Shown: piece by piece, positions 1 to 64,000 of the stretch | Numbering within the stretch: position 1 is the first letter of the stretch | How the letters are laid out: each line of letters begins with the position of its first letter | NCBI GenBank assembly: GCA_020747065.1 | Contig: JAGMVK010000001.1 | Coordinates: 3,472,001-3,536,000 of the forward strand | DNA: 64,000 nucleotides | Source of the DNA: Cadophora sp. MPI-SDFR-AT-0126 | Lineage: Eukaryota > Ascomycota > Leotiomycetes > Helotiales > Ploettnerulaceae | Reading direction: 5' to 3' | Made by a program: the position numbers and the translations under genes | The notes under the pieces: generated by a model | What the model saw: the letters and a program-made list of their open reading frames with translations, nothing else | The model's database searches: none | What the model was told of the DNA's origin: nothing

Positions 1-558
1 CTTAACCCCACCCGAATCCAAACATTGACGCCGGACATCAGAATCTCGACGTCATTCTAATCCGAAGAGGGTGCCATAATTGGGCATTGCATGTCAGAAG
101 TTCGAAGAGCAGACATAGGAGACCACTAGGAATCACCCCGCTCTCCTGGCCGAGCAAAGCCAAAAAGGATGACTTGAAATTTCGAAGCTCAGGCTCAAAG
201 CAAACGAGCAAATCAAATTTACTACATCAAGCCTCTGTAAACTTGCAGCGTTACATCTCGCTATGGTATCCAATTTAGGCAGCTCATAGATGACCCCAAA
301 TGTGCCAAGGATTCCCCGTATCCTGTGCCGCGGTGAAACCTTGGCGTCACACAGTATATCTACTCGGCTGCCCCCTCCAAAACTCCTTCTTTCCTTCTCA
401 TCTTGCCATGTCCGCATGATATGACAGCCTTTTGTCCACGCACAGAAGTTATCGCATCTGCGACTTAGATTAGAACGTAAAGAATTGAAAGACCATCGCA
501 TCTTGCGAACAAATAAAGTAAACTTGCTCTCGACTTCTCGTCGGGTGCGCTCAGCGTG
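1..558. other. Upstream region, no gene seen
   Basis: No reading frame here shows a recognisable motif or a credible splice structure. The stretch probably holds the promoter of the ABC transporter that starts at 559 and the flank of a gene outside the window. Confidence 0.5.
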
Positions 559-3500
559 ATGAACCAAAGCGATTTCACGGCATCGCTATGCCAGCCATCA
601 AATGACAACTCTTTCGGACCAATTGTCAAAGGCTGTCGTTCCGACTTTGACTTCACGCTGTTATTCGAGCAGAACTTCCTCTCGCTTGGTCCGGCAGCGT
701 TGCTGCTTCTCCTCGCGCCTCCCCGCATCATCACGCTTCTGCGCTCCAACACCAAGACGCGGCTATCTCGATTTCGATCAATCAAAACCGTAAGACAAAC
801 CCTATGAGTCGCAGTACTAGGCTAATACAGATACGTACAGGTCTTATGTCTATCACTCATCGGTGTCCAAATCGGCCTGCTCGTACTCTGGACATCAAAT
901 CGCGTGACTCTGGCCACGCTACCGTCCTCGGCTTTGTCATTCGCAGCTGCCATCGCGATCCTCCTTCTCTCTGGTCTTGAAGATAGCCGAGCCGTTCAGC
1001 CTTCTTTCATACTCAGCATCTATCTCCTCTCAACACTACTCTTCGATGCCGTCCAGGTTCGAACTTTGTACCTTCGCCATGACGACCCCGCAATTCTTGG
1101 CCTCTTCACCGCGAGTGTCGCCATCAAAGCCGTTCTTCTCATCTTGGAAAGTCGCAGCAAACGCCGCTATTTGAGAGCTCCATACAATGCTTACTCTCCA
1201 GAAACGACCGGAGGAATATTCAACAGAAGTTTCTTCTGGTGGATCAATCCGATTCTCGCGACTGGATTTCGCAGACTCCTCACTTTGGACGACCTTTTCC
1301 AAACCGATGCGTCGCTTCTGTCTGAACCGCTTCGAGATCGCATGCAAAAGTCTTGGGACAAATGTGAGCAATTACTCTGGGCATCGATGATTTGAAACTG
1401 ACTTGGAAATCCTAGACCACGCTCGAGGAACTTCTCGCCTAGCTGTTTCGATTTTGCACTGTTTGAGATGGCCATTCCTGTCCGTTATCTTTCCGCGCTT
1501 GTGTTTGATTGGGTTCAATTATTCGCAGCCGTTTTTGATCAGCTCGGCTATCAACTTTGTTTCCGATCCGTCGGCCAGTCGCAACAAGAACCATGGGTAT
1601 GGATTGATAGGAGCGGCAGCATTGATCTACCTTGGAATAGCTGTGAGTATCGTCAGGGCGGTTTGATAGATGTATTTTGTAGCTGACTAATGAATCCAGA
1701 TATCTACCACTCATTACCAGCATGCAGTCAATCGAGTGTTGGTCGGATTTAGGGGAGCGGTGGTATCCCTCATCTTCTCAAAGACGCTGAAGCAGCACGC
1801 CGATTTACAAGATAAAGAAGCATCTTTGACTCACATGAGTAGTGATATCGATCAACTTACCTTCAGTTTGGATGCTCTTTGCCAGGTATGGGCGCAAGTC
1901 ATCGAGCTTGTTATTGGTCTGTACCTGCTTAGCAGAAATCTCGGATGGGTCTGCGTTGCTCCCATTGTCATTGTCGTCAGTAAGTTGTCTGTGCCGCCCA
2001 CTCATTCTATGTCCATGCTCACGGATCAGTTTCAACTCTATGTGCTGGCCAAGTCACCAAGTTGATTGGTCCGAGGCAAAGAAACTGGATCGCAGCTGTC
2101 CAGACGCGTGTCGGGATGACCTCTTCTATGCTTGGTTCAATGAAAAGTGTCAAAATGATGGGATTATCTAATGTCCTTTCAAAGACGCTCCAAAATCAGA
2201 GAGTCAGAGAATTGAATCTGTCAAAGAAATTCAGAGTCATGGGACTGTGGCGCATGATATTGTGTATGATCCCAATTATTCACGGGTTGGACGCTGCTAA
2301 TCGCCCCTAGCTTTCCTGCCCACGACAGTCGGACCAATGGTGACTTTCGTTATTTTTGCAATCCAAGCATCGGTGAGCGGATCCGAGAGGTTATCAACCA
2401 GTGAGACGTTCTCCTCGTTGTCAATCATATCTCTCCTTACATCTCCTGCTGAAGAATTTCTGCAAACATTGCCTATGATTGGAATGGCCACTGGATGCTT
2501 GGAAAGGATACAGAAGTTCCTTCTCTCCGACTCGTGTGAAGATCGGCGACTCACTCAAGAAGGCGCAAATTCTGCAGACCAGCATGAAACTGAGCATGGG
2601 ATTGAGCTTCAGAGCTTCGTAAGAAACTCGGCTGACATTGTCCTTTCCGTCCGTAATGCCAGCATCAAGCCCTCGGCGTCCGCGGAGACAGTTGTACGGC
2701 AAATCAATCTCGATGTTATCAAAGGATCCCTGACCATGGTAGTCGGAGTTGTGGGGTCTGGCAAGTCAACACTGCTGAAAGCTATCATTGGCGAACTGCA
2801 ATGCGAGACCGGATCCATCATCGCCAACTTCAAAACCTCCGCTTACTGCAGCCAAACGCCTTGGCTTCAGAATACCACTGTTCGCAAGATCGTAACCGGA
2901 CATGACGCCCATAGCCAGGACGACAATCAATGGTATACCTCGGTCCTTCATGCATGTGCTTTTGATCGCGACGTGCTGGATCTGCCAGACCAGCATGATA
3001 CGATCATCGGAAGTCGAGGAGTGACCCTCAGCGGTGGACAGAAGCAACGATTGGTATGTATGAACCTTGTTAAAAGCGAGGGACTGCTAATTTTGATCAG
3101 GCACTCGCAAGAGCTGTCTACGCGAGGAAAAGCGTCGTTGTACTCGATGATGTTCTCAGCGCGATCGATGGTAAAACCGAGGCACTTATTGCTGAACGTC
3201 TGTTTGGAGCCTCTGGACTTTTCAAGAAGCTGGGATGTAGTGTTATCCTCGCTACACATGCCAGTAAGTTGCCCACATACTTGCATCGTGCAGTCGCTGA
3301 TAAGTTTGTAGTCAAGCACCTTCCCCTGGCAGATAACATTCTCATTCTCGGTGCAGACGGTAGCATGATTGAGCAAGGAACATTTCAAGAACTTCGGGAT
3401 CGAAAATTGGAATTGATCAATTCGGTACTTGACCAGCTGCAACAGCCCACCAACCATGATCTCGCGGACCAACAGGAGGCTCACGAACACAGAAGCCCAG

Positions 3501-5457
3501 CTGGCAACCAAGTCAAGACAGCCTCAGATAACGAGACCGCAGACTTGACAAGAAGAATCGGAGACATCTCAGTGTATGGTTACTACCTGAAGTCTATCGG
3601 ATGGAAAATCGCCTTAGCAAATGTTGCAACAGCCTTGGTTTGGACAGTAGGATCAAACTTCCCTCGTAAGTAAAGCCAATGGTTCCTTGTACATTATGCT
3701 CATCGAAAATGTAGCTTTGTGGCTCACCTGGTATGCCAATCATACGGTACAAGAGGTTGGACTATTCATCGGTATTTATGTCACAACTGCAGTGGTAGCT
3801 CTATCAGCCGCGACCGGGCTTCTCTAGTGAGTGTTAATTTGACCCTTGATTCCTGACCCGACACGCTGATCAGCCGTAGCAATCTCTATATGAAACTCAT
3901 TCCGAGATCTGGCACTGGTCTTCATAAGATCCTTCTCACAGCCGTCATGGGAGCTCCACAGTCCTTTTTTGACGAGACAGATTCTGGGCTCGTGCTGAAT
4001 CGGTTTAGTCAAGATATGACGCTCATCGATGCTAGTCTCCCTGGTGCTGCAGCAATGTGCTTCTCTGGTAAGTAAAAATTACTCAATAGAAAGATAGTAA
4101 ACTGATGCAACTAGCCTTCCTCCAATGCCTCGCTCAATTCGGACTTATCGCTACTGGTTCAACTTACATGGCTCTTACATGCCCCGCCCTCGTGCTTTGT
4201 GTCTACTTCCTGCAGAGTTTCTACCTTCGAACATCACGACAAATGAGATTTCTGGACCTGGAATGCAAAAGCCCATTATATACACACTTCACGGAGACCA
4301 TTGAGGGCCTCTCAACAATTCGAGCATTTGGGTGGGAAGAACACTTCTTACGAGAAAACATCGCGCTACTCGACAAATCCCAACGTCCCCACTACCTCAT
4401 GTACTGTATTCAGCGCTGGTTCAATCTCGTCTTGCTCCTCTTGGTTGGCCTCACAGCGGTGGTAGTCGTTGCTTTGGCCACGAGTCTCACCAGTACCACA
4501 ACTGGCGGTCGACTTGGTGTTTCTTTGAGCTCCATTGTGAACTTCAACTTCAGCCTGGGAATGTTTATGATGTTCTGGACTCAGATGGAAACTTCCCTGG
4601 GTGCGATTGCTAGACTAAAGAGCTTCGAGAAAGAAACGGTGTCTGAGCATAAGGAAGAAGAGACTTTCATTCCAAGCCATGAATGGCCTAGCTCGGGTGC
4701 TATTGAGTTCAGGAATGTCTCGGCTTCATATGGGTATACTGGACTTCAATCATCTCGAGGTTTTTCTTGCTAACAAGTGGTATCAGCTCATCTCCAGCAC
4801 TCCACGATGTGTCTTTGAACATCAAATCGGGCGAGAAAATTGGCATCTGTGGTCGCACCGGAAGGTAAATTCACCTGTATTAATTGAGGTGCAAGGGCTG
4901 ACTTCTCTCACAGTGGAAAGAGTACACTTCTGTCCGTCCTACTTCGCATTCTTGACATGACATCCGGCACAATTCTCATTGATGGTATCGACCTGCAAAT
5001 GGTTCCCCGCGAAATTATCCGCTCCCGCATCGTCACAATCCCCCAAGAACCATTCATACTCTCGGGCTCCGTCCGTCTCAACGCCGATCCAACATCAACC
5101 GCCACAAATGAGTCTATCACCGCTGCATTGACCAAGGTTGGACTTTGGGACATCTTGTCTACACGCGGCGGTCTTGATGCTGACATGACAGCCAACCCTC
5201 TATCCCAAGGCCAACAGCAAATTTTCTGCCTTGCGAGAGCAATGCTGAAAACGAACGCCAAGATCTTAGTTTTGGATGAGGCGACGAGCAATGTTGATGC
5301 GGAGACTGATCGAACGATGCAGCGAGTTATCAGGGAAGAGTTCAAGGAATTCACGGTCCTGACTGTTGCTCATCGTATGGATACTATCATGGACTCGGAT
5401 AGGATTGCGGTTTTGGATGGAGGGAGGTTGGTTGAGTTCAAGGAGCCGCAGAAGTGA
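559..5457 (+). CDS. ABC transporter, ABCC (MRP-like) full transporter
   Basis: Predicted ATP-driven exporter of conjugates or xenobiotics in the plasma or vacuolar membrane. Thirteen exons splice to 1433 aa: 559-789, 841-1363, 1416-1642, 1700-1979, 2030-2263, 2311-3053, 3101-3263, 3312-3665, 3715-3826, 3874-4067, 4115-4733, 4787-4864 and 4914-5457. The N-terminus (NDNSFGPIVKGC, then FDFTLLFEQ) is the usual start of fungal ABCC proteins and is followed by an extra membrane domain. NBD1 has Walker A GVVGSGKST (~residue 645), signature LSGGQKQR (~738) and a Walker B with the D-D pair usual for ABCC NBD1 (~760). NBD2 has Walker A GRTGSGKST split by the last intron (~1253), signature LSQGQQQ (~1348) and Walker B LVLDEATS (~1370). 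Length and layout fit the family, with no lesion seen. The substrate cannot be told from sequence. The start is the first ATG in frame with the conserved N-terminus. Confidence 0.93.
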
Positions 5458-6948
5458 CGTCTTTGCAATCCTCAACCTGCCGTCCTCGCAAAGTTCTTAT
5501 CTTTCGACTGGTGTATATTCGTGGTGATGTGTTTTCTCTGCTGTTTTCTGCCCTTATTTCGCTGTTTCCTCGAGCCTAATTCACTATTGCACTTTCCTCC
5601 CTTTGTGGTCGAGTCAAGCAGAGCTGGGATGTTTCCGACGGTGTTTACTTTTATATTATGTGAAGCGTGATCTAGTTCGGTATTAAAGAAATAATATTGG
5701 ATGAGATATTACACTCGTGCACTAATGCCCTGAATACCAGCTGTTCATGGGATAAGAGGTGGTTTTATGAACTTCGTGAAGTACATTGCACTATTACAGC
5801 CTTCGGGAAAAGGCTTTTACCTTTCTTCTTTTGGCTCAAAGTGATCCAATTGAACGAATAGGAGAACGTGAAAGTTCTGTCAACTAATTCGAATCGCAGA
5901 AGCAAATTAATTGCAGAAGAAAACTTCTGATACCGCAAGTAGACGGTCTGATTTCCACTTTGCGAATTGAGTTCGTGTTGGGGAGATAATTGTTCGAGCA
6001 GTGGAGATGATGGCGAAGAATTGGGCTGCTGCAAGACAATTGTGGGGGTGACGTGGAAAGTGATGGGCGGGGTTGACGCCTTTTGAGTGAGACAAGAGTT
6101 GAACAGAACAGAAGAGGAAATGTGAAATTCCCAAACAGGGTTCTCTGTAGGCAAATGTGTCCAAATAAGAATATCAAAGGTTCCCGATTCTAGTCCACAA
6201 TCATTAACATTCCTCTTGATGCAACAGCCACCAACATTCATTCATTCAACTCACGAATTAAAATCCTCAAATCACCCACATTCAAACAAAGCAATGCATC
6301 TCGTCCGTCCAGCATCTTATCAACCTCGTATCTATCGAAATTACCTTGGCGTAATATTATGGGGACCTCGGGCGTCCTTGCCGAGCGTTCCTGCGTTCCG
6401 TCCCCACACATGGAAAGTCCCCGGTCCCGTGTCCCGTAACCTGATCATTGACAAGGTTCAGACGGGATGTTTCACAAAATTCGTGAAGGATTGGCACGGT
6501 GGCGCTGCGTGGCGCGGGTGACAGGCTTGGAGGATTGCAGCTCCCATTGCGATACGCCGGCTTTGCTCGCCGAGGGCGGGAGGACGGCGAAGGGGTGCAA
6601 CGGTGGTGCTGCACACGTGAAGTGTCAAGAGGATGGATCTCTTTGTGCACGAGTTCGTAGACGATGGAGATACTGAATTAAGAAGGCCCCTGGCGATTCT
6701 GAGACATTGGGTATTGAATGCGACATTCGAACACAACCATCATCCTTATTTACTTTCAAGGGCAGCTGAAGCTGTGATGTGATAACTTTTCTGTGTCTGA
6801 ATTTGTTGCATTTTAACGTATAACAAATACACGACGATCCATTACATTAACAAACTCCAATCCATATCCTCCAAAGCCCCATTTTAACCCAAGCCTTCCA
6901 AGTTCCAATCCCCTAACCGAAGTGAATCAAAACAAAAACGCAGCCTTT
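5458..6948. other. Intergenic, convergent 3' flanks
   Basis: This lies between the ends of the ABC transporter (+) and the GPI protein (-). Open frames of up to about 158 codons on the minus strand (5765-6241) have no motif or signal peptide and are not called. Confidence 0.5.
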
Positions 6949-7969
6949 TTACAAGAGCGCAACAGCGATGGCACCAGCAGCACCGGCAAGCATCTCAATA
7001 CCACCGGAAACGCGTCCGGCGGCAGCAGTGACGACAAGACCGGAAGAAGTGCTGGTCTTGGATGGAACAACGACGGTTCCTGGGTAGGTTGGGGAGGGGA
7101 CAGGTGCCAATGTGGTGTAGGTTGGCGTCTCTCCTGGTGGGTAGGTGGGGACGACGATGGTGACAACGCCGGTAGAGGTTGGGTACACGGTGGTTGAAGT
7201 GGACTCGCTGGAGACGTAGGTCTCAGTCGTGTAGTAAGTGCAAGTCGAGGTGCTTGGTCCCTTGGGAGTGTAAGTTGGGACTGATGCGACTGGGCAGACG
7301 GTTGTGGTGAAGACGTAGGTCTCGGTAGTGACGTGAGGACCAGCTGGGCAGTTTGTAACAGTAGGCTTGCAAGATGTGATGGTGTACTCAGTGATAGCGT
7401 AGATGGTAGAAGTGGTGTATGCCTCCTTGCTGGAGCTGGTCGTGTAGACTGGGTACTCGGAGCTGGTGGAGGAACTTGGGTACGAGGACTTGCTGGTCTC
7501 AACGGGGTATGAGGAGCTTGGTGTTACAGTGGCTTCGTAGGAGCTGCTAGACTCACTTGAAGGTGTGTATTCGGCCGAGGAGCTTGAGGTGGTCTCAGAA
7601 GTAGTGTAAGGAGCACTGGTTGATTCCGAGGTTGAGGATGAGACACTGGCACTTGAAGTGTGAGTCGCTGTGTAGGTGATACAAGAGCATGCAGAGCTGA
7701 TGGCCGTCGAGTCTCCACCACAGTTCTGGTAATCGGATGGGACGTCCGTGATAGAGCCGTCGAGATACCCGAAGCAGAAAGGAGCGACAGTATCGGTGAA
7801 GCGAGAGTCGATCATGTTTCTGTAACAGTTGTCGGGCTCCTGGAATGGACACCATTAGCAGCTGATATTTTTTCCTTGAAGAGGATTGATGACTTACACA
7901 GTCTGGGTAGGTCCAGGCATTGACAAGAGTAAGAGCAAGAGCTCCCAAGGACATGTAAGTAGCGTGCAT
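6949..7969 (-). CDS. Ser/Thr-rich GPI-anchored cell-surface protein
   Basis: Likely structural or adhesive cell-wall protein. Two exons (7969-7898 and 7839-6949, 58-bp intron) give 320 aa. A signal peptide (about 18 residues, ending VNA) precedes a short cysteine-bearing N-terminal domain with [23 protein letters not shown] and SACSC. A long Ser/Thr/Pro/Tyr-rich stalk follows, with repeated TTETYV and SSSYP-type units expected to be heavily O-mannosylated. The C-terminus has small residues before a hydrophobic tail ([12 protein letters not shown]), as expected for GPI attachment. The intron is secure because it joins DC to EPDNCYRN, a run typical of this fungal protein class. It resembles Ser-rich wall proteins whose molecular roles are largely unknown. 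Confidence 0.85.
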
Positions 7970-10900
7970 CTTGACTGATGTTTTGAGTCTTGTGGATTGA
8001 AGATTGGAAATGCAAAGCGAGTGACTGTTGTAGAAACGAGTGTATGTGGATGAACAAAGAGTGACTTGGGAACAGCGGAGACAAAGACTTTTGAGGGAAA
8101 TCTGGGAGTTGTTGGCTCAACATGGGAGGATACGAGGTTCAAGTAATGGCCTTATTGTCCCGCGCCAAGGTCCCCATGCTGAAGATGTGGTCAAGGAACA
8201 TTGTGGCGCTTTGCAGGGGCATCAACGAATTGACTTGCAGGATTGCATGCGGGAGGGTTCCTCGTCGATAGTGGAAATTACAGGCTGCCCCTCGACGGCC
8301 CAGGACACGGGAGATGCAGAAAAAGACCAACGCTCTGGTCATCGGTTAGAATAGGGGAGAGCCTATGCTGTTTTGGGCTGAGTGTGAAGCGAATATTTTG
8401 GCTGTCGCGCGTCTCGCCAGGGGAGGATTGTGCGCTGTAACGTTGTAATTGGACGAAAACAAAATAGAACTAAACTCGATTGAGGAGGTCAGAAGCACTC
8501 TGGAAAAGCTCGGTTACACTTGAACTTGTACCAAGAATAGAAGATCGACGATAGAAATAGGGCAGAGTCAGGGGTAACAGCCAATCAGTACGGGGTGAAT
8601 ATAGTTGTGCAGCCATGCCCAACAACAACTTGATTTAGTTCTCGGAAAACCGGCTTGCTCTGGTAGGATCGCGAAAACCATGATTGTTGGGGAGTTGAAG
8701 ATTTTTTCGTGCCTGACTGTTCTGACTGGATGCAAAAGATCAGCCTGTATGCAGAAGTGAAGTTCTAGAACAGAGTCTGCCAGCACAACGAAAACCTTAC
8801 ATGTGGGGCGTTCAGTCTTGCTGTCAGCGTTCCTGACTTGTACCTGACTAGCAAAGTGGCCGCTGGAACTTCTTCGATCGCCTCGTGTCCACCTCGCGAG
8901 TTAACATCCAATAGTGTGGATATCGCGTGTTCATGACTCCATCGCAAACCGTGATTTCGGAGATTTTGGTACGAACCCCGCACACCAGAAAGCTTCGATC
9001 AGCTCAGGAACCCCACTGGAGTTCTTGTCCTGAGACACAAGCAGTGAAGATGTTTAATCCGTGCAACTGCAGATGAGTTGAGATGTGATGCAGGTACGGA
9101 CAGCAAAGCGGTAGGATGCAATGGAAAACGTGAAACACTATGGGAACCTTGAATAGCGGTTTTGTTGACGCATCGGGATTATTCATCGAGGATAAATTCG
9201 GCTGACGATCGTTGCCTTCCTTGTACGACTTTCTGAGCGACCTTGATTGCTTAGCGTTGAATCTTCATCGCTTCGACCCCCGAAATGAACTCTCGTGTCC
9301 AACATATATTGATTTCGTCTTGAGTCCTCGGTCCCTTACGAGAGTAGAAGCTCACTCCTATGTGTACTACGTCATATTTTTCAGTCCGGAATCCGAACCC
9401 ATTCACACCTTTGCATCGGTACGGAATGGGACGGAACTGAACTGTAGTTACATTTCTGTGCTTCGTTCAGCACTTATCTGAGGAAGGCGCGACAACAAAG
9501 CCTTCATATCATTCATACATCCCTGTTATCAGCATATACTTAATAATTAAATTGGGACAGAAAAGTGCCTGCTGTACCTCACGAGGCGATGGAGATCTCA
9601 GTAGCGCAATGCTACCAATTCTTTTCGTCAATTCTTCTGCAATACATGATGAGATTAATTTTGGCATCACGTTCATGCAAAGCACTTGTTACGCTGTTAC
9701 TTCTTGTTCCTTCAAGTGTAGCAGATCTCTTCAATCCTTTCGCTCTGTGTTTTGGCGAGTCACTTTCAAGTTTCCCATGTTTTGCTTTGCAACTTACCTA
9801 AATTGTTCATGCACAATATCTTGATAAACTTCGAGAGAGTAAGCATGCTTTAAATTTTGTCCACATAATTATATCGTCTGAAAGTCTAGTGCTTGGATCC
9901 AAATTGAGTTCTCCAATCTCTAGTCCTTATGCGATTGCCACCGTGTCGTTCGAGCATCATTGCACAGCAGACTGCAGCTGCATGGTCGAGAGGTACCGTG
10001 CAACTGACTACGTGGCATATGAATCCTCATGTCTGTGTCGCAATTCATTTCCTGGGCTCAGCTGGTGTTTTTGAAGACTGCAGTAGCGATATACTTGGAG
10101 AATGAATTTAATTTCATCGTCACGACGTACTTCAGCTAGCCGAAGAGGTCTCATTCCCAACTTAGTCTGTTTTGGAGGAAAATAAATTATGTCTTGTTAC
10201 ATTTTGGGCGGCTTACGTTGGATGGCGATCATGACTTGCATCGTCACTGGGGTACATTTTCGCTTACCAGGTCGTTGGGATTGTGGCTTACGAGTGGCCA
10301 GCTGGGATGTTTCGAAATCAGAAGAAATTGTATGCTTTCTTAATGCAAAGTGAAAGTTCCAAAATATATATCAAATGCTAAGGCATTGAAGCGTGGTTCT
10401 GATCAAGTGGGGCCATATCAAGCTTGGCCAATTCCCCCGCTTCCAACGAGGGGTATCCAGGAGGAAGTGTCGTCCCTCCGCAGTTCTTTGCCATTCTCTT
10501 ATCTGTCAGAGGAAGTAAAAACAATATATAGAAATTTCCAAGGTAAGAGAAGGTTTCAAAATGGTGTGTAACACATTTTGGCTCATTGTTTGGATTTTGC
10601 TAATTCTCGCTTCCGACCAAAGTGGCGACTCGAACCCAGTGAGCAGCATCCCATTCACGTGGATATTCACTTTTCTACTTTCATGATAGCATCTGTCATG
10701 ATTTTCCTATCCCTAATGCTCAGTAACTATAACCGGGCGATACTCATCCTTTTTATTCACCATTGCCACTTGTGTCCAGTCAGCGTTGTTGGGTTGCAAG
10801 GTTGATACTTCATCACGGTTATGTGAGCTTTATCTTGATAAATTTTCAGCATCAAAAAGACATCAGAAATAGAAAAGATCAATGAAAGAAATCTATGCCG

Positions 10901-11352
10901 TTCAATATTTACATTTAAAAGCATTCGGCTTTACCCTGCTGTTGAAATTTCATTTTGGTGCCTTGAATGCACATTTTGGTACTCGTCATAGCGAATCACC
11001 CAAACTGGACTGGAAAGGGATGACTTGTGTGTGCTTCCGCCTCTGAATAAGAGTTGCAAGTCACAAAGTGAATAAGTCTCCGACTCACAACTTCTGAAAG
11101 AACGGTTGACAATTGGTGGGTCCGTGAATGGGATATCAGGCTTGGTCCGAGACGTCGCCCGCTGCGTCGTGGGGTATAAATGTTCTCTGATCTTTATCCA
11201 TATTCCTATTTTTCCTTCCCACAGTTCTTCATACAAACATCAACAAGTTCTACTTTGACCAACAAACTTCACTAAATCCTCATAGTACGTCTGGCCCTCT
11301 TAAGCTTTGTGTCTTACGGCACTAATATCTCATAGGATTCAGACAAGTCCAC
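7970..11352. other. Long gene-poor stretch
   Basis: About 3.4 kb without a convincing gene on either strand. Open frames are short, mostly lack an ATG or signal, and do not link through good splice sites. The first few hundred bases should hold the promoter of the GPI-protein gene; 11150-11350 holds the promoter and leader of the small secreted protein (a TATA-like tataaatg lies at 11174). Confidence 0.5.
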
Positions 11353-11402
11353 ACTTCAACTTCAACTTCAACTTCAACTTCAACTTCAACTTCAACTTCA
11401 AC
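11353..11402 (+). repeat. CTTCAA hexanucleotide microsatellite
   Basis: About eight perfect copies of ACTTCA sit in the presumed 5' leader, about 170 bp before the start codon of the small secreted protein gene. The tract is CT/CA-rich on the coding strand, as fungal 5' UTRs often are, and is probably length-variable between strains. Confidence 0.9.
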
Positions 11403-11569
11403 TACATGCTCTTCTCATTTAGGTAAGTATCGAGGCTGCTCACTCCCAACTCTGTTCCCAAATAGGAAGCAACCCTCCCAAAAGAAACAAGTCGGTTTCG
11501 CACATCATGCTAACTGGACCAAGGCATCCTCACCATCTCCGCATATCCAGACTTCTACTCCCTCCTAAA

Positions 11570-12196
11570 ATGAAGTACACTCGCATCCAAGCTATGCTCA
11601 ACATCCTCATGATGCCACTGGCCCTCATGGCTACCGCAGCCCCAACCATCTCAACCTCCGGAACACCCACCTCTCTCGACATCGTCAATTCCACACCCGA
11701 CACCTCCACCATCAACTCCCGCTCCCCTTTCGGCATAGAATACATGCAACTCGGCTACAACGGCTTCCAGCCCTGCTTTCCCAACCCTCAACAAGCAAAT
11801 ATGTGCACCGTGACCCTTATCTCGCACCCAAGCTGGAACAACGAGGTCCAACTCTACATCTACGACAATGAATGTAAGCGCATCGGCGAGAACACCCGCG
11901 TCCCTCGCGATATGCTCGCTGCGAAGTGGGGTTGGGGAATGTCGTCGGAACTTCCAAAGTACCTCGTCATCTCCATCGCTCGTGATTGGGAACCTAGTGC
12001 GAGCAAGAACAAAGGAGTCAAGTTGGATTATGGGGATGCGCATTTCAATCCTTTTGTTAATAATAAGTTGCCATTTGACTTAAGTTTCACGACCAAGGGT
12101 TATGTAGGCGACTACACGTTCTTTAGGGCTGCGTTTCCGAGGTAAGTCTCTATGAATGTGGTGTTGCGTAGTTACTAAACTTTTGACAGATGGTAA
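11570..12196 (+). CDS. Small secreted protein, unknown family
   Basis: No family recognised. The protein is 192 aa and begins with a clear signal peptide (MKYTRIQAMLNIL then a hydrophobic run ending TAAP), which is why the ATG at 11570 is preferred over an upstream in-frame one. The mature part has few cysteines (PCFPNP, MCTVT, NECKR) and a central region rich in aromatic and beta-branched residues, suggesting a compact beta domain. Exon 1 is 11570-12141. A good intron (12142-12189, GTAAGT...CTAAAC...CAG) comes immediately before the stop, so splicing ends the protein FPRW; reading through the donor ends it FPR at 12145. Both products are nearly identical. Candidate effector or surface protein by size and signal only. 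Confidence 0.7.
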
Positions 12197-12537
12197 TTGG
12201 AGATATTCGATGATGACGCAATTGGATGTGGAAGTGGCGATATCATGCAGTCACTCAGTGTCTCAATATGTCTCGCGTTACAGGCATGGCGATGATGAGT
12301 GCAATTTAGCTTTATGGCAGTGGTCCATGACAACAGCTCAGCGTGGCTTGATGATAATAATGTAATCGCGTTGCTGGGAAGTCAGTTGTTTGGCATCGAT
12401 GTATTTCTCAGCTTGATAATCTATTTTTGAAGCCAAAAGTCAAGTCTCATCAAGCCAAGACCCATCTGTCTGACACTCATACAATGCTGCTCAGTTGAGA
12501 CTACCGACCCCTCTTCTCATTATCTCCAGTCATGAAA

Positions 12538-13211
12538 TTACTTGGAAGGTCGTGCTCCACCACCAATCGCCATCAACTCCGTGTAGAATACTGGCTTCGT
12601 CAGCAGGTACCTCCTATACAAGGCGATTTCACTTACTCAGTGTTGAGTTGGCTGGTATTGGTCCAACAGCATGGTCTCCATATCCGAATGCAGGTGGCAA
12701 AGTCAATTTCCTAAGCTATCGTCAGACTTTGGACACAGGCTGGAACCCTCAAATGACCTTGGTGAGGGTCGTCAGGAAGGAGGAGTGTGGTCAAGACGCT
12801 GGGTACGCACCTCTGATCGCCAATACACATATCTAAGAGACCCAGTTCCCATCTAAACGGGCAAGAGCTGTTAGACTACAGTACTTGTGGAAACTCGCCA
12901 AAGGTCGAGTAGGATACGAACCCTTTGATGACTTCCCCTGCGCCAATTGTAAAAGCGAATGGTGCTGGAGCGCTGCCGGCGTAGCCTTCACGAGGAGTTA
13001 GCAGCTTTCTCGATTTCGAAATAATCCAAGGCGTACTGGAATCAAACAGTGTTCCATCAGTGAGCGTCCCATTATAATTGACAGAAATCAAATCTCCGTT
13101 CTTCGTCTTCAGAGTACAATCACTCGACCGAATGACCTCGATAACTATTCCATCTTGTGCAACCGCGGAACCGATCGCTGCGAGTGCAAGGAAAATTAGG
13201 AAGTTCTTCAT
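12538..13211 (-). CDS. Secretory-pathway FKBP-type peptidyl-prolyl isomerase
   Basis: Catalyses cis-trans isomerisation of X-Pro bonds, probably in the ER lumen or secreted (FKBP2-like). Five exons: 13211-13037, 12985-12922, 12852-12811 (42 nt), 12710-12637 and 12590-12538, giving 135 aa. A signal peptide (MKNFLIFLALAAIGSAVA) is followed by one complete FKBP domain: VNYNGTLTDGTLFDSS, FTIGAGEVIKGWELGLL, MCIGDQRKLTLPP, FGYGD, then STLIFYTEL. The active-site aromatic after VIKG (W) and the FGYG loop are kept. Without splicing, the frame stops soon after VIKG and looks truncated; the small exons restore the fold exactly. No HDEL-type tail is present (ends GGGARPSK), so secretion is as likely as ER retention. 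All four introns are 46-100 bp. Confidence 0.93.
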
Positions 13212-13783
13212 CTTTGTGTTTTGGTATTGTGTTTCTGCCGGGCGAAATTCGTGGGGGATTGATCATTCTTGTAGATGTAAGCCAATGCAGCGTCCCTTTC
13301 AGGCTGAATCTAGGGGTCTGGGATTGATCACCGGCACTTTGAACAAAGGAATTTCCATAAACACATCCGTATCGGTAGCCGAATGACTTTAAGTGCGACT
13401 GAAGCCGGTGTCCCATTGGCTCGATTCTTCCAAGCTGAAACCTCCCCAAGTATAAAGTGCTACCTGTTGCGGCTTTATTGCGGACCTCACCAATGAGGGG
13501 TATCTCGATTCCGAGGCGCCCAGTCTCAGAAGGTCGTTGCAGTGCGAGGACCACTGTGTAGCGGATATGCCAAGCAGGAGGATATCTGAAGTTTGGCTTT
13601 AGTGTTGGAGATAATTCTACGTGAGCTGTAGAAGTTGGGGATATATATTTGAGCGTGTGTAAAATTGAAATTGGAAAGTTTGAACAGGAAAGTCGCGGTT
13701 GCTAGATGCTTCGGATCACGGCTCTTATGGGTTGCTTGTGATTGTGTCTCCCCCATCTGGCTTGTGCGGTAGGATGTATATTC
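13212..13783. other. Intergenic region
   Basis: Holds the promoter of the FKBP gene and the 3' flank of the HET pseudogene. The minus-strand open frame at 13120-13554 mostly overlaps the first FKBP exon in another frame and is not called. Confidence 0.5.
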
Positions 13784-15919
13784 TTAGTACATGACAAAGA
13801 TTCTTCCGTCAACAAATGGCGTTGACGCCCACGATGACTCCGTGCTAAATCGTTTCGCAGCTTCCAAGCGTTCTAAAGCTGCTTCGAACTCTTTGACAAT
13901 ATCTTCGAATCCATTGATAAAACACTCGCCGACAAGGACGCAGTCATAAAACTCAAAGTCGCATTTCAATTTTTGACGAATGTTTTGTTTTCCTCCTAAG
14001 AGCTCGCTATCTAGACGGTCCGGGCTGTAAGATCGAACGATAAATGGCACGCGAGCACCTCGTAGATATACTATGAGTTCTTTAGGTCGTTGAGACAGTA
14101 CACCAGCATCGCTAGGCAGAAGAGCAAGACCAGTTGCTAGGAGCTCTTTCTTCTCATTGAAACGCTGATATGTAGCCAGTTGCTTCGTATCAACAATGGA
14201 GTTCTTGTCTCTAATCACGCTTCTTGCAGGAATGCCTTTCCATACTGTGGTTTGTCGCGCATGGCTCAGGAGATGGTATTCGATAGAATCTCGAGGAGGA
14301 TTTGGATCACGACTCAGAGGCCTGGAAGCCGAAAAAAGCTCTGCTGGTGTATTTGGACCGTAACCCTTCATCCGAATACGGTGCTCCCAAAGAGACATTA
14401 TTCCATCTGTGGAAAACTGCGGATTGCCATTGTGAAAGTCTCGGATGGTCTGAAAAGCAAGCTCGTCTTGACCCTCGAGAAAAATACCTGAACTCATTTC
14501 GACAACCTTACCAATGATCACTCCAACCGCAGTGAGGTGACCATTGTTACTCCAGCATCGATTTTCTTTTGTTAAAACCTGACGTAGCAGGCTCTGAGGT
14601 TCTGTTTCGGGGTCAAGAGTACTGAGTATTGTTGGGCCGTTATATCGCTGCGCCCAACTAGAAGTCATACCCTGCAAACCTCGATCCCAATTTGCTACCC
14701 AGGAGGGGAGCTGTACCGTTGACTGTGGCTGTAACCTGGAGCTATGCCTAAGGATAACATCCACCCATAGAGTGCCTGGGGTCGGAGAAAAGCCAGCGAG
14801 GCTACCAGCAACCTAATTTTCACCAGTCGCCCCAAACTGAAAGTCGTCAACATAGCTTAGAAGATCGTAGTTGCCCGATCTTTCCATGGTAGACTTTGCA
14901 AACTCTAGGTACACTTCAGCACATGACTTCCTGTAGTCGACGGCAAATATTTCGTCACTTGAGCCGACTGCAGAGCACACTCCAAACAACGCGTAAATCT
15001 TGTCTCTTGGATCAGAGGACTCCAGTTCCCGTGCTCTCTCGAGATTATCTAGGATACCAGAGTCTCGGCCTTGATGGTTTTCAATATTCGCGTACCAGGA
15101 AGGTTGTAAATCCTGTAGTCCTAGTGCACGTTGGTAGCTGCACCGCGCATGGAACATGTCGCGGACGACACGAATCTTCAAAGTCCTGCCGATGCTGAAG
15201 CCATATTGATCGTGGTATCTGGGGCTCAACAGAAGTAGCCGGCAGAAATCGTCCCAAGAGATCTTTCGGTCGCCGCATTGTATCGTCACACTTTTGGAAA
15301 CGACCACTTCTTGCCAGACCCAAACTCTTCTGAACCAAGAACGATCCAAGATGTCTATCTCAACATCTTCGAGGTCTCCCCGGAAACCCACCATTTGCTC
15401 CATTTTGGCCGCAATAGAGTAGTCTACGTCTTTATTTTCATTCATAGCCCACTCGCTGTGCCTCTCTAAGAAGTTCCACGCCGAAACGCCCGTGTTCCCT
15501 TCATCTTGATCACCGAGATAGATAATCGTCTCTTTCGCCGCCGAATAAATCGCACGCATTTGCTGGACCTGATGATTACGCTCCGTTATATCGTGTTAAT
15601 TAATACAGATCGCGTCTGCCCAGAGCCTGATCGGCCGGTCACGCCGACGGATGTGTCGAAGTGCTGAGTGGATGTTCTTGCCTACAGACAATTCATGGGG
15701 ACCGATGTAGATGGTGTGGCTGTCTCGCTCCTCACCCGAGACGTAAGATATTGCTGCATAGGAGTTGGCTGCCTCCTTGCTGTTTTGGAGCCTTATGCTG
15801 ACGAGGTCGCATTGTATCTCAGCGTCGGAGTCCCAGGACGGGTGAAGTTGGAGCACCCGGATCGAGTCAGTTTTAAGTAAAGGTTGATATTCGTACTTGG
15901 TAGAATTTGATTGAGTCAT
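13784..15919 (-). pseudogene. HET-domain (heterokaryon incompatibility) gene, probably broken
   Basis: HET-domain proteins trigger cell death when genetically different hyphae fuse. Reading down from the ATG at 15919, about 710 codons align with the usual HET layout: the AAISYV-G block, LWADAICIN block, ERNHQVQQM helix, FRRVWVWQEV, DPRDKIYALFGV, LPSWVANW and a C-terminal PFIVR...LVGECFING block. Two in-frame stops interrupt it. One is a TAA exactly where the family has Gln after DAICIN (about 15597), explained by CAA to TAA. The other is a TAG near 14814, which could be removed by a 48-nt GT...AG intron (donor after GAT). The core YxWG Trp is Ser (YVSG). No good intron removes the first stop without deleting the most conserved motif. 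A sequencing error or strain-specific allele remains possible. Confidence 0.7.
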
Positions 15920-16124
15920 AGCTTTCTGTGTTCGAGATGATCTGAAGTTGGAGTGGATTTCAACACGAGGCTGTGAGATGAGAGAGATAGACACCTCAAA
16001 AGCCGCACTGCAGCTGTTGGCGAGCCTGACATCACGTGGTGTTTGGAAATGAGAATGATCATGTAAATGTATTAAATGTATCAAACAGAACGAGGTTTTT
16101 GAGACCTCTATTTGGGCCGGTACT

Positions 16125-16946
16125 TCAGACAGAAGATTGGCTAAGATTTTCCCATTTCTTGTCAGAGTCAGAGAGTTCTTTGCCAGCAGCTGCACCATAC
16201 TCAACCGCATCTGGCCCAATCAATAACCTCAGGGGGGGATCCTCAGTGCCAGCAAGCTTCAAACAGATCTCGGCAATCTTCTCTGGAAGCGAAGGCTCCT
16301 GTCCAGAGTATTGCTTGATCATATCCACAAATGCACCCACTGTCGGCTTGTACGGCTCACTGACTGGAGGAATGGCCATGGAAGATCCAGCCCAGTCAGT
16401 CCTGATACCACCAGGTTCCATCACAGTGACCTTGACTCCTAGAGGTCCAGCCTCCTTTGATAGAACAGTCGAGAAAATGTCGACTGCTGCCTTGGCGCTT
16501 TGATATGGTGCGAGACCAGGAGTCCCCATTCGACCGCCGAGGGAAGAAATCTGGAAGATATGACCGGAACCTTGCTTTCGGAGGATGGGAAGAACGGCTT
16601 TGGAGACATAAACCACACCGTAGAAGTTGGTGTCCATTTGTGCTGTGAAGTCCTCCATACTGATGTCTTCGATGGCTACTGTATTGGCATATCCCGCGTT
16701 GTTGACCACGACATCAATTCGTCCAAACTTCTCATGGCCTGCCTTGACGACTCGGAGGACTTCGTCGTTGTTTGCGATATCTAAGGCAATGGGGAATATT
16801 CTAGAGCCGTACTTTTCGACGAGAGAGTTGAGTTGAATTGGCTTGCGGCAAGTTGCGATGACAGAACCTCCTGCTTTGAGGACAGCTTCGGTGATAGCAA
16901 GGCCGAGACCTCGAGATGAGCCTGTGACAAGCCAAACGTCTGTCAT
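16125..16946 (-). CDS. Short-chain dehydrogenase/reductase (classical SDR)
   Basis: NAD(P)(H)-dependent oxidoreductase of unknown substrate, 273 aa, intronless. The Rossmann cofactor motif TGSSRGLG is at residues 8-15, followed by NNAGYA, the catalytic Ser in ISSLGG, and YQSAK (Tyr and Lys of the active site). An Arg shortly after the second strand (ATCRKP) favours NADPH. The proline-glycine stretch after the active site (VMEPGGIRTDW) is also typical. The chosen ATG (16946) is directly before the first beta strand; upstream in-frame codons lie in the leader. The gene is head-to-tail with the HET pseudogene, 205 bp apart. No neighbouring pathway genes reveal its substrate. Confidence 0.92.
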   Translation of the reverse strand: MTDVWLVTGSSRGLGLAITEAVLKAGGSVIATCRKPIQLNSLVEKYGSRIFPIALDIANNDEVLRVVKAGHEKFGRIDVVVNNAGYANTVAIEDISMEDFTAQMDTNFYGVVYVSKAVLPILRKQGSGHIFQISSLGGRMGTPGLAPYQSAKAAVDIFSTVLSKEAGPLGVKVTVMEPGGIRTDWAGSSMAIPPVSEPYKPTVGAFVDMIKQYSGQEPSLPEKIAEICLKLAGTEDPPLRLLIGPDAVEYGAAAGKELSDSDKKWENLSQSSV

Positions 16947-18595
16947 GGTGAAACTTGAAGAAGTTATATGGAGGCACGAGGAAGGAGGGTCAGCTCTCGA
17001 ATGAAGAAGATTATGGAAAGTGGCAGGTGGAGATTCTGAGATGATGAAAGTCACTGCCGTATAGAACAACAACGATGGGGGAGGAGCATAGTGCTTATAT
17101 ACAGCTTTTATGGAAGACTCCATGCCTCAATTGGTTCCATAGGAATCATTAGGCCAGTCGGGAGGAACACGACACAACGAACAGAAGCGAGGGCCGAGCG
17201 ACACGAGTGGACACCATTGGACGCGGCCGCATCTAAGACGATGATTGCAGGACGAAATACGCGTAGCACCGCATTGCTGTGATAATATCCAAGGTGAAAG
17301 CTACCGTCCAAGTCCATCTCTAAGCTGCAGACCATCCATTCGATGGAGGAGAAACTCGCTCGGAGATGGAAATAAGGTAGGCGGGCGCTGGCGGGAAAGC
17401 TAGCGGACCCGCTTCCGCTTCGCCTCGAGCGGCCGTGTCTCCAACTTGTGGGGGCGAGGTCGCGCCACGTTGTCGTTGTGGCTGTCAAAAGGTGAGGACC
17501 GAGAAACCAACATAATCACTTCACCGATGCCAACTTGCCTGTGGTTGGGCCAATTTCCTCAGGCCCACACTATCTATTTTCTTTCAGCTTAGGTCTTTCA
17601 GCTTAGGTGAAGATATCCAAATCACTCCAGGGGACAAATCACCTGGCCGTCTCCATGACTCCCTGCATTACTAGGAAGTCCTGCAACATGGCTATGATCA
17701 CGAATCACAGTTCCTTGCTGGAAGGTTAATAATTCTATCTGTCGCTAGAACTTTGACCAGCAAAGACGTTAATACTTGGGCCCTGTTGAAGCACGAAAGA
17801 TCCGGTCACCTGGTATCGCACACGAACAAGCTATGTTGGGACACAGGACAGGTCTTTCAACCCCCGGAAAGGAAATGCCCCACCCATGCTTTAATCACTT
17901 TGTTGCTTGATCGAGATTGAAATTGGTTCAATTAGAAGATTCGCGCATCAAACAGTTCTGCCGATACCTCTACGTTCAACTCCACCTTCGATCTCGGCTT
18001 TTTGTCCAGGCCAAAGACTTGCTGGTAAACGGCTAACATGTTCATACGTTCTTGTTCTATGCAATAACGCTCTTGGATCTATTCCTACACATACCCACTT
18101 TTGCTCCATAAGTCACGCATCAGTCTCAATGGCCATGTACAACTGTGACGGAGATGAAATACGACAATCCGGGCTCCCTAGCAACACGAAGAGTGTAACC
18201 ATTCTAGCCTCCAAAAATGGGAACTCTCACGTCTTCGTGCATCACGATAGGTAGGTAAGTTCGGCTTTTTATCTACTGTACCGGAGCATTGAATACCGCA
18301 TGAGGGTTTTTGCGGTACATAGAGGAGTCGGTGTTCGTCCCGATATTCTCGGACAAATCCCGCTTTTGCAGCAGGATTGACAGTTACTAGTGGGCGTTGA
18401 TGACGATCCTCGTCGTGCCATTAATGGCCCGATGCGGGGTCCCCGCCGATGGTATTACTAGTGGCAGTTTGAAACTCAGAGGTTTAAGAACTCTTAAACT
18501 CTTCCTTACTTCAAAAACCCTCTAGAAGTATCAATCAAACTTATCAACACAAGAGAATCACAATACCGTGCCCCAACAGCGTTTGGCCAAACAAT
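16947..18595. other. Divergent intergenic region
   Basis: Shared upstream region of the SDR (-) and the MFS permease (+). No gene was found. A perfect GC palindrome at 18434-18446 is listed separately. A short tandem copy of TTTCAGCTTAGGT occurs at about 17580-17607. Confidence 0.5.
18434..18446. promoter_or_regulatory. GCGGGG-T-CCCCGC palindrome upstream of MFS gene
   Basis: A perfect 13-bp palindrome about 150 bp before the permease start codon. Each half (GCGGGG) fits SYGGRG, the binding site of the carbon-catabolite repressor CreA/Mig1. Binding is inferred, not shown. Confidence 0.4.
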
Positions 18596-20227
18596 ATGAC
18601 AACCATCCCGGAGAAAGAAGGCTCCTTCCACGAAGTCGACGGCGCGAAAGGTCCTACGGACCCCACTCTTCAGATTTACGTCGAGTTTGCTTCCAAAGAT
18701 TCGCAATGGAAAGCCATCCAAAACAAGAAACTACTTCGGAAAGTCGATTTTCGGCTGCTTCCTTTTCTCATCTTGATGTACCTTCTCAACTTCCTCGATC
18801 GATCGAATCTGGCCCAAGCTCGACTTGGGTCGTTGGAAGCGGACCTTGGTATGACAGGGACAGACTTCAATCTTGCGACTAGCATTCTTTTCGTTGTAAG
18901 TCAAACTTCGGTTGTGTTGATACCAGTCTCGCTGACATGAATCAGGGATATTTGACAATGCAATTGCCGTCCAACCTACTCATCACTCGAGTCCGCCCAT
19001 CGATTTACCTTGGTCTGGTCATGACGCTTTGGGGCGTCGTGTCAGCTGCTCAAGCTGGTACAAAGTCGTTTGGTGGACTTCTTGCTTGTCGAATTATGCT
19101 TGGTGTTACGGAGGCGCCTTTCTTCCCCGGTGCAATCATGCTCATGAGTTCATGGTACACTCGGGAAGAGCTGGCTCATCGCATATCTTGGTGTGAGTTC
19201 CTCCTACGCATTCCGTGTTCTAAAACTGACGATACAGTCTACTCCGGTAACGCATTAGCGAACATGTTTGGTGGACTCCTTGCTGCTGGAATTCTTGGTA
19301 ATCTTGATGGAGCGCATGGTATCACAGGCTGGCGGTGGCTCTTCATCATCGAAGGTGTCATCACTATTGGCGTAGCATTTACCTCTATGTGAGCATCACT
19401 TTCCTTGCTGTGATGCTATGACTGACCTTCTCAGCTTCGTCCTCCCCGACTTCCCCGCAACTGCCAAATGGTTGTCCGACGAAGAACGCCATTACGCACA
19501 ATGGCGTATGATCGACGACGCAAAGGAATCCGACGACGCTAAAGCTACAGGCCTAATCTCCGGCCTAAAACTCGCACTCAAGGACTACCGTCTCTACATC
19601 TTCATCATCTTCCAGCACCTGTCGCTTCTCTCTCAAACATTCCAATACTTCTTCCCGACCATCGTCAACACACTCGGCTTCGGCAAGATCGCCACTTTAC
19701 TTTTGACCGCTCCAGTATGGTTCGCCACATTCCTCGTCTCGCTCTTTGTGACATGGACGTCTGGGAAATCCGGTGATCGCTCTATTCACATCATGTGCTT
19801 GATGATGATTTCTCTCCTTGGAAATATCATCGTCATCAGCGCAACTGGTACTGGTGCTCGCTTCTTCGCCATGTTCCTCATGCCCATGGGTGCAGTTTCT
19901 GCTTATCAGATAATTGTCGCTTGGGTCGCGAACAGCTTCATCAGACCGAATGTCAAGCGTTCTGCTTCCATTGCTATTTGCAACATGATTGGCAATACTG
20001 CCTCGATTTATGGATCGTACATGTATCCCAAGTCTGATGGACCGAGATATTTGGCTGGCGGGGCGGCGGTGGCTGGCATTTGCTTTGTTGTTGCCGCTTT
20101 GGCATTTGCGTTGAGATTGGTTCACATTCACGAGAATAAAAAGCTGGAAAGAGCTGAGGCGGAAGGCCTGAGTCCCGATCGGGTCAGTGGCGAGGCTCGA
20201 GGAATGGGATTCAGATATGTCATCTAG
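18596..20227 (+). CDS. MFS permease, anion:cation symporter (allantoate/nicotinate permease-like)
   Basis: Predicted plasma-membrane importer of a small organic anion or vitamin (Dal5/Tna1-type ACS family). Four exons (18596-18895, 18946-19192, 19238-19388, 19435-20227) give 496 aa. It starts with a hydrophilic N-terminus, then KVDFRLLPFLILMYLLNFLDRSN, the family's first-helix signature shown here in part: LLPFLILMYLLNFLDRSN. Further marks are GVTEAPFFPGAIM, YSGNALANMFGG and the DFPATAKWL loop before the second half. About twelve membrane segments fit the length. Intron positions are fixed by these conserved runs. The CreA-like palindrome upstream suggests glucose repression, consistent with a scavenging transporter. 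Confidence 0.93.
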
Positions 20228-20565
20228 AGGTGCGACCATGAAGGAATATGTTCAAAAGAGGCTTTTGTATTGTTTTTCAGTCGAATTATAGCAAGATATA
20301 GAAAGCAGCTTTGACATTCTGCCTCGTCAATCTTCTGCCCTTTCGTCACTATCTTGGGCGGCTTGGGTGGCCTCTGATTGGTGAATGGCCCACGCCCGCT
20401 TTTCGGTGTCTATTTCCAGGGCGGTACGAATGCCCGCTAAGACACGCCACATTTCAGCCTCGGGAGTACCTTTGAATTCTTTTCTGTGACTCAAGAGTCA
20501 ATTTTCCTAAATGCAATAATTGTGTATTTCTCGATGTTGTTTCGTACTTCACATCGCGTTCCCAA

Positions 20566-23513
20566 ATGTGGTATTATATCCTCATCGGAGTGAGTGGCCT
20601 GCTCTGCTATCAGTCAGGCCACAGCGCGAGTGATTTCGCAAGTGTCGGCTCTATCCCCTGTAAGTACAGCTTCGTCAAGCATGTTTGATCTGAATGCAAC
20701 ACGAAGAGAGACCTCAACAACAGACGCATATCTCCAATCTCATAGGGAATCTTTTTTTCTTTCTTATAATTAGAGTTTTGACTGATTCCGAATCTCTATG
20801 AAATAGGGTATGGCGTCGCCAGCGCTGTCCTCGCAATCCGCTACTACCAAAGTTTCCTCTTCAGAATCTCCTACATCTTACTCCTCATTTATTGGTTCGC
20901 GTTTGTATCAAAGGGCGGATATCTGCAATCACAGAAGTACACGCACATTTTGTTCGAACTCGCCCGATCACGATCTGCAAAATATGGAGAAACAGACGCG
21001 GATGGCAGACACTGGACTCTCAATATCGCTTCATATTTGATATGCACAGCTATCAATGACTTTGGAGATGCATTTCTCCCGACTTGGTTCTGGAGCAGGC
21101 TTATTTTTAACGTATTTCTGGAGCTCATTGTTTTTGGCCATCACGTCTACCAGCTGTTCCTCCAACGACAAATCACAAGGATAATCAGATGGAATCGGAA
21201 TCTATTCAGATGGCGAGACTACAGCATCGAGATTATGTGCGCTAAAGCTGCTCGCAAGTTTGACCACAAGTATACGAGAGCTTTAATGTACATTTGGTGG
21301 TGGCTGGGTCATCTGCTATACAAGCACTTCACCCCAGATCTCATGGGTCGCATCTCGACCAACATGCTTGTCCTGAAGCTCACCACCTGGCCATTCCATG
21401 GCTGGAAGGAGTTTTCCCCTTTCACAGATAGTGCAGTTCACTACGCTACGATTTACTTTATCTGGTTCAGAGAGCTCACTCGCTTCAGTAATCCAAACCC
21501 TCCAATGTTCAAATACTCAAAGCTTAAAAAGCCCGACCACATCCGTCTGTTATTACTCCACCCACGCTTTGGCTTCCGACCTGTTTCAGGAAGCATGGCT
21601 GATGGACCGTACATGCGACTTCTATTCTATGAAGCAATTTCGTATACCTGGGGTAGTCCAGACAGGACTGAGGAGATCATGGTAGATGGGTGCCGAATGA
21701 TGGTCACAAAGAGCGTGTACGAAGTTCTGGCAACGCTCAGTTCTCACTTTCTCCCACAGCTGCTGTGGATAGATGCGATCTGCATCGATCAAGACAATGA
21801 TGAGGAAAAACAACTTCAGGTGCCGCTCATGGAGAAAATTTATTCCAGCGCACTTTTCACTACAGTTTTCCTTGGACAGTCGCCATTCCCAGAGTCCAGC
21901 CTCGCAGAAAGAACGGACGGTGTCTTACCCTACCATTTTGACGGTATCGTCCCACTGGACGACCAGACACGCAAACACTTCGAGACAGCCCGCCTTACAA
22001 TGTCCACCTTCAATGAATTCAATATTTTGCAATCCCCCATCCGGAGCAGCGGTAAAACAATGTACCAACTGTACGAAGCCTTTCTCTCCCCCTCCACCAA
22101 ATCACGCCAATGGCAAGCCCTCATCACCTTCCTCCAACATCCGTGGTTCGCGCGTGTCTGGGTCGTCCAAGAAGTCGCTCTGTCACCACACGTACAGGTC
22201 CGATACGGCGACGAGACGATTGATTGGCGTATCATGGCTTCCGCCGTCGAGATGATCCATAATCTCAGGCATTTCCGACTCTGGTTGGAGTGGTCCCATA
22301 ATGTGCAGATCAGACATGCAGAGCATTCAAGTTTGTATAACATCATGCGTATGAACAAGTTGAGGGAGCGTTTGTGGCCAAGTGAGAAATACGGGTACGT
22401 AAAGGAAGTCACGATTACACACGTCCTTGCCGAAAGTACTTATTTCAAGGCGACGAATCCGAGAGATCAGGTGTATGGGTTGATGTCGTTGTGTGGGAAG
22501 AAGAACGGGCTGAAGATTGATTATCAGGCAAGTGTGGAAAGTGTTTATATGGCTGCTGCGAAGGAATTGATCGAGAAGAGGTCATTGGGACTGTTGTTTG
22601 GTCTTGCGGGAATTGGCAATCGTACAGGTTCGGAAGAGGGGAATCTTGTACTCCCTTCGTGGGTACCGGATTGGACAAATGCACCGAAGTATAATCGAAT
22701 CAGACATCCAGGTGAGCAGCCTACACTCTTATTTCTCCGGAGCGTAATAGAAATGATGGGATGAGGTCATGATTGGAGGCCCTTCAGTGACAAGCAAAAC
22801 TGGGACTGACTGACTCTTGCACAGTTGAAGACTCTTTCGAATACGGGTTCAAATTCAGCAAAGGGAAAAGCAATGAGCCCAAACTCTCGGTTACAATAAG
22901 CAAAGATAGCACACTCCTCATAGCCGGCGCCTTCATCACTACCGTCACTGAAGTCGGACCCTCATTATTCAACACGTCCATCACTGAAAGCAACGGCGTC
23001 GTAGACGAAATGCACCATCTCTGTCAGAACTACTCGAAGTGCAAAGATTTCTTCGCGACTTCAGCTTTCACCGATGATTCCTACTCGCACACTGAGAGCC
23101 AATCTCTGCTGGACGCTTTCCACATCTGCTTAGCTACAGGGCGGAAAATCAAGCTTACGTCTTGGGCGCAACAGCTGGAGCAGTTCCGTCTGCACCCGAA
23201 AACGGAATCGAAAGCTGAGCGTGATGCGGTGTATAACATTCTGCAGGAGATGGATGGAATGACGCAGAAGATTGAAGGATATTGTGGGGGGAGAAGGGCT
23301 TTCACAGGGAAAGGCGGTTGGATTGGGTTGTGTCCGCCAGCGGCGATGGTAGGGGATAGAGTGTTTGCTTTGAAAGGGGAGAGGGTTCCGATTATGTTGA
23401 GAAAGGTGGAGGGTGAGATTCAGGGAAAGTTTAGATTAGTTGGAGAGTGTTATTGTCATGGATTGGAAGCTGAGAAGATAGAGCTACCAGAGCGAAGTGT
23501 TGAAGTCATTTAA
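20566..23513 (+). CDS. HET-domain protein with N-terminal membrane region
   Basis: Three exons (20566-20659, 20807-22711, 22825-23513) give 895 aa. The first ~100 residues hold two or three hydrophobic helices (MWYYILIGVSGLLCY; FRISYILLLIYWFAFV), with further hydrophobic stretches to about residue 250. A HET domain follows: RLLLLHPRFG, YEAISYTWGS, LLWIDAICIDQ, then HPWFARVWVVQEVA, TNPRDQVYGLMSLCG and LPSWVPDW. The last exon carries the typical HET C-terminus (GLCPPAAMVGDRVFALKG, PIMLRK, LVGECYCHG). All HET core residues are intact. The membrane-anchored N-terminus is unusual next to the common soluble HET layout and suggests the death-inducing module is tethered to a membrane. The 147-bp first intron is supported by the reading frame but is the least certain junction. 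Confidence 0.85.
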
Positions 23514-23595
23514 ACTCGATCCATGAAAATGAATACATGTATATATAGTTATCGCCATCCACCAAAATACATCATTATTCCACATTCTCACACCT

Positions 23596-24651
23596 TCATA
23601 GGATCGCCACACCATTCGGTGGGCTAGCAACTCCTCCTGGAACCTATCGTTCATCAGTATCACTCTGTGTTATCACACAAGAACAAACTCACATTCAAAG
23701 GCACACTGCTAAAGAAGAAAGTCCACTTCTTCAGCCTCTTACACTCCCCCGCCAACTTCTCCAAATCAAAAAGCTCACCAATCGGCATTCCCCACCCCGC
23801 CAAAAGCCACTCATGCATCCAATGGCTTGTACTCTGAAACGGCAGCGCCTCAAAAGCAGGCATATCGCCTGCCACAGCTGAAAACTCCTTCTCCCAGATC
23901 CATTTCAGACTCTCCTCACAGGATTTCACTCCAATTGCAGGAGGAGGGTTGGTAGCTGCGTAAGCGGAAGCCTCTGTTTCTGGGAGACGCTCGAGTGACT
24001 TTACAAAACTGCTGTGAATGAAGAGGATGTCACCGGGTTGGAACGTGACATTTTGAAATGCGGCGATGGCGTCGAGATCGCTGACAGTGATTTCAGTGGT
24101 GGAGCGGAGAGCGGGGGAGAGGCCTTTAGATTGAGCCCATGCTGCATAGTCAAGAAGGACACCGCGTCCAACTACGCCGCCATTCTCAACCCAGACTACA
24201 CACTTCGCGTTAGTTCTCATTGCACCTAAATCTAAGGAAGCTTCTCACCATGAATCCCATTTCTCTCCGAATTCATAACCTCCTCCTGCTCACATCCATT
24301 GAAATAAATCTTATGATCCTGATACCCAAAATGCCTGAATCCATCCCACTGCGTACTAGACTGCGTATTCAGCGTCAGGATATCATCATTGACAGTTCTT
24401 GGAGTTTTGTGGAAGATATGTTGGTGGAACTTCTGGCGGCCGAAACAGGGCACTTTGGGCATGTTCATTGGCCAGTCTGTAGCGATTCGGATGCCGTAGA
24501 CTATTTCTTTGGTTGCTGAAAGGGTGGTCTCTGGGGTGAGACGATTAAGCATTCCGAGTTCGTCTTTGGTGCCGAAGAGGCCCCAGGCGTTACCACGAGG
24601 GCCGGAGGGCTGGAGGGGGAGGGAGCTGAAAGGTGGGGTTGGAGATGGCAT
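23596..24651 (-). CDS. Cyclase-family metal-dependent hydrolase (kynurenine-formamidase-like fold)
   Basis: Three exons (24651-24249, 24195-23693, 23643-23596) give 317 aa. The N-terminus (GNAWGLFGTKDELGMLNRL) is typical of the fungal branch of the cyclase family. The metal-site region reads NTQSSTQWDGFRHFGYQ, in which the bacterial HxGTHxD motif is replaced by Q-S-S-T-Q-W-D, as is usual in fungal members. GRGVLLDYAAWA, the FQPGDILFIHS strand, and KWTFFFSSVPLNVPGGVASPPN at the C-terminus complete the fold. The last 16 codons lie on a small third exon whose acceptor is fixed by the PLN-VPGG junction. Substrate unknown; related enzymes open or close amide, lactone or acyl rings. It converges with the HET gene at 20566-23513 (82 bp between stops). 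Confidence 0.9.
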
Positions 24652-24822
24652 TGTTGATTGTCTTTGCGCTGAGGACTGGAGATTATGATGTTTACAATGA
24701 CTGGTTGGAGTACCTGGATCTCCCGTTATTGAAGGTGTTCGTAATAGTTATACTAGACTATAAGAAACAATGACTTGTGAATAAGATTTCGATGAGGTCG
24801 TTACTTAGTGGCTTCGTGACAT

Positions 24823-24850
24823 CGCGGGGTATTCTTTTCAGAACCCCGCG
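24823..24850. promoter_or_regulatory. CGCGGGGT...ACCCCGCG inverted repeat
   Basis: Two perfect 8-bp arms (24823-24830 and 24843-24850) with a 12-bp spacer lie in the divergent promoter region (24652-25163) between the cyclase-family gene (-) and a HET gene (+). Both arms contain GCGGGG, a CreA/Mig1-type site. The surrounding 500 bp hold no gene. Confidence 0.4.
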
Positions 24851-25163
24851 TTCGGCTAAATAGGGGGCGAGCTAGGGCGAGGCGCCGCTCAATTTATTTC
24901 AGGGATTCCGAATTCCTTGTAGTGAAATCCGTCTACATAGCTCTGTGTCACTTGTACCAAGTGCGTATGCAGATGCAGAGAACTCATGGAGTTTCAGGGT
25001 AATTGAGCAGGTGGGACAGCGTCCATAAGAGGCTAGCGATGTAACGAACACACGCGTGATGCTGCATAAGATCCATCTTATCGCAAGGCAACAGCCTCGA
25101 TTCTCTTCATTTCTTCCACATCACGCCTTCTTCGATACACGATCTACAAATCGAGCCATCAAC

Positions 25164-27425
25164 ATGCTTTGTGGCGCTTGCATTGGCTTGGGTCAAGCCA
25201 TCGATGATTTATTTGTTCCTAAACCTTACTTTCACAGCGAAGTAATTGAGATTAATGGTGTTGAAAAGTTAGGGTACTACGCAGCCTGATTGTGTCTTTG
25301 CTAATTTCCTGCCTTCTCAGAAGCATCCGCTTACAAGCCGAAGGATACCGTCACCATGAATCAATATCCAGCATGATCGAGGCTGCTGAAGCGGGCTGCG
25401 AACTATGCAACTTGTTGCTCGAAGAAACGAGAACTTCACGAAGAGGAGTTGTGACATCTCTCGATTTGGAGCAAAGACCGATCTATGCGCGTGTTCTGAA
25501 TGTTCCAAATAAGTTCAATAGCAATAGCGCTTCGATGATAATCTTCTACCAAAGCGATCCGAACGATCCACCGGATATAAAGTGTCTGAGCACCGTCTTG
25601 GGCATATATGCATATCCAGGTATGTTCTCGTCGCTACTGCTTTCACCAAAACTCGAGATTGAGCTGTGTAGATGATCCAGCTTCCAAGTTAGGCTTCATT
25701 AGAGGAGAGCCTGTACAGCCTCATGTAACTGTCAATGCTTACGCTATAGCCAAGACGTGGATCGAAGACTGCATCAAATCACACCCATGTTGCCGCTATT
25801 CCTCAGATTTCTTTCCGCCGCGAGTCATTTATGTAGGTCCTAGCGATGGATCTGAAGAGCCACGGCTTGTAATCGATGAGACATTGAGAGCTCCCTGGGT
25901 AGCAATTTCCCATTGTTGGGGAGGGCGGATATCTTCGGCCACTCTACATTCGAATATTGACACGAGATTAGAAAAGCTACCCATGTCACATCTTCCTGCA
26001 ACATTCCAAGATGCAATCACGATAACGAGAGAGCTTGGATATCGGTACTTGTGGATTGATGCTCTGTGCATCCTCCAGGACTCCCAGTCAGATTGGCGAG
26101 GCCACCTTCCTTACATGGGAAACATCTATCAGTTCGCAGTGGTCACAATTGCCGCCGATGTTGCAAGTGACTCTGACACTGGGATCTTATTGGAACGAAA
26201 ACTGGCTGCTATCAGTGTACCTGTCCCATATCGAAGCCAAAACCGCGGGACAGAGGGAGTGGTGTATTTCCGGCCTGTACTAGATGCATCTCCTAGAGGG
26301 CCAATTCAAACCCGAGGATGGACGCTCCAGGAAGATCTTCTTTCCGTACGCAGCCTCTATTTCTCAGTTGATCAGCTTCTGTGGCAATGTCAAACCAAAA
26401 CCATGATTGAAGGAGAATATGATCCACCAACCGACCAGGGAAACCACAGTGCTGGATGGGATGATGCCCCCTTGAAGCAATCTTTCCTCCTCCCTGATGG
26501 CCAGTTTGCTACAGAGATGGACGCTTCTCTATCTCCATTAGACCAATCTTATTCTACTCCTTCCGGAAGAGCTCTCGACCACTGGTACTCCATAGTGAAC
26601 GAGTACGTGAAAAGAGGTCTTACTGTGGAGCAAGATAGATTTCCGGCTCTGTCGGGAATCGCGAGACAAATCGAGAAACGCACTGGTTACCAGTACATAG
26701 CCGGACTATGGAAAGAAGACATTCAGGTTGGTTTGTTATGGTCGTCCAATGGCGTTGGTCAGAAGCGCGAGAATATTGAATGCCCTTCCTGGAGCTGGGC
26801 AGGTGTTGCCTTTCCCAGCTCGACAATATCAAATAGTCCATACAACATCTGGTGTGGTGCACGCTCGTTAACGAGGACACCAATCTCGGCCACGATACAC
26901 AGCAAAGCTCTGATCAGAGAAATTGATCTCGATGCATCTAGCGGCGATTCTTATGGAGTGATCAAATGGGGGACGTTGACTATCGAAGGGAAGATTCAGA
27001 CCGCGAGAGACTGGCTTTCTCGGCATTCTCGACCGCTTCTCTACAAGGAGGGTCAGCGTTTCGACCTGTGCGACTTGATCAAATTAAGACCTTACGCAGA
27101 ACCTATCACAGATTCTCCACATGTACTTTGTGCACTTGATTTCCACGATCACTGGCCGCAGAACTGGACAAGAGAGAACCAAGCACAATTCGAAGCGGGA
27201 ATTTCATTCCTTCAGATTTATCGCGTATCTGGACCCATAGACCCGTCTCGCCTGAACCGCTGGATCTATGATCGTATTTACAAAAAGCTGGGTATCGCTT
27301 ATGCATTAATTCTGGAATCCACTGGCAATGAAGGAGAATACAGACGGCGGGGCGTAGCTGAGATACCTTGTGAAGAAGGAATGGCTGATGATGGATGGGA
27401 TGTCCGAGTTGTCAAGATCGTCTAG
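25164..27425 (+). CDS. HET-domain protein (Cys-rich N-terminus subtype)
   Basis: Predicted incompatibility / cell-death protein of the HET subtype common in large fungal HET expansions. Three exons (25164-25273, 25321-25619, 25672-27425) give 720 aa. The N-terminus (MLCGACIGLG; AGCELCNLLLEE) has the paired CxxC motifs usual before this subtype. The HET block reads WVAISHCWGG, LPATFQDAITITRELGYRYLWIDALCI, then PYMGNIYQFAVVTIAA, and TRGWTLQEDLLSVRSLYF. It ends with PSWSWAGVAFPS and a long C-terminal region. Core residues are intact, with no stops or frameshifts. The start was set at the ATG before the CxxC motif; an in-frame upstream extension without homology exists and is less likely. It lies head-to-head with the cyclase-family gene. 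Confidence 0.92.
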
Positions 27426-28384
27426 AATCCTGCAATAAAGAAAGATGTGTACAGTGCAAGAGCTATCAGGATATGAACGAAACTCTCCGATACCCAATTA
27501 ATTCGAACGATAGGTGGTCCCACACGTGTGAACCCCACTAAAATCAAGGGACATTGGGGGAAGCGAAGTGAGCGCCGCCGCTCTTGAATAACAACGTCAA
27601 TCTTATTGAGATTAAAAAAAAGTAAGCTCCAATATCGACGCCGAAGAAACTGGTAATCTCTTCAACTGGAGATATATACCAACTTTGACTTCATATCTTA
27701 CCATGTAGCTATCAAGATACTTGCCAGCTCGTACAGAGAACATAGTCCGGCCTCACACCACCCTCACATATATGCTGCTTCTAAAGTACGTCAAATTGTT
27801 GACATAATCGCTCTCAACTCAACTTCAAGTTCGCAAATAACTTTTAGAGTTTTCAGTATTGCTCAAACGGGGTTGAGCGGTACTTTTGAGAGAGGGGTGT
27901 TGCGCCAAGCAGACCACTTTCCACAGATCTCCTGCACAAGAAGCTTTAAATAACGACCAGACTTCGCTGACAAGCATGATTCGCTGTCAAAGCCACCAGT
28001 AGTGTGACAAGCATCAAGATTCAATTTCATCCAATCTGCGGAGAGACTGTTGATCGCTAAAACGAAGGATCGGCTTGGCGACTCGGGGCTGTGGACGCCA
28101 CACAAGGCTGCAGTAGCGCTACCACGGTTCCAAGACGGGTCATCTCGAAAGCCTCCCTTGATACACGAGACATTTGAAATATAGATAACGGGCACCCCTC
28201 ATGCTTGAATCCTTCTGCTTTGGTTTTGGGCTTGGCAGTTGACGGTTACGACATCGATGTGAGTGAGAGCATTGCGCGAAGAGGCTGTACACTAGAGCTG
28301 TTTATCGATTTGGAATTCCGCCGTCTAATTGGACTTCCCAGGATATACACGATTATCTGGTCCAATTGAAAGTTCAGGTTCACG
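27426..28384. other. Intergenic, with one doubtful minus-strand frame
   Basis: The 5' flank of the Kre9-like gene and the 3' flank of a HET gene. A minus-strand frame at 27863-28195 (about 110 codons, five cysteines, GTG rather than ATG at its head) reads smoothly but has no start, signal peptide or recognised domain. It could be a terminal exon of an unseen gene or chance; it is not called as a gene. Confidence 0.35.
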
Positions 28385-29201
28385 ATGAAGCTCCTTGAGA
28401 CTCTGATTTTCATTGGAACCTTTGCGCCCATAGCCAGCGCATTCTCTTTATGGCGCCGAGCAGATGCAGTAGTCCCAGTATCACCAAGAGCAGGAGATAC
28501 CATCTTCACAAATTCCAATTGGGACATCCTGTGGACCTCAAACGGTGATCGTAATGTCACGATTACTCTCCAGCAAGGAGAGATGCCGAATCTGAGTTTA
28601 GCACACGTCATTACAGGTAAGACTTCTGTATAAATGCCAGCAATATCATCGCTCTTTGAGTTTTTTGACTAACATAAGTGTCTTGATAGAATCAACACCA
28701 AACAATGGCTCATATGCCTGGCGTGCCCGAGAAGACAGCTACCTCCGCGCCTTATTCCGCAGTAACGCTCCCACCAGCGGCTGCAACTACACTATGCAGT
28801 TCCGTACCAACGGCGAGACTTTCTATTCGGACTTCTTCTCCATCTTCAATGAAGAAGACGGAGGCATAACAGCAAACATGTCCTGTGACGGAAATACTCG
28901 ATCAGATACAAATTCTAGTTCTAGCCCAGCAGCGAAGGCTGGTAGTGGTGGGGGATTCTCGACAGGTGCGCTTGCTGGAGGAATTGTGGGTGCGGCGGTT
29001 GGGATGGCTTTGCTTCTGGGAGCGCTATTCTTCTTAGCGCTGAAGAAGGATTGGATTGTTACGGGGAAGGAATGTAGGAGGAGGGTCGATCAACGGGGAG
29101 TGGCTGCAGGCGGAGAAGCTGGACAGTTTTTGCCGAAGCAAGAGGTGCATGAACAGCATGCTCCACAGATTGGTGGTGAGGCGATTTATCAGATGCCGTA
29201 G
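28385..29201 (+). CDS. Kre9/Knh1-like extracellular domain, single-pass membrane protein
   Basis: Probable surface sensor or wall-associated protein. Two exons (28385-28616, 28690-29201) give 247 aa. A signal peptide (MKLLETLIFIGTFAPIASA) is followed by an immunoglobulin-like domain of the yeast wall-synthesis Kre9/Knh1 N-terminal type: SPRAGDTIFTNSNWDILWTS, VTITLQQG, and SYLRALFRS. A short Ser/Gly linker leads to one membrane helix (GALAGGIVGAAVGMALLLGA) and a basic stop-transfer (LKKDW). A ~50-residue cytoplasmic tail ends the protein. Many fungal relatives end in a GPI signal; this one has a true cytoplasmic tail, as in Wsc-like receptors. The ligand is unknown. It converges with the hydrolase gene (158 bp between stops). 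Confidence 0.82.
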
Positions 29202-29359
29202 TGGGAGGGTACCCGAATGTCTGCTTTCTTCAGGCGTAGATCCAATACATAATACTATCCAATGAGGTGCGATGCTCCAACTCGGAGCATACAACGTTTT
29301 GAGCGAGGTCTTCGCAAACGGAAACGAGCTCCCAACCACAACAAAATTCCCGACCCAGC

Positions 29360-30313
29360 TCAAGACTGAGCAAAACTCTTAGGAGATCCAAATCTCGTCA
29401 ACCAACCAAAAACTTCAATCGCAAATCGTCCAGGCTGATCCAGCATGACCAAATGACCCGCATCTGGAATGAAAGCCTTCTCCTTGAATTTTTCACCTAG
29501 CCGCTTGATAAAATCCTCTACTTTCTCTCTTGGGATCCACTGATCTTGCTCTCCCCACACAACTTTCACATCACATCTCACTCGTCCATAAAAATCCGCA
29601 TCCAGCATCTCCGCCACATCGCCATCATTAGCCTGCGCGATCTGTCTCACGAAACTACGCTGACCTTCCCCATCGCCTTCGATCCAAGGCTTGACAAGAG
29701 CATCTTCCCACCCTGCGAGTAAGACTCTGGGATCATGAACCGCGCTCTGAGTCACAGCTCTAACAACTGCTTCGAATATGCTTGGTGGCAGTTGCAAAAA
29801 TGTCCTTGATTCTGACCGTGCCAATTTGTAGAAGCCATCTCCCCAAGGCAGGACACAGTTGGCATCGACAAGCATCATGGTATCGAACTCGCACTCATGT
29901 AGGAGATGAGCACGCAAGACTATCGTTCCGGCTATATCATGGGCCATCACTGCCGGTGCTGGATTGCCTGTTTTGCCGTCGAGCTTTGCGTGCTTGAGAA
30001 GCTCTGATAGAGCAAGGGCTTGGAATTTCACGGATGTGTCGCCGAGAAAGCCACTTTCGGGAACGGTAGCGCTGCGACTATCATCGAGATGTTGCGATTG
30101 TCCATAGCCTGGGAGGTCGTATACGAGGATTTGATATGAGCCCTTGGCTAGAAGAGCTTCTATCGTGGGTTTGAAGACAATTGATGACCAGGGTGTGCCG
30201 TGAACGAAGACCACACATTTCGCTTTGCGAGAGGATGCAGAGGTGTTGTCTGATTTTAGGACATTGTATCGGATATCCCAGTTCTGGAAACTGAATGATA
30301 AAGGTAGTTCCAT
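29360..30313 (-). CDS. Alpha/beta hydrolase with Asp nucleophile (dehalogenase/epoxide-hydrolase-like)
   Basis: 317 aa from the ATG at 30313, intronless. The oxyanion-hole motif is VFVHGTPWSS. The nucleophile elbow reads AHDIAG, so the nucleophile is Asp, as in haloalkane dehalogenases and epoxide hydrolases, not Ser as in esterases. The acid strand is VVWGEQDQWIP, and the catalytic His is in DAGHLVMLD. A variable cap domain lies between. The frame is open for another 53 codons upstream to 30472, with internal ATG choices; the 30313 start is preferred because homology-like sequence (FSFQNWDIRYNVL) begins just after it. Its neighbour SDR lies upstream on the same strand, 240 bp away, so the two could be co-regulated. 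Substrate unknown. Confidence 0.85.
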   Translation of the reverse strand: MELPLSFSFQNWDIRYNVLKSDNTSASSRKAKCVVFVHGTPWSSIVFKPTIEALLAKGSYQILVYDLPGYGQSQHLDDSRSATVPESGFLGDTSVKFQALALSELLKHAKLDGKTGNPAPAVMAHDIAGTIVLRAHLLHECEFDTMMLVDANCVLPWGDGFYKLARSESRTFLQLPPSIFEAVVRAVTQSAVHDPRVLLAGWEDALVKPWIEGDGEGQRSFVRQIAQANDGDVAEMLDADFYGRVRCDVKVVWGEQDQWIPREKVEDFIKRLGEKFKEKAFIPDAGHLVMLDQPGRFAIEVFGWLTRFGSPKSFAQS

Positions 30314-30553
30314 GATCTTCAACTCAAAGGAGGATGTATTTGGAACCTGTAGAAGATTTGAGGTTGAAATTGGATCTTGTACGTACTTCCAAGAATCAGC
30401 AATTACGTCAGTGATCCACGCCTCGCTTACAAACAAGTAACGCCTTTTCCATGACAACAATCTCGATGACATGGTTGAAAATGAGGAAAGATTGTGGATT
30501 TTAATCTACTATCACCACAAAATTAAAAGAGTCCCGCATTACCTCCAGCGCTC

Positions 30554-31429
30554 TTACTCCCAAAGCTCCTTCGTCGCCGTAGCCAACCACCTATTCGACT
30601 CGCTGGAAAACTCTGGAGGCTCCTGAAAATGCACCTGATCCAGACTCGTTTCCGCAACCTTACCAGACAAGCTTGGATCGTCCAAAAACATATCGTACGC
30701 TCGAATCAGCGTGCTCATAGGAGTTATGTGCTCTTTCGGAAATTTAGCAAGAACATCTTTGGGCGCCAGACCTGTCGGGACAAATGCCGGACAGATGCAA
30801 TTGACTGTGATATCTTCGCGGCTAAAGCGAGCTCCTGTTGCGCGTGTGAATCCTACTAATGCATGCTTCGCTGCTGTGTAGAGTGGATCGGACTCCATTG
30901 GACTGTGAATGTGGTCAACACACATCTTGGATCATCGCAAGTCAAATCAGCGCAAGAATAGTACTTACTACAACCCCGCCATCGATGAAGTGATAACCAC
31001 CTTCCCACCTTTCTGCTCTTTATTCTTCCTCGCATAATGCTTGAATAACCACACACCTTGCACCACCGCATCTAAATCCACTTTCAACGTCGTCATATCA
31101 AATTCCTTTGGCACCCCATTCTCATCCAGCTCCTCATTCTGCTCATAAAAGTCTTTCGTCCCCGCGATTCCAGCGTTCGCTGCAAAGAAGTCCAAACGAC
31201 CGCCGCCCCATTCGAAGGCTTTGGAGAATAGTTGGGCTTGTTGTGAATATATGGAGACGTTGGTTGGGATGAAGAGAACGGAAGAGCCGAGTTCAGCGGA
31301 GACTTCTGTACCGAGTTTGGCATTGACGTCGACCATTACGACGAGCCAGTTCTTAGAGACAAGGTGCTTGGTTAAAGCTAGACCTATGCCGGATGCTGCG
31401 CCCGTGATGATTGCTACAGGTTTGGACAT
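30554..31429 (-). CDS. Short-chain dehydrogenase/reductase (15-PGDH-like SDR)
   Basis: NAD-dependent alcohol dehydrogenase of the type annotated as 15-hydroxyprostaglandin dehydrogenase-like. Two exons (31429-30969, 30902-30554; 66-bp intron) give 269 aa. It shows TGAASGIG near the N-terminus, Asp at the end of beta-2 (VMVDVN, favouring NAD), ANAGIAG, the catalytic Ser in VVITSSMAG, and YTAAK. The intron splits the codon for Tyr in MAGLYPMESDPLY. After the active site, NCICPAFVPTGL is typical. The ATG lies directly before the Rossmann fold. Tandem GCGGGGTA boxes sit about 270 bp upstream. It is on the same strand as the alpha/beta hydrolase downstream and the P450 upstream, a possible small catabolic or tailoring group. 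Confidence 0.92.
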
Positions 31430-31695
31430 GATGAATTGGATATTATCCAGAAGAGATATGGATCGAACAGCGTTGGTGCTTCGACATGCGTGAAAAGGAT
31501 GCAAATGGGATGTAGAATGTCTACGATGAACACTAAGAACGGTAGCGTAGGCTAAGATTCATAGAGAAGAAGCAATTCAGCTACAGCTTACTTCATCGAA
31601 TAGAAAGATGGTGCAGGTAGTGAATACGTGCTTTTACTTGCCAGGACTGTATTGACCGGACAACCCCCTTTTCTGCTAAGCGAGCATTCATTGAG

Positions 31696-31761
31696 GCGGG
31701 GTAGCGGGGTAACTCCAAAAAAGCACCCCACCACCTCACTTTCTGACCCCAATTGTGGGGT
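31696..31761. promoter_or_regulatory. Cluster of GCGGGGTA / GTGGGGT boxes upstream of SDR
   Basis: Two GCGGGGTA boxes lie directly in tandem (31696-31711), followed by ACCCCACC (about 31725) and a near-perfect 16-bp palindrome ACCCCAATTGTGGGGT (31746-31761). All contain SYGGRG cores on one strand or the other. The cluster is 270-330 bp before the SDR start and about 210 bp beyond the P450 stop. Binding by CreA/Mig1 or another C2H2 factor is inferred. Confidence 0.45.
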
Positions 31762-31967
31762 AGATAATTCAGGATGCTGAGGAATCGGCAGCATGTGTCC
31801 GATGCCTGCAGAAAGCGAGATTGACCAAGAGAATCTTGTAATTCAGCTACCGTCTTTGGAATACAACAGCTAGCAATGCTGCGACGAGCAGGTCAACGCA
31901 GTTAATGATGATCTGGAGTCAGAAGATTTGAAGATAAAGGACATCAATCCGCCCTGCAAATTTGAAG

Positions 31968-33737
31968 TTAAGAACCCGTAACCATCCCATTCACATCAAC
32001 CTTGGTAGCCCCCAAGAAGAACCCATCCCGTTGAGCCTTCGTCCACTCATCTCTCACCACCCTCGCTCTCTGCTCGTCTCTAGGAATAAAACGTACCTGG
32101 AAGGGTTTCGGCAGGGTATTCGCCCCCAGCTCATACGCATCATCCGAGGTATCAACAACCTGTATTGACCCATCGGGATTCAAACCAGGCTCAATCTTGA
32201 ACGCCCACAAGATCTTCGCCAATGTGATGTATAGACTGTTCTCCGCAAGATGCATGCCAGGACAGATCCTACGTCCACCACCAAAATCAAAATGGTCGCG
32301 AGCATACGGATCGGGATGACTCGCATATGCCCCGGCTTTGTATGGGTGGTTGAGATATCGTTCGGGTCTGAATTCGTAGGGTTCTTCGTAACGAGTCGCG
32401 TCCATGTGAAGTGCATATTGGTGGATACTGACGATTGTGCCTTTGGGAATATAGAAATCCTTGTAGATGACATCGGCGGTTGTATAGTGAGGAGTTCCGA
32501 TGTTGGTCACTGGGCGGATTCGGAGGATCTCTTTGACCATTGCGCGGATGTAGGGAAGCTCGCTTTCGTGCTCGAAAGTTGGTGATGCGGATGAGCCAAC
32601 TACCTTGTCAAGTTCGGTATGCGCTCGCTTTTGAACGAGTGGATTTGCCGCGAGATATAGAATCAAGCTGTTGAGGGATGAAGAAGTGGTTTCTGACCCG
32701 GCCTGATCCATCATTAGAAAGGAGATCAGTCACCAGTGGACCGCTGAAACGTACCTCAATCATCGTACCTGCCACAAACGCTGCCTGAACTTCACCAATA
32801 TCCTGCTTCTTATAATCCGTTTCGGCGAACTGCTTGACAAAACACTCAGGAGCTGACTTGGTGTCGATTTGTACCATCAAATTGTTCCAGAGCTTCGTCC
32901 ATATCTTGACTTGTCTCTGCTGATACCGCAATGCTCGTGCCCTCCACCATTGAAGAGACACCGGGATTTTCGCAAGAGGAGGTATCAAATCAGCTAAGAA
33001 TGCCCCGGGAGCGGTGCTGTCGGAGAACTCTTTCATGAGACCATAGATTTCTCTGACATCTTCGCAGTCCTAGCATTCGTCTATCAGTTATCGTACACCA
33101 ATTTTATTCTGTCCCGACAAGAGAATGAGATACACACCCATTTCGGTACTCTTCGGCCATATGTTGATGTCAGGACGACAGAAGTTGAGTAACGCCTGAT
33201 ATGCATGTAGAAATCCTCCTGGTTCTCATTCTCCGTCAACAAATCAAACAGCAACTGCTTCGCTTCAAACTCTTGCGACGGCCTGTACAGATCAGACACC
33301 TTTGGGGTGAGCAATTTATGCACAATCGCTCTGAGCTTCCGCCACGTAGGAGTATATCCCATCAGGAGGAAACGCATGCCACCACTGATAATATCGCTCC
33401 CAACAGGCATCGGAGGCCGGCTGGATGTAACGGCACTCTGCTTGTCGATGATCTCCTTAACGGCCGTTGGGGAGTTCAAATAAACCCAGTTTTCCCATCC
33501 GATTTGCACCTGCATAATCTCGCCATACTTGTCTGCCCATGCTTTCAAAATCTTTTGTGGTTGTGGACCTAATTGAAGCGTGTTTCCAACCAAAGGAAGC
33601 CCTCTGGGACCTGGTGGTCGACGGAGCCCCTTGGGAACTCGACGCGAACGGAATTGGTAGAAGGCTATTGCGCAGAGGCATGCCAAAGAACCTAAGTACA
33701 AGGAGAGGCGGAGATCTAGCAGCTGGAACAGAGCCAT
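31968..33737 (-). CDS. Cytochrome P450 monooxygenase
   Basis: ER-anchored haem mono-oxygenase, 549 aa from three exons (33737-33138, 33069-32755, 32702-31968). It has an N-terminal membrane anchor (LSLYLGSLACLCAIAFY), a proline-rich hinge (RRPPGPRGLPLVGN) and the WRKLRAIVH helix C. The I-helix oxygen-binding region is interrupted by the second intron at MIE/AGSETTSS. The helix K ExxR is KEILRIRP, a PERF-like block is FRPERYL, and the haem-binding loop is FGGGRRICPG with the Cys ligand. All required residues are present. It resembles the fungal P450s of aromatic and polyketide metabolism by eye, but I do not assign a CYP family. It is divergent from a HET gene, with 881 bp between starts. Confidence 0.94.
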
Positions 33738-34073
33738 GATGATTGAATACGTTTGCTCTATGACAGATTTTGGGGAATGATGCAAGGAAGAGAAAAAGTT
33801 ATCCTGTAGTGAATTATGAAGCTGAATCTGTAGCTAACTGGAGCTATATTGACGGGATATTCTCATTCAAGCTTAGCTGGTGGATATCACTGAGTGCTGG
33901 TTCAGAGCGCTCCAATTCCACAATTTCTCGAACAAACTGCCGGCACCCCAGAGTTGAGTGGATCTTCAGGCTCTATGTGGGGAGCTTCCGGAGGAAAGAA
34001 GGCTTCTGACGGCCGAGACGATTTGGCACGTATGAACTCAATTTCCAGTTGGGGTTCCGTGAGCCAGGGTTAT

Positions 34074-34108
34074 TACCCCGCATGCCTCCATCAGGACAGT
34101 GCGGGGTA
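34074..34108. promoter_or_regulatory. TACCCCGCA...TGCGGGGTA inverted repeat in divergent promoter
   Basis: Perfect 9-bp arms (34074-34082, 34100-34108) with a 17-bp spacer, in the 881-bp region between the P450 (-) and a HET gene (+). The half-site TGCGGGGTA also occurs at 50608. The rest of 33738-34618 shows no gene. Confidence 0.45.
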
Positions 34109-34618
34109 GAGGATTAGCGAGTACAGCCAGTACCACTTGTAAACAAAGCACTGCAAGTCGCCAGCCGTTTATCTGTCATTGTATCTTCCTGTCGCAAAGA
34201 CGTAACCAATTTCCATTGCCGAATTTCAGCGCTGATCCGAAAACGAAGTCACAGCATCAGGGAACACTCTTCGGTGGCAGCTAGGTTGCTTTGTCGCAGA
34301 CATCTCGTCCATCATAATACATAAACCGCTGTCATCATCTCTGCAGGCTAGTTCCACCATTGAAGAAACACAATAGAACTATGTTTTATATGCAACCAAT
34401 ACAACTCGATGCGCCATGTAGACATATTTGCTTTTCAGCGCTCACAAACAAGATGAGACACGTGTGCCTGAAACGTGGCTGAAAGCTGAAAGCTGAACAC
34501 CTGAAGCAACATCTTTGAAAAATTTTCTCTTGCGTCATGAACTCGTCTTCAATCACTTGCCTCGATACCAAGACTGTGTGCCAAGATAATAGCCGGATTA
34601 TTGTCAACAAAGGACAAA

Positions 34619-36511
34619 ATGGGTTCATTTGATTACACAGAAATTCAGTTCGACCCTAAGACCCAGATTCGGCTCTTGACCATTTTCCCCAGGCCCAATT
34701 CGGCCTCAAATGAGAGATACAAGGATTCCCTTCGCATTCGAGTTTCATTGGTGCCATTTGATTGGGACGTCAAACCTCCTTACATTGCTCTTTCTTACAC
34801 CTGGGGTGACGCCAGTCAGTTTGAGACAATTCTCGTCAACGAGAAGAACCTTCGTATCACAGCTAGTCTGTATTACGCACTACTTCACATGCAGACGGAT
34901 GAGCCCGTCCAGATATGGGTAGACGCCATCTGTATAAACCAGGAGGACAACAACGAGAAGACAGAGCAAGTGAAACGAATGACGGACATATACAAAGCTG
35001 CTACCTCCGTATTTGCTTGGCTTGGGCCTGCTTCAGATGACAGTGATATTGCCATGGCTGGTCTTGAGAAGATTGGAGAGGACGCAATCGAGGCAGGCCA
35101 GTTACGATTGTCTCGAGAGACAATGCTCAAACTATGGGATCCCGATCCAGAAGGATTACTCTCATCCATCAGACAACCATTCATAGATCTGTCCAAAAGC
35201 ATTGGACTTGATTTCCCACAATTGGCGATAAAAGCATTGGCGGCAAGAAGCTACTTCACTCGGACCTGGATCGTGCAAGAGTTCTCCGTAGCGACTGAGC
35301 TCGTCATCGTTTGCGGGAAGAAGAAAATGACGTTTCCGCAATTCTGCGCGGCTTTCCTATTCCTCGCTTTACACCAAGTCTTGACTGTCGACCGACTTGC
35401 GGCTATCCCGGAAGACGTGGATCCAACAGTGAAGGAAAGTCTGAAGCACTTTATTGAGAATTGCGAGAGCGGTGCACCTTGCCGTCTCATTGGATCACGG
35501 AATAGATACCAGAAGCAAAGGCCAGACTATCATTCCTCAATGCTCGAGCTCCTTGGGTTAGTCTCGGGATACACCCAAGCGACCGATCCCCGAGATAGAA
35601 TCTTTGGTTTGTTGGGAGTCGCGCCTGATGCGGGTTCGCTTGGGATCACTGTGGACTATGGCAGGGAAGTCCATGAAGTGTTTGAGGATGCGGCAAGGGC
35701 TTTGCTGAAGAATAACTTCACTGACGTTCTCTCCTGGTGTCGATCTCGTTCAAAGAGTAAACTAGCCCTCCCGACATGGGTTCCTGATTTCAGCGAGGCG
35801 TTATTGGAGCCATTAGGATCATACAAAAATCGAGGACCGCCTTCGAAGCCACTCTTCAACGCCTCTGGCACGAACGCAGTGAAGATCTCAGAATCACACA
35901 AAGATGGACAATTAACAATGTCAGGAATCGTCGTAGACACAATCGAAATAGCCGGAACCCCTTGGAAACGAGAGAACTGTCAACAAACAGCTACCCTTCT
36001 CGACCTCTCCCTAGATACCCTCCTCGGGGAAATATATACCTGCTGCCAGCTAGCTCAACAAAAATCGCCACCAGTCTCAAGCGATCCTACATTCTGGCAG
36101 GAAGCTCTGTGGAGGATTCCTTGTGCCGATCAGCAATGGTATGACTATGCTCGACGTAGAGCGCAACCTGGCGCTGAAGCGGGGTTATTGGAGATCATCG
36201 ACAGGAATGCTGGAGAGAGATCTGGTTATACGGATGAGGCGAAGAAGACGGCTTGGAGGAAATACCATTTGGCGATGGAGTGTTTGTATGATTTTCGACC
36301 ATTTATCTCGCAGAAGGGGTATGTTGGGATGGCTCCTGAGTTCGCGATTGCAGGGGATTTGGTTTGTGTGATATATGGAGCGATTGTCCCCTTTGTGTTG
36401 AGGAAGGTTGGTGAGGGGTATGAATTGGTTGGAGAGAGCTATGTGTATGGGATCATGGATGGCGAGGCGATGGCATTGGGATTGAAGGAGGAAGATTTCT
36501 GTCTCGTGTAG
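34619..36511 (+). CDS. HET-domain protein (HET-6-type)
   Basis: Predicted incompatibility / programmed-cell-death protein, 630 aa, intronless. The HET domain reads IRLLTIFP, YIALSYTWGDA, VQIWVDAICINQEDN, VKRMTDIYKAATSVFAWLG. It is followed by FTRTWIVQEF, TDPRDRIFGLLGVAPD, LPTWVPDF, and the C-terminal block GMAPEFAIAGDLVCVIYG, PFVLRK, YELVGESYVYGIMDGEA. All motifs are complete, so this is the best-preserved of the four HET genes here and a useful yardstick for the broken copy at 13784-15919. The start is the first ATG, shortly before the conserved region. Not in an operon-like arrangement; shares an upstream region with the P450. Confidence 0.95.
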   Translation: MGSFDYTEIQFDPKTQIRLLTIFPRPNSASNERYKDSLRIRVSLVPFDWDVKPPYIALSYTWGDASQFETILVNEKNLRITASLYYALLHMQTDEPVQIWVDAICINQEDNNEKTEQVKRMTDIYKAATSVFAWLGPASDDSDIAMAGLEKIGEDAIEAGQLRLSRETMLKLWDPDPEGLLSSIRQPFIDLSKSIGLDFPQLAIKALAARSYFTRTWIVQEFSVATELVIVCGKKKMTFPQFCAAFLFLALHQVLTVDRLAAIPEDVDPTVKESLKHFIENCESGAPCRLIGSRNRYQKQRPDYHSSMLELLGLVSGYTQATDPRDRIFGLLGVAPDAGSLGITVDYGREVHEVFEDAARALLKNNFTDVLSWCRSRSKSKLALPTWVPDFSEALLEPLGSYKNRGPPSKPLFNASGTNAVKISESHKDGQLTMSGIVVDTIEIAGTPWKRENCQQTATLLDLSLDTLLGEIYTCCQLAQQKSPPVSSDPTFWQEALWRIPCADQQWYDYARRRAQPGAEAGLLEIIDRNAGERSGYTDEAKKTAWRKYHLAMECLYDFRPFISQKGYVGMAPEFAIAGDLVCVIYGAIVPFVLRKVGEGYELVGESYVYGIMDGEAMALGLKEEDFCLV

Positions 36512-36735
36512 CGGACGAGAATTTCTTGCATGCTAGATCCAGAATATTCAAGCGAAGAATATCCCAGCCGAATCTGAGTTATCTCGAAGTCGCAGATAAT
36601 CATACAATCTCGTACATCTCGAGGGGTTGTCATGATATCCTGGCAATTCCTCAAATGATACCGATCTTTACTTCCCCCGAGTTCGCTTCCCTTCTCGACA
36701 GGCAAGCCATCTCAACCATCCCATACTCAAGCCGA

Positions 36736-37544
36736 TTAAACCGTGCAAACACCTATAGCAAGAAAATTAAATGGCGCACAATTAATATCATCATAATTCC
36801 CCAATGCCACACCCCCACAAAAAGGCGTATTCGGCGGCCTTCCACAAGTCCCCGGGCAATCCTCAAACTGACTAGTCGTAGCACTATTACCAACGCAGCT
36901 CAGCACATCCGTCGCAGCAGAGCGCGTACATTTCAAAGTGACTCGATTCGAGGCCGCAGGATCAGTCTGGAAAAACACAGTCCCCAGATTCGTCGCCTTT
37001 TCCATGCCCGCGATGTGCCCGTTGCTGATCAGGGATCCGTCGGCAGTGAGAGTGAATTTTGCGGCCTCGGCGGGGTTGCCGGTGAAGATTGCGATGTATT
37101 GGTCGTCTGCGTTTGGGAGGACGGCGTATACGATGTTGGGATTGGTGGCGCATTGGATCTTGAGATAGAATGCGTTGCAGTCGGTGGTTGGCGTTGGTGT
37201 TGGTGTTGGCGTTGGCGGTGCTGTTGTCTTGGCGACGCCGATGCATGAGCATGCTGAGGTGTATCGAGCTGATCCGGAGCATGGTGAGGCGTAAGTTGGA
37301 CGTGCGTGCGAAGTTGTTCTATGGCCACTTCAGCGTCATGATACTTGGCAGGTGAGTAAGGCACATTTTGCGATTGAGTGGCTTACCCTCTAAGGTAAGA
37401 GGAGCAGTCTGCAGAAGCTGATGAGGGTCCTGGTTTGGCACCCCTGGCTACAACGGCTCTCAAACAATTGTCTCGAGCACATGTGGCAATGGCATCGGCA
37501 GCCACAAGGGTAGCTACCAGTGGAAGAAGAGCGAATTGTCGCAT
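36736..37544 (-). CDS. Secreted Cys-containing protein with TP-repeat linker
   Basis: Function unknown. Two exons (37544-37387, 37327-36736; 59-bp intron) give 249 aa. A signal peptide (MRQFALLPLVATLVAADAIA) is followed by a short domain TCARDNCLRAV...ADCSSYL and CSGSARYTSACSCIG, a Cys pattern repeatedly seen at the N-terminus of ascomycete secreted proteins. A linker of repeated PTPT units leads to a C-terminal domain of about 150 residues with DCNAFYLKIQC, CVGNSATTS and CGRPPNTPFCGG. No GPI tail. The donor (GTAAGC) is clear; the acceptor (ctgaag) was chosen because nearby alternatives give a stop. The exact residues around that junction are therefore less sure than the rest. Confidence 0.75.
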
Positions 37545-40500
37545 GCTGATTACCCTTGAATTTAATGAATGTGCTCTGCGGTGTCGATTCATGTCGAGGA
37601 AAGTGGTATAATTATATTGCATCTCAAATGTTGGGGGAAAGCCATCATGTCATCAGGGTCAATCAGGCTTTACCTAGTCAACGGGTGGAAGCTTATACTC
37701 GCGAGAGACTGTAAAAGCTAAGCTTATAGTATGCTCCTCTTGTCAATTTCAGTGGATGCTCGGCACGAGGACTCTAAAACAGGTAAAAGCCACATGCAAT
37801 TGTACGGCCCCTGAAAATTAGCGACTTTGGTTCTATGCGTCTTTCAGAAGTCAACCACGAAACGAGTACAATGCTGCTGATAGAAGAGGAGCACAGGGGG
37901 AGATTTGGGCAGGTCAGCTTGACCTCGGTTTCTGATGGTGAGTTTAGCTCATATTCGCAGCCAATCTATCCCGTTTCCCCCACATTCCGGAGCAAGCTCC
38001 CTTTGCCCCACTTGATGATTTTATGTCAACATCGCTTAAGTTAAAGCTATTTTGGCCCCCCTTAGTCTTAACCGAGATCTTTGCATCAACTGTCAGACCT
38101 CATTAAGGATTTAGGAAAGGAGATATGTCGTCCTCCCACTCTGCAGCGAAATTTCTGTGGAAGTTTTGGGGTTGGGTAAAACAGCCCAAGCATAATGCAC
38201 CAACTCACGAAACCTCTATGAGCTTTTCTTTGATTCGGCAGAGTAGAAGATCCCGTAGTGCTATATATAAAGCTCGTTCTAGTCTCGGAAGGAACCTCGA
38301 CCACGAACCTGAATCGGTAGCTGCAAAGATCCAAGGGTGAGAGTGGATTGCAGGCTTTGACTTGAATTGGTTCCAAGAAGAAAACTTGATTCTAACAGTT
38401 GTGACATGCCAGGACGCCTGAAAATTTCAAAATCTTGAGTGCAATAGACTACTAAGGGATCGATATCAGAGCTGGCGGGTCAAATGTGACAGACCTTGTT
38501 GTCATCTTTCGTACTATTGCCATTTTTCAAACCCCCGGCCAAGTTTTCTCCTCTTTTATTTTCCTTCGCAGTGGAGTGATATGAGCAAGTCACACATACT
38601 AATTAAGAGATGCCTACATTTCCTAAATATCAGTAACGTATCTCCTATCCATGCGAGAATGACCATTCCAAGTCAAAGTAAATCAAGGCAAGGAGTCTGA
38701 TCATGCATTTTCCCGACATAATAGCAGGTGGCATGTTCCACGAGAGACATATTCGACGAGACCTGCTGCTTGCCTATATACTGGCTTAGATCTAGAGTTC
38801 TCGGTTCTTTCATGATGACAGAACACCATTTACTTCGAGATCAGGCTAGAGCTGTGTCAAGCGCAGGTAACGGTAAGGGGAGGGCGAAGAGAATGATTGA
38901 ATGGGACTGGATATAGAAATACTCGGTTGGAGGTCATCCAAGGGGTAGGTGGAATTCAGCGGAGCGAATGGAAACTGCAGGGGAGATGAGTTGCGGGGGA
39001 CTGTGAGGCTGTCAGATGACGAAGTTGATAATGGACAGGAATTTACCAAAAGTTACGCATGAGTGAATAGTGAATCATATGGACCAAACAACTGGGTAGT
39101 CTCAGGAGGTGTACACCGTTCAATAAGTTACCTGTACATCGTTGCCAACGAGTTCTCTACTGTCAAGAGAACGGAAGTCGTCGATGGAGCACTAGATATT
39201 ATCTGGAGACAAAACCGTTCACAGCTTCTTAAGAGACGGCAAGTACAGAAAATAGGATACTTAGGAAAGCACAGTGCAGACGGAATTCTGTCTTGCCGCT
39301 TTCTAGGAGATTTGTGTCACACGGCACCGCAAGCGACGGCGACCAGAGACACGATCCATCTTGTCCTGCATTGATTGCTTTGCTCTTTGATCATCGAAGT
39401 AGGGAGAGGATCTATATATATATATATGTCAGAACTTACGCGCGCAAGTTGTGAAGGTATGAGGAAAAACAATATGAGAACGTGATCTCGATCCATATGC
39501 ATGAGAACGATTCACCGCTGCCTCGTAGTCTTTTCATACTACCTTTTCTCATTCACGAGAAAAGTCGTTACGCCTTGAAATCAAGCAGATAATTGCAAAA
39601 ACGAAAAACAAAAGCTCAAAGTAAATCCTCAGGGAATTCCCACTCACTCCTGCTCGGACCGGAAACTCTTCTTCTCCGGATACCCTTCACTTTTTTTACC
39701 CACCTCGTGAAGATCCACCCCGTGCCGTGACCCCGCATGGCATCGCATAGGCTGCGATATTCGCACCTTTCCTTTCTAGGTTTTAGTAAGTCCCCGATGC
39801 GAAAAGTATGATATATGCTGTGTGACATTGACATCCTACGGGCAGGATGTTCTCCCGCTTTAACTGAGGATTATCTTTGTCGACGTAGTGAAGGAGACGC
39901 AGAGGCCCAAGCATTGCACCACTAAACAGGAAGCGGCCGCATTGTCCACACGCCATATGCAAGTCCATTCACCACATCCAGAGGCTGACTGACTGATTGA
40001 CAGGCCAGATATGGAAGTAAAATAGCGCAACTGTGTTAGCCGATTCGGTTATCTGGATTCGGATGTTGAAGAGTCCAGTCGAGTCCATCCAGTCAGTCAG
40101 TTCAGTGTGGCGTCTCGCTGTCTCACCGACTTGTGCATCTCGACCAGATAACTTTGATGCATGTCAGCTCAGCTTACCTACAGGAGTCGCGAATGTGATT
40201 TTCTTAGGGGGAATAATGGGATGGATGGATGATTGGACATCCTTCCTTTCAAATTATGCTTGCAAGCACTCAGTGTATATACCGGTGTCACTGCATTTAC
40301 CATAGAAGTGCCTTTGTTGTCTTTACAACTTGAAGGTTGAACGGACGAGGAAGGCCAACGATGAGTCCGGGAAGTTCGGCGCGTTCTCATATATGCACGG
40401 TCGGCTGTACTCTTTCATACCAGCTAGAGTGGAGGTAAGGACCGCTTTAGGAACGAGCGGCTGAGGATTAGCTTTCGTGATAAGAGCCCGATAAGTGGCC

Positions 40501-41677
40501 AAGACCGCCTATCGGCAGTGGACTTCCCTGCATAAGGCTAGATGAATGATGCATGCAGTTGGGTAAAGTAAGCACGCCGGCTTGTTTGTCCGTGGTCGGG
40601 GGAAGAACTTTTACTTGTAAAATCTGCAATCACATTTACCTAGGTAGAAAGATGCAAGGGAAGAATAATACCTGTTACCCAAGAGATGCATGTTTAGGAG
40701 ACCGAGGAGAGTCAAAACAAAAGGATACATAAGACATGTGATACGACCGTGCTACTGTACCGATAAACAAGCCCCCGCCATAGGATAAGCGGACACGCTG
40801 GAAACACAACCACGTTTCCAATGACGCCTGTGGACCGCCTAGGGGTTGTCTGGCCAGACCAGAACCAGTACCAGCGCATCCCTCCCCCTCCAACCCAACC
40901 CAACCCCCGGCACTCGCGGACTTCTGTTGTGCACATCAGTTGCAAGGTCACCTATGGAATGGTATCACGACCAACTATCGAGGATCAGACAAGCCTCACA
41001 ATTGGTCCAACGGACCCTGACTATGCTGTTTAGAGGTAGGTGAGGATTCAAGTCGTGCTCGCTCCTACACCGGAACATCCGGGCTCGTGACTTGTCCGTC
41101 CTACAGCTCGCTCACTCGAGGCGACGACCACGCTTGACTCGGATTTATCAGCGTCAGAGTCAGCATCATCCTCTCCGCGAGAGACATGACAGCCATGCCT
41201 TAGGTATTTGTAGCCGGGACTACCCTACCTTGCTCCATCTTACGCTTACGACCTGGATTTCACCTTTCCGTTTGCTTTGCTGCCTTGCCATTTGTTGGTT
41301 GGTTGGTTCGTTCTATACCCACAAGGTCGACTGTGTCGATGCCACGTTCGCTGGTCGGTTTGTGAATATTGATTGTTGTTGGGATTGCGATTGGGATATT
41401 CCTGGCTTGGGAACGTTCGAAGAGCAGATTGACGATACAAATAACGACATCACCTCTCCGCCAGCGTCGATGAGCATGCTTCCGACATCTGCAGAGCAAG
41501 ACATACGACCTTGAAACTGGGAAGCAGAGGAGTTGAAGGGGAGGCAGGAAAGGACATAGAATACCACGGATCGACTAGGAGCAGGAAGAGAGACACAACG
41601 AAACGCTGAAGGGCCACACACGGGAAAAGGACTGAGGAAGGAGATATCTGCAAAGCACCCATCCCAATACCGAATCG
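37545..41677. other. 4.1-kb gene-free stretch
   Basis: No credible protein gene on either strand: open frames are short, unlinked and without motifs. Base composition looks normal rather than RIP-mutated. It contains a (TA)n run at 39413-39427 and, at its right end, a CT-rich leader before the Vps62-family gene. An unannotated non-coding transcript or a long promoter is possible; nothing in the sequence proves it. Confidence 0.5.
39413..39427. repeat. (TA)n microsatellite
   Basis: About seven TA units, a simple repeat within the gene-free stretch. Confidence 0.85.
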
Positions 41678-43429
41678 ATGAAGAACCTCCGCCGTGGTGG
41701 CCTAGCCGTCCTCCTCGTAGTCATATCATGGTTCGGTTTAACCGCGCTGCATAAACATCTCGACCCAAATGAACATGCACCCGACGAGCTACGAGAAGAT
41801 GCCTTCTGGATCTCGACATCGAAGAGCTGGTTAGACAGACAAGCGTGTCGGTGGATCGGTCTCTGTGGTCTTGCGCATTGGCATCCGGATCCTGCAGTCA
41901 GGCCATGGAACAAGAAGAGGGAGAAGAAGAGACATGGAAGGGATGTGCAGAATGTGTTGAAGGAAGAGGAGCAGGATGAAGACGATGATCGGGATTCATG
42001 GGAACAGATACCAGGTGACGGAGAGAGGTTACGACCGGGAGATTGGGATGGCGATGCCAGGGTATTGAAAGAAGTACCGCAGTTCGTACTCGATCACGCA
42101 CCGCTGGTACATCTGTATTCTGGTGAACAATTCTGGCCGTCGGATATCAGGGAACATCTCAGACATGTGATGCCATATTCCAACCTTACAGAACTCAATA
42201 TCACCGGTTTCCGTCCCACAGTCGACAATCTTCACCAATTGAATGAAGGAAGGAAAGGAGCATTCGTCTTCCTTCACAGCAAAGACGATGTAGAAGAACG
42301 TCCAGATTGGTTAGGAAGCGCATACAACAAGCCAATACCATACGACGATGACGAAGAAGACTCGGAAGACTCCGATGATGAAGAAGAACCCCTCCTCGAA
42401 GAAGTCTCTTCTGGAGCTATCCCCTCAGAAGAAGATCTAGAAACATGGTTCGACCCTTACGGACCCAAACACAAAGTCGCCGCACCCATCACACCAACCT
42501 ACCAATCCACTTCATCCCAAAAACAGACCAAGGAGACGTACCGCGAAGCTCTCCGTGCCCGCTCCCCTGCCCTTCAGAAACCAGGCGGCTACTCCCCCGC
42601 CCCCGCCATCCTCGTCCTTGTCGACAAAGGATCTGGCATTCTCGACGCATACTGGTTCTACTTCTACTCTTACAACCTCGGAACCACAGTCTTGAACATA
42701 CGCTTCGGGAACCACATCGGTGACTGGGAGCATTCTCTCATCAGATTCCACAATGGCGTTCCCAAAGCAGTTTTCTTCTCCGCGCATTCCGGTGGATTGG
42801 CATACTCGTACTCTGCAGTTGAGAAGGGCAAGGGCAAAGGAAGAGAGGGGAGACCAGTTCTGTACAGCGCGCTAGGTAGTCATGCGATGTATGCCCAGCC
42901 TGGAAGCCATCCTTATATCCTGCCTTTCGGCCTCCTAGCCGATGTCACGGATCGAGGACCGCTCTGGGATCCAGCGCAGAATTACTTGGCATATCACTAC
43001 AACACATCCGTCACTCACGGCGCGGACGCAAAATCTTTCCCTTCAGACCCCTCCGACCCAAATTTCACAAACGACACCGACCCACTCTCCCCCACCGACC
43101 CCAACACCCTCAAACCCTCCCTCGATGCTCGCCTCCGCACCACCAACCTCCCACTCAGCCACATGCAATCCGCTCTACAACCCGCATCCAACACGCCCGA
43201 CGCGCCTATGGGATGGTGGTGGTTCAGTGGACATTGGGGCGATAAATTCTACGCCTTGGGTGATAGGAGACAGTGGCGGTTTGTCGGGCAGTATCATTAT
43301 GTCAATGGACCGTTTGGGCCGCGGTGGAAGAATCTGGGGAGGAGTAAGGTGTGTCAGAGTCATGGGGTTTGTAGAATTGTGGATAGTTTGAGGGAGGGAG
43401 GGAGGAGGAGTTGGATTGGGAAGAGGTGA
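41678..43429 (+). CDS. VPS62: Vps62 family protein
   Basis: Member of the fungal vacuolar-protein-sorting Vps62/Tda6 family, whose biochemical role is poorly defined. 583 aa, intronless. A hydrophobic segment near the N-terminus (LAVLLVVISWFGLTAL) suggests a signal anchor. The family domain starts around FVLDHAPLVHLYSGEQFWPSD and continues through AYNKPIP, PAPAILVLVDKG, AYWFYFYSYNLG, FGNHIGDWEHSLIRF, SAHSGG, YSALGSHAMYA and WWWFSGHWGDK. Two highly acidic inserts (EEEQDEDDD and DDDEEDSEDSDDEEE) are low complexity. The start is the first ATG directly before the hydrophobic segment. No lesion. Composition and intactness look like a conserved core gene, in contrast to the accessory block to its left. 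Confidence 0.93.
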   Translation: MKNLRRGGLAVLLVVISWFGLTALHKHLDPNEHAPDELREDAFWISTSKSWLDRQACRWIGLCGLAHWHPDPAVRPWNKKREKKRHGRDVQNVLKEEEQDEDDDRDSWEQIPGDGERLRPGDWDGDARVLKEVPQFVLDHAPLVHLYSGEQFWPSDIREHLRHVMPYSNLTELNITGFRPTVDNLHQLNEGRKGAFVFLHSKDDVEERPDWLGSAYNKPIPYDDDEEDSEDSDDEEEPLLEEVSSGAIPSEEDLETWFDPYGPKHKVAAPITPTYQSTSSQKQTKETYREALRARSPALQKPGGYSPAPAILVLVDKGSGILDAYWFYFYSYNLGTTVLNIRFGNHIGDWEHSLIRFHNGVPKAVFFSAHSGGLAYSYSAVEKGKGKGREGRPVLYSALGSHAMYAQPGSHPYILPFGLLADVTDRGPLWDPAQNYLAYHYNTSVTHGADAKSFPSDPSDPNFTNDTDPLSPTDPNTLKPSLDARLRTTNLPLSHMQSALQPASNTPDAPMGWWWFSGHWGDKFYALGDRRQWRFVGQYHYVNGPFGPRWKNLGRSKVCQSHGVCRIVDSLREGGRRSWIGKR

Positions 43430-43987
43430 GAGCAGGGGGAGGGGGAGGGGGAAGGGGAGTTTGGATTGAAATGGTGCTTTGGTGTTGTTGGGTAGAAGGG
43501 AATGAATGGGGAATATGGGATTGGATTTTTATGATTTAGATGACGGACCGTGGCGATGACGATTTTGGAGATAACGATAGAGGATGGATATACAGCCCGA
43601 GACAGGGTCCCTTTTACGATGCTTTCTTTTCTTTCACAGTCAGTCCTTAAGATACCTATCTATACCTTGTACGTCTAGTCAAGAGTCATTTTTTACTACT
43701 TTGATTTTCGCAATTCGCTTTTATTTTGGCGGTGGTGCAGTGAGCATAGATCGTTCAGAGATGACTTGCTTTTCATGAGTCATTGGACGAGTGATTGGAC
43801 AAGTGCTTGGATATGTGGATGGATGATCGCAGCCATGAAGCTGTTGGGAAGGTAATAGTTAGAGAGATGAGGGGCAGATTTAGAGACAAGAAGAGGACGA
43901 GAGGGAGGACGAGCGGGAGGTGAATAGGTAGATGAATTTCGAAATATCATGTCATATATTTGTTACTTATTCTTGTATCCTCTGTTT

Positions 43988-44015
43988 GGTATGGTATGGT
44001 ATGGTATGGTATGGT
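43988..44015. repeat. (GGTAT)n minisatellite
   Basis: Between five and six perfect pentanucleotide copies. Confidence 0.9.
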
Positions 44016-44503
44016 AATGTGCAATGAATGAGGAATGAGAAGGAGAAGATATCTAGATTTTTCGGGCCTGTTTTTTGGGCGGGTATGGGCGGGATGGAGG
44101 TGGTGTTGACATCCACGCGAATGGGCGAAGCGAGAGAGAGAGAAAGAGAGAGAGTCATATTGGGAAGTCGAGGAAGACGAGGGTGACGGTGTAACTTACC
44201 TGGTCTAGCTGAGCGCAAGCGTGAAGGTTTGTATTTGCTTCAATTCCATTCGATTCAATTCAGTTCGATTCGATGTACCGGAGGCGGCATGTATTTTTTT
44301 AGACAGAGGGAGCATTGGGAGAGGGAGATGGAGCTCGCTGCTGCTGTGTGTGTGGTTGGCCTAAGTACAAACCTGTATTTCCGGAGTCGATTTGAGGTCA
44401 GGTTTCTGGCTGCAATTTTTTTTTAAAAAAAATGCAAAGAGAGCAAGAGTGAATGTTAGGATTTGGATTGGAATTGGGACTTGGATTAGGAGGAATTGGC
44501 AGA

Positions 44504-44531
44504 GATAGATGGATGGATGGATAGATGGATA
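44504..44531. repeat. (GATG/GATA)n simple repeat
   Basis: Seven tetranucleotide units alternating GATA and GATG. Confidence 0.85.
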
Positions 44532-46113
44532 CTCTGTTTCTTGAGCGTGGATAATATTGATGCTGCTGTTTGGTTTGTCATGCTTAATTAGAGGAGTCGG
44601 TGTTTGTGGAGAGCCGGTTTTTTTTCCCCGGTTATGATACGATTTGATGGCTGTTGATACTTTTGTTATTTCTGTCAATTCATGAGATGAAGTTCCGACT
44701 GTTGGTACAGGGAAGCTGTGCCGTGCCGTGCTGTTTCATGCAGCGTGGCTGGGTACATCATGAGCGATGGAAGAGAGGACCGACCGTAGCTGCTGGGGAG
44801 CTTGGCATGCCAACGGAAATCAGCCTCGAGGGGGGAGCTGAGCGGGAAAGGGATGCGATGTGATGCGATGGGGGTAGTTGATGTGTCGGAATGTGCTGCA
44901 TGAGTTGAGTTGAAAAGAGATGGTACTATAATGGGTGAGGGTCGGAAACAAAACGCGATGCCAAGATCTATGGTTAGCGCCGGGCCACTGCAATATCTCA
45001 GGCTGCTCTTGACCTCAGCCTCTATTCGTCAATGTCTCCTCTCTGCCAGACACGACTAACTCTCCAACACAAGTAACAAGCCACTCACCGAACATGTAGT
45101 ATATCCATCATTTCATCGCCTCGGCTTACGAACTTTCCAACAGTCAGAGACTGTGGAGTGGGTGCCTCGTGGAAGACAAGGGTCGATGGCGCAGCGACCC
45201 GAGACAGAGAACATGGACGAGATGAACTGTCATATGCTGGCACCCGAGGAACGGGTTGGAATCTATCATGCCAACCAAAATTGATGGGAAATACCCTGAG
45301 CACGTACCGAAGGCACCGGGTTTGTTTTCCCCCATGTAAAAGTGGAAGTGCTGAAGTCAGCCTTGTTGTTGGTTTCCTGTGCTTGATCAAAGTGGCAGGT
45401 GGTGGCGTTGGAGCCCCTGTATCGCCAAGGTTTCAAACAAGTTTGTCTCCTTATCGTCACTTTCCATCGCTTTCTGTTGCTTTGTTTGTTTCAATTCGGG
45501 AATCGCAACTGAACGAAGAGAGGTATCTCATCTGCCTTGATGAAAGATATGAGGTGAATTCGAGGTCTGCTCGGTTAGACTCGTTTGTCGTAGGATCTGG
45601 AACCTTGCACTGCACTGTTTGTCTTGCACTTTGGTTTTCTGGATTGTTTGTTCCTTACGCTGTCCAAGCCAAGTGGACTGAGCGGACGGATACCTATCTC
45701 TCTGGAGTGAATGGTAGTCAGATTTGAGATCTGAAGAATGACCAGTGGTTTGGGATGAGCTACATTGGTCATTTGAAATCTATTCTTTCTATCATATCTT
45801 CCCGTGTTATCGTGTCTTTCCGTGGATCGAATTGACCGTGTCTGAGTTGGTTTAGAGAACCCGATGTTTTGAAGTATGCATCGTGCCGATCGCCACAGAA
45901 TATGTAGTATCCGAAACCTCGTCAGAACAGACATTGAGCAGGGGCGGGCCTTTCATTCTGTATGGAGGTATGAACCCCAAAAGCTCACCGAAAAAAATCC
46001 TTTATGGTCGATGGCCGACTGCTGCAGCTCCTGGTCAAGGCCATACGGCCTCTAGGTAAGGCAGACTGGTTTGCAAGCATGGACACGTCCTTCGGGTCTC
46101 AGTATAAGTAGCC

Positions 46114-48528
46114 ATGTCCACCATTGCAGACCAGCACCAAGAAGTTTTTCTTCACAATAAACTTTTCATCGAGATCAACCATCAGGATTCCGGAATCCCC
46201 ATTCTGTTTATGACAAACGACGACAGGACCTCCGACTCAGCAGAAGGCACACCTATCAAGACAATGCCATCGGCAACCGTAACGACTACCAACCACACAA
46301 TGCCGAATGGAAATGGCCCAGGCAAAAAGAATATCAACATCACTGATTCCCTACATGATCTCCAAAGCGATGAGCAGCGGAGAATCCTGGATACAGTTGC
46401 TCAAGTTCGGAAATGTGGTCTTGAAAGCATTCTGAACCTGCCACAACTTGTTGTCTGCGGTGACCAGTCAGCTGGAAAGAGTTCAGTTCTTGAAGCATTG
46501 ACGGAGATCCCCTTTCCCCGAAATGACAATCTCTGTACTCGATTCGCTACAGAGATCATCCTTCGTCGTGCCCCCAATGACTCTCTGACAATCAAAGTCA
46601 TACCTGACGACCAACGACCTGGAAACGAGCAGGCGAAAATCAGAGCATTCGAGGAGTCTATCACGGACTTCGAAGATCTTCCAAAGATCATGAAACTGGC
46701 TATGGAGGTCATGGGAATGAACGAAGACAATGAATCCTCGTCAAATGCAGCAGCATTTGCCAAAGATGTCTTGAGCATCGAAATCGAAGGACCGTCTCGT
46801 CCGCAGCTCACCCTTGTTGACATTCCTGGGCTGATCGCAAATGCAACGAAGGGTGTCACTGATGCCGATGTGAAGATGGTTGCCGAGATCACTGAGCATT
46901 ACATCTCGCAGCCGCGAACAATCTGCTTGGCTGTCATATCTGCTACAAACGACCACGCAAATCAACCGATCCTCACCAAAGTCAGAAAGCACGATCCTCA
47001 TGGCGACCGCACCCTAGGCATTGTTACAAAGCCCGATCGCCTTTCGTCTGGTTCCGGTAGTGAAAAAGCCTTTATCTCATTGGCACAGAATGAAGATGTA
47101 TTTTTCCGCCTTGGATGGCATGTCTTGAAGAATCGCAGCTTCGAAGAGGGGAATTGTTCGTTGATGGAGCGCAACATTGCCGAGGATAGCTTCTTCCGCA
47201 CCTCGAACTTCAAAGTGCTGCCCAAAGAAACTGTTGGCATCAATTCTCTGAGGACTCGACTGAGCAGACTTCTATTCGGACATGTGAAGCAAGAGCTGCC
47301 GAAGCTACGCCAGGACCTGGAGGATGCGCTTGCCAACACGAAGGCTCAGATCTCCATCCTTGGGGATCGACGATCCACCCCAGAAGAGTGCAAGGCTTAT
47401 CTCTCTCAGCTCAGCTTGGAGATCTATGAGATTACCAAGGCTGCAGTCGATGGTCATTATGAGGGGGAGTATTTCCATAAATCAATCTGCCCGAGCACCT
47501 TCGAGGAAGAAAATGGTGCGATCTCGGTCAGCCGTATCCGAGCCATTGTACAGAAGATGAACACAGAGTTCGCGGAACTGTTTCGCAAGATGGCCCACAA
47601 GTACCATATTGAAGTCAGTGAAGATGACGAGGATGGGCTATATCCATTTGATCCACATTGGGATGATGATTTTTCCAACGAGTTTGGACTACAGATCACC
47701 ACCCCACATCAGATCACGAAGGCCGAGGCTCTTCGATGGGTCCAGCGAGCTCTAGCGAATACTCGTGGTCGTGAACTGGTTGGCAACTACAATCCACTTC
47801 TCGTGGGAGTCTTGTTTTGGGAACAGGCATCAAAGTGGAAGCGAGCAGCTTCAGATCACATTGAAAATGTCGCGCTACAGTGCGAGAACTTCCTGAAGAT
47901 ATTACTTCGCGACAAGTGCCCAAAAGAGGTCGAAATGAGATTGTGGGACACCGCCATCCACGATGCTTTGAAGGAGCGCACCAACCAAGCCCATGCCGAG
48001 TTGGACAGGATTATCGAAGATGCCAATGGCTACCCCATCAACTACAACCACTACTACACTGAGACAATCAAAAAGCGACGTACCAACCGACAGCGTACTG
48101 CCCTCGAGAAGACCGCCAAGAAAGCAACCAGAACCAGGCGAGAGAGCGACGCGGAGGGCACGGAGTTCATCACCACAACCGTTGATGTCGAGCAAATCGT
48201 CAACGAGATGACAAACAGCAACGATCAAAGCATGGAGAGTTTCGGATCCGAGGAAGCTCTCGACTGTCTCCTCGCCATCTACAAAGTCTCTCAGAAGACC
48301 TTCATCGCTAACATCACCACCCAGGTCATCGAGCGTCACATCGTTCGAGGTCTGGAGAAGATCTTCTCGCCGGTTGCTGTCAATGCCATGTCAGATGCCG
48401 AGGTTGAGGCCATCGCCTCCGAACCAACATCTGCGAAGCGCCAGCGTGACTTCCTGGAGGATCGCGTCAAGAAGCTGCAGGATGGCCACAACATTTTCAA
48501 GGGTGTTATGGGGTCGGCTAGGCAGTGA
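46114..48528 (+). CDS. Dynamin-superfamily GTPase (Mx/Vps1-like)
   Basis: Large GTPase expected to oligomerise on membranes and remodel them. 804 aa, intronless. G1 is GDQSAGKSS (~residue 116). G2 is a Thr within NLCTRFATEI. G3 is DIPG (usually DLPG) around residue 237. G4 is TKPD around 306. The stalk (middle) domain follows, with a charged segment KKRRTNRQR near 660. The C-terminal GED-like helix runs ALDCLLAIYKVSQKTFI...ERHIVRGLEKIF. No PH or proline-rich domain, so it is closer to the Mx/Vps1 branch than to classical dynamin. An alternative start at the ATG at about 46210 would remove a weakly conserved leader. Fungal genomes often carry many such paralogues beside the core Vps1; which one this is cannot be settled here. 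Confidence 0.92.
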   Translation: MSTIADQHQEVFLHNKLFIEINHQDSGIPILFMTNDDRTSDSAEGTPIKTMPSATVTTTNHTMPNGNGPGKKNINITDSLHDLQSDEQRRILDTVAQVRKCGLESILNLPQLVVCGDQSAGKSSVLEALTEIPFPRNDNLCTRFATEIILRRAPNDSLTIKVIPDDQRPGNEQAKIRAFEESITDFEDLPKIMKLAMEVMGMNEDNESSSNAAAFAKDVLSIEIEGPSRPQLTLVDIPGLIANATKGVTDADVKMVAEITEHYISQPRTICLAVISATNDHANQPILTKVRKHDPHGDRTLGIVTKPDRLSSGSGSEKAFISLAQNEDVFFRLGWHVLKNRSFEEGNCSLMERNIAEDSFFRTSNFKVLPKETVGINSLRTRLSRLLFGHVKQELPKLRQDLEDALANTKAQISILGDRRSTPEECKAYLSQLSLEIYEITKAAVDGHYEGEYFHKSICPSTFEEENGAISVSRIRAIVQKMNTEFAELFRKMAHKYHIEVSEDDEDGLYPFDPHWDDDFSNEFGLQITTPHQITKAEALRWVQRALANTRGRELVGNYNPLLVGVLFWEQASKWKRAASDHIENVALQCENFLKILLRDKCPKEVEMRLWDTAIHDALKERTNQAHAELDRIIEDANGYPINYNHYYTETIKKRRTNRQRTALEKTAKKATRTRRESDAEGTEFITTTVDVEQIVNEMTNSNDQSMESFGSEEALDCLLAIYKVSQKTFIANITTQVIERHIVRGLEKIFSPVAVNAMSDAEVEAIASEPTSAKRQRDFLEDRVKKLQDGHNIFKGVMGSARQ

Positions 48529-49118
48529 GTGTCTAGATTGATGAGATCTTGTTTTGAGGAGTTGAATGGTTTCCATTTTTTTTGTTTGTGGACACAGTAA
48601 TATAGAGAGTTTCAGGAAGCGTCATAGTCAGAGGTCAGGAGTTCAAAAACACGCCGTTTAGCTTGTTAACTCCTCGCCTTGCATTTTACTATCTCTTCAG
48701 GAAATACTACAATCATTTAGATCCCAAGCAGCAGCATTGAAGCCTCTCATCGTCGGTAACTCCTCAAGTGAACGCCAAGGATTGTCAGGATCGGCTGGAC
48801 TTTCAAAAACACAAGATCAGATATCTCATAGGCTATGACTTCTTTCTAGAACTTCTGCAACAATTTTTGTTGCCGTTTCTTCAATATTTACTTTCCTATC
48901 CTTGATTCGGACCAGTCGCGTTCGTTTTTGTTTCCTCCCGGTAAACAATTTGTCGAGTCTAGGCAGATGCTTCTTGGCGTCCCTGTCCCTTTGGAAGCGA
49001 GCGGCGCAGACATTCGTAAAAGCAGACGACCCTGAATTCGAGTTCATATCCTGCATCAACCCCTTCCTTCTGCTTTTCAGTCTCTCTGCCCACATACCCA
49101 GCACAATCATCATCTACA
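48529..49118. other. Intergenic region and leader of H3-tail/F-box gene
   Basis: No gene seen. The last 100 bases are CT-rich and end in CATCTACA before the ATG, a normal fungal 5' leader. Confidence 0.5.
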
Positions 49119-50282
49119 ATGGCCCGAACAAAACAAACAGCTCGCAAATCAACGAGCGGCGCGGCACCGCGAAGACAACTCGCTGGCCTTCATCATCGAT
49201 CATATCATTCTCTCAAGTACAGTCAACTCCCATCACATCGCCACACATTAACATCCCACCCAATCAATTCCAGTACATCTAAAGCTTCAAAAGCCCAGGA
49301 CAAGGTGTTATCCACTCCGGACCTTCTCATCATCATTCTATCCCAGCTTCCTCATTCATCCTTGCTCAAAGCCAAGCTGGTGAACAAAACTTGGGCGAGT
49401 CTCTTTGGGAACGTGGAGATTCAAGCTGCTTTATTTGTAAATCCTAGGCCAAAAGAGTCGGCGATGTATACGGAGATGTACTCGGATTTATTGACGGATA
49501 GATGGGCGGATTTTTGGTCGGTTAGTGGGGTGCATGAGGACGAAGAGGATTCGGATGGAGAGGAGTCAGAAAAAGAACAATCCGAAGCAGGAAAACCGGA
49601 CAGAGTGGAGTCAGACGGGGAGGGATTGAGCGAGGCTGTGGTACCAAAAGGATCTATTGGGAAGAGACACCATCCCAAAGAACATGTCAAGACAGATGGC
49701 CGAGGGAGAATAACTCTCGAACTCCGACTATCACGACACAGTGACAGCACCGACACGCCTCACCCATGGCAGTGGCGACAACTTCTCTTCTGTCAACCAC
49801 CCGTCGAAATCCTTGAGATTGTCCAACAAATTAACAGACGCTCAGGCCCAACATTGGAATTCCGCACTACCATCCATCGCCCCGGCGGTCTACGAATGGG
49901 ATTCCTCTACGATTCTGTCAGGTACTGGCATGAAGTCGAGCGAAGCTCTGTGGAATTGCTCTGGGATCGGAAGACTGGAGATTTGGTCGATGAATGGAAC
50001 TATTACATTGACGGTGACAGTTTCAAGACGGAGGAAGACAAACCTTGCGTCACGATCTGGGGAAAGACGAGTGTCGGATGTGGACAGTATGGGGGGCTTA
50101 CATATGAGAGCTATGGACCTCCTCGTGAGGGGCAAGCGAGAAAGGCGAGAACGAGGTATATAAAGAGTGGTGATGAGCAGGTAGCGTTTCAAATGTCGGA
50201 GCCTAGAGCTATAAGTTATGATTTGAGCTTTCTGTCGGATCCTCGGGAGGAGGAAGAAGGGGACGAAGAAGAGGAGGATTAA
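49119..50282 (+). CDS. F-box protein with histone H3 tail-like N-terminus
   Basis: Predicted SCF ubiquitin-ligase substrate receptor. 387 aa if read through. Residues 1-22 are a near copy of the histone H3 tail: ARTKQTARKST, then SGAAPRRQLA, matching H3 at 18 of 21 positions. K4, K9, S10 and the R2/R8/R17 arginines are kept; G12 is Ser, K14 is Ala and K18 is Arg, so the main acetylation sites here are lost while the methylatable ones remain. An F-box follows at about 63-105 (LSTPDLLIIILSQLP, LLKAKLVNKTWASLF). After an acidic linker comes a C-terminal domain of unknown type and a second acidic tail. A possible 57-nt in-frame intron (donor after HSL, 49217-49273) would shorten the linker but keep both tail and F-box. 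Without the tail the protein looks like an ordinary fungal F-box paralogue. Confidence 0.85.
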   Translation: MARTKQTARKSTSGAAPRRQLAGLHHRSYHSLKYSQLPSHRHTLTSHPINSSTSKASKAQDKVLSTPDLLIIILSQLPHSSLLKAKLVNKTWASLFGNVEIQAALFVNPRPKESAMYTEMYSDLLTDRWADFWSVSGVHEDEEDSDGEESEKEQSEAGKPDRVESDGEGLSEAVVPKGSIGKRHHPKEHVKTDGRGRITLELRLSRHSDSTDTPHPWQWRQLLFCQPPVEILEIVQQINRRSGPTLEFRTTIHRPGGLRMGFLYDSVRYWHEVERSSVELLWDRKTGDLVDEWNYYIDGDSFKTEEDKPCVTIWGKTSVGCGQYGGLTYESYGPPREGQARKARTRYIKSGDEQVAFQMSEPRAISYDLSFLSDPREEEEGDEEEED

Positions 50283-50607
50283 TAGATAGGTCTTGTTGAG
50301 TCAAATTTATGTTCAATCTAATTCAGCACTGGCCGTCTTTTGAATAGACTAGAAGACAGGTATGATTTTATGCAAAGGTTTATCGTGTTGATTTGGTAGA
50401 GACTGCCTTGTAACTAATTCCGAATCGGAGCTGGCTAGGACACTACATTGGATGCATGTTGCCGACTTTCTCCCTCCTGTATTTGTTCATTCATAACATG
50501 ATAAATCGAACATCCAGTAATTGCAAGTTACTATTCGTACATTCATTTCAAATAGAAAACCCTCGATGGCATGTAATTCCTGCTTCTCACCATCTCCTGT
50601 CAATCAT

Positions 50608-50631
50608 TGCGGGGTATCCAAAAGTGGGGTA
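50608..50631. promoter_or_regulatory. TGCGGGGTA and GTGGGGTA boxes upstream of carboxypeptidase
   Basis: Two direct SYGGGGTA boxes (50608-50616, 50624-50631) lie about 270-290 bp before the S10 peptidase start, with a CCCCAT on the opposite orientation shortly after. They match the CreA/Mig1 core; binding is inferred. The rest of 50283-50899 has no gene. Confidence 0.4.
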
Positions 50632-50899
50632 AAACCTCTTCAGCTTTCCCCATACGGTATTGATCTACCCACAATTTGACCGTCTCTCCTGCATGCTTAC
50701 AGTATACCGAGTAGCCGCATGGTTGCTCTCTTATTCAATCGTGCCCTAAAGATAAGAAGCGTAAGCCACCTTCCACAAGCGGGCTAGCCTGGAACAATCG
50801 TCCAGGCACCTAGAGAACGTCGAATTTTAATAAAGCTTGAAGCAACGTCGAGAAGGAGTTTCTTTGATATATCTCTTGTTCTGGAGTATTGTCAACGAT

Positions 50900-53099
50900 A
50901 TGCTGTTTCTAATTGTAGCACTGTTGGCTGCGCCGACTGTTCTGGCGAACTTTCCACCGCCGCTTGAGGGGGTGAAGACGTTGAAATCGAAGTACCACGA
51001 AGGCGTGACGATTTCATATAAAAAGGTGTGAGATCGCTTCAATTGCTTGACAGCGATATGAACTGATACCTATCTAGCCGGGTTTGTGTGAGACGACACC
51101 GGGTGTCAAAAGCTACAGCGGCTATGTCCACCTTCCTCCCGGCCTGTTGTCCGACATCAACGGAGAATCTCAAGATTATCCGATCAATACGTCAGTCTCC
51201 TCTATTCAGCTCCCAAAGTCGCAAATCTGATTCTAGACTTTAGATTCTTCTGGTTCTTCGAGTCCAGAAAAGATCCTCACAACGCCCCACTCTCCATCTG
51301 GCTCAATGGTGGGCCAGGCGGCTCATCCCTCATGGGCCTCCTCCAAGAGAACGGCCCCTGCTTCATCGGTCCAGACTCCAATTCCACGATCCTGAATCCC
51401 TGGTCCTGGAACAACGAAGTCAACATGCTATATCTCGACCAACCAGCTCAAGTCGGATTTTCCTACGACATCCTCACGAACGTGACTGTCAACTTCGCCG
51501 CAGAAGAAGACGACAAGATAATTCAAGCCGTCAACTTCACCGACGGCGAGATCCCTAAACAGAACCACACTTTTTTTACGGGTACTATGGGCAGCCAGTC
51601 GCTTACCACAACCGCGAACTCCACGACGCATGCGGCTCATGCGCTCTGGCATTTCGCGCAGACCTGGTTTTCGGAATTCCCTGCTTACAAACCACATGAC
51701 GATAGGATCAGTTTGTGGACGGAGAGCTATGGTGGGCACTACGGACCGGGGTTCTTCAAGTTTTTCCAGGAGCAGAATGAGAAGATTACCAATGGGACGA
51801 TCAAGGAGAAGGGGACTCATTATTTGCATCTGGATACCTTGGGAATTATAAATGGGTTGCTGGATATGGTTGAGCAATTGCCTGCGTATCTTGAAATGGC
51901 TTATAATAACGTTTGTTTACCAGAAGGTTTTAGGATTGCGTGTGCTGACTTGAGGTAGACCTACGGTATTGAACTGGTCAACAAGACGACGCATGACGAG
52001 GGGATGGATGCTTGGTTCAAGCCTGGGGGATGCAAGGAAAGGTGGGTGAGGTGTCAGAAGATAGCTGATGAAGATGACCCAGACTGGAGGGGTAATGTGC
52101 CTTCGGTAGTGGAGTGCTTCGATGAGGCGGCAAAGGACTGCAGCTCAATCATGAATGCTGCGACAAATATCACTGTAAGTAAAGCCACATCGCCGTCATC
52201 GTAGAAGTGCTGAATCCGTCACAGTGGGGCTGGTATGATATTGCCCATCCTCACGCAGATCCTACCCCAGAACCATGTAAGTCTGATGCTAATTAACAAC
52301 TGTTCGTCTACTGACGATAATTCAAGACATGCTCGGCTACCTCACCCAATCCTGGGTCCTCGAGGCCCTTGGCGTCCCAGTCAACTTCTCCTCCAGCTCC
52401 CCAGCAGTCTACTTCGCCTTCGCCGGAACCCACGACATCGAGCGCCGGGGCTCTATGGAAGCAGTTTCCTACCTCCTAGATAGCGGAGTAAAAGTCCACA
52501 TGGTGTACGGCGACCGTGATTACGCGTGCAATTGGCTCGGCGGCGAGACCGCTTCGCTGGCTATCCAGTACTCTGGAACCGAGGAGTTCAAGAATGCAGG
52601 GTATGCGCCGATTCTGGGCTCTGAGGGAGTTGGTGGGTTTGTTAGGCAGTTTGGGAATTTCTCGTTTTCGAGAGTCTTTCAGGCGGGTCATGAAGGTATG
52701 TGCCGACTTCATTTTCAATTACATTAAACTTCATATCACGGACTTACTGACGAATTCCTAGTGCCGTGGTACCAACCTGAAGTGTCGTACAACATCTTCA
52801 TGCGCGCCATGTTCAACAAGGACATCGCTACTGGTCTGCTGCCCGTCTCGGACGACTTGACAACCCTCGGCCCTTCGTCGACTTTCCACATCAAGAACGC
52901 AGTCCCCTCTGCTCCAGAGCCAAAGTGCTATATCTTGAATCCGGAGACTTGTACCCCTGAGCAGTATGCTGGAGTCAAGGATGGGTCGGCTATCGTGAGG
53001 GACTTTTTTGTTGTGGGCAGTGTGAGACATGAAGATGTTGAAGTGGGAGGGGAGAGTGGACAGAGTGTTCTGGAGGATATTGGACAGTCGGAACTTTAG
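50900..53099 (+). CDS. Secreted serine carboxypeptidase (family S10)
   Basis: Removes C-terminal residues from peptides at acid pH; secreted or vacuolar. Seven exons (50900-51025, 51078-51190, 51244-51910, 51959-52174, 52225-52276, 52327-52695, 52762-53099) give 626 aa. A signal peptide ([16 protein letters not shown]) is followed by the S10 fold: [33 protein letters not shown]. The nucleophile Ser is in [10 protein letters not shown] (~241; the usual Gly before Glu is Thr), the Asp in [10 protein letters not shown] (~456) and the His in QAGHEVPWYQPE (~513). Several NxT/S sites suit a secreted glycoprotein. Every intron is placed by conserved sequence across the junction. All catalytic residues are present, so it should be active. 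Confidence 0.94.
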
Positions 53100-53433
53100 A
53101 CTCGGTAAGAAATGGCTTACAGTGCCAGATCTAACTTGGGATTCGTAAAACCCTCAAGAGACTGTTTTGTTATCGTTTCAGCAACTTGACTGCTGCACAG
53201 CCACTGACGAGTGCGGAATGTGCTCAAGATCTCATAGAATGTGACGCTCAAACCCTTCAATAGGAGGTGAATTTAAATCACGTGAGGAAAAGCCTGCTTT
53301 AGTCTCGGGCTACTAAGCGAAGCTTGGCATTGGATTGTTGATAGCCTGCCTCCCGGTCGCGATCTTGATTCTTCTTTCTTCTTTCTTCTCCTTCTTCTTC
53401 ATCATCAAAAATTCGAGATTCTGCTGCCACAAC

Positions 53434-55038
53434 ATGGCAAGTCGGAATCCTGCGCAAAATGCGCAAAATGGCCCTCCTGTTGCTCCTCCTGCTCCTCCCG
53501 CTGCTCCTGCTGCACCAAACACGCCAGTGTACAAAAGCATCGTGGGTGGGTGGCTGAACTGCCTCGATCGACACCCGTGGAACCGCAACAAGAACGGTGG
53601 AGTTGTGACAGCTGCATACATCTATGAACAGTTGCTTCGTTACCAGCGACTCTTGAACGATCCGGTTGAAAACGATCCATACCGCGAGGCACCACTTCCT
53701 GTAAAAGACTACCGTGTCGAGCGCTACGCTTGGTTCACGATTTGTAAGTTCACCTTCTTCAAGTCGAAGTTCCAACTACTAACGCACATTGCAGACGGTA
53801 GAAACCATACTGGTGACTTGAAATTCTCCGGTGTTGATCCAGAGCCAGAGTGCTTACGAGTATGTTAATTGGTCTTGGTTTGGGTTTGGGAGAATGATCT
53901 AATTTGTTTATAGTTAGGTCTATGGAATCCACCACAGCGACTCCTAGAACACCGTGCACGCCATCCGGCAACTCCCCAGCTGCAATACCAACTGCAACAA
54001 CAATTGCAACAACCAGTGCAACAACAAATGCAGGCCCCAGTGCAAAATCCATGGCAAGTTCCGGTGCAACAACCGGTGCAACAACCGATGCAACAACCAA
54101 TGCAACAACCAGCTGCTCCCGATCCTGCGCCCATGTCCGCGACCCGCCGCGACATCATCATGGCAAAGGGTCAAGACTACGTGCCAATGTGGGGCTGGAC
54201 TGGTACCGGTGACATTCCAAAGTACAGTTGCTTCATCCAGGCTGAACAATCCTACAATGCACTTGTGGGCCAGGGAGGTGACCAACCCAGTTTGAAAGCC
54301 ATCCAGCGACAATATCCCGATGTCAAGATCATGTACCAAAAGCTGAGCAATCGGTCACTGATCGTGTGGCAAGAGTGCTGGACCGATGCAAAGGGGCTCA
54401 GCATCAACAATGACGAGAACCAGTGGCGCATATTCTGCCAGTGCTTTGCCTTCCTGTTCGCTTGGACTCGGCAAACCGGTGTAGCCATGGATATCGTTGA
54501 ATTCCATGCACAATACAGAGCAACCGCCAATCTTGCTGCAACCCAACCACAGTTGACTCGCCCTGGGCCTCCTGTTCCACGCACCATTGCACCCCCTCGC
54601 CGGCGACCAACTACAACCAGAGGTGGACGAGGTGGACGAGGTGGACGAGGTGGAACCGTTGCTGGCCGTGTCGATCGCACTGCTGGTCCTGCGAATCTCA
54701 TGACTCCAGCTGTTCCGGCATATGTCGCGCAGGCGGCAAACATTGTCAATGGAACCCGTGAAGATGCTGCTGCGGCTGATGCCAACCTCGATGCTGTCGC
54801 TCGTGCTTTGGAGGATGGGGTAAGTTTTGGTCCTACAATACATTACCATGTCCCGTACTGACTTACATTTCAGCGCCTGTTGGAAATTCCCGAGGACCAA
54901 CTCGTCCAGCGATACCGTGAAGCCGCTGCTCGAAGAGCACATTTGACCCGTGGTGGTGGTGGTGGTGGTTCTGGTGGTGGTTCTGGTTCTGGTGCTGGTC
55001 CTGCCGGTACTGGTACTGGTGGCCCAGCTACATCGTGA
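53434..55038 (+). CDS. Low-complexity protein with PVQQ repeats and RGG box
   Basis: No family recognised. Four exons (53434-53743, 53795-53859, 53914-54819, 54874-55038) give 481 aa. Layout: a Pro/Ala-rich N-terminus; a short domain with GGWLNCLDRHPWNRNKNGG; a Gln-rich tract of about 40 residues built from PVQQ/PMQQ units; a folded-looking domain of about 130 residues with aromatic and Cys residues (YVPMWGWTG, WQECWTDAKG, FCQCFAFLFAWTRQ); an RGG box (RGGRGGRGGRGG); and a Gly/Ser-rich C-terminal tail. RGG boxes usually bind RNA and Gln-rich tracts favour condensates, so a role in RNA granules is a fair guess. The 3' region carries an odd TGTTGAG repeat (55074-55288). The four junctions keep one frame; the domain itself might be lineage-specific. 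Confidence 0.75.
54004..54111 (+). repeat. In-frame CAACAA-rich coding repeat (PVQQ/PMQQ)
   Basis: Imperfect units of about 12 nt, typified by CCGGTGCAACAA, encode the Gln-rich tract. The last four units are almost identical, indicating recent slippage. Confidence 0.85.
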
Positions 55039-55073
55039 GCTGTCCTTTTTTTTTCCCCCTTGCGTACGCAGTC

Positions 55074-55288
55074 CTCTGTTGAGTCTGCCATGGCACTCTG
55101 TTGAGTCTATTTTCCTTCGTCTCTGTTGAGATAGATACGGTTGTCAGTTGACACTGTGGAAATTCTCTGTTGAGAATAGAGCTCTGTTGAGTCTTCCTAG
55201 CTCCTAGTTGAGTCTATTTTCCTTCGATACGGTCGTCAGTTGACACTGTGGGAACTCTCTGTTGAGAATAGAGCTCTGTTGAGTCTAT
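55074..55288 (+). repeat. TGTTGAG repeats and ~85-100-bp imperfect tandem duplication
   Basis: Just after the low-complexity gene, TGTTGAG occurs seven times and AGTTGAG once. A longer unit occurs twice (about 55098-55193 and 55204-55287); it carries TTTTCCTTCG, then CAGTTGACACTGTGG, then CTCTGTTGAGAATAGAGC. The second copy lacks about 15 nt. It probably lies in the 3' UTR. Confidence 0.8.
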
Positions 55289-56358
55289 CAAGTGGATAGA
55301 TTCCTGCTGGAATTTGCCATGCGAACCTAGCTATAGCATGAATGAAAAACGATGAAAAAACAAAGGTTCTGTGCTCAAGTTGACGTGATTAATTGTGATA
55401 TGGCTATTTCTTGTAATGCTAAGTATGCTCTGGTCGAGTTATCTTGGTCCTTTACTCGTAGAGACAACCTCTCGAGCTAGTGTATTTACCTACTAAAGAT
55501 ACATCCGACCTGTGGAACACATAAATGCTGCTTCCAACGACTTGAAACCAGAGCCTCTCTTCGGATATACTTCCTATTCACTGTACACTGATACATGCCT
55601 TGCTTTGAATTCCAGGTCTACTTGAAAAGCTAACGAACTCACATTTCTTTTCAGTCATGATAACTTGAGTAAGAAAACGATATCATGAATCTTGCTAGGG
55701 CCGACCTGCATCTACCCTCAAAAGTCGCCTTCGTCCCAACCTTCCAATCCGAGATATCATCCCTTCATGCAGCTCAAACATTCACCAACCGTCGGTTCAA
55801 AGTCAAGGATTTGTGCAGCCACCTATTCCACAAGGTCCTGGAAGCGTACCATCTCGATCTCTTCCCATTTGATGACCTGGGGTGCCGCGTCTTGGACACC
55901 AGACAACCGTCCACGTCCCGGTTACTCTTCCACAGAGTCCGCATGTCCAGGCGACTCGGAAGCAAATTTTGTTTTGGCTCCTGCTTATGGGACAACTGTT
56001 AAAGGGTGTGCTGTTTCTGATTCTGTTTGTGGGTTTGGAATAGATGTCTTGAAGTATTTTCTGTGATTTAGTAGGTTGCGGATCTGGTGGGTTGACGATA
56101 TGGATGTCCGATTTACTTGGTCAGTTTGGGGGTTTTGAAAGAGAAGAGAGGTGTATCTGGAAAGGGAAGGTCCCGGGCTTTATACTAATGATTGAGAGTT
56201 TTGAGATGTGGATAGTCAGGTTGTGATTCTGCGAAAGGGCATGGGAAGTGATTCTGTTGTCGGCACCTGGAATCATGTAGGTACACGATGAGCCTACTCA
56301 TTTTGTTGTAGAAGTAGGCAATGAGTAAAGGTAGCCAGATAATTGATTCAGCAGTCAC
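55289..56358. other. Intergenic, with a doubtful open frame
   Basis: An ATG-initiated plus-strand frame of 105 codons (55685-56002) and an overlapping one in another frame have no signal peptide, no motif and no convincing introns. They may be chance or the remains of a mobile-element gene. Nothing else is seen. Confidence 0.4.
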
Positions 56359-56560
56359 TGTATCCCTGAGTATGTGTAGGATCTCCATGCCTACCACTGA
56401 GTATGATTCAGATGCGTGGTGTGAAAGCATCTAGATATCTATACTACACCTGAATCCCTGTTATTTTGCTGACTGTCAACAATTGCGCAAATCGCAGGGG
56501 CTTAGGGTCTCTATAATATCCATCCTAAGAAGATAGGAGCAATAATTGCTCAGTTTCATG
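56359..56560. repeat. ~200-bp dispersed repeat, copy 1
   Basis: Collinear with 63792-63991 in the same orientation, differing mostly by transitions and a few small gaps. Both copies start TGTATC and share CAGTTTCATG at the end, so a TG...CA element of about 200 bp (like a solo LTR) is possible. A GAGCAA-TAA-TTGCTC stem is near the right end. Confidence 0.8.
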
Positions 56561-57412
56561 TATTTACACATAAGTAACTCTATAGCTAAGAGACTGTTAA
56601 GTTGAAATCTAATAAGTTAATTAATTCTCTACTACTATAAGTAGCTTTTATAAATAATTAGCAGCTTTCTTATATGATTATAATATTATGTTATAATCTA
56701 TAAGAGTAGATCTTAGAATACTTTACTTAAGCGATACCTTCTATAAAGACTTATTATTTACTATTTCTTTAAGAGCGCATATAATATCATACTTAGTATG
56801 TTAAAACTTTATAATAAGATTAATTTATATTCTAAATTTGAAGAAAATCGATTAGAGATTAAAATATTAAATAATTATTAAAGTTAAGTGGTATAAGAAG
56901 CCGTGAGGTTAAGCGAGGTGGCCGGAATGCGGGGGTAGCCTGTATGGGGGGATTAGACGTTCTATAAACAAGAGTTAAAAGGCTTACCGCGTAACTTGAA
57001 ACTAAAAAGGAAGAGTAATTTGTAAGGCATTATTTTAAGGCCACCGAAACCAAGTCGAAAGAGCTGTGAAAAGCTCAGAGAGCATATGAAAGCTAGCAAG
57101 ATAGGCAAAAACCCGGGGGAAAGTGGCACCGACTACTACTCCGATATTGAAGAACCTAGCAACAAACATGGAGCACACGAAGCTGCAAGACAAGGCAAGA
57201 CTTCTAAAAGCAACCTTCTTCCCGATAGTGACGTCAGGTTTGGCTAGAGACTAATTATCGATTAGATGCGGTTCGTGTTAACTAACGACTCGTTGGAGCG
57301 TTCGATATATTTTTACTCAACTTCTCTGCACTATATATCCCCTAGCAACGTATCCGCGCGATAAACTCATTTAAATAAGAGAACAAAAGCTAATTATAAT
57401 ATATTCAATTGC
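56561..57412. other. AT-rich, RIP-like tract
   Basis: The first ~350 bases are strongly AT-rich and full of TA dinucleotides, as expected after repeat-induced point mutation. The following ~330 bases (56900-57240) have more normal composition and show frame-like stretches with TAG/TAA interruptions, but I recognise no protein. Confidence 0.6.
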
Positions 57413-58792
57413 ATAGACATAGCGTCCGCGGCTCTGATTATCTAGCTCTAAATTTAAGACAGCGATAAGCTTTTCGAAGGGTTTTCAGGAAAGGGAATAA
57501 CTCGCGATAGACAGTTTTCCGATTCCTAGATTACAACTAGACTTCATAAAGAGGACTTAGAGCAAAATGCGTTAATTATAGCTGATCGCTAGATAACTAT
57601 TAATATTACGAGAGCCTGTTATACTAATAGACAACTACTTACAGCATCCCTCTCACAAGAGCAATCTACTGCTAATAATCGTAAAGCTACTTATAAGCTT
57701 GCTAGAGTTCCTGTACTAGAACCCGTTGCGCTATAGATGGTGTCTTCCGAGCTTCTCGATAGCGAGGTCATAGCTAAACTTACCGATCTGTACGTCTTAT
57801 AGACGACTTGATCAATGAGGGCAACGCTTCTATTTTCTATATAAATAAGGAAGCCTAGGATAGTGAACAGGCCGAATCATCTTCATAGGCCGCACCTAGG
57901 CACCTACCTATAGCCTTGAAATAACAATGCACCGCGTGTTAAGATACGTTCATCTAGTGCGAGCTTGCACGAACACCATGCAAACATAAGTATACTGAGA
58001 TTACATTCGAGGTCTCTTCTTAGACTTTACTCACTGATAACACGTTATCTCAGCCTCGCTCCTGCAAGTAACCTATCACGTTTAGCAGTAGAGTGCGAAT
58101 CCATTTGATATTTGCACTCGTCAGAAGTTTCAAGTCCGAAAAGATCAAGTTCGATACTCTGGATTAAACGTATTATTCTAATCAGCTATACTTAGCTTTT
58201 ATTAGGGTAGAAAACATCTTAGAGGAGAAAGCCACGAGCCTTAAGTGCTCTACTATTACTTATATAGTCTACAAGTCCGAATCTCACCTAAAGGACCGTC
58301 CTGTAGATACTAGACTGCAGTAAGTCCTTGTAGCAACTATGGAGCATGAGTAGCAGCGATACTTCAATTGTTAGCGAGTCATTGAGCTTGAAGTCGAATA
58401 AAATCACATTACATATATTCTCTTGCTTTATTTATATAAGCATGTTTGCTTATAATCATGCTAAGTACAAATGCGGCTCGCAATTCTACTACCTTTGCGG
58501 CGAAAGATAGAAGACCTATCGATATGCTACATAGGACGAGAACCGACTTCTTACTTATACAAATAGTATCGCTGCTCGTCGAACAGTTGCAGATCCGCCA
58601 CGACAAGCCGCACGCGTTCAATATACATTCCAGAATTTAAGGCAACGACACCTGTATAATCATCAGAGCTAGCAGTATATGAGAGGTCCTCATCAATACG
58701 AGGAGTGTTATCATCAGTTGCCGTTATACATTTTTAAGTGTCGACAGTGCAACATTCAAGCTTATAATAGGTGCAAAATCAATAAAATTTGA
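57413..58792 (+). pseudogene. RIP-degraded RING-IBR-RING (RBR) ubiquitin-ligase-like gene
   Basis: The gene can be read codon by codon across this tract. The start codon is now ATA. An N-terminal helix region (LII*L*I*D, then LHKEDLEQNALIIADR and LLTASLSQEQ) matches the usual leader of fungal IBR proteins. After a lost first intron come the zinc-binding parts: QCTAC*DTFI*CELARTPCKH, ITFSSRV, then the IBR part and CGSQFYYLCGER*K, and the tail DENRLL...RGPHQYEECYH, KCRQCNIQAYNRC. Its stop is TGA at 58790. Within exons the in-frame stops are TAG or TAA at former Gln or Trp codons, never TGA. Conserved cysteines have become Tyr (TGC to TAC), all G-to-A or C-to-T. No frameshifts were noticed. One intron boundary (before 58466) also appears to have lost its donor G. 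The product cannot be functional. Confidence 0.85.
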
Positions 58793-59534
58793 GCTGAGAG
58801 CTTGCAATAGGTATTTGACAAGTATATTTAGATGATTTCAGACCTGTACGCTCACACTACAGAGGTGCGTTAGCTGCTAAGCAAGATATGATCCTCTGAG
58901 AAGCCGAGCTGAATCGTAAGGGCGTACCGAAGAGGGCCTGCTCGAAGGCAGCCGGTGGCGTCGAAGAACTCGTTCGCGCAATAATTCGCTTCATTCGGAG
59001 TTGGTGTGCAAGGTTCATTCCTGACAATTAGTTCCACTATAGAGGGATAGCTGATGCGATATCATCCAATGGTGAGTTTAAGACTAGTTTCTGCTTAAAA
59101 GGTGGTGCTTAACTCCCTGGAGTTGAGAAAAGTCAGAACTCCTTCGCTATCTGTTTCCCTTCTTCACTCACGCGAAAGAGTTGAAAGCCGTAAGCACACG
59201 GTAAGCCAAAACGAGCACGTCAAGTGTTATGGTACTAACCAAGTGTACAGAGGAGATTATTATTTCCTGGAAGTCGAGCAGGTAAGTTGTTGACGGTTTT
59301 CAAGGGATATGGAATTTTAAAGTACAGAAAAACAGGTCGAGATGGAGCACATCATATCAACATGCAGCATTGCGTACCATGAATTTGTTGAAAGTGGTGA
59401 TTGATTCCTCCAGGCTACCATTGACTACTTGCATGGATATTTGCCGCGAGCAGATTGAAGGTGTTTTCTAGCGCCTGTGTTGAGCGAGGAGAGAATTCAT
59501 GGTGGGGTAAAAGTAAACAATAGTAAGACATCGC
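58793..59534. other. Intergenic, no gene seen
   Basis: Composition returns to normal to the right. A GTGGGGTA box is at 59502-59509. No coding signal found. Confidence 0.45.
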
Positions 59535-60010
59535 TTAATCCAGGAGCGGCATGGAGAAGAAATTCAGGTCCTGGATGGCAGTGACAATCCTATTGGACAG
59601 TTCACTTTCTAGTTGCTCGTATGAAAAGTGCAGTGAATGTCCAGGTGAAGTTGATAACTTACTGCGTAGACCATCTGTGGTGATAGAAGCAGGAGATAAC
59701 TTTATCGAACCCGGTTCTGATCCTTGCTGTTCAGTCTCCAGTTTTTGGAGGGGCACAAGTACTGTGATAGGACAATCTCTGAAGCATCGCTTCCACTCCT
59801 TTAAAAGTAGTCTTCAGATCGCTGCATTAGTATTCTAGTGGGTGACCACATCTCGCAGAGATCTGGTTCTCAATGCACGGCTATCTTCAGGGGTCAATCT
59901 TCAACCTGCCAGTAGCGTAGCCCAAGCGAGAAGCATATAGCCATACAGTTCTGGTGGGGAGCAAATATAGTTTCAGGAAGTGCGCAAGTGGTATTTTGGC
60001 CTATAGGGGC
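59535..60010 (-). pseudogene. Possible decayed coding remnant
   Basis: On the minus strand one frame reads protein-like for about 150 codons with several in-frame stops: LYGYMLLAWATLLAG, then LTPEDSRALRTRSLRDVVTH, LLLKEWKRCF and ELSNRIVTAIQDLNFFSMPLLD before a final stop. Only the last 73 codons are fully open. I do not recognise the family. It could also be a gene whose short introns I have not resolved. Weak call. Confidence 0.3.
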
Positions 60011-60194
60011 TTTACATTGAACGTGGTAGTTTAGAAAGCATAGACGCCTTCTCTTCAACTGGGCGAGGAAGTTCAAATGAGCATTGAGGAACATCATGAG
60101 CTACAAGAGAAGTTCAGTGCTCAACAGCTGGTACGTCACACTTCAAGGGCAGTCGAGAACATAAAAGTGATTTCTCTTTTCTAAAAATTTGCTT

Positions 60195-62919
60195 TTATGC
60201 ATACCTGAGACCCGAGTTAGGTTTCTCGGTATCATGAGCTGTACTGAAAGCGCAATGTCCCACCCTATTTTGCACTGATACAACACCCCACCTCAGTGGC
60301 AACAGATGGCATTCCCCCGCGACATCATTCCGAAGCCCATGACAAGCCGCACTGATCGCGAAACTGTTCGTAGCCACCAAAGGCATAACTCCCTTATACC
60401 GCCGAAAGCCAACGAGGACAAGTCCGATGGCTAGAGCAATGCCTACAAGTATAGCTTGAAACACCTGTCAGTACATGAAGCCAGAGATGTATCGTGCGAG
60501 GCATACTTATGAACAGAGCGATCGGACTATATCCACAAGTTGAGAAAGAACTATCATTATCAACGCTCCCATCCGGAAAGAAGGCCGTAATCCTCGCCAA
60601 AAATAAGCTCTGCGAAATTAACCAATGCATGATCCCGGAAGACGCGTAGAATGGTATACCATATCTCAGCGGTAGACTTATAAAATAAGTAGACCTCTGA
60701 ATACCTTCCGGTTCGGAGACACGCAGCGGTCTCTGCTTCCGGAACATCTCGCTGAATTCTTTTTGGACGAGGAAGCAGCTGAGTATAGCGTTGTAGAAGA
60801 CGTATAGGATAGAAAGTATGAGTTGAGGAAAGTTGGCCAGAAGGATGTTGGAGATGAGGCCTGCGGGGTCGTGTGTGGGCAGCCCGATATTGAGGTAAGT
60901 GTAGGGGGTTAGATGACCGAAGCCGAGCAACCACCAGGAGGGTACGCTTGCTTTCAAAAAGCTTCGAGCTGATAAACATTTCACCCCAAGACCCAATAAA
61001 CATCCGGAAATTGCGAGAATTATCACCCATCTGATGAGCGTCTTATTAGATTCGTAGTTCGAAGGACTTGGAAACTTACATTGACAACAAGAAAGCCCAT
61101 CTTCTACTACTGGCCGCAGCTCCCCAGAAGGGCTTTCTCTCCTGCCACTGTCTTGGGTCTTTCCAAAGTATCAATTCTGCTTTGGTCCTCTTGGTCTTGA
61201 AAGTCCTTCGCATCGTGAAATCATCTTTAGTTGCCAAGCACATATCAGCTGTCTTAAGTTCCGGAGTTTGTAAAAAGGATTGGATCGCGTCGCCGAGTGT
61301 GTAAAGGACCTGCTTCTCATTCTCCTCCCATGCCGCCCATTGGTATTTGCGTGTCCACCAGACCACGATCATGATGCCTGTCTTGAGAAGATTGAGGATA
61401 CAAACAGTGATCATTATTTGTGGAGAGTATTCAAACCTGCAACGGTCCCCAGCTGTTGCCGGAGGCTGGATATAACAGTAGTCAACCTCGTAGTACCGTG
61501 GGCTTAGATACCATTTGACGACCTCGCCAGAGGGGAGATTTGATGAGTAGAAATTATTTAGAGATGAACTTTGCGGGCCGTAACCTACTGCCCATTGGTT
61601 CTTAGCGTAGTTGTCGTTTCTTGGGATGATGGATGCGTAGATTAGAAGGCTGTCGTTGACTTGTTGCTCTGGCGAGCGAGTGTCATTTTTAGTGACAATA
61701 ACAACATTACCAAGGGGACTCCAATAGTCATTATAGAGCTTGAAACAACTGGAGACGCTAGATCTCGTATATGAACCGATCGTCGCATTGTGTTGCATCT
61801 CGGAAATGACGTCCTGAGCACTAAGGATTGGTATTTGCCAGCCGGGGAAACCTCGATGGCGGGCTGTAACCCAACTGTAGCCTGGATCTCCTAAGCCACG
61901 AGAAGCTGCAGTATCAAGGTTCCAAGAGCTGCTCGTGCTATTAAGGAAGTAGGAATTCACTACTGTGACGGTGTAGTCATTGGATGCCAGTGATGTGAAG
62001 ACGGCAGAATTGTAACTAGGACTGTGAGCAAGTCACTATAAAATCGTAGGATATACTCACATCAAATGCAGAGGTAACGAAGTCGATGCCAGTAAGATCC
62101 AAGAGAATTGTCTCCATCGCCCAATGCTTGTGAAATTTCGCACGCTCGGAACTCCAATATCTAACCACTTGTTGAGTTCATGTGCCCTGTTGATATCTGC
62201 TCGTGTTGGCGCCGCCAGCAATTGCATGCAGTAGTTAGAAGCCATCAACATGCCGGTACTCAACAGGTTAATCAGCAAGTGAAGCCATATATTCAACAGC
62301 TTGGTTTTGCTGCATGATCCTTGGTAGATAATACCGACTCCATTGGAATGAGGATAATGCGCATGGGCATACAGCGTCAGCGTAAAGTTGGCAATTAGGA
62401 CCGCAGCAATCATAGTAGTGTGCAAAAGAAGAGCCTGACTGCGTTTGGACATCCAGATACGCCAACTCGTGTGTTCATTTTCTCCAATCTTGGGAAACCA
62501 GAGTTTCAAGTTGTCCTTGGATGCCACACCAGCGGCGGTCCAATTTCGGAATTCATCCACATTTTCTACCCTGCGTACTTGTTCTTTGATCGCTTCGCTC
62601 GGCTCGGTTACGTCTGAAGATCTTGAGGTAATATGTTCATGATCGAGATCGTGGTCAGGCAGATCCGTACTAGTAGACGTCAGTTGTACTTCTCGGGAGA
62701 AAAGAAAAAAACGTACCGATTTTGTGCCTCCAAATGGCTTGAGGAGGTCTCAATCGTCGCACTTGCCATTGGTGACTCGCTGCCGCCTGACTCTGTCTGG
62801 TTCGTGACAGACGAGGCTGGGGGCAAGGGCTTCCTCCTCAGCTCACTAGGTTGCTGAGCAGACTCCGGCCGAGCATCCTGCACATTAATCGATGGACCCG
62901 ATGCTATATCTGGCTGCAT
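60195..62919 (-). CDS. DUF6536-like multi-pass membrane protein
   Basis: Member, as I recognise it, of a widespread fungal membrane family of unknown function (DUF6536). Five exons (62919-62717, 62669-62061, 62021-61080, 61030-60507, 60454-60195) give 845 aa. After a ~120-residue hydrophilic N-terminus come the family marks: AAVLIANFTLTLYA, GIIYQGSCSKTKLLNIWLHLLINLLSTGML (key parts SCSKTK and LHLLINLLSTG), ASNYCMQLLAAPTR, then LDIGVPSVRN and LPLHLIPSYNSAVF. A long extracytoplasmic region with NxT/S sites follows. The C-terminal half holds several helices, including WWLLGFGHLTPYTYLN, and ends with GFRRYKGVMPLVATNSFAISAACH and RWGVV...GHCAFS. The last intron acceptor was placed so that LFI continues into TILVGIALAIG. 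The gene is intact although its left neighbour is RIP-mutated. Confidence 0.87.
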
Positions 62920-63791
62920 GCTGCAAATTCTCGCAGCAACAAAAGATAGAGAGGTGTAAATGATAACAGTCTGTATATACTAGATATTGGGTTGCTTGTA
63001 GCACGAGTCCCGCTCGTCAATGAGGCTTGTACGAGTACAACGAGCTGAAAACGCCCAATTGAGAGCCTCGTACGTATCAATGTTGCGGCTGGGCAGTGAC
63101 ACGTACGAGACTGAGGAAGGTGCCAAGGTCCAGAATCAAGAAAGATAAGTTTAACCTTTATTTAGGTGGGTAACCACCAGCGAATACCTGCTGATGTAAA
63201 GTTTTCATTTTCAAAATCACAAGCAGTAGCCTGCCCATTGCTCGAACCAGTTGAATTGATTTTGCCGTAACATGCAAGGCGCGGTGTGGTGGCTTACACA
63301 GCCACCTGTTGTTTTCACACAACTCGACGAAAACCTGGACGGCATGTATTTCTGACCAATGTTGATGCTTTCTCACAGTTATTTATACGAATTCTTCGCC
63401 TAGCTGAGCATCTGAGAGCCTAAGTCAAGAAAGTCAGGGTGAAGCATGCATAGGGACCATGTCAGCCTCATGTGAAGCTGTTGAGTCAAAACATGACCTC
63501 CCACTCCCACGCAATTCAGAAGCCTTGCGGAATTTGTGGAATATCTTCAGGCCATATACTTTTTCTTTTCAGAATATGGCCAGAGCAAGCATTAAGGAAA
63601 GTCTATCAGTACTGGTTAACGATTTCAAATTCGCTGATAGGTCGATTGTTAGCGAGCCAGAAGCATCACTCTTAAGTTGAACTTTTGCACAACGATCCGA
63701 TACTTAGACGTTCGTGTGATCTTTCACTCTCCGAGCTTGACCCGGTTTACTCTCCTACACCCTCCGACTGAATTCATCAGGAAACAATCGA
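62920..63791. other. Upstream region of the membrane-protein gene
   Basis: Promoter and flank of the DUF6536-like gene. Short open frames only; no gene called. Confidence 0.5.
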
Positions 63792-63991
63792 TGTATCTCT
63801 GAGTATGTGTAGGATCTTCATGTCTACCACTGAGTATGATTCGGATGCGTAGGTGTGAAAGCATCCATATATCTACACTATACCTGAGTCCAGTCAGTTT
63901 GCGGATGTCAACGATGGCGCAAAGGCAGGGGCTTAGAGTCCCCACAATATCCATGCCAAGAAAACAGGAGCAGCAATTGCTCAGTTTCATG
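63792..63991. repeat. ~200-bp dispersed repeat, copy 2
   Basis: Direct copy of the repeat at 56359-56560. This copy is less AT-biased (for example CATGTCTACC and CCCCACAATATCC), so copy 1 or both carry transition changes. The repeat ends just before the window edge, so a longer element to the right cannot be excluded. Confidence 0.8.
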
Positions 63992-64000
63992 GTCTGTGAA

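Follow-up and report, generated by a model that had tools for sequence, protein, structure and literature searches.

The genome of Cadophora sp. MPI-SDFR-AT-0126 harbors a gene in which a mimic of the histone H3 tail is joined in frame to an F-box domain, and the analysis of a 64,000-nucleotide stretch of this genome (here called the window) confirmed that the arrangement is real. The gene occupies positions 49119 to 50282 on the plus strand as an uninterrupted open reading frame (ORF) of 387 amino acids plus stop codon, with no intron needed. The protein begins with MARTKQTARKSTSGAAPRRQLAG, and its first 22 amino acids (MARTKQTARKSTSGAAPRRQLA, 49119 to 49184) constitute the mimic. Residues 2 to 22 (ARTKQTARKSTSGAAPRRQLA) are identical to residues 1 to 21 of H3 at 18 of 21 positions, including all of H3 residues 1 to 11; the three differences are G12S, K14A, and K18R. 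Calculated from composition, at least 18 matches in 21 at one place have a probability of about 1.2e-19, so that this resemblance of a non-histone protein to a histone tail exceeds chance. Among the best 60 of the 130 PDB hits that phmmer gave with an E of at most 1, H3 tail peptides ranked first; their alignments began at residue 1 or 2 and ran to about 23 (lowest E 1.9e-4, 24 bits), the E value being modest because the matched segment is short. The initial annotation had described the 18/21 identity after the Met, dismissed chance as an explanation, and placed the tail in frame with the F-box; the residue comparison, the phmmer matches, and the composition-based probability agree with the first two claims, and a single ORF of 387 codons, unbroken across tail and F-box, with the third.

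Similarity to H3 ends near amino acid 22 or 23. The adjacent region (amino acids 23 to 66, 49185 to 49316) is, by composition, a Ser/His-rich linker without further H3 similarity, and none was found in a comparison of its DNA with the H3 body (P 0.78). The F-box domain spans amino acids 67 to 100 (49317 to 49418) and is recognized by PF00646 with E 2.5e-5, a modest match of 24.4 bits against a curated Pfam cut-off of 20.5; as it begins at 49317, it sits at the far end of the interval first reported (49119 to 49320). A histone fold was not detected in the 387-amino-acid protein by Pfam (PF00125, E up to 1). Further downstream, the sequence contains an acidic loop (amino acids 139 to 172, 49533 to 49634) and an acidic C terminus (DPREEEEGDEEEED, amino acids 374 to 387, 50238 to 50279). 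Part of the C-terminal region (49773 to 49928) is common to the paralogues described below, and W219, R220, Q226, P227, E233, G257, G261, L263, and W270 are invariant among the four sequences of the alignment (A1). Single-sequence structure prediction of the whole protein was unusable (mean pLDDT 31.8, pTM 0.19). The gene is flanked upstream by a gene for a dynamin-family GTPase of 804 amino acids (window positions 46114 to 48528, plus strand; Dynamin_N, 4.3e-31) and downstream by a gene which, judged by eye, resembles an intron-containing serine carboxypeptidase (about 51092 to 52700, plus strand).

Searches of the genome (54 Mb in 38 contigs) with the mimic protein and with one paralogue as queries revealed four further members of the F-box family, located on C36, C12, C5, and C20. 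The paralogues on C5 and C20 were matched with E values of 0.017 and 0.34 by the mimic protein and of 4e-6 and 7e-12 by the paralogue query. Over full frames, identity to the mimic protein amounts to 25% (L010), 26% (L012), and 23% (L014). Neither these three full frames nor the first-ATG frame of the remaining paralogue, L011, contain an H3 tail. Counted from the first ATG, 13 (L010), 12 (L012), 31 (L014), and 22 (L011) residues precede the proline equivalent to amino acid 67, compared to 66 residues in the mimic protein. Pfam placed the F-box of one of three paralogues above the cut-off and of two just below it, and a comparably acidic stretch was found only in L014 among the four frames, at another place. 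Since the paralogues are tailless, the tail and the Ser/His-rich linker were either added in the mimic protein or lost in the others.

Across the genome, a start codon followed by a mismatch-free MARTKQTA sequence occurs at two sites, i.e., the mimic gene and the canonical H3 gene. Allowing up to two mismatches yielded 7 sites in the whole genome versus 4 for a reversed control pattern, and the looser pattern ATG-Ala-Arg/Ser-Thr-Lys yielded 40 versus 25. Translation of 30 of these 40 sites gave no further clear H3 tail besides those of the mimic and H3. The two sites that come nearest were not taken as mimics. The first (L026, C1:3035037, plus strand; MARTKAKARRGPDGHAFRENAK) opens a frame of 296 codons and is identical to H3 at 10 of its first 22 positions; its product has an ARTK N terminus that H3K4 readers might notice. 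The second (L032, C3:76778, plus strand; MARTKTTARAEDA, MARTKTTAR) has eight of its first nine residues in common with H3, probably by chance, and reaches a stop after 26 codons. Pattern searches in viral contigs (7 matches) and in bacterial and archaeal genome contigs (32 matches) revealed no relatives; neither collection is fungal, and both are uninformative on conservation.

The canonical H3 gene lies on the minus strand of C2 (start codon at 804865) and reads as a standard 136-residue H3. Despite the shared residues, i.e., the identical block of residues 1 to 11 within the overall 18/21, the two genes differ in several respects. Host H3 has a histone fold and an intron exactly after K9 (AAG|GTAAGA ... 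TAG|TCC), both of which the mimic lacks, and the synonymous codons of the two are unrelated. Over 23 codons, 49 of 69 bases are common; after the Met, codons for the same residue differ in 12 of 18 cases and are identical in 6, where random synonymous choice would give 4.4 ± 1.7 (P 0.26). Ahead of the two start codons, similarity over 300 bases does not exceed that of shuffled DNA (local score 19 versus a mean of 19.9, P 0.61). A recent copy of host H3 would retain H3 codons and is thus disfavored. The initial annotation had considered capture of the 5' end of an H3 gene likely; in that form the proposal did not stand, and the K9 intron, the unrelated upstream DNA, and the lack of a synonymous memory led us to reject a recent or simple genomic capture. 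A capture would be conceivable if it was old, having passed through mRNA or predated the intron, or if a different H3 gene was the source; otherwise, the likeness would have to be convergent. An origin from CenH3 was also rejected, as the apparent CenH3 gene (C4:1253534-1254038; labeled by eye, with histone-fold matches) begins with MSTKQRMRLGAGEAS and by eye has only TKQ in common with the mimic. Two other CenH3-like loci were noted, again labeled by eye: L006 (C12:3567367-3567811, plus strand), which contains each of the three CenH3-like exon pieces and might be a second CenH3 gene, and L002 (C12:3122132-3122320, minus strand), with the CenH3-like C-terminal part only.

The codons of the tail resemble those of the gene in which it resides. 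Its log-likelihood is -28.7 under the codon usage of the F-box body, -30.0 under that of the dynamin gene, and -41.2 under that of the H3 body; the resulting log-likelihood ratio of -12.5 is compatible with the F-box body (P 0.42), whereas each of 5000 draws from H3 usage gave a higher value. The match to the F-box body is imperfect, since the tail is richer in A-ending codons (A at the third position in 52% of codons, compared to 25% in the F-box body and 19% in the neighboring dynamin gene). The coding sequence of host H3 uses AAG for all 14 lysines and ACC for seven of eight threonines, and never ACA. In the mimic tail, by contrast, K4 and K9 are both encoded by AAA, and T3, T6, and T11 by ACA, ACA, and ACG, respectively. 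At least these changes thus most likely took place on the mimic lineage.

Pairwise comparison of the mimic with host H3 gave an omega of about 0.014 under two codon-frequency models; the comparison is short, and its distance estimate is poorly determined and saturated. In the pairwise codon model for these 22 codons, omega = 1 was worse by a 2dlnL of about 31, and the upper bound is ~0.1. We furthermore simulated drift from the host H3 tail as starting point, with all change on the mimic branch, at three kappa values and seven distances, and counted runs in which at least 18 residues were kept and at least 12 synonymous changes had accumulated. Not one of 12,600 runs of a neutral tail gave this outcome. 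With omega set to 0.3, no setting reached it in more than 0.2% of runs; the highest share was 8% for an omega of 0.1 and 46%, in one setting, for an omega of 0.03. These tests of constraint cover one genome and 22 codons, with host H3 as a proxy for the source, and they would give a similar picture if the tail had been captured fairly recently from an H3 gene whose codon usage differs from that of host H3. The simplest reading of the sequences is an old association that strong protein-level selection appears to have kept while the codons were re-spelled. Protein-level constraint in turn suggests that the tail is translated, and taken by itself, the existence of a constrained, translated H3 mimic is highly probable from these sequence comparisons.

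A rather recent fusion with the H3 of another species or with a lost H3 paralogue whose codons were F-box-like, leaving a tail that may be idle, would agree with evidence that comes from one genome, with a DNA identity to host H3 of only 49/69, and with the excess of A-ending codons over the F-box body. It is, however, quite improbable, as no second H3-tail gene was detected in the genome by pattern, and the compatibility of the tail codons with the F-box body (P 0.42) would be a coincidence.

Examination of the translation start argues for synthesis of the tail as well. In-frame Met codons are present at positions 1, 116, 120, 260, and 359, of which only the tail's own precedes the F-box; an F-box protein must therefore start there, barring an unseen spliced upstream exon. 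The start context (ACAATGGC) was rated good, and the reading frame is closed upstream by a TAA at 49017. The 400 bases ahead of the gene contain two ATGs, both in other frames, and the ORFs that they open (4 and 22 codons) stop before the gene is reached. None of three patterns tried yielded a donor-like site in 49119 to 49330. Acceptor-like sites are present in the tail (49140) and in the linker (49222, 49273, and 49298), so that, judged by sequence alone, some transcripts could skip the tail. That real transcripts start or splice downstream, leaving the tail an untranslated illusion of annotation, would agree with these four sites, but the position of the only Met ahead of the F-box, the good start context, the short and out-of-frame upstream ORFs, and the protein-level constraint on the tail make it very improbable.

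With respect to the substitutions, T3, K4, K9, and S10 and their neighbors up to T11 are intact in the mimic. The initial annotation had called the changes selective. The retention of K4, K9, and S10 alongside K14A and K18R stands; the stronger claim of selectivity is unwarranted, since it considered two changes, leaving G12S undiscussed, and since all three changes would fall within residues 12 to 21 by chance in ~9% of cases. According to an excerpt of PMC3248561, the in vitro activity of Neurospora DIM-5 requires R8 to G12 of H3 and was abolished by G12P. G12S, which lies within this segment, is not among the DIM-5 substitutions in those tables of the same paper that were examined; K9 methylation of the mimic is thus uncertain, and G12S might stop DIM-5. 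The same tables give K14R and K18R as leaving DIM-5 activity intact, so that methylation at K9 should not be blocked by the absence of K14 and K18. The K4 side, A1 to T6, is untouched, which would favor factors that read the free N terminus.

Candidate partners are encoded in the genome. We found a Pre-SET exon for which Neurospora DIM-5 is the best relative of solved structure (E 2.6e-28), with no SET domain detected by Pfam in the examined frame of this gene, an HP1-like chromo-shadow exon, an LSD1-like frame with SWIRM and amine-oxidase domains, and a Skp1 gene. Given these genes, plausible binders and a ligase adaptor exist. The first ~10 residues of H3 are bound or modified by PHD-type, LSD1-type, HP1, and DIM-5-type factors and by T3 and S10 kinases, and an initiator Met is removed before Ala. 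In the mimic protein, Met removal would expose a free ARTKQTARKST... end, as in histone H3, to which PHD-type H3K4 readers, an LSD1-type demethylase, HP1- or DIM-5-type H3K9 factors, or T3/S10 kinases could bind. The F-box, together with Skp1-Cul1, would then bring a ubiquitin ligase to the bound factors, or the ligase to chromatin complexes. Recruitment of this kind and a decoy role had both been put forward in the initial annotation, and both stay hypothetical.

We thus tentatively propose, as a reading with a reasonable though not an even chance of being correct, that a translated and selected H3-tail mimic on an SCF-type F-box protein serves as bait that joins the ligase to H3-tail binders. 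The proposal draws on the 18/21 identity at the exact N terminus, the constrained tail, the F-box, the machinery genes, and the tailless paralogues; G12S, the modest F-box score, the excess of A-ending codons, and the lack of a usable structure model count against it. In this model, Met removal, binding, the targets, and the function as ubiquitin ligase are inferred, as is translation, for which constraint is the evidence. A more far-reaching version, possible but rather doubtful, is that the H3 N terminus captures readers or writers for ubiquitin-dependent removal, which would make the protein a long-lived, native bait-based degrader that tunes heterochromatin. A precedent for SCF at silent chromatin exists in SCF-Dia2, which, according to an excerpt of PMC3405993, acts on Sir4 in silencing; like the mimic protein, such fungal SCF F-box proteins have an F-box followed by a C-terminal region.

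The tail could instead act as a decoy or pseudosubstrate that occupies an H3-tail enzyme or reader (e.g., LSD1 or an H3K4/K9 enzyme), with the F-box controlling turnover of the decoy. We consider this unlikely, even though the whole block of residues 1 to 11 is kept, the tail spans 21 residues, and two candidate sites for ubiquitin or acetyl groups would be gone with K14 and K18. A precedent is EZHIP, likewise a cellular protein, which presents an imitation of part of the H3 tail to a histone methyltransferase; its H3K27M-like peptide makes contact with the active site of EZH2, as described in an excerpt of PMC6513997. According to the same source, EZHIP imitates the K27 region through 12 residues of C-terminal sequence in which Met replaces Lys, whereas the mimic corresponds to residues 1 to 21 and retains Lys at both K4 and K9, without the Met for the target Lys of the EZHIP/oncohistone type. 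With both lysines retained, an enzyme would be expected to modify the tail as a substrate and not to be trapped by it.

Intact K4, K9, T3, and S10, with their neighbors to T11, and the presence of DIM-5-like and HP1-like genes are also what would be expected if the F-box protein itself were modified by K4/K9 methylation or T3/S10 phosphorylation, so that its localization or activity is switched and it is placed on chromatin in an HP1- or PHD-dependent manner. This, too, appears improbable, and G12S may weaken recognition by DIM-5 (excerpt of PMC3248561). The preferred reading remains that of a bait for H3-tail binders.

Histone mimicry usually involves a short motif; the best-known cases come from pathogens and from certain chromatin proteins, with G9a, influenza NS1, and SNAG-domain proteins as examples. 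Candidate H3K9/K4-like motifs in non-histone proteins have been described, according to an excerpt of PMC10611923. Like these, the mimic is an H3-tail-like sequence on a non-histone protein that H3 factors could read; they are short linear motifs, whereas here 21 residues stand in H3 register at the true N terminus of an F-box protein. No F-box protein with an H3 tail was found among the matches listed for the open-access PMC literature (titles and abstract openings). Histone mimicry as such is an established phenomenon; what sets the present case apart is how long the mimic is, that it stands in exact register at the N terminus, and that its partner is an F-box. On the practical side, antibodies against the H3 tail may cross-react with the mimic protein in Cadophora sp. 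MPI-SDFR-AT-0126. If the proposed function is true, the H3-tail code would be directly tied to targeted protein turnover in fungi.
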